In this document: positions 1 to 64,000 of the stretch, one piece after another | Numbering within the stretch: position 1 is the stretch's first letter | Layout: each line of letters starts with the position of its first letter | The notes under the pieces: model-generated | Seen by the model: only the letters and a program-made list of their open reading frames with translations | Told to the model about the DNA's origin: nothing | Databases searched by the model: none | Position numbers and translations under genes: made by a program | Assembly (NCBI RefSeq): GCF_040812015.1 | Contig: NZ_JBFNXJ010000001.1 | Span: forward strand, 496,001 to 560,000 | Direction of reading: 5' to 3' | Origin: Chitinivorax sp. PXF-14 | GTDB lineage: Bacteria; Pseudomonadota; Gammaproteobacteria; Burkholderiales; SCOH01 | DNA length: 64,000 bases

Positions 1-1376
1 GTGTTCACGCCGACCGACTTGCCCGAGCCCGTGGTGCCGGCCACCAGCAGGTGCGGCATCTTGCCCAGGTCGGCCACCACCGGTTTGCCGGCGATGTCCT
101 TGCCCAGCGCCACGCACAGGTGGGAGTGCATCTGCGCATAGGCCTCGGACGAGAGGATCTCGGACAGCCGCACCATCTGGCGTTTCGGGTTTGGCAGCTC
201 GAGGCCCATATAGGTCTTGCCCGGGATCGTTTCGACCACGCGGATGCTGACCAGGCTCAGCGCGCGCGCCAGATCCTTCATCAGGTTGACGATCTGTGCG
301 CCCTTCACGCCGATGGCGGGCTCGATTTCGTAACGCGTGATCACCGGGCCGGGGTAGGCGGCCACGACCTTGACCTCGACGCCGAAGTCGGCGAGCTTGC
401 GCTCGATCAGCCGCGAGGTGTATTCGAGCGTCTCGTGCGACACCGTCTCCTGCAGCGGCGGCGGCGGTGCCAGCAGGGCCAGCGGCGGCAGCTCGCCCGA
501 GGCCGTCGGCACGGGCAGGTCGTCGAACAGCACAGGCTGGATTTCTTTCTGCTTTTCTTCCTCGCGCGCCTTCTCGACCTTCTTGGCGACAGGCACTTCG
601 AGCATCTGCGGCTCGATGTGGATAGGCGGGGCCTCTTCCTGCTTCTTCTTCTCGACCTTGACCTTCTCCTGCCGCTCGACCTTGGCAACGGCGCCGATCT
701 TGCGGTCCTGCCATGCCTCGATGGTGTTGACCACCCAGAAATAGCCGTCCTCGATGGCGCCACCGAGTTTTTCCATCACGGTGAGCCAGGACATGCCGGA
801 GAACAGCGAGAAACCGATGGCCATCAGCGTCAGCATCACCAGTGTGGCGCCGGTAAAGCCGAACACATGGTGCAGGTGCCCGCCCACGACGGCGCCAAGC
901 AGGCCGCCTGGCGCCATCGGCAGCGCGGCCTTGAGGCTGTGCATGCGCAATGCCTCGATGCCGCTCGACGCCACCAGCATCATCAGGAAGCCGACCAGCC
1001 CGATCACCAGCACCGGCCGCGAGGCGGTCATGACGCGATCGATGCGCTTGTACCCCCACCAGATGGCGGATACGCAGAATGCCACCCACCACCAGGCAGA
1101 CATGCCGAACAGGTAGAGCAGCATGTCGGCCACCCAGGCGCCGACCTCGCCGCCACGGTTCTGCAGCTGTGCGCGGGTGGCGCTGTGCGACCAGCCGGGG
1201 TCGGTTGGCTGATAGGACAGCAGGATCAGCACCAGATAGATCGCCGCGACCACACCCAACAACCACCAGGACTCTCGCAACAGGCTGGCCACCTGAGGTG
1301 GCAGCGGCGAGCGGGCGGAATTGGGTACGGCTTGGCGCTTGGGCGCTTTATTGAAGAAATTTTTCAGGAAATTCAT
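1..1376 (-). CDS. ftsK: DNA translocase FtsK, N-terminal part (runs off the window)
   Basis: FtsK is the membrane-anchored hexameric motor that moves chromosome dimers through the division septum to XerCD/dif. The 458 codons seen start at ATG 1374-1376 ([10 protein letters not shown]). Hydrophobic segments follow (around residues 38-55, 80-105, 120-140 and 165-190), then a charged K/E/Q-rich linker, then the start of the motor domain. The last codons in the window give [17 protein letters not shown] followed by the Walker A loop [13 protein letters not shown], so the gene is cut inside the ATPase. There is no strong Shine-Dalgarno sequence, but a TATAAT hexamer lies about 40 nt upstream. The C-terminal gamma domain cannot be checked. 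A long open frame on the opposite strand (51-1421) is a codon-bias shadow. Confidence 0.93.
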
Positions 1377-1414
1377 ATAGCTACTGCGATAAGTTTAAGC
1401 GCTTTATTAGCTGC

Positions 1415-1420
1415 ATTATA
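1415..1420 (-). promoter_or_regulatory. candidate -10 box for ftsK
   Basis: On the minus strand this reads TATAAT, a perfect sigma-70 -10 hexamer, in a short AT-rich island of an otherwise GC-rich region. It lies 39 bases upstream of the ftsK start codon. No convincing -35 hexamer is visible 16-18 nt further upstream, so this is a candidate only. The rest of 1377-1559 holds nothing else I can support. Confidence 0.45.
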
Positions 1421-1559
1421 AACGCATAACGGCGGCTTATCGCAAATCTGTAGGCCCGATCCGCTGCATGGCCGCGGAGGCCGCATCCAGGCTGGTTGTG
1501 AGGGGGGCGCGGGGGCTTGGGCGTGAATTGCCGCGAGGAAACGGGAGGGCGGGGCGTGC

Positions 1560-2309
1560 CTATTCCAGGTATTTGGCCTGCCATTGCTGGTACAGGCCGT
1601 AGACATGATCGCTGTAACTCTGCTTATCGGCAAACTGGGCTGGGTCGATCGCGTCGAACACGTGATAGTTGGCGCGGTTGTTGCGGGTCGTCATGAAGTG
1701 GTGGAGCTTGTCGAGCAGCGTGAATGGCGGCTGCCATTCGAAATCCTCCTGCGCCTCATAGTGGATGAACACGGGCAGGATCGGCACGCCCGAGCGCAGG
1801 CTCGCTTCAAACGCGCCATAGCGGAACATCTTGAACAGCCGCCGGCCCTTGCAGCCGCCCTCCGGGTAGAGGCAGATGTTCTTGCCCGCCGCGAGGCCAT
1901 CGACAATGGCCTGCAGCGCGGCCTGGCGCGACTCCGCCGACTCGCGCTGCACGAACAGCGTGCCGGCGGCGACCGCGATACGGCCGACGAACCACCAGTC
2001 GGCCACCTCGGCCTTGGCCAGCGAGACAACCGGAAACAACGCCGGCACCCCGACGTCTTCGAGCGCGGACGGGTGATTGGCGATCAGGATGTACTGGCGC
2101 GGCAGCGGCAGGCGATTGTGCTGGTGCAGCCGCAGGTCGACATTCAGCGCCTTGACGAAGGTACGGCACCAGGCATGAAACAGCGGCGGGTAGATGCGTC
2201 GGGCCAGGCTGCGCGGCAACAGGGCCAGGACGATCATCAGCAGCGTGTGCAGGGTCAGGTCCACCCAGCCTGCCAGCATGCGCAGCCAGTGTGCGGCGGT
2301 CAGCAGCAT
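1560..2309 (-). CDS. PlsC-like lysophospholipid acyltransferase
   Basis: 249 residues resembling 1-acylglycerol-3-phosphate acyltransferases (PlsC/LPLAT), which transfer an acyl chain to a lysophospholipid or related acceptor at the inner membrane. A hydrophobic N-terminal segment (about 17-40) fits membrane anchoring. The block I motif reads ANHPSALEDVG around residues 77-87, block II is LFVQRES and block III is YPEGG. In the usual HX4D motif the residue five after the histidine is Asp; here that position is Glu (HPSALE), with Asp next. The substrate cannot be read from sequence. It lies 217 bp downstream of motC on the same strand and may be transcribed on its own. It is most probably a lipid-metabolism gene rather than a flagellar one. 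Confidence 0.75.
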   Translation of the reverse strand: MLLTAAHWLRMLAGWVDLTLHTLLMIVLALLPRSLARRIYPPLFHAWCRTFVKALNVDLRLHQHNRLPLPRQYILIANHPSALEDVGVPALFPVVSLAKAEVADWWFVGRIAVAAGTLFVQRESAESRQAALQAIVDGLAAGKNICLYPEGGCKGRRLFKMFRYGAFEASLRSGVPILPVFIHYEAQEDFEWQPPFTLLDKLHHFMTTRNNRANYHVFDAIDPAQFADKQSYSDHVYGLYQQWQAKYLE

Positions 2310-2526
2310 GCCGCACCTCCATGGCGAGGGGGTGAGGTCAGCGCACGGCTGGGCGGGTGGCGGTCATCGAGGTGTCGTCCCATATGCCACCAATATAGGT
2401 GATGGGGGAGATACGTGCAGACGTATGCGCATCATTGCTTGTCGAGCAGGGTGCCCGATCCACAAGAGGCATGGCCCGTGCAGCCGCAGCCGGCCTGGCC
2501 CGTGGCGATAGCCCTGGGGCCGGCCG

Positions 2527-3276
2527 TCAGCCGACGTAGCCGATCAGCTTGGTTTCGATCAGGCGCGGATTCTCGCCGTTGGCGATGGCGATCAGACCGT
2601 CAATGAGCATTTCCTTGAGTGCGACCTGGTTTTCGATATGGGTCTTGAGCTTGTTGGCGATCGGCAGGAACAGCAGGTTGGCCGAGCCCACGCCGTAAAT
2701 GGTGGCGACAAAGGCAACGGCGATACCCGAGCCAAGCTTGCCCGGGTCGGACAGGTTCTCCATCACGTGGATCAGCCCCATCACCGCGCCCAGGATGCCG
2801 ACAGTCGGCGCGTAGCCGCCCGCCGCTTCCCATATCTTGGCCGAGCGGCGCATGTGCTCTTCATAGGTGGAGACATCCAGCTCCATCGCATGGCGCAAGG
2901 CCTCTGGCTCGGCGCCGTCGACCAGCATCTGTAGCGCCTTGCGGATGAATGGGTCCTTCTGTGAGCCGATGTAGGCCTCCAGCGCCAGCAGGCCGCCCTT
3001 GCGGCTTGCCTGGCTCCATTCGATCACGGTCTTGATCAACTTGCGCGGGTCGTAATCGGGGGGGGAAAACACCCAGCGCCCCAGCCTGACGCCCTCCATG
3101 AACACGCGTGGCGAACTCTGCAGCATCACCGCACCGACCGTGCCGCCGAGGACGATCAGGAAGGCGGTCAGTTGCAACAGCGAGGCGATGTGCCCGCCCT
3201 CCAGCGCCTGGCCGCCCAGAATGGCGCCGATGGCGACGACAATGCCGATCACACTGATTTTGTCTAGATTTTGCAT
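2527..3276 (-). CDS. motC: flagellar motor stator subunit, MotA/PomA/MotC type
   Basis: 249 residues with the MotA/PomA layout: two N-terminal membrane helices (about 7-25 and 33-52), a large cytoplasmic loop, and two C-terminal helices starting at GGYAPTVGILGAVMGLIHVM and ending in the IYGVGSANLLFLPIANK segment. It forms the A subunit of the stator that converts ion flow into flagellar rotation. An AAGG element sits about 8 nt before the ATG. It is 136 bp downstream of fliA in the flhA-flhF-flhG-fliA order, the place where Pseudomonas-type operons carry motC followed by motD. No motD/motB (OmpA-like) gene follows here; the next gene is an acyltransferase. Calling it motC rather than motA rests on this position and on its PomA-like size. 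Confidence 0.85.
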   Translation of the reverse strand: MQNLDKISVIGIVVAIGAILGGQALEGGHIASLLQLTAFLIVLGGTVGAVMLQSSPRVFMEGVRLGRWVFSPPDYDPRKLIKTVIEWSQASRKGGLLALEAYIGSQKDPFIRKALQMLVDGAEPEALRHAMELDVSTYEEHMRRSAKIWEAAGGYAPTVGILGAVMGLIHVMENLSDPGKLGSGIAVAFVATIYGVGSANLLFLPIANKLKTHIENQVALKEMLIDGLIAIANGENPRLIETKLIGYVG

Positions 3277-3412
3277 GCCTTGGGGCGGTCGTTGTTGTTG
3301 GTTCGCGCCGCGCTATGGCGACGTTCGTATTATTCTTGGGCGGGCTCGGGCACCACGCCTATCGGTCATTCTAGCAGGCTGGCATCACTCCGCGACGAGC
3401 GCGCCGTGTAGC

Positions 3413-4162
3413 TCAGGCTGCCTTACGCCGCTTGCGGCCCGGGTTGGCGGGCAACCAGTCGCTGAGGTTGCCGCGCAGGCGCGCGACGGCCTGGCTGTGC
3501 AGCTGGCAGACGCGTGACTCGGTCACGCCGAGCACTTCACCGATTTCCTTGAGGTTCAGCTCCTGCTCGTAATAGAGCGCCATGACCATCTTCTCGCGGT
3601 CCGGCAGCGCCGCGACACCGGCGGCGAGATGCTTGCGGAAGTCCATGTCATCGAGGCTATCGAGCGGGTTGCTGTGGTGATCGGCGGCAAAGTGATCGAG
3701 CTGATCATGCTCGCCGTCTTCGTCGTAATCCTCGTAATAGATGAGCTGATAACCGCGGGTGTCGCCAAGCATCTGCTGATAATCCGCGAGTGGCAGCTGC
3801 AGGCTGTTGGCGATCTCCTGCTCGCTGGGCGGGCGGCCCAGCGTCTGTTCGAGCCGCTGGATCGTCGCCTCGATGGTGCGCAGGTTCTTGCGCGTGCTGC
3901 GCGGCATCCAGTCGGCATCGCGCAGCTCGTCCAGCATGGCGCCGCGGATGCGCTGTGAGGCATAGGTCTCGAACTGCGCACCCTGCGTCGGGTCGAAATT
4001 ATGCGCGGCTTCCATCAGGCCGATGAGCCCGACCTGGATCAGGTCGTCGACCTCGACGCTGGCCGGCACGCGCGTCATGAAGTGATAGGCGATGCGCTTG
4101 ACCAGTGGGCCAAACTGGCGGATGCGGTCTTCCGGTGTCACACCCAGGTCTGGTTTGTACAT
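3413..4162 (-). CDS. fliA: RNA polymerase sigma factor FliA (sigma-28)
   Basis: 249-residue sigma-28 factor that directs transcription of late flagellar and chemotaxis genes. Region 2 is clear (VDDLIQVGLIGLMEAAHNFD, then FETYASQRIRGAMLDELR), region 3 follows (RKNLRTIEATIQRLEQ, LGRPPSEQEIA), and region 4 contains LNLKEIGEVLGVTESRVCQL. Its length is typical for FliA. The gene starts 10 bp after the flhG stop codon, so it is almost certainly co-transcribed with flhA, flhF and flhG and feeds motC downstream. An insertion-like acidic segment (EDYDEDGEHDQLDHF) lies between regions 3 and 4; such linkers vary in the family. The C-terminus is basic (GRKRRKAA). Confidence 0.95.
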   Translation of the reverse strand: MYKPDLGVTPEDRIRQFGPLVKRIAYHFMTRVPASVEVDDLIQVGLIGLMEAAHNFDPTQGAQFETYASQRIRGAMLDELRDADWMPRSTRKNLRTIEATIQRLEQTLGRPPSEQEIANSLQLPLADYQQMLGDTRGYQLIYYEDYDEDGEHDQLDHFAADHHSNPLDSLDDMDFRKHLAAGVAALPDREKMVMALYYEQELNLKEIGEVLGVTESRVCQLHSQAVARLRGNLSDWLPANPGRKRRKAA

Positions 4163-4172
4163 GGTGGCGTAC

Positions 4173-5057
4173 CTAATGATTCAGACCTTCCGCCAGCGCA
4201 CGGCTGCTCTGGATGAGCCGGTGCAGGAAGCCGACGGTGGCATAGCGCTCGTCGTCGGGTGGGGGCCATTTCTCGATGCTGCGCGCGAGTTGCTCGAACG
4301 CCTGGCTCGCGTCGGCAGCGGGAAAGGCGGTGACGACCGGCTGGCCGAGGCGGCTGGCCTGCGCGAGCTTGTCGTCCTCGGGCACGTAGCCGATCAGCTT
4401 GGGCTCGACGTCGATGAAGCGCTGGGAGACTTCTGTCAGCCGCTCGAACACGGCTTTTGCTTCGGCAAGGCTGTCGACCCGGTTGACCAGTACGCGGAAC
4501 TGGCGCTGCCCGTATTCGCGGTTGAGCAGCTTCATCATTGCGTAGGCATCGGTCAGCGATTCGGCGCGATTGCTGACGACGATCACGCTGACCGCGCTGG
4601 CCAGGTTGAAGCTCGGCACGCGGTTGCCTTCCGCCGCCAGCGCGTCGATGAGAATTACGTCGGTGGACGAGGTCAGCTGGCTGAACTCGAAGGCGAGCCG
4701 GTCTTCTTCGAAGGCGGACAGCCTGGCGAGCTGCGCCGTGCTGGCCGATACCTGCATCAGTTCGATGCCGCTGGGGCCGGTGTAGAGCAGGCTTTCCAGC
4801 GGTAGCCGGTCAAGCAGCACCTGCTCGAGGTCCATCGGGGCCGCCAGGCCCAGCCGGCTGGCGATGTTGCCGCTACGCCGGTGTTCGTCGAGGATCAGCA
4901 CGCGTTTGCCGGACAGCGACATCGCCACGGCCAGGTTGAGGATCGTGCTGCTCGCGCCGGTGCCGCCCCGGCCGCCGTTGAAGCAGATCGAGCGTGGCGC
5001 AGCCTTGGATACCAGCCTGCGTAGTCCTGCAGCCTGATCGCTGTGCCACTCAGCCAT
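4173..5057 (-). CDS. flhG: flagellar number regulator FlhG/FleN (MinD-like), with degenerate P-loop
   Basis: 294 residues of the MinD/ParA ATPase fold. FlhG/FleN normally binds ATP, dimerises on the membrane, and opposes FlhF to limit flagellar number. The N-terminus AAGLRRLVS resembles the DQAxGLR motif that contacts FlhF. The deviant Walker A motif should read KGGxGKT/S; here residues 30-36 read RGGTGAS, so both the signature lysine and the P-loop lysine are missing (Arg and Ala). The ANLNVA-like helix (STILNLAVAMSLSGKRVLILD) is kept. The start overlaps flhF by 8 bp, indicating translational coupling. Whether this protein still hydrolyses ATP is doubtful from sequence. Confidence 0.88.
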   Translation of the reverse strand: MAEWHSDQAAGLRRLVSKAAPRSICFNGGRGGTGASSTILNLAVAMSLSGKRVLILDEHRRSGNIASRLGLAAPMDLEQVLLDRLPLESLLYTGPSGIELMQVSASTAQLARLSAFEEDRLAFEFSQLTSSTDVILIDALAAEGNRVPSFNLASAVSVIVVSNRAESLTDAYAMMKLLNREYGQRQFRVLVNRVDSLAEAKAVFERLTEVSQRFIDVEPKLIGYVPEDDKLAQASRLGQPVVTAFPAADASQAFEQLARSIEKWPPPDDERYATVGFLHRLIQSSRALAEGLNH

Positions 5058-6528
5058 TCAGGCCCCCTGCGAGCGCATCCGGCTTGCCGCCGGCGCGCGC
5101 GGCGGCAAATACCGGGAATTCGTCCGGCCTCAGCACATAGGCCGAGGGATCCTGCGTGATGCGCAGGGCACGGTCGAGCAGGTAGAGCGGGTTGGCGAGG
5201 TGAAGATCCTCGGGCACGCGTTGGCCGTTGGTGACGAAATGCAGCATGAGCTTGTGACGGATGATCACGTCGAGACTATCGCCCAGCGCCATGGCTTCGT
5301 CGAGCTTGGTCAGGATGCAGCCGGACAGGCCATCCGCCGAGTAGCAACGCACCACGTCATCGAGCGTGGTGCCTTGGGCGTTGGCCGACAGCAGCAGGAT
5401 GCGGCGCACTTGGCTGCCTTGCCCCGCCAGCATGGCGATCTGCTCGGTCAGGCGCTTGTCGCGCTGGCTCATGCCCACGGTATCGATCAGCACCATGAAG
5501 CGGTTGCCGAGGTCGGACAGCGTCAATTGCAGGTCGGCTTCATCCTTCACCGAATACACGGGCACGCCGAGTATCTTGCCGTAGATGCGCAACTGGTCGT
5601 GCGCGCCGATCCGGTAGCTGTCGGTGGTGATCAGCGCCACCTTACTGGCACCGTGCTTGAGTGTACAACGTGCGGCGAGCTTGGCGACTGTGGTGGTTTT
5701 GCCCACACCCGTCGGCCCCACCAGCGCGTAAACGCCGCCGCGTTCGATCAGGTCTTCGCCGGCCGAGATCACGGGCAGGTTGCGCTGCAGCGCGGCGCGC
5801 ACCCATTTCATGCCAGTGTCGGCGTCGTAATCGGCGGGTAGATGTTCCAGCAGCTGGCGGCACAGGGCCGGGCTGAAACCGAAGGAGAGCAGGCGGCGGA
5901 AGATCTCGAGCTTGTCCGGCGCATGCTTCTGCATGTCGCTCCAGGCGAATCCGGCGAGCTGGCCTTCCATCATGCTGCGCAGCAGCTTGAGCTCGTCGAC
6001 GATCGCCTTCATCTGCTCCGGCCCCACATCGGCGCTCGCGGCCGTTGCAGATGGGCGGGCTGGCGGCTCGTTGTCGACGACATAGCGTGCTGCCGGCTTG
6101 GCTGGCGCCGCCTCGGGCGCCTGGGCCGGCGGCGTCTCCGGCGTCAGGCGCGGCGGGTTGAATGGCTTGGCCTCGACGACCCGTGCCGGCTCGCGCGTCG
6201 GCTCGATGCGCGGGGCGGGGCGCTGGCTGGAAATGGCCGCAACAAACGCGTCGGTGTCGTTCGGGTCGTCTTCCGGCAGGGCGTAGGTGTTCTCCACCTG
6301 GCGGCCACGCGGGGCCGCCGCCGGGGTTTGCACGACCGGGCGGTTGCGGGCAGCCGGATTGGGGGCAGAGGTCAGCGTGGCGACATCGGCATCGGATACC
6401 GCCATGATCTCGACGCCCCCGCCAGCGATCTGGCGGTTGGACAGGATCAGGGCGTCAGGCCCCAATGCATCGCGCACCTGGCGCAGCGCATCTCGGGTAC
6501 TGGTGCCGTAGAATTTCTTGACGATCAT
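5050..6528 (-). CDS. flhF: flagellar biosynthesis GTPase FlhF
   Basis: 492-residue SRP-family GTPase that marks the site of polar flagellum assembly. The N-terminal B-domain starts MIVKKFYGTSTRDALRQVRD, followed by a long Pro/Ala-rich linker (about 90-180), then the N and G domains. G motifs are intact: P-loop GPTGVGKTTTVAKLA, TTDSYRIGAHDQLRIYGKIL, DTVGMSQRDKRL and the TKLDEA specificity motif. It lies between flhA (84 bp upstream) and flhG (8-bp overlap). The FlhF-FlhG pair is typical of bacteria with few polar flagella, so a polar flagellation pattern is inferred. Confidence 0.95.
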   Translation of the reverse strand: MIVKKFYGTSTRDALRQVRDALGPDALILSNRQIAGGGVEIMAVSDADVATLTSAPNPAARNRPVVQTPAAAPRGRQVENTYALPEDDPNDTDAFVAAISSQRPAPRIEPTREPARVVEAKPFNPPRLTPETPPAQAPEAAPAKPAARYVVDNEPPARPSATAASADVGPEQMKAIVDELKLLRSMMEGQLAGFAWSDMQKHAPDKLEIFRRLLSFGFSPALCRQLLEHLPADYDADTGMKWVRAALQRNLPVISAGEDLIERGGVYALVGPTGVGKTTTVAKLAARCTLKHGASKVALITTDSYRIGAHDQLRIYGKILGVPVYSVKDEADLQLTLSDLGNRFMVLIDTVGMSQRDKRLTEQIAMLAGQGSQVRRILLLSANAQGTTLDDVVRCYSADGLSGCILTKLDEAMALGDSLDVIIRHKLMLHFVTNGQRVPEDLHLANPLYLLDRALRITQDPSAYVLRPDEFPVFAAARAGGKPDALAGGLNG

Positions 6529-6612
6529 TATCAGCCTTGGTGGGCGTGGGGTCGTGGCGCCGGCAGGTGATTCCAGGCTGCACCCAGGCGGGTGCCGGGC
6601 CGTCTGTCACGG

Positions 6613-8709
6613 TTACTGGCTCCTCCCGCCAATCACCGCCACGACTCTTATATTCTTAGTATCGGGTATCTCGCTATGTGAGACAACCTTGAGTTGCGGC
6701 ACGCTGCGCTTCAAGAAGCGCGACAGGAGCGGCCTCAGCGGCGGCGGCACCATCAGTACCGACACCTGTCCCTGTTGTTCGCGCTGATCAGCCACCTGCG
6801 CTGCCTGTTGCAGCAGGGCCTCGGCGAGGCCGGGTTCAAGCCCGCCGCCAGCGCCGCCCTTGGCCTGGACGGCCGAGAGCAGGATGTTTTCCAGTTGCGG
6901 GTCGAGCGCGATCAGCTCGAGTTCCTGCGCGTCGCCAAAAAGCTGGTGGATGATAGCACGGCCGAGCGCGACCCTGACGAGGCTGGTCAGCTCGTCGACA
7001 TCCTGGGTGCGGCTGTAGTTGTCGCCCAGTGTTTCGAGGATGGTGCGCATGTCGCGGATGTGCATGCCGTCGTCGAGCATGCTCTGCAGCACCTTCTGCA
7101 ACGTGCCGAGCGGGATGATCTTGGGGACCAGCTCTTCGACCAGCTTTGGCGACTCCTTGCCGATATGATCGAGCAGCGCCTGCACTTCCTCGCGCCCCAG
7201 CAGCTCGGAGGCGTGCTGATTGAGGATGTTCGACAGGTGGGTGGCAACTACGGTGCTGGCGTCGACAACCGTATAACCCAGCGCCTGCGCCTGTTCGCGG
7301 GTGGCGCCGTCGATCCATACCGCGGGCAGGCCGAAGGCCGGGTCTTTGGTCGGGGTGCCGGCAATTTCGCCCATCACACGGCCCGGGTTGATCGCCAGAT
7401 ACATGCCGGCATAGGCATCGCCGGTGCCCACGTCGACGCCCTTCAGCGTGATGCGGTAGGTATTCGGCTTGAGTTCGAGATTGTCGCGGATGTGCACGGG
7501 CGGCACGAGAAAGCCCATCTCCTGCGCGATCTTCTTGCGTATGCCGCGAATCCGCCGCAGCAGCTCGCCATCCTGGTTGCGGTCGACTAGCGGGATCAGC
7601 CGGTAGCCGACTTCGAGCCCGATCAGGTCGACCGGCGCGACGTCCGCCCAGCCCACTTCCTGTAATTCGGGTTGTGCCGGGGCGGGCGGTGGCGCGGCCT
7701 CGGGCGGTGCTTCGAGTGCCCGTTTCTCGCGCTGTTCCAGCATATAGGCCAGGCCGGCCATGCTGCCCGCCATCAGAATGAACGGGATGTGGGGCATGCC
7801 CGGAATGACGCCGAGCAGGCCGAGCACCGAGGCGGTGATATAGAGCACCTGCACGCGCTGGAACAGTTGCCCGATCAGTTGCTGCGACAGGTCTTCACCC
7901 GTGCCGACGCGGCTCACCACCACGCCGGCGGCGGTGGAGATGATCAGTGCCGGGATCTGCGCCACCAGACCGTCGCCGATGGTCAGCAGCGTGTACTTGC
8001 TGGCCGCCGAAGCAAACGCCAGGTCGTGCTGCAACATGCCGACGAGCAGGCCGCCGACGACGTTGATGGTCATGATCAGGATGCCCGCCACGGCGTCGCC
8101 GCGCACGAATTTGCTGGCACCGTCCATCGAGCCGAAGAACTCGGCTTCCTGGGTGATGTTCGAGCGGCGGCGGCGTGCATCTTCCTCGCCGATCAGGCCG
8201 GCGTTGAGGTCGGCGTCGATCGCCATCTGCTTGCCAGGCATCGCATCCAGGGTGAAGCGGGCGCTGACTTCCGCGATACGGCCCGCACCCTTGGTGATCA
8301 CCACAAAGTTGATGATGGTGAGGATCACGAACACGATGATGCCGATCGTGAAGTTGCCGGCGATCAGGAAGTGGCCGAACGCATCGATCACCTTGCCCGC
8401 GGCATTCTCGCCGGTATGACCATTGGCCAGGATGACACGCGTCGAGGCGACGTTGAGCGACAGCCGCAGCAGCGTCGTCACCAGCAGCACGGTCGGGAAG
8501 GCCGAGAACTGCAGCGGCTGGGTTGTATACAGGCTGACCATCAGGACGATGATCGACAGCGCGATATTGAAGGTGAACAGCAGGTCGAGCAGAAACGTCG
8601 GCAACGGCAGGATCAGCATCGCCAGGATGAGCAGGATCAGGATCGGCCCTGCCAGGCGATTGAGGTTGACTCCACCAAGGAAAGGGAGCGTGGATTGAGG
8701 CGCTTCCAT
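6613..8709 (-). CDS. flhA: flagellar type III export gate protein FlhA
   Basis: 698 residues, the usual length of FlhA. The N-terminal half holds about eight membrane helices; the FHIPEP-family signature region includes LSLNVASTRVILANGH and the charged loop AGRIAEVSARFTLDAMPGKQ with DADLNAGLI. The C-terminal cytosolic domain docks late export chaperones and substrates (ETLGDNYSRTQDVDELTSLV). FlhA forms the nonameric gate ring of the flagellar export apparatus. It is the first gene of the minus-strand operon and is divergent from surE, with 172 bp between them. flhB is not in this window. The long plus-strand frame opposite it is a shadow. Confidence 0.96.
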   Translation of the reverse strand: MEAPQSTLPFLGGVNLNRLAGPILILLILAMLILPLPTFLLDLLFTFNIALSIIVLMVSLYTTQPLQFSAFPTVLLVTTLLRLSLNVASTRVILANGHTGENAAGKVIDAFGHFLIAGNFTIGIIVFVILTIINFVVITKGAGRIAEVSARFTLDAMPGKQMAIDADLNAGLIGEEDARRRRSNITQEAEFFGSMDGASKFVRGDAVAGILIMTINVVGGLLVGMLQHDLAFASAASKYTLLTIGDGLVAQIPALIISTAAGVVVSRVGTGEDLSQQLIGQLFQRVQVLYITASVLGLLGVIPGMPHIPFILMAGSMAGLAYMLEQREKRALEAPPEAAPPPAPAQPELQEVGWADVAPVDLIGLEVGYRLIPLVDRNQDGELLRRIRGIRKKIAQEMGFLVPPVHIRDNLELKPNTYRITLKGVDVGTGDAYAGMYLAINPGRVMGEIAGTPTKDPAFGLPAVWIDGATREQAQALGYTVVDASTVVATHLSNILNQHASELLGREEVQALLDHIGKESPKLVEELVPKIIPLGTLQKVLQSMLDDGMHIRDMRTILETLGDNYSRTQDVDELTSLVRVALGRAIIHQLFGDAQELELIALDPQLENILLSAVQAKGGAGGGLEPGLAEALLQQAAQVADQREQQGQVSVLMVPPPLRPLLSRFLKRSVPQLKVVSHSEIPDTKNIRVVAVIGGRSQ

Positions 8710-8736
8710 CTGATTTCTAGGTAAAAAATTCCGCTA

Positions 8737-8742
8737 AGTATA
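8737..8742 (-). promoter_or_regulatory. candidate -10 box upstream of flhA
   Basis: The minus strand reads TATACT here, 27 bases upstream of the flhA start codon. No good -35 element accompanies it, and no sigma-54 GG-N10-GC pair fits the region. It is offered as a weak candidate for the start of the flagellar operon. The 172-bp gap also carries whatever promoter serves surE. Confidence 0.35.
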
Positions 8743-8881
8743 ACGTGCCGATGCTCGCCACGGGGCGGCCGTAGCGCAATCGCTTTCTGTTTGTCTGAGG
8801 CGCGGTTAAAATCGCCTCGATGAATGTCGATGAGCGCCACAACAGCTTCCAACAAGCTCATGCGGCACAAGGGGGATTGAT

Positions 8882-9625
8882 TTGAATATTCTCGTCAGCA
8901 ACGACGACGGCTACTTTGCACCGGGGCTGGCTTGCCTTGCCGGCGCGCTGTCGCAGGTCGCCGAGGTCACCGTGGTGGCACCCGAGCGCGACCGCAGCGG
9001 CGCCAGCAATTCGCTCACGCTCGATCGGCCGCTGATGCTGCGGCGCGCGGCAAATGGCTTTTACTTCGTCAACGGCACACCGACCGACTGCGTGCACCTC
9101 GCGGTGACCGGCATGATGCCGGACCAGCCGGACCTCGTCGTCTCCGGCATCAACTACGGCGCCAACATGGGCGACGACACCATCTATTCCGGTACCGTCG
9201 CGGCGGCAACCGAGGGCTTCCAGCTTGGTGTGCCGGCGATTGCCGTGTCGCTTACGAGCAAATCGGCACGCTATTTCGAGACCGCGGCAAGGGTGACGGT
9301 CGAACTCGTGCAGCGCCTGGCGCGCAAGCCTTTTGACAAGCCGGTGCTGCTCAACGTCAACGTGCCGGATATCGCCTATGAAGACCTCAAGGGCGTCGAG
9401 ATCACCCGCCTTGGCCGTCGGCACAAGGCCGAGGGCATGATCAAGACCACCAATCCACGGGGCGAGACGATGTACTGGATCGGTGCCGCCGGTGGGGCCG
9501 CCGATGCAGGGCCCGGTACCGATTTCCACGCAGTGGCCAATAATCGCGTCTCGGTGACCCCGCTTCAGATCGACCTGACGGCCTATGGGCAGTCTGACCT
9601 TGTCCAATCCTGGCTGGCGTCATGA
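8882..9625 (+). CDS. surE: 5'/3'-nucleotidase SurE
   Basis: 247-residue metal-dependent nucleoside monophosphate phosphatase, a survival protein often next to pcm and rpoS. The metal-binding Asp pair lies in [15 protein letters not shown] at the N-terminus; conserved [11 protein letters not shown] and [24 protein letters not shown] follow, with Asn and Ser ligands typical of the family. The start is TTG (8882-8884), chosen because the conserved N-terminus begins there and a GGGGGA Shine-Dalgarno element lies about 7 nt upstream. The stop overlaps the start of pcm (ATGA). The order surE-pcm-nlpD-rpoS is conserved in many proteobacteria. Confidence 0.96.
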
Positions 9626-10281
9626 AGAGCAGCGATCATCGCGGTATCGGCATGACCTCGCAGCGCACGCGCAGCCGCATGGTCGACCGCCTGCGTGCGG
9701 ACGGCGTGCGTGATGAGGTCGTGCTTGGCGTGATGGCCGATATCCCGCGCCACATCTTCGTCGATGAAGCGCTCGCACACCGCGCCTACGAGAACGTGTC
9801 GCTGCCGCTCGGTTTCGGCCAGACGATTTCGCAGCCCTATATCGTGGCCCGCATGACCGAGCTGGTGCGCAACGGCAGCCCGCTCGAACGCGTGCTCGAG
9901 GTCGGCACCGGCTGCGCCTACCAGACGTCGATCCTGTCCAAGGTGGCGCGCGAGGTATACTCGATCGAACGGCTTGCCTCGTTGCTCGACAAGGCGCGCC
10001 AGCATTTGCGGGAACTGCGCATTCTCAATGTGCGTCTCAAGCATGGGGACGGGCACCAGGGCATCCCCGAGGCGGCGCCGTTCGACGCCATCCTCATCAC
10101 CGCCGCCGCAAGCCACGTGCCAACGGCGCTGTTGAGCCAACTGAAGATCGGAGGACGTATGGTTTTGCCGCTCGGAACCCATGAGCAGCATCTCTACCTG
10201 ATCGAGCGAACAGACCAGGGATTCACCGAGACAAAATTAGAAGCCGTTAAATTTGTGCCGCTGTTGGCCGGCCTGGCTTGA
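9622..10281 (+). CDS. pcm: protein-L-isoaspartate O-methyltransferase
   Basis: 219 residues. The enzyme uses S-adenosylmethionine to methylate isoaspartyl residues in aged proteins, starting their repair. The SAM-binding motif I reads [15 protein letters not shown], preceded by the family block [17 protein letters not shown]; motif II/III residues are seen in [17 protein letters not shown] and GGRMVLPLG. The start codon overlaps the surE stop as ATGA, so the two are translationally coupled. After the pcm stop the same reading frame stays open into nlpD, so the nlpD frame is continuous with pcm except for the TGA at 10279-10281. Confidence 0.96.
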
Positions 10282-10326
10282 CGCGCACCATTTTGTTGCC
10301 CTATCGTATTCCCGAACGCTACCAAA

Positions 10327-11478
10327 TTGCTGTTTAACGAGAACAATTCTCGCCGGACCGAGGTTCGGCCCACTCGTAAAGGAGGCGCACTCCGGCCATG
10401 CGGCCGAGATAGTTGGGCAGTTATCGCGATCGTCTCGATCCTGCTGAGTGCATGCGGCTCCACCCCACAGACGCGTGCACCCGTCGTTGATCGTACCCAA
10501 TCTCAGCAAACAAAACCCCAGCCCCCTCGTAAGGCCCAAGCGCCCGCGCCGGACAACGATCCCGACACACGGCCGCCAAGCTACACGGTGAAGAAGGGCG
10601 ATACGCTTTACAGCATTGCGCTCGAATATGGTTTCGACTATCGCGAGCTGGCACAGTGGAACAAGCTGGAAGACCCGAACCGTATTCTGGTCGACCAGGT
10701 GTTGCGGCTGACCCAGCCCGAGGGCGAATCCGGTGTCGTGGTGACACCGTTGGCCTCGTCGGAGACGACCGCCAAGCCGGCAGAGCCGGCAGCCAAGGCT
10801 GTGGCACCTCTGGCCCTGAAAGACGGGCCCAAACTGATCAAGCAATCTTATTCGGACAAGGCACTCGCCGCCGTCGAACAATTGGCGATCGAGTCGGCCA
10901 AGGTCAAGGCGCCGCCCGTGGCGGTATTGGCTAAAGCCGCGGCAAAACCGACCGATAAAACGGATGTCAAAGCAACTGGCGATGCTCGCGTTGCTGGCGC
11001 CAAGGCAGGTGCAGCACCCGCCGACAAGGGCGAGCAGAAGCCGGATGCCAAGGCTGACGCCAAGCAGGACAGCACCAAAGCTGCTGCGGGCGTCGAGTCG
11101 AACGATGACGTCGACAGCTGGCAATGGCCCGTCGTCGGCAAGCTGATCGGCGGGTTTGCCGCGAGTGGCAAGGGTATCGATATAGGTGGCAAGCGCGGGC
11201 AGCCGGTGCTCGCAGCGGCCGCAGGCAAGGTGGTTTACAGTGGCACGGGGTTGCGCGGGTACGGCAGGTTACTGATCGTAAAACACAATAAAACATACCT
11301 GACCGCGTATGCCCATAATCAACAATTGCTGGTCAAGGAAGGGGAGGTTGTCAACAAGGGAGACAAGATCGCGGAGATGGGGGACAGTGACACCGACCAG
11401 GTGAAACTGCATTTCGAGATTCGCCGGTTCGGTAAACCGGTGGACCCGTTAAAGTATTTACCGGCTGAAAAATCATGA
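10327..11478 (+). CDS. nlpD: NlpD-like lipoprotein, LysM plus degenerate LytM domain
   Basis: 383 residues from TTG 10327. NlpD activates the amidase AmiC at the division site and is not itself a hydrolase. A hydrophobic stretch ends in the lipobox LLSAC (about residues 40-44), then a LysM domain (about 79-124, [17 protein letters not shown]), an Ala/Lys-rich low-complexity linker, and a C-terminal M23 domain (about 270-380). The catalytic His of the first motif is missing (KGIDIGG) and HxH is KLH, as expected for an activator. The start is uncertain: no ATG or GTG lies in frame before the lipobox, and the strong AAAGGAGG at 10378-10385 has no in-frame start close downstream. The stop overlaps rpoS. 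Confidence 0.88.
10378..10385 (+). promoter_or_regulatory. strong Shine-Dalgarno without a matching nlpD start
   Basis: AAAGGAGG is the best ribosome-binding sequence around nlpD. The nearest ATG (10398-10400) is 12 nt away and out of frame, closing after four codons (MRPR then TAG). In the nlpD frame no ATG, GTG or TTG lies between it and the lipobox. It may be a relic of an older start lost by a small indel, or drive a minileader. Confidence 0.5.
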
Positions 11479-12431
11479 GTACAAAAATGACCATCGAAGA
11501 GGAAGACATCGTCGAGGACGAGGAGTTACTCGAGGCAGAACTCGAGGAGGAGAATGAGTCGGAGGAAGCTCAGGAAGAACAAGAAGCCGCCCCGGTTGAA
11601 GTACTCAGTGACGTAACCCAGATTTACCTCAACGACATCGGCCACAATGCACTGCTCACGCAAGAGCAGGAACGCATGCTGGCGCGCCGCGTCGTCGCCG
11701 GAGATTTCGAGGCGCGGCAGAAGATGATCGAGCACAACCTGCGGCTGGTGGTGAACATCGCCAAGCACTACATCAATCGCGGCATGGCGCTTCTCGACCT
11801 GATCGAGGAGGGCAATATCGGCTTGATGCACGCGCTGGAGAAGTTCGACCCTGAACGCGGTTTCCGTTTCTCGACCTACGCCACCTGGTGGATACGCCAG
11901 AGCATCGAGCGCGCGATCATGAATCAGTCGCGGACCATCCGTTTGCCGGTGCATGTGATCAAGGAGCTCAATGTCTATCTGCGTGCGCAGCGCCACCTCG
12001 AGTCGCAGATGGGGCGCGAGCCGACGGTCGAAGACATCGCCCACCTGCTGGGCAAGGCGGTCGACGACGTGCGCCGGGTGCTCAACCTGAACGAACGCAT
12101 GGCGTCGCTCGATGCGCCGCTCGATATCGACCCGATGCTGTCGATCGGCGAATCGATCCCGGACGAGCAGCGCGAAGGGCCGGAACAGGTGTTCCACAAC
12201 GCGGAAGTGGAGCGCTATGTGCAGGAATGGCTGGGTCAGCTCAACGACAAGCAGCGCATGGTCATCGAGCGTCGCTACGGGCTCAATGGCTACGACGTCT
12301 GTACGCTCGAGGACCTGGCCGAAAGCCTGGGCCTGACACGCGAGCGCGTGCGTCAGATCCAGATCGAGGCGCTGGAAGGACTAAGACGGCTGCTCAGACG
12401 CCGCGGCGTGACCAAGGAATACCTGCTGTAA
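11475..12431 (+). CDS. rpoS: RNA polymerase sigma factor RpoS
   Basis: 318-residue stationary-phase and general-stress sigma factor. After an acidic N-terminus ([19 protein letters not shown]), region 1.2 begins at [17 protein letters not shown]; region 2 is intact ([60 protein letters not shown]), region 3 follows from [17 protein letters not shown], and region 4 includes [19 protein letters not shown]. The acidic head is longer than in E. coli RpoS. The ATG overlaps the nlpD stop as ATGA. In relatives the main rpoS promoter lies inside nlpD; that cannot be shown here. An intrinsic terminator follows 24 bp after the stop. Confidence 0.95.
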
Positions 12432-12454
12432 TTACGGCACGCTATCCCGATTTG

Positions 12455-12487
12455 AACAGCCCGGTCGATCCCGGGCTGTTTTGTTTT
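12455..12487 (+). terminator. intrinsic terminator after rpoS
   Basis: A perfect 10-bp stem, AACAGCCCGG (12455-12464) with CCGGGCTGTT (12471-12480), closes a 6-nt loop and is followed by TTGTTTTC. It ends the surE-pcm-nlpD-rpoS unit before the convergent transglutaminase gene. Confidence 0.9.
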
Positions 12488-12509
12488 CGGCCTGCCGGTC
12501 AGCGTGCGG

Positions 12510-14474
12510 TCACGGCCTGAAGCGCCGCACGAGCGCGCGCAAGGGCTTGGCGTCGGCATCATTTCCGCCGTAGCGTAATTGCATGTACAGGTCTGCGATG
12601 GCGGTGATCTCGGTGGCATGTTGTGGCAGCAGCGCCGCAGCACGGCGCGCAAAATCGCGCGGCCCCTCGTGAGGATGGCGGCTGGCGCCGTGCCGCGCGA
12701 GCCGGGCGCAGAATGTGAGCCATGCGGCCTGCACTGGGTCGGCCCTGAGCGGCCGTCCGCGCCACCACAGCCAGACGAGGACCGGCGCCGACGCAAGCAA
12801 GCCGCCGACGAGCAAGGCTGCGAGCATCTGGCTCGAAACGAAATCCTCGATGCCGATCGAGCGCAGGAAGTTGCGCTGGCGCTGCGTGTCGTAGCCGATT
12901 ACCCACTGATTCCAGTGGTTGAGGAGGTTATCGACACCGAAACGCAGGCGGCGCAAAAACTCGGGCTGAGTGCGCAATGAGAACGGCAGTGCCTCGGCTT
13001 CGGGCAGGGCTGCCGCCAGGTTCCTTTCGACACGCTCACGCGCCACCGCGGCCGTGGGGTCGACGCGCACCCAGCCTGCGCCATCGAACCAGACCTCGGT
13101 CCAGGCATGGGCATCGCTCTGGCGGACGATCAGGTAGTTGCCGAGCGGGTTGAATTCCCCTCCCTGGTAGCCGGTGACGACCCGCGCTGGAATACCCATG
13201 GCGCGTGCGAGGAATACCATGGCGCTGGCGTAATGCTCACAGAAGCCGCGCCGCGTGGCGAACAGGAAGTCGTCCACACTGTTGCGCCCGAGCCTGGGCG
13301 GCTCCAGCGTGTAGTAGAACTGCTGCTGATTGAACATTTTCAGCACGGCCTCGACCGCGGCCTGGGGTGTGGCGGCACGTGTGCGGATATCCCTTGCCAG
13401 CGCCACGCTGCGCGGGTTGTAGCCGGAGGGCAACGCCAGTGCCGCCTGCAGCGCACCGGGGTGCGTCGGCAGCAGGTAGTGCGTCATCGAGCTGACATCG
13501 TAGCGTTTTAGCTCGTTGACCGGATTGTTGGACAATAGCTGGTAGTCGGAAGACAGGCGCGCATCGGGCGGGATGCGCACCGGCACATCGAGCGCAAACA
13601 GCCAGTTGCGCCGATGCGGTTCGAGCGTCACCGTGTAATCGACCGAATCGCCCTTGACCCAAGCCGGTACGGGGCTGCCAGCCGTCGCCAGCGGGTCGGC
13701 ACGCCAGGTCTGGCCGTCGAAGTGCCATAGCACCGGCCCGCGCCAGTAAAGCTGGTTCTGTGCCGGGCGCTTGCCGGCAAACCTGACGCGGAACGCCGTC
13801 TCGGCCGATTGCGACAACTCGGCGATGGTGCCCGGCGACATGTCGTCGGAAAGGCCCGTGCGTGCGCCGCCGCGCTCTTCCGGCAGGCGCCACAGCGGCC
13901 CCTGGATACGGGGGAACAGCACGAACAGCAGGGCCATCACCGGCAAGGCCTGCAGCAACATCAGCCCGGTAGCCTTGAGGCGCTGCCGCGCGCCTGACGG
14001 CGAGCCGAACAGCCCGAGCAGCGTGGCCGTGACGGCAAGCAGCTGCAATGCCATCGATAATGCCGCCCACGGCCCCTGGCCGAAGAGGAGCTGGGTGATG
14101 ATCAGAAAATAGTCGAGCAGGATAACGAGCACCGCCGAGCGCTGGTGTTCCGTTTCCAGCAGCTTGAGGCCGACCAGCAGGCTGAACAGCCCCACGCCAG
14201 CGAAGCGGCCGAGCAGCGTGCCCTGCGTCGCCAGCACGGCAGCAGCGGCGAGCAGGGTAAGCGGTGCCAGCAGCCACTTCGATGGCAGTGTACCGCCGCT
14301 CAATGCGATCTGGGTACGCCACAGCAGCAGGGTGGCCAGAGCCAGGCTCATCCAGAGGTCGAGATGCAGTGCCAGCGGCGCGCCGCACAGGGCCGTGGCC
14401 GCAATCAGCCAGAAGGTGTCGATGCGCCCCAGGCGGGCCTCGGACGTAGCAGGCTGCTTTTTGCGCCAGAACAT
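12510..14474 (-). CDS. TgpA-like transmembrane transglutaminase-family protein
   Basis: 654 residues from ATG 14474 (MFWRKKQPATSEA). About six membrane helices fill residues 25-190, then a periplasmic domain with the transglutaminase-like papain fold, a further helix near residue 565, and a cytoplasmic tail. The catalytic triad is readable as Cys412 (RGFCEHYA), His456 (SDAHAW) and Asp472 (VRVDPT). The family includes Pseudomonas TgpA; its substrate is not known. The start overlaps the DUF58 stop (ATGA), and moxR lies upstream, the usual MoxR-DUF58-transglutaminase operon. An ATG-like start further upstream would lie inside DUF58 and is less likely. Confidence 0.9.
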   Translation of the reverse strand: MFWRKKQPATSEARLGRIDTFWLIAATALCGAPLALHLDLWMSLALATLLLWRTQIALSGGTLPSKWLLAPLTLLAAAAVLATQGTLLGRFAGVGLFSLLVGLKLLETEHQRSAVLVILLDYFLIITQLLFGQGPWAALSMALQLLAVTATLLGLFGSPSGARQRLKATGLMLLQALPVMALLFVLFPRIQGPLWRLPEERGGARTGLSDDMSPGTIAELSQSAETAFRVRFAGKRPAQNQLYWRGPVLWHFDGQTWRADPLATAGSPVPAWVKGDSVDYTVTLEPHRRNWLFALDVPVRIPPDARLSSDYQLLSNNPVNELKRYDVSSMTHYLLPTHPGALQAALALPSGYNPRSVALARDIRTRAATPQAAVEAVLKMFNQQQFYYTLEPPRLGRNSVDDFLFATRRGFCEHYASAMVFLARAMGIPARVVTGYQGGEFNPLGNYLIVRQSDAHAWTEVWFDGAGWVRVDPTAAVARERVERNLAAALPEAEALPFSLRTQPEFLRRLRFGVDNLLNHWNQWVIGYDTQRQRNFLRSIGIEDFVSSQMLAALLVGGLLASAPVLVWLWWRGRPLRADPVQAAWLTFCARLARHGASRHPHEGPRDFARRAAALLPQHATEITAIADLYMQLRYGGNDADAKPLRALVRRFRP

Positions 14475-15442
14475 CAGGCGGATTTCTTGCCGAACAGGGC
14501 GAGCACCTGCAGGCATAACTGTTCATGCTGCGGGCCATGCGCTGGGGCCAGCTCGCTGCCCGGCAGGCGCAAGCCGTAGTCGAGCCCGGCCCGCTCCGCC
14601 TGCAGCACCCAGGCGGTCAGGCGCGAGAGCCGCTGTTCGACGCCGAAGTCGGGGGGCATGTCGTCCCAGCGGAGCCACAGCGAGCCCACCTCGCTGCCGA
14701 TGAATTGCTTGGTCAGCAACGTGTCGCCGCGGGCGGCCGATTTCCAGGCGATGTGGCGCAGCGAGTCCCCTGGGCGATGCGGGCGCAGGCCGGCAAAGTC
14801 ATCCTGGCCCGCTCCCCGATGCCGGCCTTGCCTGCCGTGGCCCGAGGCCGCCGGCAGGCCGACGTTTGCCTCGGGCTCGGGGTAGACCAGGCAGCGGGCA
14901 TCAAAGTCGGCGTAGGACCACGCGTAGAACAGCCCGAGCGGATAGCGGTTGGAAATGGTCATGCGGCCCGGCAACAGGTAGCCGCGGGAGGTGGCAGGCC
15001 GCTCCATATAGGCCTCGGCGCTGCCTTGCGCCGGCACGTCGACCGCGACGGACGCCTCGCCGGGCAGGGTTAGTTGCACATTGCGGCGCGCGTGACGGTT
15101 GAGGTTGTCGAGCACGATTTCGAAGCGCGCGCGCTGGCCGGCAAAGACCGGCTGGCATTTGCCATGGCGCAGGCTCAGGCGGGACTGGTTGCGGTAGCAG
15201 TGGTACATCGACGCATGGCCGATACCGACGAGCCAGAAGGTCAGCACGTAGCCCAGGCTCAACTCGTAATTGAGCGAGCCCACGAGCAGGACCAGCAGCA
15301 AGACGGCGAAGCCCAGCCCCAGCCGCGACGGGACGATGAAAATCTGCCGATGGCCGAGCACGATCGGGCCCGCGCGTGGCCCGATAGGGCGGAACAGCCA
15401 GCGTTCGAACTGGCTGCGTGGCGCACTCAACCATGGGTTCAT
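14474..15442 (-). CDS. DUF58 domain membrane protein
   Basis: 322 residues from MNPWLSAPRSQ. Two close membrane helices (about 38-80) are followed by a beta-rich soluble part and the DUF58 core, with RPHRPGDSLRHIAWKSAARG as the family signature. The function is unsettled; DUF58 proteins pair with MoxR ATPases and are thought to act as von Willebrand-like partners in membrane-associated maturation. The gene sits 55 bp after moxR and overlaps the transglutaminase gene by 4 bp. The frame is open up to 15535 inside moxR, but the shorter start leaves a normal N-terminus and avoids a large overlap; no strong ribosome site decides it. Confidence 0.85.
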   Translation of the reverse strand: MNPWLSAPRSQFERWLFRPIGPRAGPIVLGHRQIFIVPSRLGLGFAVLLLVLLVGSLNYELSLGYVLTFWLVGIGHASMYHCYRNQSRLSLRHGKCQPVFAGQRARFEIVLDNLNRHARRNVQLTLPGEASVAVDVPAQGSAEAYMERPATSRGYLLPGRMTISNRYPLGLFYAWSYADFDARCLVYPEPEANVGLPAASGHGRQGRHRGAGQDDFAGLRPHRPGDSLRHIAWKSAARGDTLLTKQFIGSEVGSLWLRWDDMPPDFGVEQRLSRLTAWVLQAERAGLDYGLRLPGSELAPAHGPQHEQLCLQVLALFGKKSA

Positions 15443-15497
15443 GTCCAGTGCCGCTCGCTCGCTGTCGCTGGGAAATGAGGTGCGGTTGTGCAGGCCG

Positions 15498-16406
15498 TCA
15501 AGGAATGGCCACCTCGCGCAGCAGGGCTGCGACATCGTCCTCGCTGCTCATCTGGCCGGCCGGCGTGATCAGGCGGTGGCCGGCGACACTCGGCATCACC
15601 GCCTGCACATCCTCGGGGAGCACCGCCTGGCGGCCATCGAGCAAGGCCCAGGCGCGCGCGGCGCTGAGCAGTGCCAGACCGGCGCGCGGGCTTAAGCCAT
15701 TGACGAAGCGCGGGCTCTGCCGCGTATGGGCGAGCAGGGCCTGGACATAGTCGAGCAGCGCACCCGAGATGCGAACCGCACGGTTTTCCTGCTGCAGCTG
15801 GAGCAGGTCCGCAGGCGACATGCGTGGCGTCAACTCGCTGATCATCTGGCGCCGGTCGTCGCCGGCAAGCAGCGCGCGCTCCGCCGTGCGATCGGGGTAG
15901 CCTAAGGCGAGCCGCATCAGGAAACGGTCCAGCTGCGACTCGGGCAACGGGAAGGTGCCGATCTGCTGTTGCGGGTTCTGCGTCGCAATCACGAAGAAGG
16001 GATCGGGCAGCGTGTGGGTGGTGCCGTCCTGCGTCACCTGGCGCTCCTCCATGGCTTCGAGTAGCGCGCTCTGCGCCTTGGGCGTGGCGCGATTGATTTC
16101 ATCGGCGAGAATCAGCTGTGCAAAGATTGGCCCCGGATGAAAGCGAAACATCTCGGCGCTGCGTTCGTAGATCGATACGCCGATGATGTCGGCGGGCAGC
16201 AGGTCGGATGTGAACTGGATGCGCTGGAACTGCAGCCCCAGCGTTTTTGCCAGCACGTGCGCCAGCGTCGTCTTGCCGACGCCGGGCAAATCCTCGATGA
16301 GCAGATGGCCGCCGGCGATCAGGCAGGCCATGGCAAGCCTGATCTGCCTGGTTTTGCCGAGAACGACCAGGTCAATTTGCTGGATGGCGGTGTGTAAAGG
16401 CGACAT
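15498..16406 (-). CDS. MoxR-family AAA+ ATPase
   Basis: 302 residues. Walker A is GVGKTTLAH (about residues 42-50), Walker B is LILADEINRATPKAQSALLEAMEE, and sensor and arginine residues follow in ATQNPQQQIGTFPLPESQLDRF. MoxR ATPases act as chaperones or remodelers for partner proteins encoded beside them, here the DUF58 protein and the transglutaminase-family protein. It is the first gene of a three-gene minus-strand operon. The 171 bp upstream is shared with the divergent deacetylase gene. Confidence 0.92.
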   Translation of the reverse strand: MSPLHTAIQQIDLVVLGKTRQIRLAMACLIAGGHLLIEDLPGVGKTTLAHVLAKTLGLQFQRIQFTSDLLPADIIGVSIYERSAEMFRFHPGPIFAQLILADEINRATPKAQSALLEAMEERQVTQDGTTHTLPDPFFVIATQNPQQQIGTFPLPESQLDRFLMRLALGYPDRTAERALLAGDDRRQMISELTPRMSPADLLQLQQENRAVRISGALLDYVQALLAHTRQSPRFVNGLSPRAGLALLSAARAWALLDGRQAVLPEDVQAVMPSVAGHRLITPAGQMSSEDDVAALLREVAIP

Positions 16407-16577
16407 GTTTGTATGTTTATTGTTGTTGCTCGTCGTGAGACTGCCCGAATCGAGCGGTGTTCGGAGTAGAATGCGCTATCCCACCAAAGGCGGCTGTATT
16501 GCCTTATTCACCAATAATAATCCGTCGAGGCCCGGAAAATCTTGTTGAATTGGCTGATCAATAAATGGAGGGGCCAG

Positions 16578-17501
16578 GTGCTCACCGCTTTTGTCACGCA
16601 CCCGGATTGTTTACTACACGATATGGGGGCGTATCACCCCGAATGTCCGCAACGCATTCAGGCGATCGAGGATCAACTGATCGCCAACGGACTGATGGAC
16701 TTCCTGCAGCATGTCGAAGCGCCGCTGGTCACCTGCGAGCAGCTAGCCCGCGTGCACACACCGCGTTATATCGAGCAGATCGAGGCCAGCAGCCCGTCGC
16801 ACGGCATCACCCACCTTGACCCGGATACCGCCATGGGGCCGCATACCCTGCTGGCGGCGCAGCGCGCGGCCGGTGCGGTAGTCAAGGCGGTTGATCTGGT
16901 GATGGAGGGTAGTTCGCCCAATGCCTTCTGCTGTGTGCGCCCGCCCGGTCACCATGCCGAGTCCAAAAAGGCGATGGGTTTCTGCTTCTTCAACAACCTT
17001 GCCGTCGGTGTCGCGCACGCGCTGATGCAGCACAAGCTGCAACGCGTAGTGGTGGTCGACTTCGACGTCCACCACGGCAACGGCACCGAGGAGATCTTCC
17101 ACGACGACGCCCGCGTGCTGATGGTGTCGACGTTCCAGCATCCGTTCTATCCGTACTCCGGCGACCAGCCCATGGGCACCAATATGGTCAACGTACCGCT
17201 GCCGGCTGGCACGCGCAGCGAGAAATGGCGCGAAGCCGTGCAGGAAAGCTGGCTGCCCGCGATCGCATCGTTCCGCCCCGAGATGATCTTCATTTCGGCG
17301 GGCTTCGATGCCCACCTGGAGGACGACATGGCGTCGTTCGGGCTGGTGGAGGCCGACTATGCCTGGGTCACGACCGAATTGCGCAAGCTCGCGGAGGAGC
17401 ACGCCCAGGGGCGCATCGTCTCGGTGCTCGAAGGGGGGTATGAGTTGTCGGCCCTGAGCCGCAGCGTGGTTGCCCATTTGCGGGCGCTGGCGGACCTTTG
17501 A
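16578..17501 (+). CDS. histone deacetylase-family (class II-like) deacetylase
   Basis: 307 residues from GTG 16578, chosen because GGAGGGG at 16567-16573 lies 4 nt upstream and the protein then starts MLTAFVTHPDC as usual for the family; an open TTG further upstream (16542) has no such support. The arginase-deacetylase fold is clear: CVRPPGHHAES with the active-site His pair, GFCFFNNLAVG, the zinc site VVDFDVHHGNGTEEIF, and FISAGFDAHLEDDMA. Bacterial members remove acetyl groups from lysine or from small amine substrates; the substrate is not readable. A bidirectional terminator separates it from cysE. Confidence 0.9.
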   Translation: MLTAFVTHPDCLLHDMGAYHPECPQRIQAIEDQLIANGLMDFLQHVEAPLVTCEQLARVHTPRYIEQIEASSPSHGITHLDPDTAMGPHTLLAAQRAAGAVVKAVDLVMEGSSPNAFCCVRPPGHHAESKKAMGFCFFNNLAVGVAHALMQHKLQRVVVVDFDVHHGNGTEEIFHDDARVLMVSTFQHPFYPYSGDQPMGTNMVNVPLPAGTRSEKWREAVQESWLPAIASFRPEMIFISAGFDAHLEDDMASFGLVEADYAWVTTELRKLAEEHAQGRIVSVLEGGYELSALSRSVVAHLRALADL

Positions 17502-17605
17502 CGAACTGGCTGCCGCCTCGTGGCGGCAAGCTGCCTGCATAGAGCACGGCAGGCCGCGTGGTCGGCCTGGCAGTGGCTGCCACGAACGCAATCGTCGGCA
17601 AATTC

Positions 17606-17644
17606 GATGCCCGACTGGTCAAGCAGTCGGGCATCGTCATTTTC
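17606..17644. terminator. bidirectional intrinsic terminator
   Basis: A perfect 12-bp stem pairs GATGCCCGACTG (17606-17617) with CAGTCGGGCATC (17624-17635) around the loop GTCAAG. On the plus strand GTCATTTTC follows; on the minus strand GAATTTGC follows. It lies between the convergent deacetylase and cysE genes. Confidence 0.85.
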
Positions 17645-17671
17645 ATCGAACGGGCAGGGCGCCCGCTTCGA

Positions 17672-18472
17672 TCATTTGCTGCAGTCGAAGCGGTGATTCA
17701 TGTTCAGCGCCGGCTCCGCCGAATCGGCCATACCGACGATTTTGGCCGGGACGCCTGCCACGGTGACGTGCGGCGGAACCGACTCCAGCACGACACTGCC
17801 GGCACCGATCTTGGCGCCGCGCCCGACCTCGATATTGCCGAGTATCTTGGCCCCGGCACCGATCAGTACGCCGGTACGGATCTTCGGGTGACGGTCGCCG
17901 CTTTCCTTGCCGGTGCCGCCCAGCGTTACATTGTGCAGGATCGATACATTGTCCTCGATCACCGCCGTCTCGCCGACGACGAAGCCATGCCCGTGGTCGA
18001 GCAGGATGCCGTGGCCGATGCTGGCTGCCGGGTGGATGTCGACCGAGAATGCCTCCGAAATGCGGTTCTGCAGGTAGAGCGCCAGCGTCTGCCGGCCGTG
18101 GCCCCACAGCCAGTGTGTGATGCGGTAGCTGGCGAGCGCATGAAAGCCCTTGTAGTAGAGCAGTGGCGTCGAATAGCTGGTGCAGGCCGGGTCACGTTCA
18201 TAGGCCGCCTTGATGTCAGCCCGCACGGCGGCGCCGACCATCGGATCGGAATCGAGCGCCTCGGCGATCAGCTCCATCAGCGTGCGCGCATCCATGGTGC
18301 TGGTGGCGAGCTTGCTCGACAGGTGAAAGGCCAGCACATCCTCCAGCCGCTTGTGGCGCAGCACCGTCATGTGCAGGAAGCTCGCCAGGATGGGCTCGTC
18401 TTCGGCGGCGGCCTGCACTTCGGCGTGAATGGCGGTCCAGACTGGGTCTCGGTCGATCATGCGTTGATTCAT
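17672..18472 (-). CDS. cysE: serine O-acetyltransferase
   Basis: 266 residues from ATG 18472 (MNQRMIDRDPVW). CysE makes O-acetylserine from serine and acetyl-CoA, the first step of cysteine synthesis. The N-terminal alpha-helical domain (about 1-140) precedes the left-handed beta-helix built of hexapeptide repeats, with DIHPAASIGHGILLDHGHG and NVTLGGTGKESGDRHPKI carrying the catalytic His and acetyl-CoA loop. The length and long N-terminal domain match the E. coli-type enzyme. The open frame reaches TTG 18490, but the ATG gives the standard N-terminus. Confidence 0.94.
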   Translation of the reverse strand: MNQRMIDRDPVWTAIHAEVQAAAEDEPILASFLHMTVLRHKRLEDVLAFHLSSKLATSTMDARTLMELIAEALDSDPMVGAAVRADIKAAYERDPACTSYSTPLLYYKGFHALASYRITHWLWGHGRQTLALYLQNRISEAFSVDIHPAASIGHGILLDHGHGFVVGETAVIEDNVSILHNVTLGGTGKESGDRHPKIRTGVLIGAGAKILGNIEVGRGAKIGAGSVVLESVPPHVTVAGVPAKIVGMADSAEPALNMNHRFDCSK

Positions 18473-18696
18473 TCTGTAGCGTCTCTTCAAAAGGCATTGT
18501 AGTCCGCCAGGCCATGGTTGGCGCGGACAGTGGCGTGACAGCGGGAAAAGGCCTGAGCTGAGGCGAACAGAATCAACATCGCTCGCCGGAGCGGCGAAGC
18601 GAACAGCAGGGAGCGAGGCGGGAGCGTACGGTGATCACGAGAGGGCAAAGGCCGCGCGGGCGGCCTTCCGGCACATAATAAACGGATGTAACGATA

Positions 18697-19119
18697 TTAC
18701 GCTGTGGGCTTGCTCGGAGCAATCGCCAGTGCCTCGCCTTCGAGCACGAGCTTGCCGGCGACATAGCAGTTGGTTTCGAGCGTCACGCGTTTGCGGTTAA
18801 GGTCGATGTCCTTCACGCTCACCCTGACCTGAACCGTGTCGCCGATCTTGACTGGTGCCTTGAACTTGGCCGACTGGCTCAGATAGATCGTGCCGGGGCC
18901 GGGCAGGCGGGTGCCGAGCACGGTCGAAATCAGGCTGGCGGTGAGCATGCCATGGGCGATGCGGGTGCCGAACGGAGTTTTTTCCGCATATTCCTGGTCG
19001 ATGTGCACGGGATTGTTATCGCCGGTGACGCCAGCAAACAGGATGATGTCCGCGTCGGTGATGGTCTTGCCGTACTCGGCCACCTGGCCGACCGACATGT
19101 CTTCGATATAGATCGTCAT
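18697..19119 (-). CDS. MaoC-like (R)-specific enoyl-CoA hydratase
   Basis: 140 residues from ATG 19119 (MTIYIEDMSVGQ). The single hotdog domain carries the hydratase-2 motif FAGVTGDNNPVHIDQEYA with the catalytic Asp/His pair, then RIAHGMLTASLISTVLG. Such enzymes hydrate trans-2-enoyl-CoA to (R)-3-hydroxyacyl-CoA, linking beta-oxidation to polyhydroxyalkanoate or fatty acid metabolism. It is divergent from the etfB operon, so the fatty-acid-type operator at 19246-19261 could act on both. The open frame extends upstream to 19182, but the conserved N-terminus begins at the chosen ATG. Confidence 0.88.
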   Translation of the reverse strand: MTIYIEDMSVGQVAEYGKTITDADIILFAGVTGDNNPVHIDQEYAEKTPFGTRIAHGMLTASLISTVLGTRLPGPGTIYLSQSAKFKAPVKIGDTVQVRVSVKDIDLNRKRVTLETNCYVAGKLVLEGEALAIAPSKPTA

Positions 19120-19215
19120 GCGCTTGGGGTTCCGTGAATGTTGCACTGCACACATTGTCACGGCAGCGCCCCGAAAACGCAAACGCAGGAGCGTTTAAAA
19201 CGCTTCAAATATGTG

Positions 19216-19245
19216 TTGCCGAAGAGACCGGCTTTGGTGTATAAA
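19216..19245 (+). promoter_or_regulatory. sigma-70-type promoter for etfBA
   Basis: TTGCCG (19216-19221) and TATAAA (19240-19245) are separated by 18 nt. The operator palindrome begins at the next base, so a repressor bound there would cover the start point. The transcript would have a leader of about 225 nt. The rest of 19120-19477 holds no gene I can support. Confidence 0.6.
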
Positions 19246-19261
19246 TCAAACGCTTGTTTGA
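19246..19261. promoter_or_regulatory. PsrA/FadR-type operator upstream of etfBA
   Basis: TCAAACGCTTGTTTGA has perfect 6-bp arms (TCAAAC, GTTTGA) around GCTT. It fits the described PsrA pattern of (C/G)AAAC-N2-4-GTTT(G/C) for TetR-family fatty-acid regulators. The 13-nt core CAAACGCTTGTTT recurs upstream of etf-QO at 31597-31609. The regulator gene is not identified in this window. Confidence 0.7.
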
Positions 19262-19477
19262 CTTTTATCAAGGCCGTTTCGCCCATCCCATCAGATACTG
19301 CGCGAACCGGGCCCAGCATGACAGGCTACCCCTGTCGTGATAGGCTAGCCGGCCTCAGGTTTCAGATCGGCGCTGCCCCTAGAGTTGCTGTAAAGCCCCG
19401 TCCAGAGCGGCTTTCCGACCCATGCGGCGTCAAGTGTTCACGGCGGTTCAGCCGCCTCCGACCAAAGCAGGAGAATC

Positions 19478-20227
19478 ATGAAAGCTCTAGTCGCTGTAAA
19501 ACGCGTTGTCGATTACAACGTGAAGGTTCGCGTCAAGGCCGATGGTAGCGATGTGGATATCGCCAACGTCAAGATGTCGATGAACCCGTTTGACGAAATC
19601 GCCGTGGAAGAAGCCGTGCGCCTGAAGGAAGCCGGCAAGGTCACTGAAATCGTTGTCGTGTCGCTGGGTTCGGGTAAGTGCGAAGAGCAGATCCGCACCG
19701 CACTGGCCATGGGCGCCGATCGCGGCATCCTGGTCGAGACCGAGGCCGAGCTGCAGCCTCTGGCTGTGGCCAAGCTGCTGAAGGCCATCGTTGCCAAGGA
19801 ACAGCCGCAACTGGTCATCCTCGGCAAGCAGGCGATCGATGACGACTCCAACCAGACCGGCCAGATGCTGGGCGCGCTGACTGGCATGCCTCAAGGCACC
19901 TTCGCATCGAAGGTCGAGCTGACTGCCGAAGCCGTCACCGTTACCCGCGAAGTCGACGGCGGCCTGGAAACCGTCAAGCTGCAACTGCCGGCCGTGGTCA
20001 CCACTGACCTGCGCCTGAACGAGCCGCGCTACGTCAAGCTGCCGAACATCATGGCCGCCAAGAAGAAGCCGCTGGACAAGACGACCCCGGCCGATCTGGG
20101 CGTCGACATCACCCCGCGCCTGAAGACTCTGAAGGTCGCAGAGCCGCCGAAGCGTTCGGCTGGCGTGAAGGTGGGCTCGGTTGCCGAGCTGGTCGCTAAA
20201 CTGAAGAATGAAGCGAAGGTGATCTAA
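19478..20227 (+). CDS. etfB: electron transfer flavoprotein beta subunit
   Basis: 249 residues, the normal EtfB length. EtfB binds AMP and pairs with EtfA to carry electrons from acyl-CoA dehydrogenases to ETF-ubiquinone oxidoreductase. Family blocks are clear: [54 protein letters not shown] and [17 protein letters not shown] near the C-terminus. An AGGAG ribosome site lies just upstream (19469-19473). The stop and the etfA start share one base (TAATG). It is the first gene downstream of the promoter and operator at 19216-19261. Confidence 0.97.
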
Positions 20228-21165
20228 TGAGCATCCTGGTTATTGCAGAACACGATAACGCGTCCATCAAGTCCGGCACGCTGAACACCGTTGCCGCAGC
20301 GCAGAAGCTGGGCGGCGACATTCACGTCCTGGTTGTAGGTGCAGGTGTGGCTGGCGCCGCTGCTGCTGCCGCCAAGATTGCTGGCGTAGCAAAGGTGCTG
20401 GTTGCCGATGCTGCCCAGTATGCGCACGGTCTGGCCGAAAACGTCGCCGACCTGGTCGTTGGCCTGGCCAAGGGCTACAGCCACGTGCTGGCACCGGCCA
20501 CCACCTCGGGCAAGAACTTCCTGCCGCGCGTTGCCGCGCTGCTCGACGTGGCTCAAGTTTCCGACATCATCAAGGTTGAATCGGCCGACACTTTCGTGCG
20601 CCCGATTTACGCCGGCAACGTGTTCGCGACCGTTCAGTCGTCCGACGCGATCAAGATCATCACCGTTCGTACCACTGCTTTCGATGCCGTTGCGGCCGAA
20701 GGCGGCTCCGCTGCGACTGAAAACGTCGCTGCCGGTGCAGACGCTGGCAAGTCGGCTTTCGTCGGCAACGAGCTGACCAAGTCCGACCGCCCGGAACTGA
20801 CCGCAGCCAAGATCATCGTTTCCGGTGGCCGTGCGCTGGGTTCGGCTGAGCAGTTCAAGGCCGTAATCGAGCCGCTCGCCGACAAGATCGGTGCTGCAGT
20901 CGGTGCTTCGCGTGCCGCGGTTGACGCCGGCTACGCGCCGAACGACTACCAGGTCGGCCAGACCGGCAAGATCGTTGCGCCGCAACTGTACGTTGCCGTC
21001 GGTATCTCGGGTGCGATCCAGCACCTGGCTGGTATGAAGGACTCGAAGATCATCGTCGCGATCAACAAGGACGAAGAAGCACCGATCTTCCAGGTTGCCG
21101 ATTATGGCCTGGTGGGTGATCTGTTCACGGTCGTACCGGAACTGATCGCCGAGCTGTCGAAGTAA
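20227..21165 (+). CDS. etfA: electron transfer flavoprotein alpha subunit
   Basis: 312 residues. The N-terminal domain starts [20 protein letters not shown]; the C-terminal FAD-binding domain carries [56 protein letters not shown] and [20 protein letters not shown], all hallmarks of EtfA. It holds the FAD that shuttles electrons with EtfB. Translation is coupled to etfB through TAATG. A strong terminator follows at 21232-21278, so the downstream dehydrogenase is expressed partly through readthrough or from its own promoter. Confidence 0.97.
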
Positions 21166-21231
21166 GTTATGTGCATGGATGGGCGCGCGACCCCACACGC
21201 CGCCCAACCTGCCGACAACAAGAATAAAAGG

Positions 21232-21278
21232 AAGGCACAGGCAGCATTGCGGACGTTACGCAGGCCTGTGCCTTTTTT
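21232..21278 (+). terminator. intrinsic terminator after etfA
   Basis: AAGGCACAGGC (21232-21242) pairs with GCCTGTGCCTT (21264-21274), a perfect 11-bp stem, followed by a run of six T. The 21-nt loop is rather long. It separates etfBA from the acyl-CoA dehydrogenase gene. Confidence 0.85.
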
Positions 21279-21389
21279 ACGTCTTACGTAGCCCGGCCAA
21301 GGTGCCGCGCGGTGGTCGCGCTGAGGCAACCACCGGAGACACGCGGCATCCGGGTTACAGGAATCTAGATACTCAAATCGGAGAGAAGC

Positions 21390-23180
21390 ATGCCCTATAG
21401 CGCCCCCCTGAAGGACCAGCAGTTTGTCCTCAACGAAATCGCCGGCCTGGCCGATGTACTGGCCCTGCCTGGTAACGAGGAAACCAGCATCGAGCTGGTG
21501 GAAGCGATCCTGGAAGAAGCGAACAAGTTCGCATCCGACATTCTGGCTCCGCTCAACAAGGCGGGCGACAAGGGGCACAAGTTCAACGCTGGCGTCGTGA
21601 CGACGGTCGAAGGCTTCAAGGATGCCTATCACCAGTTCCGCGACGCGGGCTGGGTGGGCATGCGCGCGCCGGCCGAATTCGGCGGCCAGGGCCTGCCGGC
21701 ACTGGTGACGATGGCAACCGAAGAAATGTGGTGTGGTTCGAACCTCGCCTTCTCGCTGTGCCCGCTGCTGACGTTGGGTGCGATCGAGGCGATCCACCAT
21801 CATGCTTCGGATGAGATCAAGGCAACCTATCTGCCCAAGATGTCGAGCGGCGAATGGCCGGGCACGATGAACCTGACCGAGCCGCAAGCCGGCTCCGACC
21901 TGGCGCAGGTGCGCTCCAAGGCCGTGCCGCAGGCTGACGGCACCTACCTGATCTCCGGCCAGAAGATTTTCATCACCTGGGGTGAGCACGATATGGCGGA
22001 CAACATCGTTCACCTGGTGCTGGCCCGTCTGCCCGATGCGCCGGCTGGCGTGAAGGGTATTTCGCTGTTCGTCGTGCCGAAGTTCATGGTCAACGCCGAC
22101 GGCAGCCTGGGCAAGCGCAACGACGCCTTCTGCGTGTCGATCGAACACAAGCTGGGTATCCATGGCAGCCCGACTGCGGTGATGAGTTACGGTGACAACG
22201 GCGGTGCCGTCGGCTACCTCGTGGGCGAGGCCAACAAGGGCCTGGCCTATATGTTCACGATGATGAACCATGCCCGTCTCGGCGTGGGCGTCGAAGGCTT
22301 GGCGATCTCCGAGCGTTCCTACCAGAAGGCCGTGGCTTACGCCAAGGAGCGTCTGCAGTCGCGCGAACTCGGTTCGCCCGATCCGGCTGCGGCGGCCATC
22401 ATTCGCCACCCGGACGTACGCCGCATGCTGATGACGATGCGTGCCTACATCGAGGGCATGCGCGCTCTGGCCTATTTCGGTGGCGCCGCGCTGGACAAGG
22501 CGGCTAACGCTGGCGACGCTGGCGAGCGCCAGAAGAACCAGTACCTGATCAACTTCCTGATCCCGATTATCAAGGGCTGGAACACTGAAGTCGCCAACCT
22601 CGTGACTTCGCTCGGCGTTCAGGTGCACGGCGGCATGGGCTTCATCGAGGAAACCGGCGCGGCCCAGCACATGCGCGATGCCCGCATCACCGCGATTTAC
22701 GAAGGCACCACCGGCATCCACGGCATGGACCTGATCGGCCGCAAGCTGGCGAGCGAGAAGGGCGCAACCTGCAATGCCCTGCTGGCCGAGATCGAGAAGA
22801 CGATCGGCGCGCTGGCCGGTGTCGAAGGTGCCGAGTTCGCCGCGATCAAGCGTGGTCTGGAGCAGGCTGCCAAGGCCGCCAAGGAGTCCGCCGCCTACAT
22901 CCTGGCGAACTTCGACGCCGAACCGAAGAAGGCTGCTGCCGGCTCGGTGCCGTTCCTGATGCTGATGGGCGTGACGCTCGGCAGCTGGCTGCTGGCCAAG
23001 TCTGCTCTGATCGCCAAGGGCAAGCTGGCGGCGGGCGAGGGCGACGCCGAGTTCTTCAAGGCCAAGATCATCACCGCGCGCTTCTTCGCCGACCATATCG
23101 CGTGCCAGGCGCTGAGCTACGGCTACGAGATACTGAATGGCGCGGACAGCACGCTGGAACTTGCTGACGAACTGTTCTGA
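21390..23180 (+). CDS. acyl-CoA dehydrogenase (long, C-terminal-extended type)
   Basis: 596 residues. The enzyme oxidises acyl-CoA to trans-2-enoyl-CoA with FAD and passes electrons to ETF, whose genes lie just upstream. Domains in order: N-terminal helical (about 40-160), beta domain with MNLTEPQAGSDLAQVRSKAV and KIFITWGEHD, C-terminal helical domain with MMNHARLGVGVEGLAISERSYQKA, QVHGGMGFIEETGAAQHMRDARI and TAIYEGTTGIHGMDLIGRK (the Glu of YEGT being the catalytic base in the family), then the extra C-terminal domain (about 460-596) of the 600-residue group. An AGAG ribosome site precedes the ATG. A terminator follows. Confidence 0.95.
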   Translation: MPYSAPLKDQQFVLNEIAGLADVLALPGNEETSIELVEAILEEANKFASDILAPLNKAGDKGHKFNAGVVTTVEGFKDAYHQFRDAGWVGMRAPAEFGGQGLPALVTMATEEMWCGSNLAFSLCPLLTLGAIEAIHHHASDEIKATYLPKMSSGEWPGTMNLTEPQAGSDLAQVRSKAVPQADGTYLISGQKIFITWGEHDMADNIVHLVLARLPDAPAGVKGISLFVVPKFMVNADGSLGKRNDAFCVSIEHKLGIHGSPTAVMSYGDNGGAVGYLVGEANKGLAYMFTMMNHARLGVGVEGLAISERSYQKAVAYAKERLQSRELGSPDPAAAAIIRHPDVRRMLMTMRAYIEGMRALAYFGGAALDKAANAGDAGERQKNQYLINFLIPIIKGWNTEVANLVTSLGVQVHGGMGFIEETGAAQHMRDARITAIYEGTTGIHGMDLIGRKLASEKGATCNALLAEIEKTIGALAGVEGAEFAAIKRGLEQAAKAAKESAAYILANFDAEPKKAAAGSVPFLMLMGVTLGSWLLAKSALIAKGKLAAGEGDAEFFKAKIITARFFADHIACQALSYGYEILNGADSTLELADELF

Positions 23181-23200
23181 GCCGTCCCTGTCTCATCGAA

Positions 23201-23227
23201 AAGCCCGCGCTTTGGCGCGGGTTTTTT
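23201..23227 (+). terminator. intrinsic terminator after the acyl-CoA dehydrogenase gene
   Basis: CCCGCGC (23204-23210) pairs with GCGCGGG (23215-23221) around TTTG, followed by TTTTTTGTTT. Confidence 0.9.
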
Positions 23228-23386
23228 GTTTGGCGAGTCGCGTATTGATTCACACATGATGGCCATCGCCGGTCATCCATTTGCGCTATGCCGCATTAAG
23301 TAAGGTGCGGGTCATCGGCGATGAGCCGCTCGGCCCGCGCGGTTGGCGGGGCTCAGGAAATCATCAAGTCTGTTGGGTAGGAAACT

Positions 23387-23833
23387 ATGAACAAGCAGTG
23401 GGGATGGCTGGTGCTGGCGGCCAGTGTGGCGCTGGCGGGATGCGGCGAGGACAAGAACGGCCCGGTGTATCAACGCAAGCAGATCTTCAAGCAGATGCTG
23501 AAGACCCGCGAAGCCTTGCAGGGCATGCTCAACGAGCGCACCAGCTACAATGCCGCGCGTTTTCTCGAGATGTCGCGCGAGCTCGATGCCAGCACCCAGC
23601 AGCCATGGCCCTTGTTCACCGAGTTGCACGAAGGGGACAAGACGCATGCCAAGGCCGAGGTGTGGGCCGACCCCCAGACCTTCAAGGCGGCACAGGACAC
23701 GATGATGTCGGCGACGCAGGCGCTCGTCACGGCCGCGACCAGCAAGCCGAGCGACAAGGGGCAGCTGCGTGCGCCGTTCAACCGCGTCGAGCAGTCGTGC
23801 AAGCAGTGCCACGACCGTTTCAGGATCGATTGA
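23387..23833 (+). CDS. lipoprotein cytochrome c' (four-helix class)
   Basis: 148 residues. The signal peptide ends in the lipobox LAGC (residues 16-19), so the protein should be membrane-anchored in the periplasm. The single c-type haem motif CKQCH lies close to the C-terminus (about 139-143) and the rest is helical, as in cytochrome c' and related four-helix cytochromes that bind NO or act in stress. The segment IFKQMLKTREALQGML resembles the first helix of the family. It stands alone between the acd terminator and the convergent sensor kinase. The exact role is not readable. Confidence 0.8.
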   Translation: MNKQWGWLVLAASVALAGCGEDKNGPVYQRKQIFKQMLKTREALQGMLNERTSYNAARFLEMSRELDASTQQPWPLFTELHEGDKTHAKAEVWADPQTFKAAQDTMMSATQALVTAATSKPSDKGQLRAPFNRVEQSCKQCHDRFRID

Positions 23834-23861
23834 GGCCCGGCATCGCCGGTGCCAACGAAAG

Positions 23862-25199
23862 CTAGCCTAGCTGCAGGGCCGCCGTCAGCCCCTGGGCCGT
23901 CGATGTCAGGATGAGGCGGCCTTGGTGCAGCGCCATGATCCGTTCCACGATCGATAGCCCCAGGCCGCTGCCGCTTGCGGTGACGTCGCTGCCACGGAAG
24001 AAGCGCGCGGTCGCCTGGCCGAGCTCGGCCTGATCCATGCCGGGCCCCGTATCGCTGACGGCGATGCGGCCGGGGGCCAGCGTGATCGTGACCTGCCCGC
24101 CCGGCGGCGTATAGCGGACGGCATTGTCGACCAGGTTGCGCAGCGCAATGGCCAGCAACATGGGGTCGACCGCTGCGCTGGCGGCCTCGTCGCCGTTGAG
24201 TTCGAGCTCGATCTGGCGGTCGATGGCCTGCTGCGCGATGTCGCCGACCACGCTCGCGGCGATCGGGTACAGGGGGTGTGGGCTGGGAGCCGCCATGGTC
24301 GTCTCGTCCAGCCTGGCCAGCAGCAGCAGCTGTTCGAGCAGCCTGGTTGCTCGGTCCACGCCCCGAATGACCTTGTCTAGCGTTTCGCGTAGCGGCGCGG
24401 TATCGGCCTGGGCCCGTGCCACCTCGGCCTGCGTGCGCAGGGCGGCGAGCGGGGTGCGCAGCTCGTGCGCGGCATTGGCGGTAAAACGGCGCTCGTTTTC
24501 GAGTGCCGCACCGATGCGCGACAACAGGGTGTTGAGTGCCGTCATCAGCGGCTGCACTTCGGCCGGTGCGGCCGAGGCGTCGACCGGCGTCAGGTCGTTG
24601 GGGCCGCGCGCCGCGACCGCGGTCGATACACCGGCCAGCGGCAGCAGCGCCTGCCTGACCGAAAGCCACACCAGCAGCCCGATCAACGGCAGACCGAGCA
24701 GAACGGGCACGAATTGCGACAGCAGAATCTTGCCGGCAAGCTCTCGCCGGATCGACTCCGACTGCCCGGCGATGTAGCGGTTGCCATGCCCGTCTTCGAG
24801 GCAGTAGCTGCGCCAGGCGTGTTTGTCGAGCTGCAGCTTGTTGTAGCGATTGCAGCGCGGCGGAATGGGCAGCGGAGATGGCCCGATCAGCAGCAGGGGG
24901 TCGGCGCGGCCAGGGGCATAAATGGTCAGCGCGATCTTGCGCTCGTACTCGTGATGACGGCCAAGGTTGCTGTATTCGTATTCGTGGTCTTCATGCTGGC
25001 CTTCGCTTTCGGCGTGCAGTGCCAGGGCCGTGCGGGCTGTCTGGGCCAGTTGCGCATCGAGCAGTTCGTCGATTTCGTGTCGCGCGTTCAGATACAGCGC
25101 CACTGCCAGCAGCAGGCCGCCCAGGCCCAGCGCGGTGACCAGCGCCACGGTCAGGCGGCGCCGCAGTGAGTGCGGCGGGGTTGGGCGGGCCGTGGTCAT
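23862..25199 (-). CDS. sensor histidine kinase, QseC/PmrB-like
   Basis: 445 residues. Membrane helix about 17-37, periplasmic sensor domain about 40-165, second helix about 168-186, HAMP-like linker, then HisKA with the phosphoacceptor His in NAAHELRTPLAAL (about 242) and a HATPase domain with LVDNAVRYTP (N box), VSDTGPGMD (G1) and GSGLGLSIVERIM (G2). The sensor domain has a striking His/Glu/Tyr-rich stretch at residues 64-87 (ESEGQHEDHEYEYSN, then RHHEYER) plus two Cys residues (RCNRY, SYCLED), which suggests metal sensing. It overlaps the response regulator gene by 4 bp (ATGA), so the pair is co-translated. Confidence 0.92.
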   Translation of the reverse strand: MTTARPTPPHSLRRRLTVALVTALGLGGLLLAVALYLNARHEIDELLDAQLAQTARTALALHAESEGQHEDHEYEYSNLGRHHEYERKIALTIYAPGRADPLLLIGPSPLPIPPRCNRYNKLQLDKHAWRSYCLEDGHGNRYIAGQSESIRRELAGKILLSQFVPVLLGLPLIGLLVWLSVRQALLPLAGVSTAVAARGPNDLTPVDASAAPAEVQPLMTALNTLLSRIGAALENERRFTANAAHELRTPLAALRTQAEVARAQADTAPLRETLDKVIRGVDRATRLLEQLLLLARLDETTMAAPSPHPLYPIAASVVGDIAQQAIDRQIELELNGDEAASAAVDPMLLAIALRNLVDNAVRYTPPGGQVTITLAPGRIAVSDTGPGMDQAELGQATARFFRGSDVTASGSGLGLSIVERIMALHQGRLILTSTAQGLTAALQLG

Positions 25200-25861
25200 G
25201 ACTTGGGCTTGGGCACCAGGTAGCCCACACCGCGAATGGTGCGTATCAGTTCGGTACCGAGTTTCTTGCGCAGGTGATGGACGTGGACTTCCACGGCATT
25301 GCTGTCGACATCTTCGCTCCAGCCGTACAGGGCAGTTTCGAGTTGCGCGCGCGACTGCACCTGGCCCCGGTGCTCTAGCAGGTGGCTCAGCAGCGCGAAT
25401 TCCCGGGGGGAAAGCTCAACCGGTGCGCCGTTGCGCTGCACGGTGTGCTCGGCCGGATCGATGCTCAGCTCGCCGTGCTCGATCAGCGACGCCGGGCGCC
25501 CGTGGCCGCGCCGGATCAGCGCGCGCAGCCGGGCGGCCAGCTCGTCGAGCGCAAACGGCTTGACCAGGTAGTCGTCGGCGCCGGCATCGAGCCCGCGTAC
25601 CCTGTCCGCCACCGTGTCGCGCGCGGTCAGCAGCAGGACCGGCGTACTGTCGCCGGCCGCACGGCGTTTCTTCAGCAGGCTCAGGCCGTCCTGCCGCGGC
25701 AGGTTGATGTCGAGCACGACGGCATCGAAGTGATCGGTATTGAGGGCCGACTCCGCCGCGATGCCGTCCCGCAGCCAGTCCACGGTATGGCCCGCCTGTT
25801 TCAGGCCAGCCATGATGCCATCGCCCAGCAGGGCGTCGTCTTCGATCAACAGGATGCGCAT
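25196..25861 (-). CDS. response regulator, OmpR/PmrA/QseB family
   Basis: 221 residues. The receiver domain has the acidic pocket (IEDD), the phosphoacceptor Asp in VVLDINLPRQDG (Asp51), the Thr switch in LLLTARD and the Lys in DDYLVKPFALDELAARLRAL. The C-terminal winged-helix domain has LSPREFALLSHLLEHRGQV and the DNA-recognition segment SNAVEVHVHHLRKKLG. The family binds direct repeats of the CTTAA type; such a repeat lies upstream of the first gene of this operon (26787-26803), which suggests autoregulation. The gene follows the cytochrome b561 gene after 9 bp. Confidence 0.93.
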   Translation of the reverse strand: MRILLIEDDALLGDGIMAGLKQAGHTVDWLRDGIAAESALNTDHFDAVVLDINLPRQDGLSLLKKRRAAGDSTPVLLLTARDTVADRVRGLDAGADDYLVKPFALDELAARLRALIRRGHGRPASLIEHGELSIDPAEHTVQRNGAPVELSPREFALLSHLLEHRGQVQSRAQLETALYGWSEDVDSNAVEVHVHHLRKKLGTELIRTIRGVGYLVPKPKS

Positions 25862-25870
25862 GGCGGAAGT

Positions 25871-26398
25871 TTACTCCACCTCTTCCGCGCGTTTGCGGCC
25901 GGTCACCATCGATATGATCAGGTTTTCGCGGTGGCGCAGGCTCTCGATGATCGCCGCCGAAACGTGGATGACGATCATGCCGAGCATGCCGTCTGCGATC
26001 AGGCCATGCAGATCGGTGAGCCAGTCCTCGCCGAAGAAAGCGTCGGTAGTGGCGAGCCAGCCGGTGAAGCCGAGCAGCAGCATGCCGCCCATCAGCGCCA
26101 GAATCATCATCGCCGCCGCCGGATTGTGGCCCAGATAGCGTGGCGCCTTGCCCCGCTTCAGGCTGCGCAGGTAATCGAGCAGGCGGGCGGGGGCGGGGAC
26201 GAAATCGGCAAAACGCGCATGCCGGCTGCCGATGAAGCCCCACAGCACGCGGAACGCCACGAGCCCGAGCGCCACGTAGCCGACCATGCGGTGCGTGTAT
26301 TTGCCTTCTTCGGTGAAGGCCATATTGAGCAGGAAGCAGGTGGCGAGCGACCAGTGGAACAGTCGTACCAGCGGGTCCCAGACTTTGACATGCTGCAT
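25871..26398 (-). CDS. cytochrome b561-family membrane protein
   Basis: 175 residues with four membrane helices and the haem-ligand histidines of the cytochrome b561 / Ni-Fe hydrogenase b-type family: HVKVWDPLVRLFHWS at the N-terminus, THRMVGY, and DLHGLIADGM plus IVIHVSAAIIESLRHREN near the C-terminus. Such proteins pass electrons in the inner membrane, often to or from a periplasmic partner. It sits between a PepSY protein and a two-component system, an arrangement seen in other proteobacteria. The donor and acceptor cannot be read. Confidence 0.88.
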   Translation of the reverse strand: MQHVKVWDPLVRLFHWSLATCFLLNMAFTEEGKYTHRMVGYVALGLVAFRVLWGFIGSRHARFADFVPAPARLLDYLRSLKRGKAPRYLGHNPAAAMMILALMGGMLLLGFTGWLATTDAFFGEDWLTDLHGLIADGMLGMIVIHVSAAIIESLRHRENLIISMVTGRKRAEEVE

Positions 26399-26449
26399 GT
26401 GCTTACTCCCGTCGGATGGCCGGGATGGGGCATCCCGGCCGATTGGCCA

Positions 26450-26716
26450 TCAGCCGCCGATTTCCTGCTTCACGATCGAGCCGTCGACCGGGTTGAAATA
26501 CACCTCGGCCTTCTTGCCTTCCTTGTTCCAGCCGTAGATTTCGTAGCAGTTGCCGGTCACCTTGAATTTCTTGACCTTGTAGCCCTGTTCGTCGATTTTC
26601 TTTTTCATCGCGTCCTGGGTCATCCACTTGTCCTTGGGCTCCTTGGTGCATTCCGGGCTGGCAAAGGCGGTCGAGGTGGCTGCGAGCAGGGCGGCGGTCA
26701 GCAACAGGCGTTTCAT
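26450..26716 (-). CDS. secreted PepSY-domain protein
   Basis: 88 residues. A cleavable signal peptide ends near AFAS-PE (residue 20), followed by one PepSY domain (about 28-88; MTQDAMKKKIDEQGYKVKKF, then GNCYEIYGWNKEGKKAEVYF). Two Cys residues (23 and about 57) could form a disulfide. The AGGAG ribosome site is close to the ATG. It is the first gene of the PepSY-cytochrome b561-regulator-kinase operon, 51 bp before the cytochrome gene. PepSY proteins of this kind are often induced by their neighbouring two-component system. Confidence 0.85.
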   Translation of the reverse strand: MKRLLLTAALLAATSTAFASPECTKEPKDKWMTQDAMKKKIDEQGYKVKKFKVTGNCYEIYGWNKEGKKAEVYFNPVDGSIVKQEIGG

Positions 26717-26786
26717 GGTGAGGGCTCCTTGAGGGGGATGGGAACAAGCGATGTGCTTGTCTGCCCATGCATTCCAACACGCGAGC

Positions 26787-26803
26787 CTTAAATCCCGCTT
26801 AAC
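26787..26803 (+). promoter_or_regulatory. PmrA/QseB-type direct-repeat box
   Basis: CTTAAA-N5-CTTAAC on the plus strand (GTTAAG-N5-TTTAAG on the minus) matches the half-site and spacing of PmrA/QseB-type response regulator boxes. Its centre is about 79 bp upstream of the PepSY start codon, a fitting distance for activation of the operon that encodes an OmpR-family regulator. Confidence 0.6.
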
Positions 26804-26938
26804 GCGGTGTGGACCGGCTGTGGGCGCCTTGGGGGGCGATATGCCGGTCGCTCGCCCGGGAGAGAGGTGTGATCACCCAAGAGGCAATGGGGTATTGGCG
26901 GACACCCATGATGGGGCGCTGTCTGGCTGCACAAAAGA

Positions 26939-26966
26939 AAATGGGGTGAGCCATGCTCACCCCATT
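26939..26966 (-). terminator. intrinsic terminator, probably once that of etf-QO
   Basis: AAATGGGGTGAGC and GCTCACCCCATTT form a perfect 13-bp stem with loop CAT. On the minus strand TTTTCTTTTG follows, so it terminates minus-strand transcription. It lies only 14 bases beyond the 3' end of the group II intron, so before insertion it would have stood just behind the etf-QO stop codon. Confidence 0.88.
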
Positions 26967-27020
26967 TGTCATCCCGCCAGTCGGGTAAGGAGATCCCCTT
27001 GCGGCAATCTCCTCCCCTCA

Positions 27021-27054
27021 GAACCGGACATGCAAGTTTCCCCGCATCCGGCTC
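27021..27054 (-). ncRNA. group II intron domain V
   Basis: On the minus strand this 34-nt hairpin begins GAGCCGGATGCGGGGAAAC and ends CATGTCCGGTTC. The paired GAGCCGGATG/CATGTCCGGTTC arms and GAAA-type loop are the catalytic domain V of group II introns. Domain VI follows downstream to 26980 and includes the stem GGAGAT/ATCTCC and the candidate branch A. Confidence 0.88.
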
Positions 27055-27103
27055 AAGCCTCTAACCAAGCCATCTCTCGGTGAAGAGACAGCCGGCAGCA
27101 CCC

Positions 27104-28783
27104 TCATGCGGCGTGCGCATGGTGGAGTTCCCGGTGGCAATTGGGGTGCAGTAGCACCAGATTATCCAGCCGATTACTACCCCCATCCGTGGTACAGACA
27201 AGGTGGTGGACATCCAGTGATTCCCACGAGGTAAACAACTGGCGGCAAACCGGACAATTGCCGTTTTGCCTTGCCAATAGCGTCGCCAAACGACGGCGAT
27301 GCGACACTGACGCCAGCATGCGGGCGGTAGCCCGCACCTCGAAGTAATGCTCCCATTGCCGATCAAAAGGCGTGGCTTCCGCCTTGATCTTGGTATGACG
27401 CCGAATGGCGTTATCACTGGCGTAAACCAGAGAGCACCATTGGTGTTTCCCATCGGCATCGATGCGATCAGTTGCAAAGGTCCATTCACGTTGGGCGATC
27501 CGATGGAAGTAACGCTGCTTGATCCATCGCTTACTCTTGGTTGAATGGCGTCGACTGGCCCAGCGCCACAGACAACGATAAATCTCACTGTCCACCCGAG
27601 CAAAGGTTTCGCTCGCCACCTGACTGCGGTGATAATTCGCCCAGCCCCGGATCACAGGATTGAGCAGGTGGATCAGGTCAGTTTGTGTTGCCTGTTTATT
27701 GGATCGGATGATCGAGCGGACACGGGTCAAGAACGCTTTCGCATTCTTCTTCGATGGTTTCACCAACAACTTGCCGTCGAATTTCCGCACAGTCCAACCC
27801 AACAAATCAAATCCAGCCTCAACATGGGTGATACGCGTCTTTTCCATCGATAGCGTCAACCCGCGTTCCGCCAGAAAACGCGTTACGACAGTCAAAACTT
27901 GCTGCTCCAGCAATTCTTTCGAACGGCCAGTGATGATGAAATCGTCCGCATATCGCACCAGATTGATCTGATGCCGTCGCCCTTTGGCTGAGTCTTTAGG
28001 TCCAAATTCGGCTTGCATGGCCGCCTCCAGCCCATCCAGCGCCATGTTAGCGAGGGTGGGGGAGATGATGCCGCCTTGGGGCGTGCCAGCGGTCGTTTGC
28101 TGAAACGCACCAAATTCGATCACACCCGCCTTGAGCCACTTACGTAGCACCTCCCGATCCATGGGGATGTGTGTCAGTAGCCAATGATGGTCGCTGTGAT
28201 CGAAACAGCCTTGAATGTCGGCCTCCAGAACCCACACCGGAGAAAACGATCGTGACAGTGAAATATGACACTGAATAATCGCGTCCACAGTGGCCCGTTC
28301 GCGTCGAAAGCCATAGGAATTGCCATCGGCCAAGGTTTCCGCCACCGGTTCCAAAGCCAGCAGATACAGCGCCTGCATGGCTCGGTCCAGCATAGTCGGA
28401 ATCCCTAACGGTCGGCGCTTGCCATTGGCTTTGGGGATGTACACCCGCCGCAATGGTTTGGGGCGATAGCCCCGTCGTGTCAACCGTTCGATGGCACACC
28501 ATTTCGCCGTAGGCGTAGACCAGATTTCTCCGTCCACACCTGGCGTGCGTTTACCGCGGTTCTCCGTGACGCGCTTGACTGCTAATGCGCGCCCGCCGAA
28601 CGACCGGACCAACCAACGTTGCAGGGTCAAAACCCTGTGCCATTGACCGGCCCGTGCTGCCTTGGCGATTCGTAACTGCATCCCTCGGACATTCCGGTGC
28701 ACACGGTACCAATCGATCTGGTGCCATGCTATTGGAACGTCGGAGAACGCAGATTCCACTGATTCCAGTGAAACGCTAGTCAT
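27104..28783 (-). CDS. ltrA: group II intron-encoded reverse transcriptase/maturase with HNH endonuclease domain
   Basis: 559 residues from ATG 28783, chosen because AGGAGG lies 5 nt upstream; an open frame 15 codons longer has no such site. Reverse transcriptase blocks run from about residue 85 ([18 protein letters not shown]) through [17 protein letters not shown] to the catalytic YADD at about 278-281. The maturase X domain follows ([20 protein letters not shown]). The C-terminal HNH domain has [24 protein letters not shown] and HPNCHREL. All catalytic motifs look intact, so the intron could still splice and move. It is encoded in domain IV. Confidence 0.95.
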
Positions 28784-29802
28784 GCAATCCTCCTGATAGA
28801 CAGATTTGACCCATTCAGGAGAAAGCATGCCCCTTGCGGGGTGGCTTTCACCCCGATTGGGACAGTAGGTTGAATGGCGAAAACCGTTAAGCTTGCGCCT
28901 TCATAGAGGGTAAACAGGTCTGCTCGCCAGGAGAGACCAGATGGACGTCAGCCCGCTTTCGCGTGAGGTAGAACCCCCTATCCGAACCATTACAGCTCGG
29001 CGTTCGCTTCTTCCATCCTCCTATTCCCGCACCGTCAACAGTGTTCCTTGCGGTTCACCTGCCACGAGGGTAACGATACGGGCTTGCCGTGTTCCATTGA
29101 TGCGACACGAATGGGGTAGGCCCTGTCATTCCGCCGGTGGTACCACATCAGCGTGTCCCGAATGTAAAGCGAGACAACTTGACCACGTGCCTATTTGGCT
29201 CAAGCCTATCAACTGCGTTTGGCTTGTTCCCGATAACGACGTTTATCGACAGTTCACTTGCGTTGACCATACCATCCAGCCTAGCCCCTTAACCGCCTTG
29301 CAGTTGGCAGCATCCCAGTCAGCCTCTCACGAGGACGACCAGCCCGAAACTTCCAGGGGGTACATTGTCAGGGTGCTTCAGACCAATCCGTTACCGGAAA
29401 AGCCCTACCCCTAGGCTACCACTGGCTGAACAGTGGGTTCCCTGCCACACGGACTGTTTGTGTGGTGGAACAATCACATCAACAGCTTACGCCACTTGGG
29501 CTTTGCTGCAGCAAACGACAACAGAATGACGATGCCAGAGTGGCATCCCGAGGGGACAACTGGGTAGGTTGCTACGGGGTGAGTGGGCGCCCGGTAGGGC
29601 GCCCTATTAACAGGGGCAATGAGCAAATAAGCTGCCACACCACCCGACGAGTCGGATGCCGATGGCATTGCAAATATGCTATCGCACATCAGATCGTCTG
29701 CTGATTTCTACTCCTTCAACTCTCGCAATGAGAGCCTAACCCATTGAAACCAATGGATTAAAGTGGTGCTAGGCCAGCGGACCTAAGCGACTCACGTCGC
29801 AC

Positions 29803-31446
29803 TTACATGTTCGGGTAGTTCGGGCCGCCGCCGCCTTCGGGCACCGTCCAGTTGATATTCTGGGTCGGGTCCTTGATGTCACAGGTCTTGCAGTGCACGC
29901 AGTTCTGCGCGTTGATCTGCAGGCGCGGCGCATCAGCGCCTTCCTTGACGATCTCGTATACGCCAGCCGGGCAGTAGCGCTGCTCGGGTGCGTCATACTT
30001 GGCGAGGTTGATCTTGATCGGCACGCCGGCGTCCTTGAGACGCAGGTGGATGGGCTGATCCTCTGTATGGTTGGTGTTGGAGATGAACACCGACGAGAGC
30101 TTGTCGAAGCTGATCTTGCCATCCGGCTTCGGATACTCGATCTTCGGCATTTCGCTGGCGGGGCGCAGGCACTCGTTATCCGCCTTGGTGTGGTGGAAGG
30201 TCCACGGTAGCTTGACGCCGAGGCAGTGCATCCACATGTCGAAGCCGCCATACAGAGTGCCGCCCCACATGCCGAACTTGCTCAAGCCAGGCTTCACGTT
30301 GCGGACCTTGAACAGGTCGTCGTACACCCAGGACTTCTTGTAGGCATCGATATAGGGCGTCAGCTCGTCGTGGCCGTTGCGGCCCTGATTGACGACTGCA
30401 TCGTAAGCCGCTTCGGCGGCCAGCATGCCGGTCTTCATCGCATTGTGGCTACCCTTGATGCGCGGCACATTGACGAAGCCCGCCGAACAGCCGATCAATG
30501 CGCCACCCGGGAAGGTCAGCTTGGGCACCGATTGCAGGCCGCCTTCGTTGATCGCGCGTGCGCCGTAGGAGATGCGCTTGCCGCCTTCGAAGAAGCTGCG
30601 GATCGCCGGATGCGTCTTGAAGCGCTGGAATTCGTCGTAGGGCGAAAGATGCGGGTTTTCGTAGTTGAGGTGAACCACGAAGCCAACCGCAACCTGGTTG
30701 TTTTCCAGGTGGTAGAGAAAGGAGCCGCCGCCGGTTTCGCTGCCCAGCGGCCAGCCCTGCGAGTGCATGACGAGGCCGGGCTTGTGCTTGGCCGGGTCGA
30801 TTTCCCACAGCTCCTTGAGACCGATACCGAATTTCTGCGGATCGACGCCATCGCGCAGATTGAACTTGGCCTGGATTTCCTTGGCCAGCGAGCCGCGCAC
30901 GCCCTCGCCGATGAAGGTGTACTTGGCGTGCAGCTCCATGCCGGGCGCGTAGTCGCTCTTGTGCTCGCCATCGCGGCCGATGCCCATGTCGCCGGTGGCG
31001 ACCCCCTTGACCGAGCCGTCTTCGTGGTAGAGCACTTCAGCGGCGGCGAAGCCCGGATAGATTTCCACGCCGAGGTTTTCGGCCTGGGCCGCGAGCCAGC
31101 GGCAGACGTTGCCGAGACTGACGATGTAATTACCGTGGTTGTTCAGCAACGGCGGCATCAGCTTTTCCGGGAAGCGCTTGGCGCCAGTCTCGGTCAGGAA
31201 CAGGAACTGGTCCTCGACGACGGGCGTATTGAGCGGCGCGCCGAGCTCTTTCCAGTTAGGGAACAGCTCGTTCATGGCGATCGGGTCCATCACCGCACCG
31301 GACAGGATGTGCGCGCCGACTTCGGAGCCCTTTTCCAGCACGCACACGCTGATTTCCTTGCCGTTCTGTTCCGCCAGCTGCTTGAGTCGAATCGCGGCGG
31401 AGAGGCCTGCGGGGCCGGCGCCAACGATTACGACGTCGTATTCCAT
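29803..31446 (-). CDS. etfD: electron transfer flavoprotein-ubiquinone oxidoreductase
   Basis: 547 residues from ATG 31446 ([20 protein letters not shown]). The membrane-associated enzyme takes electrons from reduced ETF and passes them to ubiquinone. The FAD Rossmann motif GAGPAG opens the protein; [18 protein letters not shown] follows; the C-terminal [4Fe-4S] domain has RYCPAGVYE and [19 protein letters not shown], giving the cluster cysteines. It ends [10 protein letters not shown], the family terminus. The coding frame is open further upstream but the GAGPAG start is standard. It lies far from etfBA yet has the same operator core at 31597-31609. A group II intron starts at the base after its stop codon. 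Confidence 0.96.
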
Positions 31447-31595
31447 AAATTCGCGTTCCACTTTACTTTCCCTCTCTCGTCTGCCTGAGTGCGACTCAGT
31501 TGCCCAAGCTCGGCGCCGCGTGCCGGCACGGTATGTATCCAATCGAAACCGGGCTAATGATGCTATGAATTGGTTGGCAAGTCAAAAAACGCCAA

Positions 31596-31613
31596 GCAAA
31601 CGCTTGTTTAAGC
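31596..31613. promoter_or_regulatory. PsrA/FadR-type operator upstream of etf-QO
   Basis: GCAAACGCTTGTTTAAGC contains CAAACGCTTGTTT, the same 13-nt core as the etfBA operator at 19247-19259. It lies about 150 bp upstream of the etf-QO start. On the minus strand a TTGACT-like -35 element follows at about 31578-31583. The spacing relative to the promoter differs from the etfBA copy, so the mode of control may differ. Confidence 0.6.
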
Positions 31614-31633
31614 AAAGTTCTTGGCGCGCCCCA

Positions 31634-31822
31634 GCGCGCCTAGAACTTGCTTACGTCGCCGCTCTTGGCGACGGAGCAGCCCCATTCCGGGAAATCACTG
31701 AGACGAGCACGGCGCGCCTAGAACTTGCTTACGTCGCCGCTCTTGGCGACGGAGCAGCCCCATTCCGGGAAATCATTGAGACGAGCACGGCGCGCCTGGA
31801 ACTTGCTTACGTCGCCGCTCTT
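31634..31822. repeat. 78-bp tandem repeat, about 2.4 copies
   Basis: Units start at 31634, 31712 and 31790 (GCGCGCCTAGAACTTGC...), the third cut after about 33 bp. Copies 1 and 2 differ by a single base near the end (ATCACTGAG, ATCATTGAG). Each full unit contains the 7-bp inverted repeat CGTCGCC-GCTCTT-GGCGACG. The array lies between the cupin stop codon and the etf-QO operator. Since 78 is divisible by three, one plus-strand frame stays open through it, but there is no gene support. Confidence 0.95.
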
Positions 31823-31832
31823 GCCAGGGGGT

Positions 31833-32162
31833 TCAATCCACCACGAACAGCGTCGCACCGACTGGCGTACTTGAGCGGTGCGGCTCGGCGTTGTCGGCTA
31901 CCTGATAGCTCATGCCGGGGGTCAGCACGAACTGCCGCCCGTCTGCGAGCTCGGTATGCAACTCGCCGGCCAGGCACAGCAGGATGTGACCTTTGCGGCA
32001 CCAGTGGTCGGCCAGGTAGCCGGGCGAGTACTCGACCATGCGCACGCGCAGCTCGCCGAACTGGCAGGTACGCCACAGTGCATGGCCGGTTTCGCCCGCG
32101 TGCCGTGTCGGCTCGATCTGGCGCCAGTCGGTCGTGCCAAATGGCAGGTTGTCGATGTTCAT
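31833..32162 (-). CDS. small cupin protein (DHCW-motif type)
   Basis: 109 residues forming one cupin barrel. The segment YLADHWCRKGHILLCLAGELHTEL holds the first cupin motif in the form found in DHCW-motif cupins, with the His residues likely to bind a metal; a second motif is seen in PGMSYQVADNAEPHRS. The substrate is unknown. It lies 10 bp downstream of the 2-hydroxyacid dehydrogenase gene on the same strand and is probably co-transcribed with it. The 78-bp repeat array begins just after its stop codon. Confidence 0.8.
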   Translation of the reverse strand: MNIDNLPFGTTDWRQIEPTRHAGETGHALWRTCQFGELRVRMVEYSPGYLADHWCRKGHILLCLAGELHTELADGRQFVLTPGMSYQVADNAEPHRSSTPVGATLFVVD

Positions 32163-32172
32163 CGTTGTAGGC

Positions 32173-33126
32173 TCAAACCTGGTTGCGCGGCTCGCCCGCG
32201 AAGAAGGCTTCGATATTGCCGATCAACTGTTCGGCTAGGTCGGCCATGGCGCCGCTGCCTTCCCACGCGCAATGCGGGGTGACGATCAGGTTGGGCAGGC
32301 GCAGATCGAGCAGCGGGTTGCCTCGGCACGGCGGCTCCTCGCTCAGCACGTCGAGCCCGGCGCCGCCGATCCGGCCCTGTTGCAGCGCCTGGGCCAGCGC
32401 CGCCTCGTCGATCAGGCTGCCGCGCGCGGTATTGATGATGATCGTGTGGGGCTGCATCAGCGCGAACTCGCGGTGCGACAGCGTGTGATGTGTCTCGGCC
32501 ATGGCCGGCAGGTGCAGTGAAATCACGTCGGCACAGCGCAGCACCTCGACAAAAGGCAGGTAGCCCGTGCGCGCGGCCTGCGTGCCCTTGCGCTCGGCGT
32601 AGACAATGTTCATTCCCAGCGCCCGGCACAGCGTGGCGAGCCCCTCCCCGAGCGAGCCGCGCCCGAGTATCCCCAGTGTTGCGCCATGCAGATCGCGCAC
32701 CGGTCGGTTGAACAGGCAGAACTGGTCGGCGGCCTGCCAGGCGCCCGCTTCGAGGTCGCTGCGCCAGCCAAGCAGGCTGCGCGACAAGGCCAAGATCAGC
32801 ATCAGCGCGTGCTCGGGCACGGTGTGCCTGGCATAGCCCTGGATATTGCAGACGGTCACGCCAAGCTCGCGACAGGCATCCAGATCGATCTGGTTGACGC
32901 CGGTGGCGGCGACGGCGATCAGCTTGAGCTCGGGCAGGCGGGCGAGCATCTCGCGCCTGATCGGCACCTTGTTGGTGATGGTGACGCTAGCGCCTTGCAG
33001 CCGTGCCACCACGTCGTCGGCGCGGGTGTTGGGGAAGTCGAGCCATTCATGAGGCAGGGTAGGGGCGCGTAGCGTGACAGGCAGGCTGTCGCGATCGAGA
33101 AACACGATGCGGGATGCTTGAGTCAT
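32173..33126 (-). CDS. D-2-hydroxyacid dehydrogenase (glycerate/hydroxypyruvate type)
   Basis: 317 residues of the D-isomer 2-hydroxyacid dehydrogenase family. The NAD-binding Rossmann motif is LGILGRGSLGEGLA (about 150-163). Catalytic residues are the Arg in NTARGSLIDEAAL, the Glu of the following LDVLSEEPP block, and the His in IVTPHCAWE. The substrate-binding half contains VAATGVNQIDLDACRELGV, close to glycerate dehydrogenase (HprA). The exact substrate (hydroxypyruvate or glyoxylate) is an inference from this resemblance. It is divergent from the SDR gene and co-directional with the cupin gene. Confidence 0.88.
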   Translation of the reverse strand: MTQASRIVFLDRDSLPVTLRAPTLPHEWLDFPNTRADDVVARLQGASVTITNKVPIRREMLARLPELKLIAVAATGVNQIDLDACRELGVTVCNIQGYARHTVPEHALMLILALSRSLLGWRSDLEAGAWQAADQFCLFNRPVRDLHGATLGILGRGSLGEGLATLCRALGMNIVYAERKGTQAARTGYLPFVEVLRCADVISLHLPAMAETHHTLSHREFALMQPHTIIINTARGSLIDEAALAQALQQGRIGGAGLDVLSEEPPCRGNPLLDLRLPNLIVTPHCAWEGSGAMADLAEQLIGNIEAFFAGEPRNQV

Positions 33127-33268
33127 GACATATTCCGGCGGGTGATTGCTACCGATTATAGTCGTGGCCGGCAGGCTTGGGCTTTCGGCCCGGCGTCCAC
33201 GGCTTCAGGTTTCGTGCATCGAAAATTGGTGTAGCATACCGACACGCTTGGGAAGGAGATCAATTCGT

Positions 33269-34018
33269 ATGTTGCAGGGAAAACGTGTCTGGATCACGGG
33301 CGCATCGAGCGGAATCGGTGCTGCGACTGCCCTGATGCTGGCCAGTACCGGCGCCGAGGTCGTGCTGTCGGCTCGCCGCGAGAATCTGCTCGATGACCTG
33401 GCCGAGGCGATGAAGGCGGCCGGCGGCCACCCTGTCATCAAGCCGGTGGATGTCTCCGACCGCGAGGCCATGGACGAACTGGGGCGCGAGCTCAAGGCCA
33501 TGGGCGGGGTCGATGTGCTGATCAACAACGCGGGAGTGATGACCCTGTCGCCGATGCACATCGCGCGCGTCGACGAGTGGGACCGCATGATCGACATCAA
33601 TCTCAAGGGCGCGCTGTACGCGATTGCGGCGGTGCTGCCGGGCATGAAGGAGCGCAAGAACGGCCACATCGTCAACCTGAGCTCGGTTGCCGCGAAGGTG
33701 ACTTTCGCCTCGGCCGCCGTGTTCTGCGCGAGCAAGGCCGCGTTGCGTGCGGTATCCGACACGCTGCGCAAAGAGGCGCTGCACTACGGCGTGCGCGTGA
33801 CCGACATCCAGCCGGGTGCGGTGAATACCGAATTGCCCAAGAGCCTGCGCCAGGACCCGCTGCGCATGGACGTGACGTCCAAGGGCGGGGTATGGGCGCC
33901 GGACCGCGAAATCCTGCGTCCCGACGATATCGCCAGCGCCATCATGTTCGTGATCAACCAGCCTGATCATGTCGACGTGAGCGAGGTCACGATCCGCCCG
34001 CGCATGCAGGAGCATTGA
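33269..34018 (+). CDS. short-chain dehydrogenase/reductase
   Basis: 249 residues from ATG 33269; AAGGAG lies 10 nt upstream and the N-terminal MLQGKRVWITGASSGIGAAT begins the classical SDR fold. The coenzyme motif TGASSGIG, the NNAG motif (VLINNAGVM), the catalytic Ser (NLSSVAAKV) and the YxxxK position are as in SDRs, except that the expected Tyr of YxxxK reads Phe (VFCASKAALRAV): FCASK in place of YxxSK. Such a change would normally weaken catalysis. The C-terminal part resembles YdfG/oxidoreductases that use hydroxy acids or serine. Confidence 0.88.
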   Translation: MLQGKRVWITGASSGIGAATALMLASTGAEVVLSARRENLLDDLAEAMKAAGGHPVIKPVDVSDREAMDELGRELKAMGGVDVLINNAGVMTLSPMHIARVDEWDRMIDINLKGALYAIAAVLPGMKERKNGHIVNLSSVAAKVTFASAAVFCASKAALRAVSDTLRKEALHYGVRVTDIQPGAVNTELPKSLRQDPLRMDVTSKGGVWAPDREILRPDDIASAIMFVINQPDHVDVSEVTIRPRMQEH

Positions 34019-34042
34019 TCAGCCTTTGCCCTTGAGGCAAGT

Positions 34043-34074
34043 AAAAGCCCCTTCCGCAAAGAAGGGGCTTTTTG
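34043..34074. terminator. bidirectional intrinsic terminator
   Basis: AAAGCCCCTTC (34044-34054) pairs with GAAGGGGCTTT (34061-34071) around CGCAAA, flanked by T runs on both strands (TTTTTG on plus, CTTTTAC on minus). It separates the convergent SDR and DUF2189 genes. Confidence 0.9.
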
Positions 34075-34095
34075 TTGGTGGCGGGGCTTGCCGTC

Positions 34096-34881
34096 TCAGG
34101 CTGGCGGCGGCAGCACGATGTCGCGGTAGGCGTGCCAGCTGGCCAGCCCGATCAGCGGCAGCGCCAGCACCAGGCCGAAGAAATGGGTGGCGAAACCCAG
34201 CGTGCACACGCCGACGATGATCAGCCCCCATACCGTCATCGCCGCGGGATTGCGCCATAGCGCAATACAGCTGGTGAAGATGGCGGTGATGGTATCGCCG
34301 TCGCGATCCAGCAGCATCGGGATCGACACCACGCTGATGGCGAACACCAGCAGGGCAAACAGCAGGCCGGTGCCGAAATAGATGGTGAGGAAGGGCAGGT
34401 TGTCCGCGCTGAAGAAGGTGCTCGCGAACATGCCTTCTATCGTCGGCACCTGTTCGGTGTAGAACAGGGCGAATACCACCACCGATACCCGCATCCAGCC
34501 GGCAAAGGCCAGCGCCAGGATCATGGCGAACAGGCTGATGCCCGACAGGTTGGCGCGCCAGGCGGTCAGCGTCGGCAGAAAGCGTACCTTGTCCTGCTCC
34601 TCGAGGCGCCGGCTGATTTCGTAGAGGCCGATCGACAGGAAGGGCCCAAGCAACATGAAGCCGGTGATCAGGGTGATCGTCTGGTGCGGCGCGGAGACGA
34701 ACAGCGCCTCCAGTCCCCATCCCATGGCGGCGAAAACACAGCCATAGAACAGGCTCGCCAGCGGCGCCCGCCTCAGGTCGCGGGCGGCGGCCACGACCCA
34801 GGTAAAGGGCTCCAGCATCGGCACATTGCGTATCGTCGGAAAGCTCGGTGTTGCATCCTCGCGCTGGAGGGTCTCCTGCAT
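34096..34881 (-). CDS. DUF2189 integral membrane protein
   Basis: 261 residues, with a short soluble N-terminus and about six membrane helices (for example LASLFYGCVFAAMGWGLEAL, LITGFMLLGPFLSIGLYE, ISLFAMILALAFAGWMRVSV and a C-terminal pair ending FFGLVLALPLIGLASWHAYR). The features match DUF2189, a family of unknown function common in proteobacteria, often described as cytochrome c oxidase subunit I-like without haem ligands. No operon partner is evident; the gene stands between a terminator and a 179-bp gap. Confidence 0.8.
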   Translation of the reverse strand: MQETLQREDATPSFPTIRNVPMLEPFTWVVAAARDLRRAPLASLFYGCVFAAMGWGLEALFVSAPHQTITLITGFMLLGPFLSIGLYEISRRLEEQDKVRFLPTLTAWRANLSGISLFAMILALAFAGWMRVSVVVFALFYTEQVPTIEGMFASTFFSADNLPFLTIYFGTGLLFALLVFAISVVSIPMLLDRDGDTITAIFTSCIALWRNPAAMTVWGLIIVGVCTLGFATHFFGLVLALPLIGLASWHAYRDIVLPPPA

Positions 34882-35060
34882 GGTGTTCTCCTTATGGTTA
34901 GTAGCGTTTTTTCTTGTTATGTCAGCTATTTATGCGCCAGTTTCATGCTGCTGGCAAGCGCTGAAAATGCTGCTCCAACTTGGTGCAAAGTGGCGCCAGA
35001 ATTGAAAAGGGCCGCCCCTGTCGGGACAGCCCTGGCTTGTGGAAACCCTGCGGTTGGCGC

Positions 35061-35405
35061 TTAGATCACGCGCAGCAGTTCGACCTCGAAAATCAGCGTT
35101 GCGCCACCCGGAATCACGCCGCGGATGCCGCGATCGCCATAGGCGAGATCGGACGGGATGGTGAGCTTGCGCTTGCCGCCGACCTTCATGCCGACCACGC
35201 CATCATCCCAGCCGCGAATCACTTCGCCACCGGCCAGCCGGAAGCGGAACGGATCGTTGCGGTCCAGGCTGGAGTCGAACTTCGAGCCGTCCTCGAGCCA
35301 GCCGCTGTAGTGCACGACCACGTACTGGCCGGGCTGGGCTTCGGCGCCGTCGCCGGTGGCCAGGTCTTCGGTGATCAGGCCGGAGGGATGTTCAATCTTG
35401 CTCAT
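35061..35405 (-). CDS. FKBP-type peptidyl-prolyl isomerase
   Basis: 114 residues, the size of a single FKBP domain without signal peptide, so cytoplasmic. Family residues are present: [62 protein letters not shown] and [14 protein letters not shown], including the Trp and Tyr that line the active pocket. It catalyses cis-trans isomerisation of Xaa-Pro bonds. The gene lies 42 bp downstream of the chemoreceptor gene on the same strand, and could share its transcript. Confidence 0.93.
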
Positions 35406-35447
35406 GTCGCTTGCTCGCTAGTTAACGGAAAACCGACGCAGCGTAAC

Positions 35448-37088
35448 TCAGGCCGCGCCGATCTGGAAGCGCCGGACCAGCGCATCGAGGGTATGCGCCG
35501 TGGCCTTGAGCTCGTTGGCGAGCGATGCCGTCTGCCGTATCGCACCGTTGTTCTCCTCGCTCATCTGGGCGATCTTTTCGACGTTCTGGGCGATCTGCGT
35601 GCTCGCGGAGCTCTGCTCGGAAATGGCCGTGGAAATGTCGGCCATCATGCTGGCCGTGCCCACGGTGAAGTGGTTGATCTCGGTCAGCGAGCTGGATACC
35701 TGCTGCGTCAGCGACACGCCCATGCCGACCTTGTCGCTGGCGGACTGCATCGAATTCACCGCGCTGCTGGTGTCGTGCTGCACCGCGTCGATCATGCGCG
35801 AGATTTCGGCAGTGGCCTGGGTGGTGCGCTCGGCCAGCTTGCGCACCTCGTCGGCGACGACCGCGAAGCCGCGCCCCTGCTCGCCGGCGCGGGCCGCTTC
35901 GATGGCGGCGTTGAGGGCAAGCAGATTGGTCTGGTCGGCGATGTCCTTGATCACGTGGACGATGCCGCCTATCTCGCGCGAGCGCTCGCTGAGCGAGCCG
36001 ATGACGGTGGCCGAGCCGGAGATGGCATCGGCGATCTGGTTGATTTCCCGCGCGGTATCGCTGGCCAGGCGCATGCCGTCGTCGCTGAGCGTGCGGCCGT
36101 TCATCGCATCGTGTTCGACGCTGCGCGCATTGTCGGCCACCACGTTGATGCTGACCGTCATCTGCTCGACCGCCGCCGCAGTCGAGGCCGCCGCTTCGGC
36201 CTGCAGGCCCGATGCCTGGGCGACCTGTTCGGAGGCAATGTTGAGGTCCTGCGAGGCATGCCGGAGCAGGTTGGCGCTGTGCTGGGCTTCGCTGAGCACG
36301 GTGCGCATGCTTTCGATCAGGCTGTTGAACGCGCGCGACGCGAGCCCGATCTCGTCGCCAGACTGGTAGCCGATGCGCTGGGTGAGGTCGCCGCTGTGCT
36401 CGATGCGGGTCATGGTCGATTGCATCTGCACCAGCGGGCGCGTGATTGAGCGTGCGATCAGCCAGGCGGCGAGCAGGCCGATGACGATGGCGATCACGCC
36501 GAGAATCAAGGTCGTGCGAGCCGAGAGCTGGGCGCCGAGCACCGTGGCGCCGGCCTTGTCCTGCGCATGTTTGAGTTGTTGTTGCTGGAATTCGCTGATG
36601 CCTTTCTCCATCTCGTGTATCGGTTGCTTGAATTCGCCCATCGCCTTGTTGGCATCGGCCGGGCCGGGGTAGGTGCTGCGCTTGACGCCTTGGTGAATCT
36701 TGCCGAAACCCGCGGTATAGGCCGCCATGGCCTGTTCGAACTGCTGGATGTGCGCCTTCTCGTCGTCGTCCGCGAGCTTGAGCGCCGTGGCCTTGGCGTC
36801 GTTGAATCTGGCCAGGGACTCGTCCCACTTGCTCTTGTATTCGTCGACCTTGGCCGGGTCTTGCAGGTTGATGATCAGATCCTTCTCGTAGCGCCGCAGC
36901 AGCATCGAGCGGTAGAGCATGTCGGCGGCGGCAAAGCCGCTGGTCACCTGGTTGCTGACTAACGCATCGATTTCATTGCGCTCGCGAATGCCTGCGGTGT
37001 AGCCAAGCAGGGTGGTGATGGCAAGCAACGCAATCAATATGCCGAACCCGATTGCAATGCGCGCGCTGATTCGTATGTTGTTGAGCAT
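35448..37088 (-). CDS. methyl-accepting chemotaxis protein, 4HB sensor
   Basis: 546 residues. An N-terminal membrane helix (about 10-30), a helical periplasmic domain of the four-helix-bundle type (about 31-188), a second helix (about 190-210), HAMP domain (about 212-265), then the signalling domain whose hairpin tip reads [20 protein letters not shown] followed by [18 protein letters not shown]. It relays ligand binding to the CheA-CheW complex. The ligand is not readable. There is no C-terminal CheR-docking pentapeptide. No convincing sigma-28 promoter was found upstream. Confidence 0.94.
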
Positions 37089-37245
37089 GTCTCGACTTTC
37101 TGTTGATTAGTATTTCCTGATAAATCAATTATTTGTATCGATGCATGGATTTTTTATAGCAAGAGATCGGGCTTGATCGCGGACAAAATGAGGGCCGGCG
37201 GCCATGCTAGAATCCGCCCCTTGAAATCGACTTGAGGACGACACG

Positions 37246-38448
37246 ATGCGTATTGGCACGCCACTCAGCCGCGGCGCGACCCGCGTGATGCTGCTCGGCA
37301 GCGGTGAGCTCGGCAAGGAGGTCATCATTGCCTTGCAGCGGCTGGGCATCGAGGTGATCGCGGTGGACCGCTACCCGCATGCACCGGGGCAGCAGGTGGC
37401 ACATCGCTGGCACGCCATCAATATGGCCGACCCGGGCGAGCTGCGTCGCGTGATCGAGCTCGAACGCCCGCATCTGGTGGTGCCCGAGATCGAGGCGATC
37501 GCTACCGATGAGCTGGTCAAGATCGAGCGCGAAGGGCTGGCCGAGGTGATCCCGACCGCGCGTGCCGCGCAGCTGACCATGAACCGCGAAGGCATCCGCC
37601 GCCTGGCCGCCGAAGAGCTGGGCCTGCCGACCTCGCCCTATGCCTTTGCCGAGAGCCTGGACGAGCTGCGCGCCGCCGTGGATGCTGGTATCGGCTACCC
37701 CTGCCTGGTCAAGCCGGTGATGTCGTCGTCGGGCAAGGGGCAATCTACCGTGCATGGCCCGGACGAGCTCGCCGCCGCTTGGGACTACGCTGCCACCGGT
37801 GGCCGCATCAATCAGGGTAAGGTCATCGTCGAGGGCTTCATCGATTTCGATTACGAGATCACGCAGCTGACCGTGCGCGCCAATGGGGCGGACGGCAATG
37901 TTGAAACGTATTTCTGCGCACCGATCGGCCATCTGCAGGTCAAGGGCGACTATGTCGAGAGCTGGCAGCCGCAGGCGATGAGCCAGGGCGCGCTGATCCG
38001 CTCGCGCGAGATCGCCAAGGCGGTAACCGACAACCTGGGCGGGCGCGGCCTGTTTGGCGTCGAATTGTTCGTCAAGGGCGACGATGTGTGGTTCTCCGAG
38101 GTGAGCCCGCGGCCGCACGATACCGGGCTCGTCACCTTGTGTTCGCAGCGCTTCTCCGAGTTCGAGCTGCATGCACGGGCCATTCTCGGCCTGCCGGTCG
38201 ACGTCAGCCTGCGGCGCCCGGGCGCATCGGCCGTGATCTACGGCGAGCTCGATGCGCCCGGCATTGCCTTTGAAGGCGTCGATGAGGCGCTGGCGGTGGC
38301 AGAAACCGACCTGCGCCTGTTCGGCAAGCCCGAGTCGTTCGCGCGCCGCCGCATGGGGGTCGCGCTGGCCAATGGCGACGATACCGAGCTGGCGCGCGAG
38401 CGGGCCAAGCTCGCAGCCACGCGAGTGCAGCCAGTGAAGGGGGTGTGA
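37246..38448 (+). CDS. purT: formate-dependent phosphoribosylglycinamide formyltransferase
   Basis: 400 residues, the full length of PurT. The ATP-grasp enzyme makes formyl-GAR from GAR, formate and ATP in purine synthesis. Recognisable blocks: [53 protein letters not shown]-like core, [16 protein letters not shown] (ATP-grasp lysines), [15 protein letters not shown] and [14 protein letters not shown]. The ATG follows an AGGACG element. It ends one base before the globin gene, which suggests co-translation with it, an unusual pairing. Confidence 0.96.
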
Positions 38449-38449
38449 C

Positions 38450-38833
38450 ATGGCCGAGTTGAGCGCCTATGAATTGCTCGGCGGTGAGGCGGTGGTGCGC
38501 CAGCTGGTCGACCGCTTTTACGAAATCATGGCGAGCGACCCGCGCGCCGCGCACATCCGCGAGATGCACCCGGCCGACCTGACCTCGTCGCGCGACAAGC
38601 TGTTCATGTTCCTGTCCGGCTGGCTCGGCGGGCCGGACCTGTTCGTGCAGAAGCACGGCCACCCGATGTTGCGTGCGCGCCATCTGCCGTTTGCCGTGGA
38701 CGAAGCGGCGCGCGACCAGTGGATGCTGTGCATGCTGCAGGCCATGGCCGAGATCCCGATGGAAGACGCCCTGCGCGAACGGCTCGAAGTATCGTTCTGG
38801 CGTACCGCGGATTTCATGCGCAATCGCGAGTAG
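38450..38833 (+). CDS. group II truncated haemoglobin
   Basis: 127 residues of the two-over-two globin fold. Group II features: B-helix Tyr in DRFYEIMASDP, LFMFLSGWLGGPDLFVQKHGHPMLRARHLPF with the proximal His in RARHLPF, and the Trp of RDQWMLCM (position G8). These proteins bind oxygen or NO and are linked to stress protection. It begins one base after purT, so both are translated from one message. The two genes do not share an obvious pathway. Confidence 0.9.
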   Translation: MAELSAYELLGGEAVVRQLVDRFYEIMASDPRAAHIREMHPADLTSSRDKLFMFLSGWLGGPDLFVQKHGHPMLRARHLPFAVDEAARDQWMLCMLQAMAEIPMEDALRERLEVSFWRTADFMRNRE

Positions 38834-38942
38834 TGGCGGGCGGCAGCGGCATCGGTCTGTGGCTATAACGATGGCAGAACATCCATTTCCTGGCGCCCGC
38901 TGAGTGCGGGCCCGGCATCGTCCGACGGACTGACATCGCGCC

Positions 38943-41057
38943 ATGGCTGAGCCTGTTGCGGATTCCCGAACCATCCTGTGGGCCCTGATCCGGCCCACCC
39001 TCTACGTCCTGCTGCTCGGCAGCGCGGGCGTGCTCGGCCTGCTGTTTGTCGCCGAGCGCGAGCTCGACATCAATACGCACAATTATGCGCGCCAGCTGCT
39101 GACGCAGACGCTGGCGAGCCAGCAGCGGCAAGTGAAGTGGCTCGCCGTCGACAACAGCCACTGGAACGAGGCCTATGAGCAGGTCGTTGAGCGTCGCAAC
39201 GAGCGGTGGGCCGTACAGAACATCGCGACGCCGGGCTTGTGGGCGTTCGGCATCCAGGCGATCTATTTCCTCGACCCCGACGACCGCCCCTGGCTGACGC
39301 CATTTGGCGCAACCAGCAAGCCGCCCTTGCTCGATGCCGAGGCTCATGCCGCTGTAGCGCGGCTGGCGGCGCAGGCACGGCGCTCGGCCACACCGCGCGT
39401 GGCGGCGGGGATGCTGCGCCTGCAAGGCCAGCCTGTCATTGTCGCAGCGGCGGCGATTCAGCCCGACACCCCGTCGGCGTTCGCCAAGGCGCCGAACGAT
39501 GGTTTTGTCACCGTTTTCATCTACCCCCTCAACCTGCTGCGACTCAGCGAGATGGAGCAGCAACTGGGGCTGGGGCATGTGCGCTATGCCAGCGACGGCG
39601 TGGACAACCCACGCAGCCTGGTGCTGACCGATGTCAGCGGCAAGCCCATCGGTTCCCTACTGTGGGACAGCGAGCCGATCTCCCCGCGCCTGGCCCACCA
39701 CATGATCTGGCCACTGGCGGGCATACTGCTGCTGGGCTTCGCCATCGTCATGGTGCAGGCTTCGCGCGCGAGTCGTTCGGCCGAGCTGCTCGATGCCGTG
39801 CGCGGCGAGCGCGACAGGATGGAGTCGCGCTTTCGCGACGTGGTCGAGATGGAGTCGGACTGGATCTGGGAAACCGACCGCGCCGGCCGTTTCAGCTACT
39901 TGTCGCCAGGAGTGGCGGAGCTGCTCGGCGATCAATATCACGGGCTGATCGGCACGCCGGTCATCGAGTTCCTGCACCGCGCAGCCGGCGGCCTGGCCCA
40001 TGATCTGGTGCCCCGCTTCGACGAGCTGCAGAACGGCGAGCAGGCCCAGGTCGAAACTTACTTCCGCTGGCATGGTGCGAATGGCTGGCGTTATCTGCAG
40101 GTGCGTGCGCGTGGCCGTTTCGGCCGCAACGGCCAGTTCCTCGGCCTGATCGGCATCTGCCGCGACATGACCGATCAGCGCGAGGGGCGGCTCAGGGGGC
40201 GGGTGCTCGATCGTATCTATGCCCACGCCCATGATGCGATCGTGGTGCTCGACGGACGTTTTCGCGTCGAGCAGGCCAATGCCGCCTTCGAGGCCATCGC
40301 CGGGTGGCCCGTCTCGGCCTGTCGCGGCCGGCGGCCATGGTTCCTGTTTCCGCGGCCGGTGCAGTTCACCTTCGATGACGTCGCGGCGGTGCTGCGGCAC
40401 GGCACGGAGTGGCACGGCGAGCTGACCGTCTTGTCGCGGGAGCGGCAGCTCAAGATCGTGGATGTCTGGATCTGGTCGATCGATCTGGCCGACGAGGGCG
40501 GGCTGCGCTATGTGTTGATCGGCCGTGACGTCTCGGACCAGCGCCAGAGCATGGAGCAGGCAATGCGGCTGGCTCGGCAAGACGCGCTGACCGGCGTGGC
40601 CAACCGGCGTGGCTTCGATCAGGCCTTGTCGGCGATGGTGGAGATGGCGCGACCGGGCGGCCGCCACGATGCCTTGCTGTTCGTCGACCTCGACGGATTC
40701 AAGGCGATCAACGACACGCTGGGGCATGAAGCGGGCGATGAGCTGCTGCAGATCGTCGCGCAGCGCCTGGCGGAACTGCTGCGCCGCACCGACCTGGTGG
40801 CACGGCTGGGTGGCGACGAATTCGCCGTGCTGCTGACCGACCTGGCCAATCCGCTGGACGCTGCCGACATCGCCGAGAAGATGCTGGCGCAAATCCTGCT
40901 GCCGTTTGATCTCGCCGCTGGCCGCGCGAGCATCAGCGCCAGCATCGGCGTGCAACTGGTCATGCCGGGCATGACTGCCGAGCAATTGCTGGCGCGCGCC
41001 GACGAGGCGATGTATCAGGCCAAGCGGCAGGGCAAGGGGCGGGTGGTGGCGTCGTAA
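38943..41057 (+). CDS. diguanylate cyclase with CHASE4 and PAS domains
   Basis: 704 residues. Membrane helix about 13-33, periplasmic CHASE4-like domain (about 40-250, with VKWLAVDNSHWNEAYEQV), second helix about 253-273, two PAS domains (about 290-410 and 425-530; DWIWETDRAGRFSYLSPGV marks the first), then a GGDEF domain with the active motif RLGGDEFAVLL. The inhibitory site RRTD lies five residues before GGDEF, so product inhibition by c-di-GMP is likely. No EAL or HD-GYP domain follows. It should make c-di-GMP in response to a periplasmic signal. Confidence 0.94.
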   Translation: MAEPVADSRTILWALIRPTLYVLLLGSAGVLGLLFVAERELDINTHNYARQLLTQTLASQQRQVKWLAVDNSHWNEAYEQVVERRNERWAVQNIATPGLWAFGIQAIYFLDPDDRPWLTPFGATSKPPLLDAEAHAAVARLAAQARRSATPRVAAGMLRLQGQPVIVAAAAIQPDTPSAFAKAPNDGFVTVFIYPLNLLRLSEMEQQLGLGHVRYASDGVDNPRSLVLTDVSGKPIGSLLWDSEPISPRLAHHMIWPLAGILLLGFAIVMVQASRASRSAELLDAVRGERDRMESRFRDVVEMESDWIWETDRAGRFSYLSPGVAELLGDQYHGLIGTPVIEFLHRAAGGLAHDLVPRFDELQNGEQAQVETYFRWHGANGWRYLQVRARGRFGRNGQFLGLIGICRDMTDQREGRLRGRVLDRIYAHAHDAIVVLDGRFRVEQANAAFEAIAGWPVSACRGRRPWFLFPRPVQFTFDDVAAVLRHGTEWHGELTVLSRERQLKIVDVWIWSIDLADEGGLRYVLIGRDVSDQRQSMEQAMRLARQDALTGVANRRGFDQALSAMVEMARPGGRHDALLFVDLDGFKAINDTLGHEAGDELLQIVAQRLAELLRRTDLVARLGGDEFAVLLTDLANPLDAADIAEKMLAQILLPFDLAAGRASISASIGVQLVMPGMTAEQLLARADEAMYQAKRQGKGRVVAS

Positions 41058-41172
41058 AGGCCGGTGCGCGATCCTGTTGTGTTGCGCCGGTCTGCTTTAT
41101 GCGCGGCGGTTCGTGCAACCAAGCCCTGTGTGCGGCAGATCACCAACGCGGTGCAAGGCGACGAGCGCCGGG

Positions 41173-41757
41173 TCAGGCATAGGCGTTGAAGCTCGAGCCG
41201 TTATCCGCGCCGCTATAGGCACGGATCGCGGGGTTGCTGTCACCATTCAACTCACGTGATTTGGCGGTCTGCTGCGAGCCCTGCGTCAGCAACTCGGCTC
41301 GTGCCTGCAGCTCCATCTGCGTGGCGTGTGCCGCAACCGAACGGTCCTGCGGCGATGGGTCGGCCGGGGCGAGCGCGGCAGCCCTGACCAGCTGCGCCTT
41401 GGTAATGGTCTCCTGTGGCGTTCTGCCTGGCGAGGCATCGATATTGACCTCGCCGCCAATCGCATAATTCTTGCCATCGGGCCCCCGCTGGTAGACGAAG
41501 CTCGGGCCGCCCTCAGCCAGCCCGCCACTGGCGGCGATGTGCGCCTGTTCGTGAGCGCGCACCGCGCTGTCGCGGGCTTTCAGTTGAGCGATATTGGTCT
41601 GGTCGACCTGCTGGCTGTCTTGCGATGAATTGCCGGCGCTGGCTTTGTCGGTGCCACCCTGGCCCTTGGCCTGATCGCCGGACGCGACCTGACCCTGGCC
41701 ACGCGTCTGCGGCGTGGCGTAGGAAAGACCGGAGGAGGAGCTTACAGAATTCAGCAT
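41173..41757 (-). CDS. SprA-related putative metalloprotease
   Basis: 194 residues. The N-terminal 55 residues are Ser/Gly/Gln-rich and probably disordered; the core (about 56-165) has the zinc-peptidase motif in RAHEQAHIAASGG (HEQAH) followed by GPSFVYQRGPDGKNYAIGGEVNIDASPG, typical of the SprA-related family of uncharacterised proteins that have an HExxH signature. Its substrate and location are not known; there is no signal peptide. It is isolated, with a 322-bp gap upstream that contains a large inverted repeat. Confidence 0.75.
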   Translation of the reverse strand: MLNSVSSSSGLSYATPQTRGQGQVASGDQAKGQGGTDKASAGNSSQDSQQVDQTNIAQLKARDSAVRAHEQAHIAASGGLAEGGPSFVYQRGPDGKNYAIGGEVNIDASPGRTPQETITKAQLVRAAALAPADPSPQDRSVAAHATQMELQARAELLTQGSQQTAKSRELNGDSNPAIRAYSGADNGSSFNAYA

Positions 41758-41855
41758 GATGGGCAGCCGTAAAGCGAGCCTTGCTATGAGTATAGGTGCT
41801 TGATTGAGAATGACAATGCTGGGTTTTTCAGGCTAAACAGGCGGTATGACATGAA

Positions 41856-41936
41856 ATTATTTGAAGCAGCGCATATGTGTTTGCCCGCGGCCTCTCGCAA
41901 ACGCTCATTCTGACCTTGTGCTCTGCTTCAAATAAT
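41856..41936. repeat. nested inverted repeat, possible structured RNA
   Basis: ATTATTTGAAGCAG (41856-41869) and CTGCTTCAAATAAT (41923-41936) are perfect 14-bp inverted arms. Inside lies a second pair, GTTTGC (41879-41884) and GCAAAC (41897-41902). The 81-nt element is in an AT-rich gap between divergent genes, with no T run after it, so it is not a standard terminator. The rest of 41758-42079 holds one candidate promoter and no gene. Confidence 0.75.
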
Positions 41937-41971
41937 CCGAAACTGAATTCGAGAAGCCTTCCCCAGTTCGC

Positions 41972-41999
41972 TTGCATAACGATTAGTAAATGCTAATGT
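41972..41999 (+). promoter_or_regulatory. candidate sigma-70 promoter
   Basis: TTGCAT (41972-41977) and TAATGT (41994-41999) with a 16-nt spacer, about 80 bp upstream of the small periplasmic protein gene at 42080. Confidence 0.4.
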
Positions 42000-42079
42000 A
42001 CAGACATGAGGTGTGCTGACGCGGCCTTGTCCGCCAATTGAGCACCTTTTCTCCCGCACCTGTTATGGGAGTACAGACG

Positions 42080-42436
42080 ATGCTGAAGTGTGGGTTGTGC
42101 CTAGTCCTGGCAGCGACGACGGCATGTTGGGCAGGCGGTCTCCGGGCTGCGGAGCCGCCTGCCATTCTTTTGGACCATCCCGATGCGCCGCCCGCCAAGG
42201 TGACCATCCCACTCAAGCTGCGTCTGGTTGACCCCAGCCTCATTCCGGCGATTCCCGCCGAACTGCAGAACCCACCTAGCTACCTGATTCCACCGCCGCC
42301 CAACCTGGCCGAGCAGGACCAGGAACGCGAGCTCAAGAAAGCCATGGGCAAGCGGCTCGAGCTCCAGTTCGGCGGCGAGAAGATGAAGGTCCGCATCCGC
42401 AAGCGCGGCATCTTCATCGAGATCCCCTGGAAATAG
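42080..42436 (+). CDS. small exported protein of unknown function
   Basis: 118 residues from ATG 42080; GGGAG lies 8 nt upstream, whereas a longer frame from 42038 has no such site. A signal peptide (MLKCGLCLVLAATTACWAGGL) ends near residue 23 (RAAE). The mature part is Pro-rich (DAPPAKVTIP, NPPSYLIPPPPNL) and ends in a basic stretch (KMKVRIRKRGIFIEIPWK). I do not recognise a family. It is probably periplasmic; there is no lipobox and no further membrane segment. It is convergent with the MscS gene, 17 bp away. Confidence 0.6.
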   Translation: MLKCGLCLVLAATTACWAGGLRAAEPPAILLDHPDAPPAKVTIPLKLRLVDPSLIPAIPAELQNPPSYLIPPPPNLAEQDQERELKKAMGKRLELQFGGEKMKVRIRKRGIFIEIPWK

Positions 42437-42453
42437 CCCACCGCAGCGGCATG

Positions 42454-43329
42454 CTAGCTCGCCAGCGGCGCGTTGGCGGAAGGCGCCTGCCATGCCGACA
42501 TGAAGGCATGCAGGATGCGCTGCTCGGCGCTGAGGCGGCCGTTTATCGGCAGCGGCACCTGCAGCTGCAACTCCATGTGCTCGTGATCGGGCAGCTTGAG
42601 GCGCACGCGTGGCGCCACGCTCGGTACGTCGAGTGCGCGGTGGCGCTCGACGTGGGCTGCATGGTCGCTCACGTGCGACAGGTAGGGCGCGCATTCGGCC
42701 TCGCCTGCGGCCAGCAGCAGCGCCTCGGCGCGCTGCCAGTCGGCCCCCGTGGGCAGGGGGATCGTGATCAGCTGCAAGGTGTAGTCGCCGAACAGGGCGT
42801 CGTTGAATACAGGCTGGTTCAGCAGAAGGCTGTTCGGGATCGTGGCCAGCCGGCCGGCCGCCGTCGAGCCGCTGACCAGCAGCGTGGTGGACAGCAGGTT
42901 GCGGTCGACCACCTTGCCGCGCGTGCTGCCGATCTCGACCACATCGCCGATGTCGAACACGCGCGAGCTGGTGCGATAGATACCGCCGATCAGGCACAGG
43001 ATCAGCTCCTTGGTGGCCAACACGATCGCCGCCGCGATGGCGACCAGCGACACGGCCAGCGTGCGGATCTCATGCCCCCAGATGAATACCAGCCCGAGCA
43101 GAAAGGTCAGCAGGATACTGTTGCGCAGCGTCACCTGCCAGCGCCGGCGGACTTCCGGCGGCAGATCCTGGCGCGCGACGATCATGCGCCTGACCACGAA
43201 GCGGGCAACGACCAGCAATAGCGCGAACAGGATCGTGCTGAACAGGTCCAGCAGCATCGTGCGTTCCTGGAACAGGGTGGAGAGTGGCGGCATGGCGGCT
43301 GTGGGCGCTTTCTGGTCCGTTGATGGCAT
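42454..43329 (-). CDS. MscS-family mechanosensitive channel protein
   Basis: 291 residues. After an N-terminal helix (about 26-48) and a second (about 70-90), the pore-lining helix and MscS core appear as LAVSLVAIAAAIVLATKELILCLIGGIYRTSSRVFDIGDVVEIG, with a beta domain (STRGKVVDRNLLSTTLLVSG) and a cytoplasmic C-terminal domain. Channels of this family open under membrane tension to release solutes. It is a short form compared with MscK-type proteins. An internal ATG (43257, MLLDLFSTIL) is an equally plausible start. The gene is divergent from rdgB. Confidence 0.82.
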   Translation of the reverse strand: MPSTDQKAPTAAMPPLSTLFQERTMLLDLFSTILFALLLVVARFVVRRMIVARQDLPPEVRRRWQVTLRNSILLTFLLGLVFIWGHEIRTLAVSLVAIAAAIVLATKELILCLIGGIYRTSSRVFDIGDVVEIGSTRGKVVDRNLLSTTLLVSGSTAAGRLATIPNSLLLNQPVFNDALFGDYTLQLITIPLPTGADWQRAEALLLAAGEAECAPYLSHVSDHAAHVERHRALDVPSVAPRVRLKLPDHEHMELQLQVPLPINGRLSAEQRILHAFMSAWQAPSANAPLAS

Positions 43330-43424
43330 GAACCCGGCGATTATGTCATCGGCTGGCGCGCACCGGCCAGTTGGAGTAACCTTCGGCCCTTTTCGCCTGC
43401 CGCCTCTTTTCGGGAATTCCTCTC

Positions 43425-44027
43425 ATGCAACAACTGGTTATCGCAAGCAATAACGCGGGCAAGCTGCGCGAGTTCGGCGCACTGCTGGCGCCGCTCGGGT
43501 TCGACATCGTGCCGCAGGGCCAGCTGGGCGTGAGCGAGGCGGAAGAACCGCACTGCACCTTCGTCGAGAATGCGCTGGCCAAGGCGCGCCATGCGAGCCG
43601 CGTGACCGGCCTGCCGGCGCTGGCCGACGATTCCGGCATCTGCGTATCGGCGCTGGGCGGCGCGCCGGGCGTGTATTCGGCACGCTTCGCCGGCGAGCCG
43701 AAATCGGACTCGCGCAACAACGACAAGCTGCTGGCCGACCTGGCCGGGCAGGTCGACCGCCGTGCGCACTATGTGGCGGTGCTGGTGTTCGTGCGCCATG
43801 CCGACGACCCGCAGCCGCTGATCGCCGAGGGCGAGTGGCATGGCGAGGTGCTCGACGCGCCGCGCGGGGAGGGCGGTTTCGGTTATGACCCACTGTTCCT
43901 GGTGCCGGAAACCGGCAAGACGGTGGCCGAGCTCGACGCCGATATCAAGAACCGCATGAGCCATCGTGGCAAGGCCCTGGTCGAACTGGTGGCGAAGCTG
44001 CGCCGCCGCGATGGTGGTGCCGCATGA
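43425..44027 (+). CDS. rdgB: XTP/dITP diphosphatase
   Basis: 200 residues. RdgB hydrolyses non-canonical purine triphosphates (XTP, dITP) to monophosphates, preventing their use in DNA and RNA. Family blocks: VIASNNAGKLREFGALL, CTFVENALAKARHASRVTGLPALADDSGICVSALGGAPGVYSARFAG, EGGFGYDPLFLVPETGKTVAELD and NRMSHRGKALVEL. The stop overlaps the next start as ATGA. It begins a run of co-directional genes (rdgB, GNAT, hemW, ridA), similar to the rdgB-hemW order in many proteobacteria. Confidence 0.96.
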   Translation: MQQLVIASNNAGKLREFGALLAPLGFDIVPQGQLGVSEAEEPHCTFVENALAKARHASRVTGLPALADDSGICVSALGGAPGVYSARFAGEPKSDSRNNDKLLADLAGQVDRRAHYVAVLVFVRHADDPQPLIAEGEWHGEVLDAPRGEGGFGYDPLFLVPETGKTVAELDADIKNRMSHRGKALVELVAKLRRRDGGAA

Positions 44028-44482
44028 ACCTGCACGTCCGCCTGGCGACACCCGCCGACCTCGACCGATTGGCGCTACTGTTCGACGCGTATCGCCAGTT
44101 CTACACGCTGCCGGCTGACCTCGCGCTGTCGCGTGCCTATCTCGGCGAACGCATGCGCAAGGCCGAATCGCTGCTGCTGGTGGCCGATGCGGGCGACGGG
44201 CTGGCCGGCTTCATCCAGATGTACCCGACCTTTTCCTCGCTCGCCGCCGACCGCATCTACACCCTCGAAGACCTGTTCGTCGATCCGGCCTATCGCGGCC
44301 ACGGCGTCGGCCGCCAGCTGATGACTGCGGCGGCGGCAGCCGGGCGCGAGCGGGGCGCCGTGCAGCTGGTGCTGTCCACCGCCACCGACAATGCGACGGC
44401 GCAGGCACTGTACGAATCGCTGGGCTGGCAGCGCGACATACAGTTTTTTTACTACGCGCTGAATCTCGCGCCGCTCGGCTGA
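44024..44482 (+). CDS. GNAT-family N-acetyltransferase
   Basis: 152 residues, a single GNAT domain. The acetyl-CoA loop reads YRGHGVGRQLM (about residues 90-100) and the preceding strand is IYTLEDLFVDPAY, the usual motif order. ATATDNATAQALYESLGWQRD-like C-terminal block completes the fold. The acceptor substrate (small molecule or protein) is unknown. It overlaps rdgB by 4 bp and precedes hemW by 12 bp, so it is in the same transcription unit. Confidence 0.9.
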   Translation: MNLHVRLATPADLDRLALLFDAYRQFYTLPADLALSRAYLGERMRKAESLLLVADAGDGLAGFIQMYPTFSSLAADRIYTLEDLFVDPAYRGHGVGRQLMTAAAAAGRERGAVQLVLSTATDNATAQALYESLGWQRDIQFFYYALNLAPLG

Positions 44483-44494
44483 GTCTTACCCGCC

Positions 44495-45688
44495 ATGCAG
44501 ACGATTTCCCTTCCCGCCGGGCGCAGCCATTGGCAGCTGCAGGCGCTGCCACCACTGGCGCTGTACATCCACATGCCGTGGTGCGTGCGCAAGTGCCCGT
44601 ATTGCGACTTCAATTCGCACGAGGCGAAGAACGGCTTCGACGAGAACGGCTATCTCGATGCGCTGGTGCGCGACCTGGAGCTGGCGCTGCCGTCGATCTG
44701 GGGCCGCCGCGTGGTCAGCATCTTCTTCGGCGGCGGCACGCCGAGCCTGTTCTCGGCCGCCGGGCTCGACCGGCTGCTGGCCGACATCCGCGCGCGCGTG
44801 GCGTTGAATGCCGATGCCGAGATCACGCTGGAGGCCAACCCCGGCACCTTCGAAGCCGACAAGTTCCGCGATTACCGTGCGGCCGGCATCAACCGCCTGT
44901 CGATCGGCATCCAGAGCTTCAACGCAGGTCACCTCAAGGCGCTCGGCCGCATCCACGACGAGCGCGAGGCGCAGCGCGCGATCGAGATTGCCCACCGGCA
45001 TTTCGACAACTTCAATCTCGACCTGATGTACGCGCTGCCCGGGCAGACGCTGGCCGAGGCGCAGGCCGACATCCGCACCGCGATCGACGCCGGCTCCACG
45101 CATCTGTCGGCCTACCACCTGACGCTGGAGCCGAACACGCTGTTCTACCGCTACCCGCCCGCCTTGCCCGACGACGAGCTGTCGGCCGACATGCAGGAGA
45201 TGGTCGAGGCGGAGCTTGCCTCTGCCGGCTTCGATCATTACGAGACCTCGGCGTTTGCGCGGCCCGGCCGGCGCTGCCAGCACAACCTCAACTACTGGCA
45301 GTTCGGCGATTATCTCGGCATCGGCGCCGGCGCACATTCCAAGCTGACCTTCCATGACCGCATCGTGCGCGAGATGCGCTACAAGCAGCCGACGCAGTAT
45401 CTGCGCGAGATCGCCGCCGGCGCGCCGGTGCAGGAAAGCCGTCAGGTCGCGCTCGATGAGCTGCCTTTCGAGTTCATGATGAACCTGCTGCGGCTGACGG
45501 GCGGCTTCGAGAGCCAGCTGTTTACCGAGCGCACCGGCCTGCCCTTGGCTAGAATTGAGCGTGAGCTGAGCGAGGCGGAAGCGCGTGGCCTGCTCGAGCG
45601 CGACCATGTCGGCATCCGCCCGACACAGGCCGGCCAGCGTTTTCTCAACGATTTACTGCAACTGTTCCTCAACGGGGAACCGGACTGA
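44495..45688 (+). CDS. hemW: HemW, radical SAM haem chaperone
   Basis: 397 residues. The [4Fe-4S]/SAM motif CVRKCPYC (CX3CX2C) with the following DFNSHE is the HemW signature; [26 protein letters not shown] and [20 protein letters not shown] continue the radical SAM barrel. HemW binds haem and inserts it into respiratory enzymes; it is often misannotated as coproporphyrinogen III oxidase HemN, whose extra Cys in the motif it lacks. It follows rdgB and the acetyltransferase and precedes ridA by 13 bp. Confidence 0.94.
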
Positions 45689-45701
45689 ACAAGGAGTCAG
45701 C

Positions 45702-46082
45702 ATGAAGAAGGAAATCATCTCCACCGAGCGCGCCCCCAAGGCCATCGGCACCTACTCGCAGGCCGTCGTGGCCGGCGCCACCGTTTACATGTCGGGCCAG
45801 ATCGGCCTCGATCCGGCCACCATGGAGATGGCCGAGGGCTTCGAAGCGCAGACCCACCAGGTATTCAAGAACCTGCGCGCCGTGTGCGAGGCCGCGGGCG
45901 GCACCACGCGTGACATCGTCAAGCTCAATGCCTACCTGACCGATCTGTCGAACTTCGCCAAGTTCAACGAGATCATGGGGCAGTATTTCCAGGAGCCTTA
46001 CCCGGCGCGCGCTGCAGTCGGCGTTGCCAGCCTGCCGCGCGGCGGCGTGGTCGAGGCCGATGCGGTGATGGTGTTGAGCTGA
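45702..46082 (+). CDS. ridA: RidA-family enamine/imine deaminase
   Basis: 126 residues from ATG 45702, 5 nt after an AAGGAG site. RidA removes reactive 2-aminoacrylate and related enamines made by PLP enzymes. Family landmarks are [66 protein letters not shown] and [25 protein letters not shown], including the conserved Arg near the C-terminus (PARAAV). A terminator follows at 46106-46130. Confidence 0.95.
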
Positions 46083-46105
46083 TCCGCTCGCCCATCAAGC
46101 GTGAG

Positions 46106-46130
46106 ACGGCGGTCGACGATCGCCGTTTTT
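46106..46130 (+). terminator. intrinsic terminator after ridA
   Basis: ACGGCG (46106-46111) pairs with CGCCGT (46121-46126) around a 9-nt loop, followed by TTTTT. Confidence 0.7.
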
Positions 46131-46177
46131 ACTTTGCAAGATGCGCGCGGGCAGCCGCCCGCCAGCCAGTAGAAAGC

Positions 46178-46468
46178 ATGAAGATGACAGACCAAGCCCC
46201 CGACAGATTCCGTTTCATGGGCACGCTCGAGGTCGGCAAGATTGCCGACGCCTACACCCAGGAAACCGATATCGCCTGCCCGTTCTGCGGCCGGCACCTG
46301 GTATTTTCGCCGCGCCAGGAAGGCCTGAGCCGCTCGGGTGACACCTGGCACGTGCAGAAGGCCTTCTTCGAATGCCGCAACGAGGATTGCGCGCGCTTCG
46401 ACGAGGCGTTCGCGGTGGACGCGGTCAACCAGCACGCAGCCGCGACAGGTGCCAAGTTCCGCGGCTGA
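46178..46468 (+). CDS. small zinc-ribbon-like protein
   Basis: 96 residues. I do not recognise a named family. The centre carries CPFCGRHLVF and, about 30 residues on, FFECRNEDCARF, two paired cysteine sets that could hold one zinc as in ribbon folds. Coding bias matches its neighbours and the segment starts soon after the ridA terminator. The start is the in-frame ATG with an AAAGC upstream; a second ATG lies 12 codons in. It is co-directional with the following FAD protein (100 bp). Confidence 0.55.
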   Translation: MKMTDQAPDRFRFMGTLEVGKIADAYTQETDIACPFCGRHLVFSPRQEGLSRSGDTWHVQKAFFECRNEDCARFDEAFAVDAVNQHAAATGAKFRG

Positions 46469-46567
46469 GCCGGCCCGCGCCCGATTTTGCCGCGCGTCGA
46501 TACAGCGGTAAAATGCTATTTTTCCAGCCGCGCGAACGTGCGGCTGTGTTGTTTGTAAACCCGGAAG

Positions 46568-48193
46568 ATGCGTATGTTGCGACTGACTGAAGTGAAACTC
46601 CCCCTTGACCATGCCGAGCCCGAGCTCAAGGCTGCCGTACTCAAGCGGCTTGGCGTGAAGGAGGGCGACCTGCTCGGCTTCAGCATCTTCCGGCGGGGCT
46701 ACGACGCGCGCAAGAGGAGTGCGATCTCGCTGGTCTACAGCGTCGATGTCGAGCTGCGCAACGAGGCCGCGGTGCTCAAACGCCTGCGTGACGACCGCCA
46801 CATCGGGCCCGCGCCCGACATGCGCTACCAGTTCGTGGCGCAGGCGCCGGCCGGCTTGAGCGAACGCCCCGTCATCATCGGCATGGGGCCGTGCGGCCTG
46901 TTTGCCGGCCTGATCCTGGCCCAGATGGGTTTCCGTCCCATCATCCTCGAGCGTGGCAAGGCCGTGCGCGAGCGCACCAAGGATACTTGGGGCCTGTGGC
47001 GCAAGTCGGTACTGAACCCCGAATCCAATGTGCAGTTCGGCGAGGGCGGCGCCGGCACCTTCTCCGACGGCAAGCTCTATAGCCAGATCAAGGACCCGAA
47101 ATTCCACAGCCGCAAGGTGCTCGACGAGTTCGTCAAGGCTGGCGCGCCGGAGGAGATCCTCTACGTCAGCAAGCCGCATATCGGCACCTTCCGCCTCGTC
47201 GGCATGGTCGAGGAGATGCGAGCCGGTATCGAGGCGCTCGGCGGCGAGGTGCGCTTCCAGAGCAAGGTCGACGAGATCGAGATCGACAACGGCCAGGTGC
47301 GCGGCGTGGTGCTGGCCGGCGGCGAGCGCATCGCCACCTCGCACGTGGTGCTGGCGATCGGCCACAGCGCGCGCGATACCTTCCAGATGCTTTACGACAA
47401 GGGGGTGTATGTCGAGGCGAAGCCGTTCTCGGTCGGCTTCCGCATCGAGCACCCGCAGTCCCTGATCGACCGCGCGCGCTTCGGCGATTTTGCAGGCAAC
47501 GCCATCCTTGGCGCGGCCGACTACAAGCTCGTCTACCACGCGAGCAACGGCCGCTCGGTATACAGCTTCTGCATGTGCCCGGGCGGGACGGTGGTGGCGG
47601 CCACGTCGGAACCGAACCGCGTCGTCACCAACGGCATGAGCCAGTATTCGCGCAACGAGCGCAACGCCAACAGCGGCATCGTCGTCGGCATCACCCCGGC
47701 CGATTTCCCGAGCGATCACCCGCTGGCCGGCATCGAGCTGCAGCGCGAGCTGGAGTCGCGCGCCTACGAGCTCGGTGGCGGCGGTTACCTGGCGCCGGGT
47801 CAGCTGGTCGGCGACTTCATCGCCAACCGGCCGTCGAGCGGTGTCGGCGAGGTCGAGCCATCCTACAAGCCCGGCGTGAAATTCGGCGATCTGAACCCGA
47901 GCCTGCCCGCCTATGCGATCGAGGCGATCCGCGAGGCGCTGCCGGCCTTCGACAAGCAGATCAAGGGCTATGCGATGCACGACGCGGTGCTTACCGGCGT
48001 CGAGACGCGCACCTCGTCGCCGATCCGCATCACGCGTAATCGCGACGACTACCAGAGCCTCAATACGCGCGGTCTGTTCCCGGCGGGCGAGGGGGCCGGC
48101 TACGCGGGCGGCATCCTGTCGGCCGCGGTCGATGGCATCGAGGTGGCCGAGGCCGTGGCGCTCAGCATGACGGGGCAGCCCGCCCCGCGTTGA
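46568..48193 (+). CDS. FAD-dependent oxidoreductase (COG2509-like)
   Basis: 541 residues. The N-terminal 100 residues (MRMLRLTEVKLPLDH, then LGVKEGDLLGFSIFRRGYDA) match the extra domain of this uncharacterised group; the FAD-binding motif IIGMGPCGLFAGLIL follows at about 101-115, then FGEGGAGTFSDGKLYSQIKD, and near the C-terminus GLFPAGEGAGYAGGILSAAVDGIEVA for the flavin ring. The group is annotated as NAD(P)/FAD-dependent dehydrogenase; substrate unknown. It ends before an inverted repeat (48247-48268). A very long minus-strand frame across it is a shadow. Confidence 0.86.
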   Translation: MRMLRLTEVKLPLDHAEPELKAAVLKRLGVKEGDLLGFSIFRRGYDARKRSAISLVYSVDVELRNEAAVLKRLRDDRHIGPAPDMRYQFVAQAPAGLSERPVIIGMGPCGLFAGLILAQMGFRPIILERGKAVRERTKDTWGLWRKSVLNPESNVQFGEGGAGTFSDGKLYSQIKDPKFHSRKVLDEFVKAGAPEEILYVSKPHIGTFRLVGMVEEMRAGIEALGGEVRFQSKVDEIEIDNGQVRGVVLAGGERIATSHVVLAIGHSARDTFQMLYDKGVYVEAKPFSVGFRIEHPQSLIDRARFGDFAGNAILGAADYKLVYHASNGRSVYSFCMCPGGTVVAATSEPNRVVTNGMSQYSRNERNANSGIVVGITPADFPSDHPLAGIELQRELESRAYELGGGGYLAPGQLVGDFIANRPSSGVGEVEPSYKPGVKFGDLNPSLPAYAIEAIREALPAFDKQIKGYAMHDAVLTGVETRTSSPIRITRNRDDYQSLNTRGLFPAGEGAGYAGGILSAAVDGIEVAEAVALSMTGQPAPR

Positions 48194-48246
48194 GCGCAGC
48201 CTCGTCTGGGGGGCGGCTGGCTGCGTCGGGCCTGCCCGCCAGCGGC

Positions 48247-48268
48247 ACCGGTGCGATCGTGCACCGGT
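48247..48268. repeat. inverted repeat between convergent genes
   Basis: ACCGGTGC-GATCGT-GCACCGGT, a perfect 8-bp stem with a 6-nt loop, between the stop codons of two convergent genes. No T run follows, so it is at best a weak or Rho-assisted terminator. Confidence 0.55.
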
Positions 48269-48279
48269 ACCGCCGTCAC

Positions 48280-49440
48280 TTACAGCAGGATTTCGATGTC
48301 CTGCGTCGGGAAAGCCACGCAGGTGTGGACCCAGCCGAAATCGCGATCGGATTGACGCAGCTTGGCCTCGGGCGGGTTGAACACCTCGCCCGACAGCAGC
48401 TTGACCCGGCACAGGCTGCATTCGCCCGAGCGGCAGGCGTTCTCGGCGGCATAGCCGTTACGCTCCAGGCTGTTGAGCAGCGGCTCGCCGGCGCGCGCGC
48501 GGAAGCTGCCCTTGCCATGCACGGTGACCGTCACCTCGTGGTCCTGCCTCACATGCGCGGGCCACTGCGCCAGGCTGGCCGGGCACTTGGGCGCGCCGTT
48601 GGCCTCGACGCGGATGCGCCGGCGCTTGACGCCCAGCTGCGCCAGCTGGGCCAGGCAATTGTCGTTAAACGGTGTTGGGCCGCAGATGTAGTACATCCTG
48701 CCTGCCACATCGCCGACCAGGCGCTCGATCAGTTCCGCCGACAGATGCCCGGCCAGGCCGGTATAGCCGTCGGCGGGCCGTGAAACGATTTCGGTCAGCG
48801 TGAAGTTGTCGTGCGCTGCCGCGAGCTCGCGCAATTCCTGCTGGAAGATCACGTCGTCGGCGTAGCTGTTGCCGTAGATCACCTGAAAGCGCCACGGCAG
48901 GTGGCGATCGAGCATATCCAGGATCATGCTGCGCGCCGGCACGATGCCTGAGCCGCCGGCGAGAAAGACCAGCTCGCTGCCGTGAAACAGCGGGTTGTGG
49001 AAGAAGGTGCCCATGGGTCCGCTGCTCTCCAGCCGCTGGCCGACCGCGACGCGGTCGAGCAGGTAGTGGCTGACATAGCCATCCCGCGCGCGCTTGATAG
49101 TCAGGTCATAGTGGCTGCGCACCGACGGCGACGACGAGATCGCGTAGGGGCGCGCCGTCTGCACGCCGTCGATGTCCACGTACAGATTGACATACTGCCC
49201 CGCCTGGAACGGCGGCAGCTCGCCTGCGAGCGGCACCAGGCGGAGCGTGCGGGTGCTCGGCGTCTCGTCGATGATGTCGGCGATCGTGAGCGCGATGCGC
49301 GTGGGGTGCAGTTGCGCGAGTGTTGCGCCGACTGCGTGCCTGAGCTCGCTGAAATCGCTGCCGTGCTGCTCCAGCTGGTGCTTGTCGGCCATTGCCTCGG
49401 CATAGCCGGCCACGGCGTTGAGGAGGGTAGTGTCAGGCAT
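48280..49440 (-). CDS. FAD/NAD(P)H reductase with C-terminal [2Fe-2S] ferredoxin domain
   Basis: 386 residues. After a 45-residue N-terminal extension comes the FAD domain (RPYAISSSPS, the RxYS-type motif, about 98-107), the nucleotide domain (LAGGSGIVPARSMI; YICGPTPFNDNCL) and a plant-type [2Fe-2S] domain with CRSGECSLCRVKLLSGE and a final Cys in VHTCVAFP. Such proteins move electrons from NAD(P)H to an oxygenase or desaturase. It overlaps the CrtI-like oxidoreductase gene by 8 bp, so the two are co-translated and probably work together. Upstream control is likely through the TetR sites at 50966-51120. Confidence 0.88.
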   Translation of the reverse strand: MPDTTLLNAVAGYAEAMADKHQLEQHGSDFSELRHAVGATLAQLHPTRIALTIADIIDETPSTRTLRLVPLAGELPPFQAGQYVNLYVDIDGVQTARPYAISSSPSVRSHYDLTIKRARDGYVSHYLLDRVAVGQRLESSGPMGTFFHNPLFHGSELVFLAGGSGIVPARSMILDMLDRHLPWRFQVIYGNSYADDVIFQQELRELAAAHDNFTLTEIVSRPADGYTGLAGHLSAELIERLVGDVAGRMYYICGPTPFNDNCLAQLAQLGVKRRRIRVEANGAPKCPASLAQWPAHVRQDHEVTVTVHGKGSFRARAGEPLLNSLERNGYAAENACRSGECSLCRVKLLSGEVFNPPEAKLRQSDRDFGWVHTCVAFPTQDIEILL

Positions 49441-50953
49441 GGGCCAATTCCTTCTGTAACAGATGTTTCAACACGGCGCGCGCAGTCGCTTCGCCCGACA
49501 TATAGGCAGGCTGGAAGCCCCCCATGCCGACCCAGCTGCCGGCGTTGTAGAGGCCTGCCACCCCTTGCAGGCGATCGCGGAACAGTTCGGAATCGACGGT
49601 GTGCTGCTTGAAGCCGTAGATCGCGCCGTCCGGGCTGTTGAGGTAGCGCATCATGGTCAGCGGCGTGGCCACTTCGAGCTCCTCGATGTGCTCGCGCAGC
49701 CTGGGAAAGACGGCCTCGATCAGTTGCATCAGCAATTCGCCCTGCTCGTACTTGGTGCGCAGATAGTCCCCGGGCGGCAGCTTGCGCCACATCTCGCCGT
49801 ATTGCAGCGCCACCAGCGAGATCAGGCTCTTGCCCGGTGGCACCAGCTTGGTATCGACGAAGTTGTAGCAGGTGGCCATGCCGAACAGCGGCTTGTCGAA
49901 GCTGCTCATGCGCTCGTGGATCGCATCGTTGTCGGTGGTGCTGCCGATGAAGGTCGAGGCGGTGGTGATGCCGACGGCTTCCGGCGGGCAATCGAGCCCG
50001 ACGTACACGACCAGCGCCGAGGTGCCCATGCGCCGCGATTTGAAATCCTGCTGGATTTCCAGCGGCGGCGCGTCCCAGTCGAGCAGCTCGTTGTAGGTGA
50101 CCAGCGGGCTGGCATTGGACAGCACCGCGTCGCAGCGGACGGTCTCGCCCGAGGCCAGCCGCACGCCGCTCACGCGCCGGCCTTCGGTGAGGATCTTCTC
50201 GGCGCCGCAGTTGAAGCGCACCTCGCCACCGGCACGCAGGAAGGCGTCGAGCAGGGCGCTGGACAGGGCCTGCGAGCCGCCGCGGATATTCCAGGGCTTG
50301 AAGGTGCAATAGGCGAACAGCATCGCCATCAGGTCGGCAAACGGCAGCTGGCTTGGCGGCACACCCAGATAGCACCAGTAGATGGCGATCGTGGAGATCA
50401 GCTTGTCATCGTCGAAGAACTCGTCCAGCACGTCCTGCGCCGGGCGCAGGCCGTAGGCGACATAGGTCGGGCAGGTCGCCTGCAGCATCGCGGCGTCGTT
50501 GGCGCGGCGGCACTGCGGCAGTTGCAGGAAGTTTTCCATGGTCAGCTTCGAGGCCATGTCGAAGAAGCGCTCGATGGCGTCGCTTTCCTGCGGGTAGTTG
50601 GCCTGCAGCTGCTTCATCATGCCCTTCCAGCTCGCCGGCAGCGTGGTGTCGAACAGGCCGGGGATCACCAGCCGGTACAGTTCGTGTTCCTGCACGAACT
50701 CGACCTTGTCGAGCACGCCCAGGTCGGCAAACAGCTGGCGCATGATGAAGGGCTGCGCCTCGGTGCCGAGGCCGCTCAGCTGGTGCAGCGCGACTTCGAA
50801 TTCGTAATCGCCGCGTATGAACGAGGTGGCGCAGCCACCGGGAACATTGTGCCGCTCCAGCAGCAGGGTCTTGCAGCCGCTGCGCTGCAGCTTGGTGGCG
50901 GCGGTCAGCCCGGCATTGCCGGCACCGATCACCACCGCGTCAAAATGCGCCAT
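49433..50953 (-). CDS. CrtI/retinol-saturase-like FAD oxidoreductase
   Basis: 506 residues of the phytoene desaturase-like family. The N-terminal FAD motif is VVIGAGNAGLTAATKLQRSG with LLLERHNVPGGCATSF; the C-terminal flavin motif is GLYNAGSWVGMGGFQPAYMSG. Family members desaturate, saturate or isomerise long polyene or isoprenoid lipids. No carotenoid synthesis genes (crtB, crtE) are nearby, so carotenoid work is not implied. It is the first gene of a two-gene minus-strand operon with the Fe-S reductase. A TetR-type site (50966-50984) lies 13 bp before the start codon. Confidence 0.85.
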   Translation of the reverse strand: MAHFDAVVIGAGNAGLTAATKLQRSGCKTLLLERHNVPGGCATSFIRGDYEFEVALHQLSGLGTEAQPFIMRQLFADLGVLDKVEFVQEHELYRLVIPGLFDTTLPASWKGMMKQLQANYPQESDAIERFFDMASKLTMENFLQLPQCRRANDAAMLQATCPTYVAYGLRPAQDVLDEFFDDDKLISTIAIYWCYLGVPPSQLPFADLMAMLFAYCTFKPWNIRGGSQALSSALLDAFLRAGGEVRFNCGAEKILTEGRRVSGVRLASGETVRCDAVLSNASPLVTYNELLDWDAPPLEIQQDFKSRRMGTSALVVYVGLDCPPEAVGITTASTFIGSTTDNDAIHERMSSFDKPLFGMATCYNFVDTKLVPPGKSLISLVALQYGEMWRKLPPGDYLRTKYEQGELLMQLIEAVFPRLREHIEELEVATPLTMMRYLNSPDGAIYGFKQHTVDSELFRDRLQGVAGLYNAGSWVGMGGFQPAYMSGEATARAVLKHLLQKELAHA

Positions 50954-50965
50954 CCGTGTCTCCTT

Positions 50966-50984
50966 ATCTTGTCGATGTAAAGAT
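50966..50984. promoter_or_regulatory. 19-bp TetR-type operator, site A
   Basis: ATCTTGTCGATGTAAAGAT, an imperfect palindrome. It lies just upstream of the CrtI-like start codon, so a repressor here would block transcription or initiation. It matches the consensus ATCTTGNCGATGTCAAGAT at all but one position. Confidence 0.7.
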
Positions 50985-51067
50985 TTGGTTGAAATAAGCC
51001 GCCATGGCCGTGCTCGGCATACCGTCGGTCAATGCGGGGCCGCAGTCGTCGCGGCTGCGAGCGGCTA

Positions 51068-51086
51068 ATCTTGCCGATGCCAAGAT
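51068..51086. promoter_or_regulatory. 19-bp TetR-type operator, site B
   Basis: ATCTTGCCGATGCCAAGAT with perfect 6-bp arms ATCTTG/CAAGAT. About 115 bp upstream of the CrtI-like gene, in the 357-bp gap between that gene and tetR. Confidence 0.72.
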
Positions 51087-51101
51087 TTAGCGTAGAGGGA
51101 A

Positions 51102-51120
51102 ATCTTGTCGACGTCAACAT
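51102..51120. promoter_or_regulatory. 19-bp TetR-type operator, site C
   Basis: ATCTTGTCGACGTCAACAT, 34 bp from site B centre to centre. The remaining part of the gap (51121-51310) shows nothing further that I can support. Confidence 0.65.
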
Positions 51121-51310
51121 GGTGCGCGGGTTGACGTCAGAGCGAGACCCGGGAGGGGGAAGAGGGGCGTTGTGCTGCTGCGGTGGCGGGCCCGCGTGGC
51201 CGGGCGCTTGCATGCTCCTCCCGGGCCAGTACGGTAATGTTTGATTGCCGACGAGTCGGCCAGGCACGGCCCGTGCAGCTTAGTAGGCGCGGGGGGCTCG
51301 AACCCGTGGC

Positions 51311-51892
51311 TCAGTCGAACAGCTTGCGCATCAGTTCCTGCAGGTCCTGCTGTGGCTGCGTGCTGTCGGTGTTGCGCAAGAGGCCGCTGGTGGCGAGTGT
51401 CGAGAAGCCGTGCACCAGGCTCCAGGCCTTGATCCAGCTCAGTTGCCCCGGTGCCGGGCCGTGCGTGGCCTCGAGCGCGTGAATGGCGTCGAACACCGGC
51501 TGGCGCGCCGCCTTGAAGGCGCTGACCAGCGCCGCATCCTGCCAGTCGATTCTGGGATCGCGGAACATCAGGTCGAACAGCGCCGGGTTGTCGAGCGCGA
51601 ACTGGATATAGCCCATCCCCGCCACCTTGGCGCGGGCGGTGGGATCGGACGGCTCGTCGCTCAGCATCCGCTGCTGTACCTGCAGCATGCGCTGAAAGCC
51701 GATGCAGGCCAGTGCCGTCAACAGGCCCGCGATATTGCCGAAATGGTGGGTGGGCGCGGCGTGCGAGACGCCGGCCTGGCGCGCGCAGGCGCGCAGCGTC
51801 AGCGCCTCCGGCCCCTGTTCGCGCAGGATCTGCTCGGCGGCCGACAGCAAGGCATTGCGCAGATCGCCATGGTGATAACTGGATTCGCTCAT
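51311..51892 (-). CDS. TetR-family transcriptional regulator
   Basis: 193 residues. The N-terminal helix-turn-helix domain (about 10-56) reads RNALLSAAEQILREQGPEAL, then RACARQAGVSHAAPTHHFGN with the recognition helix typical of TetR. The C-terminal ligand domain is all-helical (QFALDNPALFDLMFRD marks the usual C-terminal TetR_C type). It is divergent from the FAD monooxygenase-like gene and upstream of the reductase pair. Five copies of one 19-bp site surround it, two of them (51893-51947) in its own promoter region, so it is likely the autoregulated repressor of all these genes. Confidence 0.9.
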   Translation of the reverse strand: MSESSYHHGDLRNALLSAAEQILREQGPEALTLRACARQAGVSHAAPTHHFGNIAGLLTALACIGFQRMLQVQQRMLSDEPSDPTARAKVAGMGYIQFALDNPALFDLMFRDPRIDWQDAALVSAFKAARQPVFDAIHALEATHGPAPGQLSWIKAWSLVHGFSTLATSGLLRNTDSTQPQQDLQELMRKLFD

Positions 51893-51911
51893 ATGTTGAC
51901 AATGTAAAGCC
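51893..51911. promoter_or_regulatory. 19-bp TetR-type operator, site D
   Basis: ATGTTGACAATGTAAAGCC begins at the base next to the tetR start codon. It is the weakest copy (13 of 19 positions match the consensus). Confidence 0.5.
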
Positions 51912-51928
51912 AGCCCAACTACGATGGC

Positions 51929-51947
51929 AACTTTACGATGTCAAGAT
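51929..51947. promoter_or_regulatory. 19-bp TetR-type operator, site E
   Basis: AACTTTACGATGTCAAGAT, 36 bp from site D centre to centre and 16 of 19 positions matching the consensus. It lies in the tetR/monooxygenase intergenic region, about 145 bp upstream of the latter's start. Confidence 0.62.
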
Positions 51948-52090
51948 TTGTGGTGCCGCGTATCGATAGCGGCTGCCACTTTGGTCGCCGACGTGCTGCC
52001 ATCGCATGGCGCCAGCCCGCCGCAGGTGGGCCATGCCATACCGGGCCCGGCTGCATGGTGGCCATCACACTCGCTCACGGGGAAAACTCA

Positions 52091-53410
52091 ATGTCGGATG
52101 GCAAGCGTGCCGTCATCATCGGCGGCAGCATGGCGGGCCTGCTCGTGGCGGCGGCGGTCGCGCCCTTTTTCGAGCAGGTGCTGATTCTCGAACGTGACAC
52201 CCGGCGTGAGGCGATCGTGCCGCGCAAGGGCGTGCCGCAAGGGGCGCATGTGCACGGTTTTCTGGCCGCGGGCCGCATCGCGCTGGAGCAATTGTTGCCC
52301 GGCATCGTCGACGACGTGGTGGCGCAGGGCGGTGCGGTCGGCGACATGCTGAAGGATGCGCTGTTCTATGTCGGCAAGCGCACGCGCTTCGTCAGCGGCG
52401 ACAGCGGCATCGCTGGCCTGGTGGCGAGCCGGCCGTTGCTCGAACACGTGGTGGCCGGGCGGGTCGCCGCCATCGGCCAGGTCGAGCTGCGCCACGGGGT
52501 CAGCGTTGGCGGCCTTGTCTTCAGCGGCGACGGCAGGCGCGTCGTCGGCGTCAGCTACAGCGCGGATGGCGCTGCGCCGCAAACGCTCGACGCGGACCTG
52601 GTGATCGACGCCAGCGGCCGTGGCAGCCGCTCCCGCCAGTGGCTGCAGCAGGCGGGCTTTCCGCTGCCCATGCAGGATACGCTCACGGTCAACGTCACCT
52701 ACAGCAGTTGCTGGTTCCGGCGGAGCGAGCCGCACGACGCCGGGGTGCGCGCGGTGTTCGTGGCGCCCGATGCCGCCAACCCCGTGCCGTCCGGCATGAT
52801 GGAGCAGGAAGGGGAGCGCTGGATCGTCAGCTGCGGCAGCTATGGCGACAGCGCCGCGCCGGCGACGCTGGAGGCATTCCGCGACTATATCCGCCGCCAC
52901 AGCGCGCCGGAGATCGACGCGGTCATCTCACAGGCCGAGGCCATCGGCGCCCCGCAACGCTTCAAATACCCGGCCAGCGTGCGCAACCGCTACGATAAGC
53001 TGTCGCGCTTTCCTGCGGGCTATCTCGTCACGGGCGATGCGCTGTGCAGCTTCAATCCTGTTTACGGCCAAGGCATGACCATCGCGGCGCAACAGGCCTT
53101 GGCGCTGCGCGACTGCCTGGCAGCCGGCGGCGAGCGGATCTGGCCTGCATTCTTCAGACGCGCCGCCAGGGTGGTGGCCGACCCGTGGGAATTCGCAATC
53201 GCCAGCGACCTTGCGCTGCCTTGCGTGGCGGCGAAGCGCCCGTTTGGCTTTGGCTTGATGCAACGCTATGTCGAGCGGGTCATGCACGCCGCCAGCCGCG
53301 ATATGGCCGTGGCCCGTGCGGTGCTGCGCGTGGTGCACTTGCTGGACAGGCCGAGCGCCCTGCTCGCGCCAGCGGTGGTCTACCGGGCGCTGCGCGCGGG
53401 CCGGACCTGA
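52091..53410 (+). CDS. FAD-dependent monooxygenase-like protein
   Basis: 439 residues from ATG 52091 (MSDGKRAVIIGGSMAGLLVA); a longer frame starts inside operator E and is unlikely. The Rossmann motif GGSMAG with RDT, the DASGRGSRSRQWL segment and the second FAD motif LVTGDALCSFNPVYGQGMTIAA give the PHBH-type flavoprotein monooxygenase fold; GVPQGAHVHGFLAAG resembles halogenase/geranylgeranyl-reductase-type relatives. The substrate is unknown. It is divergent from tetR with two operator sites between them, and may act with the reductase/CrtI-like pair. Confidence 0.85.
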   Translation: MSDGKRAVIIGGSMAGLLVAAAVAPFFEQVLILERDTRREAIVPRKGVPQGAHVHGFLAAGRIALEQLLPGIVDDVVAQGGAVGDMLKDALFYVGKRTRFVSGDSGIAGLVASRPLLEHVVAGRVAAIGQVELRHGVSVGGLVFSGDGRRVVGVSYSADGAAPQTLDADLVIDASGRGSRSRQWLQQAGFPLPMQDTLTVNVTYSSCWFRRSEPHDAGVRAVFVAPDAANPVPSGMMEQEGERWIVSCGSYGDSAAPATLEAFRDYIRRHSAPEIDAVISQAEAIGAPQRFKYPASVRNRYDKLSRFPAGYLVTGDALCSFNPVYGQGMTIAAQQALALRDCLAAGGERIWPAFFRRAARVVADPWEFAIASDLALPCVAAKRPFGFGLMQRYVERVMHAASRDMAVARAVLRVVHLLDRPSALLAPAVVYRALRAGRT

Positions 53411-53601
53411 CGGTTGCGGGAGATAGGCTCGAATAAAGGCTGGGCGCGGCGATGGCGGCTGCCTCGCCCGGGCTGTCCTCTACGATCTGGATCACCCCGG
53501 CGCGCACCTGCCTGCCGTGCAACGCGAGGCCCAGCGCGGCCACCACGGCCGGCACCACGGCAGGCCGCCGGGCTTGATCGATTGTCGCTACCGGCGGGCG
53601 G

Positions 53602-54558
53602 TCACGAGGGGTTGAGCATGCAGATATCCTGCTCCTGCCGCTCGCTGATGAAGGCATAGGTGTTCTTGCCGTTGGTCTTGGCCTTGTACATCGCCAGGTC
53701 CATGGCCTTGTGCAGCTGTTCGGCATCGCTGCCGTCGATCGGGAACAGGGCAACCCCCACGCTGGCGCCGAGCGTCAGCGGTACGCCGCCGAATTCGACC
53801 GGCAGGTTCACGCGGTCGATGAAACGCCGCGCCAGCATGGCGACATCGTCCTGCTGCTCGGCCCGTTCGAGCAGCACCGCGAACTTGTCGCGGCCGATGC
53901 GTGCGATGGTGTCGGTCTTGCGCAGCGCCGCCAGCAGCCGTGCGCCGATCTGGCGCAGCACCAGCTCGCAGGCTTCCTCGCCATAGCGCTCGTTGACCTG
54001 GCGGAAGCCGTCCAGATCGATCAGCAGCGTGGCGACCTTGAACAGCTCGCGCTTGGCACGGTACAGCGCGTGGTTGAGCCGGTCGTCGAAGAGGAAGCGG
54101 TTGGGCAGGCCGGTGACCGGGTCCAGCCCGCCGTGGGCGCGGTCGGTGACCATCGCCACCGGCCGCCCCGAGAACGGCCGCACGCTGCGCAGCCAGCGCA
54201 ACTTGGCGAGCAGCAGGCTCGGGTTCAGCTGGCGCGGCAGCACGTCGTCGACGCCGGCCTGCAGCGCGGCCTCGATCTGCCCATGCTGGGCGAAATCGAC
54301 CAGCGCGATGACCAGCGGCGGCTGGCCCTGCATATTGTCGCGCAACGATCCGACCAGCTCGCTCAACAGCGATGCCTGCGGTGCCACCAGCACCAGATCG
54401 GGCGACGATGCCACCGTCAGCGCCACGGCACCGGCCGGGTCGGCCGTCTGCCTGACCTTGTCGCCGCGCCGCGCCAGCTCTGCGGCAAACGGGCCGGCAA
54501 CGTCCTGTTCCGCGACGATCAGAATCGACAATCTGTCGTCGGCGAGCTTGGCGGTCAT
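53602..54558 (-). CDS. receiver-like plus degenerate GGDEF protein
   Basis: 318 residues from ATG 54558, with a GAGGGA element 8 nt upstream. The N-terminal 115 residues have a receiver-like fold (ILIVAEQDV, then DLVLVAPQ), but the phosphoacceptor Asp is replaced (VLVAPQ). The GGDEF domain (about 155-310) opens with DPVTGLPNRFLFDDRLNHAL and keeps IDLDGFRQVNERYG, but the active motif is GRDKF instead of GGDEF. The RKTD inhibitory site five residues before it is intact. Cyclase activity is therefore unlikely, while c-di-GMP binding at the I-site is possible. It is a candidate c-di-GMP receptor rather than an enzyme. Confidence 0.87.
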   Translation of the reverse strand: MTAKLADDRLSILIVAEQDVAGPFAAELARRGDKVRQTADPAGAVALTVASSPDLVLVAPQASLLSELVGSLRDNMQGQPPLVIALVDFAQHGQIEAALQAGVDDVLPRQLNPSLLLAKLRWLRSVRPFSGRPVAMVTDRAHGGLDPVTGLPNRFLFDDRLNHALYRAKRELFKVATLLIDLDGFRQVNERYGEEACELVLRQIGARLLAALRKTDTIARIGRDKFAVLLERAEQQDDVAMLARRFIDRVNLPVEFGGVPLTLGASVGVALFPIDGSDAEQLHKAMDLAMYKAKTNGKNTYAFISERQEQDICMLNPS

Positions 54559-54637
54559 GGTGGCGATCCCTCTATAGTCGTTATGTGTAGCCATTATAGG
54601 CATGTTGCGCCCCCCCGTGATGTGGGATAGTGGCGGT

Positions 54638-54683
54638 CGGCGAGACGCGGCTGGCTAAGTGTGGCCGGCGAGACGCGGCTGGC
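54638..54683. repeat. 28-bp direct repeat
   Basis: CGGCGAGACGCGGCTGGC occurs at 54638-54655 and 54666-54683, 28 bp apart, with a weaker third copy beginning near 54692. It lies in the 286-bp gap between the degenerate GGDEF gene and the AIM24-like gene, where no other feature is seen. Confidence 0.7.
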
Positions 54684-54844
54684 CAAATGCAGCCGACAAG
54701 GTGCGGTCTGCAAAGATGCCGCCCGGCAAGTCGCCTCCGGCCACCCACAGCGGGAACCCGCGGGCCCGGCCCTGGTCCGAGTGCCGCGCATCATGATTTG
54801 AACACGGCAACAGAATCCATTCATCAACCTGACGGAGCACTACC

Positions 54845-55645
54845 ATGGCAATGGACGTAATCGACTACGAAATCTTCGGCGACGACATGCAGTATGTCGA
54901 AGTGGAACTCGACCCGGGCGAGGCCGCCGTGGGCGAGCCGGGCATGATGATGTACATGCAGGACGGCATCGAGATGGACACCATCTTCGGCGATGGCTCG
55001 GCCCAGCAGTCGGGCTTCATGGGCAAGCTGCTCGGTGCGGGCAAGCGGCTGCTGACCGGCGAATCGATGTTCACCACGGTGTTCCACAACGAGGGTTCGG
55101 GCAAGCGCCGCATCGCGTTTGCCGCGCCGTTTCCGGGCAAGATCGTGCCGGTGCAGTTGCCCGACATCGGCGGCACGCTGATCTGCCAGAAGGATGCCTT
55201 CCTCTGCGCCGCCAAGGGCGTGTCGATGGGTATCGCCTTCCAGAAGAAGCTCGGCGCCGGTTTCTTCGGCGGCGAGGGCTTCATCATGCAGAAGCTCGAA
55301 GGCGACGGTCTGGCCTTCATCAACGCCTGCGGCGCGATCGCCGAGAAGGTGCTGGCGCCGGGCGAGACGATCCGGGTCGATACCGGCTGCGTGGTGGCCT
55401 TCCAGCCCAGCATTGATTTCGACATCCAGTTTGTCGGCAAGGTCAAGAGCGCGCTGTTTGGCGGCGAGGGGCTGTTCTTTGCCACGCTGCGCGGGCCGGG
55501 CAAGGTGTGGCTGCAGTCGCTGCCGCTGTCGCGGCTGGCCAACCGCATCGTGCTGGCCGCACCGGCGGCCGGCGGGCGCAGCCAGGAGCAGGGCTCGGTG
55601 CTCGGCGGCGCGGTGCTGGGCGGCCTGTTTGGCGGTGATGAGTAA
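54845..55645 (+). CDS. TIGR00266/AIM24-family protein
   Basis: 266 residues of the AIM24 (TIGR00266) family, a beta-rich fold shared with mitochondrial AIM24 but without a known bacterial function. Conserved blocks: [84 protein letters not shown] and [22 protein letters not shown]. No signal peptide or membrane helix. Its stop codon is directly followed by the start of the M48 peptidase gene (no gap), which strongly suggests joint function or coupled translation. Confidence 0.9.
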
Positions 55646-56743
55646 ATGCGGCGTGTTCCCGCGCGGCTGTTCGGGCCGGGGCTCGCTGCAGGCGGCGAGG
55701 CGGTCGAGCTCGAACTGAGCGACGGCGCGCTGGCCGTGCCCGGCCGGCCCGAGCTGGCGGTCGCGCTGTCGCAGGTGAGCCTGACGCTGGCCGGCTTCGG
55801 CCTCGACGAGTGGCAACTGGCCTGGCAGGCGGGGGACGCGCGCTATGCCGCGCATCTGGCCGACAAGGCAAGCCTGCAGCGGCTCGCAGCACGGCCACCG
55901 GCGGGCCTGCTGGCGCAGGTGGCGGCTGTCGGCCGCGCCGGGCGGCAACGCCAGCGCCGCGCCATGACACTATGGGGCGTGCTCGGGCTCGCCGTGCTGC
56001 TGCCTTTTCTGCTGCTTGGGCTGTTCGTCTGGCAATCGGCGCGCATCGCCGGCTGGCTTGCCGACCGCATTCCGATCGAGCAGGAGCGCCAGCTCGGCGA
56101 GCTGGTGTTCGCGCGCGAGAAGCCCGCTCTCAAGCTCATCGGGCGCGGGCCAGCCGCGCAGGCCGTGAGCGAGATCGGCGCGCGCCTGACGCAAGGCTCG
56201 GCTTACCGCTACCGCTTCTACCTCGCGCAATCGCCCGAGGTGAACGCCTACGCCGTGCCCGGCGGCACCGTCGTTGTCTACACCGGCTTGCTGGCGCGGG
56301 CGGACAGCGCCGAGGAGCTGGCCGGTGTGCTGGCGCACGAGGTGCAGCATGTGGAGCGCCGCCACTCGCTCAAGGCGCTGGTGCACGGGCTCGGGCTCTC
56401 GGCGCTGGCCTCGCTCGCGCTGGGTGACGCCAGTGGCGGCGTGGCGGCCGGCATGGCGCAGCAGCTGGCCGGGCTCAGTTTCAGCCGCGAGCAGGAAAGC
56501 GATGCCGATCTGCATGGGCTGGATGCGCTGCGCCGTGCCGGCATCGCGCCGCAGGGCATGTTGCGCTTCTACCGCAAGCTGGCCAGCTCGCAAGGTGGCG
56601 CCACCCCGGCGATGCTCTCCACCCATCCCACCAGCGATGCCCGCTTTGCCGCGCTGGAGGCCGAGCTTGGCAAAAAAGGCGGATGGCCGGCGAGGCCTTT
56701 GCCGTATGATTGGGGGACGATCAAAGCCAGCCTCAAGCCATGA
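55646..56743 (+). CDS. M48-family metallopeptidase, membrane-anchored
   Basis: 365 residues. An N-terminal beta-rich domain (about 1-95) precedes one membrane helix (about 108-130) and the M48 peptidase domain, whose zinc site is LAHEVQHVERRHSLK (HEVQH at 231-235), with the third ligand Glu in FSREQESDADLHGLDALRRAGI. This is the Ste24/HtpX/BepA superfamily; the N-terminal domain plus helix match a group of uncharacterised peptidases. It starts at the base after the AIM24-like gene and overlaps the thioesterase gene by ATGA, so it is the middle of a three-gene operon. Confidence 0.9.
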   Translation: MRRVPARLFGPGLAAGGEAVELELSDGALAVPGRPELAVALSQVSLTLAGFGLDEWQLAWQAGDARYAAHLADKASLQRLAARPPAGLLAQVAAVGRAGRQRQRRAMTLWGVLGLAVLLPFLLLGLFVWQSARIAGWLADRIPIEQERQLGELVFAREKPALKLIGRGPAAQAVSEIGARLTQGSAYRYRFYLAQSPEVNAYAVPGGTVVVYTGLLARADSAEELAGVLAHEVQHVERRHSLKALVHGLGLSALASLALGDASGGVAAGMAQQLAGLSFSREQESDADLHGLDALRRAGIAPQGMLRFYRKLASSQGGATPAMLSTHPTSDARFAALEAELGKKGGWPARPLPYDWGTIKASLKP

Positions 56744-57225
56744 ACCTTCCCAATCACGAGCTCTCCATGTCGGTGCTGATGACGCCGGACATGGCCAACT
56801 TCTCCGGCAATGTGCACGGCGGCACCATCCTCAAGCTGCTCGACCAGGTCGCCTACGCCTGTGCCAGCCGCTATGCCGGCCGTTATGTCGTCACGCTGTC
56901 GGTGGACCAGGTGATGTTCCGCCAGCCCATCCATGTCGGCGAGCTGGTGACCTTTCTCGCCTCGATCAACCACACCGGCCGCACCTCGATGGAGGTCGGC
57001 ATCAAGGTGATCGCCGAGGACATCCGCGGGCAGGCCGTGCGTCATACCAACAGCTGCTACTTCACGATGGTGGCGGTGGACGAGGAAGGCCGCGCCACGC
57101 CGGTGCCGCCGCTCGATCTGCGCACGCCCGAGCAGGTGCAGCGCTTCGAGGCGGCCCAGTTGCGCCGCCAGCTGCGGCAGGAATTCGAGCAGCGCGCCGG
57201 GCAGATACGGGCCAGCGGCGGCTGA
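56740..57225 (+). CDS. acyl-CoA thioesterase, hotdog fold
   Basis: 161 residues from ATG 56740, which overlaps the peptidase stop (ATGA). One hotdog domain of the YciA/acyl-CoA thioester hydrolase type: MTPDMANFSGNVHGGTILKLLDQVAYACASRYAG holds the active-site segment, followed by SVDQVMFRQPIHVGELV and INHTGRTSMEVGIKV. The C-terminal tail is helical and charged. It hydrolyses acyl-CoA to free acid; chain length is unknown. An upstream TTG gives a longer frame that would overlap the peptidase gene by 34 bp and is less likely. Confidence 0.92.
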   Translation: MNLPNHELSMSVLMTPDMANFSGNVHGGTILKLLDQVAYACASRYAGRYVVTLSVDQVMFRQPIHVGELVTFLASINHTGRTSMEVGIKVIAEDIRGQAVRHTNSCYFTMVAVDEEGRATPVPPLDLRTPEQVQRFEAAQLRRQLRQEFEQRAGQIRASGG

Positions 57226-57345
57226 CGCCGTGGCGGTGCGGGCTGCCGCCTGGTCGCGGGAACTTCCCATTGCTGTGTTAGACTAATCGCTCTAGTCGAA
57301 TATGCCGTCGTCAATGTGGCGACAGCCCCTCCGGAGTTGCAGTTC

Positions 57346-58347
57346 ATGTACCGATCCCTTGCCGGCCGCCAGGCCTACCTTCGTCTCGCGCAGCTGCGCC
57401 TGCTGTTCGCGCTGCTGGCCTTGTTCGCCGTCGCCGGCTGCTCCGGCACCGTGGCGGTCAAGGATATCCCGCTCGAAACGCTGAAAGCCAAGTACGCCAA
57501 CGCCGAGTCGAAGTTCGTCGACATCGACGGCACCATGGTGCACTACCGCATCGAGGGCAAGGGCCCGACCATCGTGCTGCTGCACGGCATCGTCGCCTCG
57601 CTGCAGACCTGGGACGGCTGGACCGAGCGGCTGAAGGGCCGCTACCGCATCGTGCGCCTCGACGTGCCCGGCTTCGGCCTGACCGGGCCGATGGCGAGCG
57701 GCAACTACACCACGGCAGGCTACGTCGATTTCCTCGACAAGTTCCTGGCGCGCGTCGGCGTCGACAACTGCGTGATGGCCGGCAACTCGCTCGGCGCCTT
57801 CTTCGCCTGGAACTACGCCGTGGCCCACCCGGAGAAGGTCAGCAAGCTGGTGCTGCTCGATTCGCCCGGCTTCCAGCAGCCGGTGCCGTTCATCGTCAAG
57901 CTGGCGCAGACCCCCGGCGCCGACAAGGTGGTGACATCGATGACACCGCGCTTCATGGTTGCCGCCAACCTGCGCGACGTGTACATGAACAAGGGCCTCG
58001 TCACCGATGCGCTGGTCGACCGCTACTACGAGATGACGCTACGGCCGGGCAACCGCGATGCCTATGTGAAGATCTTCCGCGAGATGGTGGAGCGCTCGAA
58101 GACCGACTCGCCCGGCATCGACAAGATCACCATGCCCACACTGATCATGTGGGGTAAGCAGGACCCATGGGTGCCGCTGTCGGTGGCGATGCGCTGGCTC
58201 AAGGCGCTGCCGAGCGCGCAATACGTGTTCTACGACGGCGTCGGCCACATGCCGATGGAAGAGCTGCCGTGGCGCTCGTCGCAGGATCTCGACCGCTTCA
58301 TCCAGACCGGCAGCGTGGGCACCGAGACGGTGGTCAACATGCGCTGA
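57346..58347 (+). CDS. alpha/beta hydrolase lipoprotein
   Basis: 333 residues from ATG 57346, with GGAG about 9 nt upstream. The N-terminal signal ends in the lipobox VAGC (about 30-33), so the mature protein is a lipoprotein. The alpha/beta hydrolase core follows: oxyanion motif VLLHGIVASLQTWDGW, nucleophile elbow VMAGNSLGAFFAW (catalytic Ser), acid in MWGKQDPWVPLSVA and His in DGVGHMPMEELPWRS. The substrate is unknown. It may act on lipids or esters at the membrane surface. A weak terminator follows. Confidence 0.88.
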   Translation: MYRSLAGRQAYLRLAQLRLLFALLALFAVAGCSGTVAVKDIPLETLKAKYANAESKFVDIDGTMVHYRIEGKGPTIVLLHGIVASLQTWDGWTERLKGRYRIVRLDVPGFGLTGPMASGNYTTAGYVDFLDKFLARVGVDNCVMAGNSLGAFFAWNYAVAHPEKVSKLVLLDSPGFQQPVPFIVKLAQTPGADKVVTSMTPRFMVAANLRDVYMNKGLVTDALVDRYYEMTLRPGNRDAYVKIFREMVERSKTDSPGIDKITMPTLIMWGKQDPWVPLSVAMRWLKALPSAQYVFYDGVGHMPMEELPWRSSQDLDRFIQTGSVGTETVVNMR

Positions 58348-58368
58348 GCGCCCGCGCGCCACAACACC

Positions 58369-58393
58369 AGGCCACCCAGCGCGGCCTTTTTTG
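58369..58393 (+). terminator. weak intrinsic terminator
   Basis: AGGCC (58369-58373) pairs with GGCCT (58383-58387), followed by TTTTTT. The stem is short. Confidence 0.55.
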
Positions 58394-58517
58394 CGTCGTT
58401 GTGGTGTGGATGCCGCAGCCCGGGCGGCTTTGCGGCGGGCAAACAGCGCATCTGGCAGCGGGCCGGCCGCCGCCGCGCTACACTGTCAGCTTGTCGAAAA
58501 CCGCCCCGGAGCATGTG

Positions 58518-59147
58518 ATGGCCGATTTCCCCCAAGACATCTATACCGAGCCCAGCCCGCTCGACGTCGATACCCTTGCCAACCTCGGCCCGCTGCGCCC
58601 CATGGCCGGCATCTGGCAGGGCACGCGCGGGCTCGACGTGAAGCCTAAAGCCGAAGGCCCGAAGAAGCAGGCCTATGTCGAGCGCTACGAGCTGCAGCCG
58701 ACCGACCCGCAGACCAACGGCCCGCAACTGCTCTACGGCCTGCGCTACCACATCCATATCACCAAGCCCGAGCAGGTGAAGACCTACCACGAGCAGGTCG
58801 GCTACTGGCTGTGGGAGCCGGCTACCGAGACGGTGGTCCACACGCTCACCATCCCGCGCGGCCAGGTGGTCATGGCGGTGGGCAAGGTCAAGCCCGATGC
58901 AACCGAGTTCGAGCTGGTGGCGACGGCCGACGACCCGAATTTCGGCATCCGCTCGACGCCGTTCCTCGACTACGGCTTCCGCACCGTCGAGTTCCGCATC
59001 AAGGTGACGATCCACCCTGACGGCAGCTGGGGCTACGACGAAGACACGGTGATGATGATCCGCGGCCAGAGCGAGCCCTTCCACCACACCGACCGCAACC
59101 TGCTCAGCAAGCTCGCCGAGCCGACGCCCAACCCGCTCGCGCGTTAG
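58518..59147 (+). CDS. nitrobindin-like beta-barrel protein
   Basis: 209 residues from ATG 58518 (MADFPQDIYTEPS), preceded by GGAG. The fold matches the FABP-like/nitrobindin (DUF1794) family: GPLRPMAGIWQGTRGLD at the barrel start, central beta-strands, and the C-terminal HHTDRNLLSK segment in which nitrobindins place the haem-ligand His. It has extra loops compared with the 160-residue plant protein. Haem or lipid binding is likely; a role in NO chemistry is only inferred from the family. The upstream frame stays open but the conserved protein begins here. A good terminator follows. Confidence 0.7.
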   Translation: MADFPQDIYTEPSPLDVDTLANLGPLRPMAGIWQGTRGLDVKPKAEGPKKQAYVERYELQPTDPQTNGPQLLYGLRYHIHITKPEQVKTYHEQVGYWLWEPATETVVHTLTIPRGQVVMAVGKVKPDATEFELVATADDPNFGIRSTPFLDYGFRTVEFRIKVTIHPDGSWGYDEDTVMMIRGQSEPFHHTDRNLLSKLAEPTPNPLAR

Positions 59148-59172
59148 TCCGCCGCCTGGCGCTAGCCCCGAC

Positions 59173-59198
59173 AAGCCGGCAATTGCCGGCTTTGTTCT
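59173..59198 (+). terminator. intrinsic terminator after the nitrobindin-like gene
   Basis: AAGCCGGC (59173-59180) pairs perfectly with GCCGGCTT (59185-59192) around the tetraloop AATT, followed by TTGTTC. Confidence 0.8.
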
Positions 59199-59248
59199 AT
59201 GCTGTAGTGAGGCCGGCAGGCGGCCTCGGCACCGGCAAGGGAGGGCGA

Positions 59249-60640
59249 ATGCTGACGTCACCGGCCTGTCACCGCGCGCGCGCCACGCCAATGCAGCGTG
59301 CGCTTCATGCCCTGATCGCGCTGTTCTGCGTGCTGCTCGCCGCCTGCGCGACGGCGCCACGGCCCGACCTGGCGCGCCTGTACCGGGTTGCCGACAACGC
59401 CTCCGACACCACGCCGCTGGTGCTGATCCCCGGCCTGTTCGGCTCCAAGCTGCGCGACCGCCGGACCGGCGCCGAAGTGTGGCCGGGCTCGGGTTACGAC
59501 GTGTTGTTCAGCGACTATCAGCGCCTCGCCTTGCGCTTCGACCCGACGAGCCTGCAGGTGCTGGCCGATTCGCTCGAGGCCTACGACATCGCCGACCAGG
59601 TGCTGGGGCGCGACATCTACGGGCCGATCGTGAAAACCCTCGAACGCTACGGCGGTTACGTGCGCGGCGTGCCGGGCACCCCGGTGAAGCCCGGCGAGCG
59701 GCGCTACTACGTGTTTCCCTACGATTTCCGCCAGGACAACACGCAGCACGCGCAGGCGCTGGAGCGGCTGATCGACACCATCCGCCAGGATTACGGCGAC
59801 CCGGGGCTGCGCGTCGATTTCGTCGCGCACAGCATGGGCGGGCTGGTGGCGCGCTACTACCTGCGCTACGGCACCTCGCGCGTGCGCAAGTTCATCCTGC
59901 TCGGCACCCCCAATCTCGGCTCGGTGTCGTCGCTGCATGCCTTTCTCGCCGGCGAGCCGATCGGGCTCGGCCGCATCCCGCCCGAGGTGCTGGCGACGCT
60001 GCCGAGCGGCTACGAGCTGTTTCCCCACCCCCTGCTGAGCTGGCTGATCGACGCGGAAGGCCACACGTTGCACGAAGACCTGTTTGCCCCCGAAACCTGG
60101 CAGCGCTACCGCTGGGGCGTCTACGACCCGGCCGTCGAGGCCCGCCTGCTCGGCCCGGGCGGGCCACAGGCCAGCGCGCGGCTGGCAGCGCTGCGGCGCT
60201 TCTTCGCCTACCGCCTCGAACGCGCGCGGCGCTTTTTGTGGGCGCTGTCGACGCCCGAGCCGGCCACGCCGATCCGCTATGTGCTGTTCGGCGGCGACTG
60301 CGGGCTGACCCCGGCCAGACTGCTGATGGAGCAGGATAAGGGCCAGCCCCAGGTACGGCTGACCCCCGGCGACATCCGCCACCCGCAGCCCGGCGTGCCC
60401 TACGAGGAGCTGATGCTGGAGCCCGGCGATGGCCGCGTCACCAAGCCCTCGCTGCTGGCGCGCGAATCGCTGGACCCGATGGACGAGCAGAGCGAGGACA
60501 ATTTCCTGCCGATCGCCTACTGGTTCTTCCTGTGCGAGAACCACGACCAGCTCACCAACAACATCAACTTTCAGGACAACCTGCTCAACGTGCTGCTGTC
60601 GCGCAATCTGCCGTGGGAGGGCGCGGCGGGTGGGAAATAG
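59249..60640 (+). CDS. LCAT-like acyltransferase/lipase lipoprotein
   Basis: 463 residues from ATG 59249, with GGGAGG just upstream. A hydrophobic signal ends in the lipobox LLAAC (about 32-36). The alpha/beta hydrolase core resembles lecithin:cholesterol acyltransferase: PLVLIPGLFGSKLRDRRTGAEVWPG at the N-terminal, the nucleophile in VDFVAHSMGGLVARYYLR, and LGTPNLGSVSSLHAFLAG after it. Acyl transfer or phospholipase activity at the outer membrane or periplasm is inferred. It is the last backbone-like gene before the AT-richer island; no terminator was seen. Confidence 0.82.
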   Translation: MLTSPACHRARATPMQRALHALIALFCVLLAACATAPRPDLARLYRVADNASDTTPLVLIPGLFGSKLRDRRTGAEVWPGSGYDVLFSDYQRLALRFDPTSLQVLADSLEAYDIADQVLGRDIYGPIVKTLERYGGYVRGVPGTPVKPGERRYYVFPYDFRQDNTQHAQALERLIDTIRQDYGDPGLRVDFVAHSMGGLVARYYLRYGTSRVRKFILLGTPNLGSVSSLHAFLAGEPIGLGRIPPEVLATLPSGYELFPHPLLSWLIDAEGHTLHEDLFAPETWQRYRWGVYDPAVEARLLGPGGPQASARLAALRRFFAYRLERARRFLWALSTPEPATPIRYVLFGGDCGLTPARLLMEQDKGQPQVRLTPGDIRHPQPGVPYEELMLEPGDGRVTKPSLLARESLDPMDEQSEDNFLPIAYWFFLCENHDQLTNNINFQDNLLNVLLSRNLPWEGAAGGK

Positions 60641-60696
60641 GGCATTGCGGGCATAGGCAAAATAAACCTTATCGTCTAAATACAAATTTGCCGCTG

Positions 60697-61705
60697 ATGT
60701 GTGTGATTTGGAGGAGATTAAATGGATCACGCATACCTGGCCCACTTTGTACGCCACTTGGGCCGGTCAATATTCCTGCGCGGACTTGTGGCCCCTTGGG
60801 AAGCTTTGATCAGGCTGATCCAAACTTCACCACATTGCTTGGTGATACGCCTGGTCCCCTTGGCAGTAACGACTATGGCAGCCCCAGCCTGCCGGTGTTG
60901 GCTTGGCGGTAGCCGCTACGCTTCAGCGCCGTCATCAGGTATCGTTCGTCTTGGGTGAGCTGGTGGTACTTATTCATCAAGGCATCCTTTTTCTTGGCGG
61001 AAGTCGGATGCTTTCAGTATCTCAGCTTGCCCTCCTTTTCGGGGCCGTGTTGCACTTACTTTGTGAATCCGCGATTGGAAACTTCGGTCACCTCCGGACG
61101 AGTATGCTGAGTTGTACGAGATGCTTGTTACTGCAGAGGGAAATATTCCATACATGTACCTAGATAGTAAAAACAAGGTCACCGTTGGAATTGGAACTTA
61201 CTTGCGGACGGTTGACGATGCCAAGCAACTACGCATGTATGACGCGAAAACCAAGATATTGGCGCCTGATGAAGACAAGGCCTCGGAATTCAAGTCAGTA
61301 GTCAGTGCAAAGCCGGCTCCACCTAAAGGCGGGAAATGGAAAAATCATCCTCCTGCAACGGCATACTACATATTCACCAAGCTTGTCATGACTCCCTCAG
61401 ACATTGGTGAGCGCTGGCTAAGGGACGTCAAACAATTTCAAAAACAGCGGCCAACCTATTTCAAAGGTTTTGCTACCTACCCGGCGAAGGCTAAACAGGC
61501 ACTCACCGACATTGCCTATCAATATGGCGCATCGGGAGCGGCAAAGAATGCTGCCAAGGGTAAGTTGAAGGAGTATGCCGAGAAGGGCGATTGGAAGTCG
61601 GCCGCGACCGTTTGCTCGGCATTGGAGGGCCAGAAGAGTCGGAATGACAAACGGAAAGCGTTATTCGACGCCGCAGATAGTGCTCCAGCAGCCAAAATGC
61701 CCTGA
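60697..61705 (+). pseudogene. lysozyme-like toxin gene, broken by a frameshift and an IS30 remnant
   Basis: The intact 3' part (about 61067-61705) encodes a T4-lysozyme-type muramidase domain: in EGNIPYMYLDSKNKVTVG the Glu, Asp and Thr stand 9 and 6 residues apart, exactly as E11, D20 and T26 of T4 lysozyme; LTDIAYQYG is the family's second block. The 5' part (to about 60883) encodes a GPLG-repeat head (RIPGPLC, CGPLGSFDQADP, GDTPGPLGSNDYG) seen at the N-terminus of some secreted peptidoglycan-hydrolase effectors. A strong GGAGGAG-ATG at 60711-60724 is one frame off this head, so a small indel has occurred near the start. An IS30 fragment splits the two parts. The 3' piece could still be translated from TTG 61112 or ATG 61121. 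Confidence 0.72.
60873..61070 (-). mobile_element. IS30-family remnant (5' end and transposase N-terminus)
   Basis: ATG 60977 opens a 34-codon minus-strand frame, MNKYHQLTQDERYLMTALKR followed by SGYRQANTGRLG, which matches the conserved N-terminus of IS30-family transposases. It ends in a stop at 60873 where the lysozyme sequence resumes. GTGTTGCACTTACTTTG at 61047-61063 is the probable left terminal repeat. The rest of the transposase and the other end are missing, so the element is dead. Confidence 0.7.
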
Positions 61706-61717
61706 CCGCGAACAGTT

Positions 61718-62471
61718 TTACTGCAGGCGTTCGAGTGTTACTAGCCTGCTGGTGGGAGTCATCCGGGTCATCAACAGCAACTTGGTACTGGCAAATGTGC
61801 CTTGCGTGGCTGATTGCCCGATGCTGATCAACAGATCATCGATGCCATCGCCGTCAAAATCGGCCCGTGCAACGACCTTCAACCGGACTTCCCAGGTCTT
61901 TTCGCCAACGACTAACACTCCATGATCCAATTTGGCCTTGATCCGGGGTTGATAGCTTAGCCAGCTCTTGCCCTTCGACTCCGCCATATAGGCGGCATCT
62001 GCGTCGATGCTGCTGAATGTCGCCGTCAGTGTTGGTGGCAGGAGTGCAAGTGAGCCAGGCAAGAGATGAAATCCGCTGACATAGCTGGTTTTCGCAGGCG
62101 TCGCCTGACCGAGCCGTTGCAATGCATTGAGCACCAAGCTCGCTCTCCTGTGTCAATCCCCAGTCTCCTTGTGGCTCGTACCCTTGCTTGCGCAATGCCA
62201 ACAGATCCAGGCAATTTTTTGCTTGTGACACCCGTCCATCCCGAATTTCATCGATTGGGTAGTCGAACGTATCGGCAAGTCGTTCACCAATATTGCCTAG
62301 CTATTTCAGACCGAGCTCAGGTGACCAGCAGATGGACAGGTTCGTTGGTGCAGGAATCGAAGGCGAACGGAAGGGGTGGCGTTGCACTGCGAGGGAGTCT
62401 GACCAAGCGTTCGACGTAAACAACTGGACGACAAGACAGGTGTACAACAGGCCGGCTGGCTGAGCTGACAT
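61718..62471 (-). pseudogene. broken gene for an exported protein, possible immunity or accessory gene
   Basis: From ATG 62471 (AAGGA upstream) the product starts MSAQPAGLLYTCLVVQLF with a signal peptide (cleavage near SNAWS-DSL). The frame is cut by TAG at 62301-62303 (after SPELGLK), resumes at once as LGNIGERLADTFDYPIDEI, then shifts frame at about 62105-62155 (after LTQESEL) and ends as ALQRLGQATPAKTSY to LVTLERLQ at 61718. Near the C-terminus FDGDGIDDLLI is a calcium-loop motif of FG-GAP/VCBS type. I do not recognise the family. It is convergent with the lysozyme gene, 12 bp apart; a periplasmic partner protecting against the muramidase is plausible but unproven. Confidence 0.65.
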
Positions 62472-62738
62472 TGCTTCATCCTTCAGGCGTTGCCTCCTGC
62501 ACTGGCAGTTGACGCAACGGTGCAGTTTTGACTGATCAAGTGCTGCTAGTCTCATGATAGACGATAGCCCGAGCGAGCTGCTGGCAACGATCTGCCGGTC
62601 GCCGGCCGGGCAAGCATGCGTCATTCGGCGCGGTTGGCGTGAGTCCAATGGCGGTGCGGGCAGAGCGGCGTCAACCTTCCTGGCAGCAGGTCAAAAAATA
62701 GTCTAATAGCATAGGTGACCCATCCCTCTGGAGCGACC
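62472..62738. other. intergenic, end of the AT-richer island
   Basis: No gene, RNA or clear hairpin supported here. On the minus strand it is upstream of the exported-protein pseudogene; on the plus strand it is upstream of the P450 gene. Coding-like GC-rich composition returns at about 62630. Confidence 0.6.
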
Positions 62739-64000
62739 ATGCAACCGAGCCTCACCCTGCCCGGCGGCGGGCTGCCGCCGCGTCCGCCGGCACCGCCCGG
62801 GCAATTCCTGATCGGCAACCTGCTGCCGTTCAAGCGCGACATGCTGGGCTTTCTGGCAAACACGCGCGCCGAGTTGGGCGATGTGTTTCGCGTCAGGCTA
62901 GGCAAACGCAGCCTGTTCATTTTCTCGCATCCCGATGTTGCCGAGCAGGTGCTGATCAAGGAGCGTGACAGCTTCGGCAAGCTGGCCGAGCTTGGCGGCG
63001 AGGTGCGCGGCCTGCCGCTGGTGCTGGGACGGGGTTTGGTGGTGAATTTCGGCGAGTCGTGGAAGCGCCAGCGGCAGATGATGCAGCCGATCTTCCACAA
63101 GACGCAGATCGCGCTGATGGCGACCGCCATGACCGATGCCGGCACGCGCCTGCTCGACCGCTGGCAGCAGCGCTATGCGCCCAGCGCGCAGATCGACGTG
63201 GCGCAGGAGATGATGCGCGTCACCGTCGATATCGTCAGCCAGACCATGTTCGGCTCCGACCTGCTCGATCGCACCGACGAGCTCGGCAAGTCGTTCACGG
63301 CGCTGCTGCGCTATGCCTTTGCCAGCTTCACCAACCCGCTGATGCCGCCGCCCCGCTGGCCCACGCCGGGCAACCGTCATTTCCGGCGCATGCTGGGGCA
63401 GCTCGACGAGATGATCTACGAGGTGGTCGACCGCCGCGTGCAGAGCAGGGTGCTGCATGGCGACCTGCTCGACATGCTGCTCGCCGCCAGGGACGACGCC
63501 AGTGGCGAGGGGATGCCGATCCGCCAGCTGCGCGACGAGATCGCCACGATCTTCGGCGCCGGGCACGAGACCACGGCCAACGCGCTGACCTGGGCCTTCT
63601 ACCTGCTGTCGCTACACCCCGACGCCGCTGCCCGGCTGCGTGCCGAGCTGGCGCAGGTGCTCGGCGGGCGCACGCCGGTATTCGACGATCTGGCCCGGCT
63701 CAGCTACACGCGGGCGGTGTTCGAGGAGTCGATGCGGCTCTATCCGCCCGCGCCGGTGCTGCCGCGTGCCGTGATGCGCGATACCACGGTCGGTGGCTAC
63801 CTGATGCGGCATGGCGACCGCACGATGACCAATGTCCACCTGATCCACCGCCATCCGGCGTACTGGGAGGCGCCCGAGCGCTTCGACCCGGCGCGCTTCC
63901 TGCCGCCGCAGAGCGACGTGGCGCGCCACCGCTGCGCCTACCTGCCATTCGGCGCCGGCCCGCGCGTGTGCATCGGCAACCATTTCGCGATGATGGAGGG
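62739..64000 (+). CDS. cytochrome P450 (runs off the window)
   Basis: 420 codons from ATG 62739, with CTGGAG upstream; the frame is open to the last base. A Pro-rich N-terminus (LPPRPPAPPGQFLIGNLLPF) without membrane anchor is followed by the WKRQRQMMQPIFHKTQ block (C-helix), the I-helix FGAGHETTANALTW, the K-helix EESMRLYPPAPVL (ExxR), the PERF segment (APERFDPARFLP) and the haem-binding loop FGAGPRVCIGNHFA with the Cys ligand. Only about the last 30-40 residues are missing. The substrate is not readable. The electron donor could be the Fe-S reductase at 48280-49440, but nothing in the sequence links them. Confidence 0.95.
   Translation, partial: MQPSLTLPGGGLPPRPPAPPGQFLIGNLLPFKRDMLGFLANTRAELGDVFRVRLGKRSLFIFSHPDVAEQVLIKERDSFGKLAELGGEVRGLPLVLGRGLVVNFGESWKRQRQMMQPIFHKTQIALMATAMTDAGTRLLDRWQQRYAPSAQIDVAQEMMRVTVDIVSQTMFGSDLLDRTDELGKSFTALLRYAFASFTNPLMPPPRWPTPGNRHFRRMLGQLDEMIYEVVDRRVQSRVLHGDLLDMLLAARDDASGEGMPIRQLRDEIATIFGAGHETTANALTWAFYLLSLHPDAAARLRAELAQVLGGRTPVFDDLARLSYTRAVFEESMRLYPPAPVLPRAVMRDTTVGGYLMRHGDRTMTNVHLIHRHPAYWEAPERFDPARFLPPQSDVARHRCAYLPFGAGPRVCIGNHFAMME

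Follow-up and report, generated by a model that had tools for sequence, protein, structure and literature searches.

A probable group IIB intron directly behind the stop codon of etf-QO in Chitinivorax sp. PXF-14

We found a group II intron exactly between the stop codon of etf-QO and the terminator that follows this gene in our window, a 64,000-nucleotide stretch of Chitinivorax sp. PXF-14 contig NZ_JBFNXJ010000001.1. With a probability of about 93%, by our estimate, it is a mobile IIB group II intron, which reverse-spliced into etf-QO directly after the stop codon and was guided there by EBS1, EBS2 and EBS3 pairings. At the level of sequence comparison, the boundaries of the intron, its pairings with the exons, the intactness of its parts, its kinship and the recurrence of its insertion site are established. 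The kind of intron is already known, and it is the etf-QO site and the diverged family member that are new.

On the minus strand, the TAA of etf-QO (29805-29803) is directly followed by GTGCGAC (29802-29796), the intron ends in CCGAC (26984-26980), and the terminator stem begins at 26967. The earlier note had proposed this arrangement, with a 13-bp same-strand terminator 14 bases beyond the intron; the arrangement and the stem of 13 pairs both held, and the distance had to be corrected to 12 nt. The features are as follows:

29803-31446, minus strand: etf-QO coding sequence (5' exon), including the TAA at 29805-29803; ends NYPNM-stop
26980-29802, minus strand: group II intron, 2823 nt, delimited by Rfam, the 5' start shared with relatives and the EBS/IBS pairings
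29476-29782, minus strand: large 5' insertion within domain I, some 20 nt away from the 5' splice site (approximate limits)
29285-29437, minus strand: domain I core block, RF02012 (group-II-D1D4-7), Rfam 101.4 bits (gathering 34)
27104-28783, minus strand: intron-encoded protein, 559 aa, ATG at 28783; RVT_N, RVT_1, GIIM and HNH, YADD intact
26980-27056, minus strand: domains V and VI, RF00029, Rfam 66.0 bits (gathering 40)
26939-26967, minus strand: intrinsic terminator, 13-pair stem with T-rich tail TCTTTTGTGC, 12 nt beyond the intron
29803-29808, minus strand: IBS1 ATGTAA, last Met codon plus stop, pairs 6/6 with EBS1
29162-29167, minus strand: EBS1 TTACAT in a hairpin loop, from family alignment and covariation
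29811-29815, minus strand: IBS2 CCCGA, pairs 5/5 with EBS2
29229-29233, minus strand: EBS2 TCGGG, top of all positions tried
29129, minus strand: EBS3 A, in a column that forms Watson-Crick pairs with the first 3' exon base
26979, minus strand: IBS3 T, first 3' exon base, pairs with EBS3 A29129

The two ends fit the group II pattern of GUGYG at the 5' and AY at the 3' terminus (GTGCGAC ... CCGAC), and the Rfam matches to domain I and to domains V and VI both score above gathering. The A at 26986, placed from the general pattern of group II introns, is presumably the branch point. Within the intron lies a reverse transcriptase/maturase gene, whose ATG is preceded by AGGAGG (28794-28789, minus strand) and whose product matches TIGR04416 (365.2 bits, cut-off 300), PF00078, PF08388 and PF01844. 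Both this protein and domain V look intact, in agreement with the earlier note, and taken together the element looks like a complete group II intron. The host gene carries the domains PF05187 Fer4_ETF_QO (174.5 bits) and PF21162 ETFQO_UQ-bd (147 bits); its ATG at 31446 (MEYDVVIVG) was picked by similarity to the ETF-QO protein of a Bacterioplanes sp. MAG (JACUUC010000059.1, locus L036), and the open reading frame list begins at an upstream TTG. The terminator at 26967-26939 presumably belongs to etf-QO. A terminator scan of the region gave 3 matches, about what shuffled sequence gives (mean 2.7); inside the intron it found a single weak same-strand hairpin-plus-T, at 27913-27899.

We compared the intron with relatives from a protein scan of genome contigs, which returned 537 proteins, of which the best 80 were kept; among the relatives compared, identity to the etf-QO intron protein reaches 59-60 percent at best. 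The 83 loci with a domain I match that we tabulated come from genome contigs, plasmid loci, one locus of a further genome and the window, and four further loci (L100, L102, L109, L113) had no such match. The 5' end lies at least 150 nt before the domain I block in 53 of the 83 loci and 44-84 nt before it in 26, and 4 offered no usable 5' exon, either because no 5' end was found (L071, L073, L086) or because it coincides with the start of the record (L032). The EBS1 covariation analysis (78 rows) excluded these four as well as L059, which is a contig lacking a 5' exon, and L004, L068 and L079, in which the 3' end is missing, were also left out of the EBS2, EBS3 and terminator counts (75 rows). 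The 5' ends of the window intron, L035, L056, L076, L078, L087, L104 and L105 were chosen by hand among several GTGYG motifs before pairing was scored. Six others (L039, L054, L067, L068, L084, L092) were added by hand at groEL stop codons, and the groEL counts are therefore favoured. Some rows are near-copies, such as L080-L082 from one genome.

In the etf-QO intron, 365 nt separate the 5' end from the RF02012 block, versus 44-84 nt in the 26 relatives mentioned above. According to the accessible part of PMC4028801, from which the class name CL1 is adopted, a large 5' insertion characterises a subset of CL1 introns, and the etf-QO intron carries such an insertion. Folding of 29802-29440 gave a z of -4.0. 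The insertion resembles those of the other introns weakly (best nhmmer E 0.0011 among 53 sequences), and a convincing full-length alignment with the groEL intron insertions was not obtained. A branch with SH-aLRT 91 in a quick tree of 82 proteins separates 24 introns that lack the insertion from the window intron, whose protein groups with the insertion-bearing IIB/CL1 subset; two introns that lack a large insertion, L095 and L116, also fall on the side of the window intron. The same tree places the window intron and L036 as sisters, with an SH-aLRT of 88 against the tool's mark of 95 and with long end branches.

The exon-intron pairings carry most of the assignment. TTACAT occurs only once in the intron, at 29167-29162, in a loop that aligns with the TACATC of groEL introns, and its position in the family alignment and its covariation bear out the suggestion of the earlier note that it is EBS1. 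Over 78 introns, EBS1 and IBS1 form on average 5.77 of 6 pairs in register, compared with 1.6-3.2 when the exon is slid by 1-3 bases. For the 35 distinct EBS1-IBS1 pairs the mean is 5.51 of 6, versus 2.57 in 10,000 shuffles that ignore relatedness (maximum 3.49). A few rows pair poorly (L034 with 3/6; L069, L111 and L114 with 4/6), and these may have wrong ends or be decayed copies. EBS2 reaches a mean of 4.28 of 5 pairs over 36 introns, and the best other register 2.78. The EBS3 column pairs in 70 of 75 introns (33/36 non-groEL, 37/39 groEL-type) and the next best column in 17/36; exceptions include L104, which is unpaired, and L045 with G-T. Since both columns were chosen as the best of all columns, these scores are selected maxima, and their support lies in the gap to the next column. 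The etf-QO intron thus combines complete EBS1-IBS1 and EBS2-IBS2 pairing with the EBS3-IBS3 pair of the IIB/CL1 subset. Pairing of the 3' exon through EBS3 and IBS3 is a feature of the IIB and IIC types. Allowing G-U, 115 places in the whole window, counting both strands, pair 6/6 with EBS1, so that pairing alone does not single out the site. Only 3 of them also pair 5/5 with EBS2, and GTGCG follows one of these 3, at 29802; pairing and intron start together are therefore unique.

Genomes in which the site is empty point in the same direction. Among 60 genomes compared, our own included, 34 gave a match, and 32 of the 33 others match the etf-QO end, with a domain V match only in the remaining one (G037). 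The intron segment 29794-29289 found no match in the 59 other genomes, for which at most five candidates per genome were scored. In 11 intron-free relatives, ATG always precedes the etf-QO stop, which is TAA in 7, TAG in 2 and TGA in 2. In the same family, all four genomes without the intron (L003, L005, L016, L023) have, by eye, a hairpin and T-run within about 60 nt of the stop, which is the layout that removal of the intron would leave in Chitinivorax, with the terminator directly behind etf-QO as the earlier note had predicted. Outside the family, in L008, L009, L011 and L012, no obvious terminator was seen by eye in the 160 nt after the etf-QO stop.

The most direct challenge to the boundaries concerns the 5' end. 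Because the Rfam domain I block begins 365 nt inside the intron, the earlier note was justified in its concern that the ribozyme might start at 29450 (GTGTGGCAGGG), which would leave 29451-29802 as ordinary DNA between etf-QO and the intron. The GTGTG at this position also fits a loose GTGYG, lies 13 nt ahead of the domain I block and would be in keeping with the 26 relatives that start only 44-84 nt ahead of theirs. The pairings nevertheless argue strongly against it: upstream of 29450 only 2/6 bases pair with EBS1 and 2/5 with EBS2, and of five GTGYG start candidates tested, 29802 alone gives 6/6 and 5/5. Moreover, groEL-type introns start at the stop codon, 314-874 nt ahead of the domain I block, and the segment 29451-29802 is absent from the intron-free relatives examined, all 11 of which continue with different sequence after the etf-QO stop. 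A start at 29450 is thus very improbable, and the reading of the earlier note came through both outcomes that it had named as damaging to it. Even less credit is due to a group IIC intron with the terminator as its address. According to the accessible part of PMC4424553, IIC introns insert behind intrinsic terminator motifs and count among those that lack an endonuclease domain. A terminator does adjoin the etf-QO intron, but it lies 12 nt downstream of the intron and not upstream, the intron-encoded protein contains an HNH domain, and the EBS2 pairing covaries.

A further alternative, near the view of the earlier note, regards the insertion as regulatory, with the level or stability of the etf-QO mRNA depending on splicing. 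The unspliced message would indeed contain 2.8 kb of additional 3' untranslated region with a second reading frame, and IBS1 together with the 5' splice site would probably lie under a terminating ribosome. Neither form of the RNA lacks the stop codon or the terminator, however, and the sequence gives no sign of such a dependence, which makes this reading unlikely, though less so than the two above. The stronger statement of the earlier note, that normal ending of the etf-QO transcript depends on splicing, was overstated. The stop lies upstream and the terminator downstream of the intron in the same RNA, in cis, whether spliced or unspliced, and the claimed dependence therefore does not follow; splicing decides only whether the 3' untranslated region includes the 2.8 kb.

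The position of an intron behind a stop codon is not confined to Chitinivorax. In the Bacterioplanes sp. MAG, L036 occupies the identical site, NYPNM TAA|GTGCGAC, behind the ETF-QO gene. Insertion point and EBS1 are the same, and the L036 protein is the closest among the best 80 of the 537 relatives, whereas its 5' end lies 692 nt from the domain I block instead of 365 and its own EBS3 (A) does not pair with its own first 3' exon base (G). Another intron, L045 in a Sedimenticola MAG, follows immediately on the TAG of a DsrE-like gene, with stop, intron and terminator in a row. Forty introns have a 5' exon ending in GATGTA, by which we defined groEL-type in the tree and in the terminator counts, and 38 of them follow a groEL tail (all except L070 and L083). 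The groEL introns cut inside the stop codon, TA|A, and many start with GTGCGAC right there. A terminator-like site was found within 130 nt downstream of 27/39 groEL-type and 2/2 etf-QO introns, 2/5 other insertion-bearing introns, 1/5 tRNA introns and 0/24 insertion-free introns; of 830 random 130-nt stretches, 13 contained one. A stop codon followed by intron and terminator is thus a frequent layout in this lineage (29/41 groEL-type and etf-QO introns).

Searches for further copies at etf-QO relied on exact patterns. With AAYATGTRRGTGCGAC, which misses variants, no other etf-QO insertion was found in 398 other genomes sampled from the order. The second match among the 399 genomes that include our own, in G250, was rejected as chance: 3016 bases gave no domain I or domain V profile match, and the frame reads, by eye, MDSNHVNM-stop, unlike the etf-QO tail. 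A longer exact pattern matched the window only among 369 genomes of the class (own genome included; overlapping with the order sample), and a plasmid search with 29380-29802 gave no match.

Several related loci showed peculiarities of their own. Five introns with the 5' exon CCAAGC in betaproteobacterial genomes (L099, L103, L104, L108, L115) interrupt tRNA-Gly(CCC), which aragorn detected in 5/5 joined and 0/5 unjoined flanks; in L122, L123 and L132 the 5' exon is the same or nearly the same. A circular 2837-bp Pseudomonas aeruginosa 'plasmid' (L032, CP075775.1, 1-2837) consists of exactly one intron, from GTGCGAC to CCCGAC, which an intron circle, a tandem arrangement or the assembly procedure could each explain. 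L059 (1-3460) has identical 99-base ends around one 3361-bp intron unit, with a head-to-tail junction of CCCGAC to GTGCGAC, for which the same three origins come into question. Behind the groEL intron of L064, at about 6308, another intron start and another domain I match follow head to tail, and TTACATC was not found in this second intron; the stretch downstream of the intron in L047 and in L049 resembles the 5' part of another intron. The groEL site may thus have been hit more than once in L064, L047 and L049. Four introns at the groEL stop (L039, L054, L068, L092) have unusual first bases, such as ATGCGAC and GCGCGAC, in place of GTGCGAC. In several groEL intron 5' insertions a hairpin is changed on both arms, for instance CCGATATTCGGG with CCCGAATATCGG, which to the eye looks like covariation.

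We propose that the etf-QO intron belongs to a lineage best known from groEL, whose members carry a large 5' insertion and settle at gene ends. Intron RNA and protein would recognise the last Met codon, the stop and upstream bases through EBS1 and EBS2, and reverse splicing would then place the intron behind the TAA, with EBS3-IBS3 spanning the first base past the cut. The C-terminal Met codon of a conserved gene, together with its stop codon, would serve as the address, in keeping with the related intron that occupies this site in a distant bacterium. Inserted at this position, the intron would leave both the coding part of etf-QO and its terminator untouched. It would be transcribed together with etf-QO, its protein would help it to splice and to copy itself, and splicing would restore the short 3' end from stop to terminator. 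The intact parts suggest that the intron splices, that it is mobile by retrohoming and that it does its host no harm.

With etf-QO, a respiratory gene joins the conserved genes that carry an intron at the stop codon, and the Bacterioplanes copy shows that distant hosts share the use of the etf-QO site. A pair of copies in hosts so far apart suggests a dedicated etf-QO homing site, but two are few, and EBS3 of L036 is unpaired. It is possible, though we would not favour it at even odds, that the etf-QO stop is a dedicated homing site common to distant bacteria and occupied by a separate line of gene-end introns, that Met-stop hexamers of conserved genes were repeatedly adopted as an address, with the register differing between groEL (GATGTA) and etf-QO (ATGTAA), and that the 5' insertion is associated with a location at gene ends or in tRNA genes and not with the interiors of reading frames. 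The intron could also be used to find out whether a splice site is disturbed by a terminating ribosome that covers it.

A group II intron in the termination codon of Azotobacter groEL (Avi.groEL / A.v.I1) was reportedly described by Ferat, Le Gouar and Michel in 2003, and CL1 (IIB1) introns with a 5' insertion are said to have been treated by Michel, Costa, Doucet and Ferat in 2007. In the accessible passages of PMC4465626, the Azotobacter intron belongs to a monophyletic subset that shares a large insertion at the 5' extremity. Judged from its title and these citing passages, it agrees with the etf-QO intron in the large 5' insertion and in its location at a gene's termination codon. The CL1 (IIB1) insertion introns, as far as the available text describes them, likewise carry hundreds of inserted nucleotides near the intron start, whereas the etf-QO intron occupies another site and encodes a diverged protein. 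Our literature search, whose coverage excludes most subscription journals, found no publication on an etf-QO intron among the titles and abstract openings listed. The groEL introns compared here share with the etf-QO intron the position of EBS1, the Met-stop target, a related protein and, often, a terminator behind the intron. They differ in that they cut within the stop codon (TA|A), whereas the etf-QO intron follows the complete TAA, and in their EBS1, which reads TACATC instead of TTACAT. The two sites offer a clean comparison, in which EBS1 and the cut are displaced together by one base on a shared Met-stop motif.
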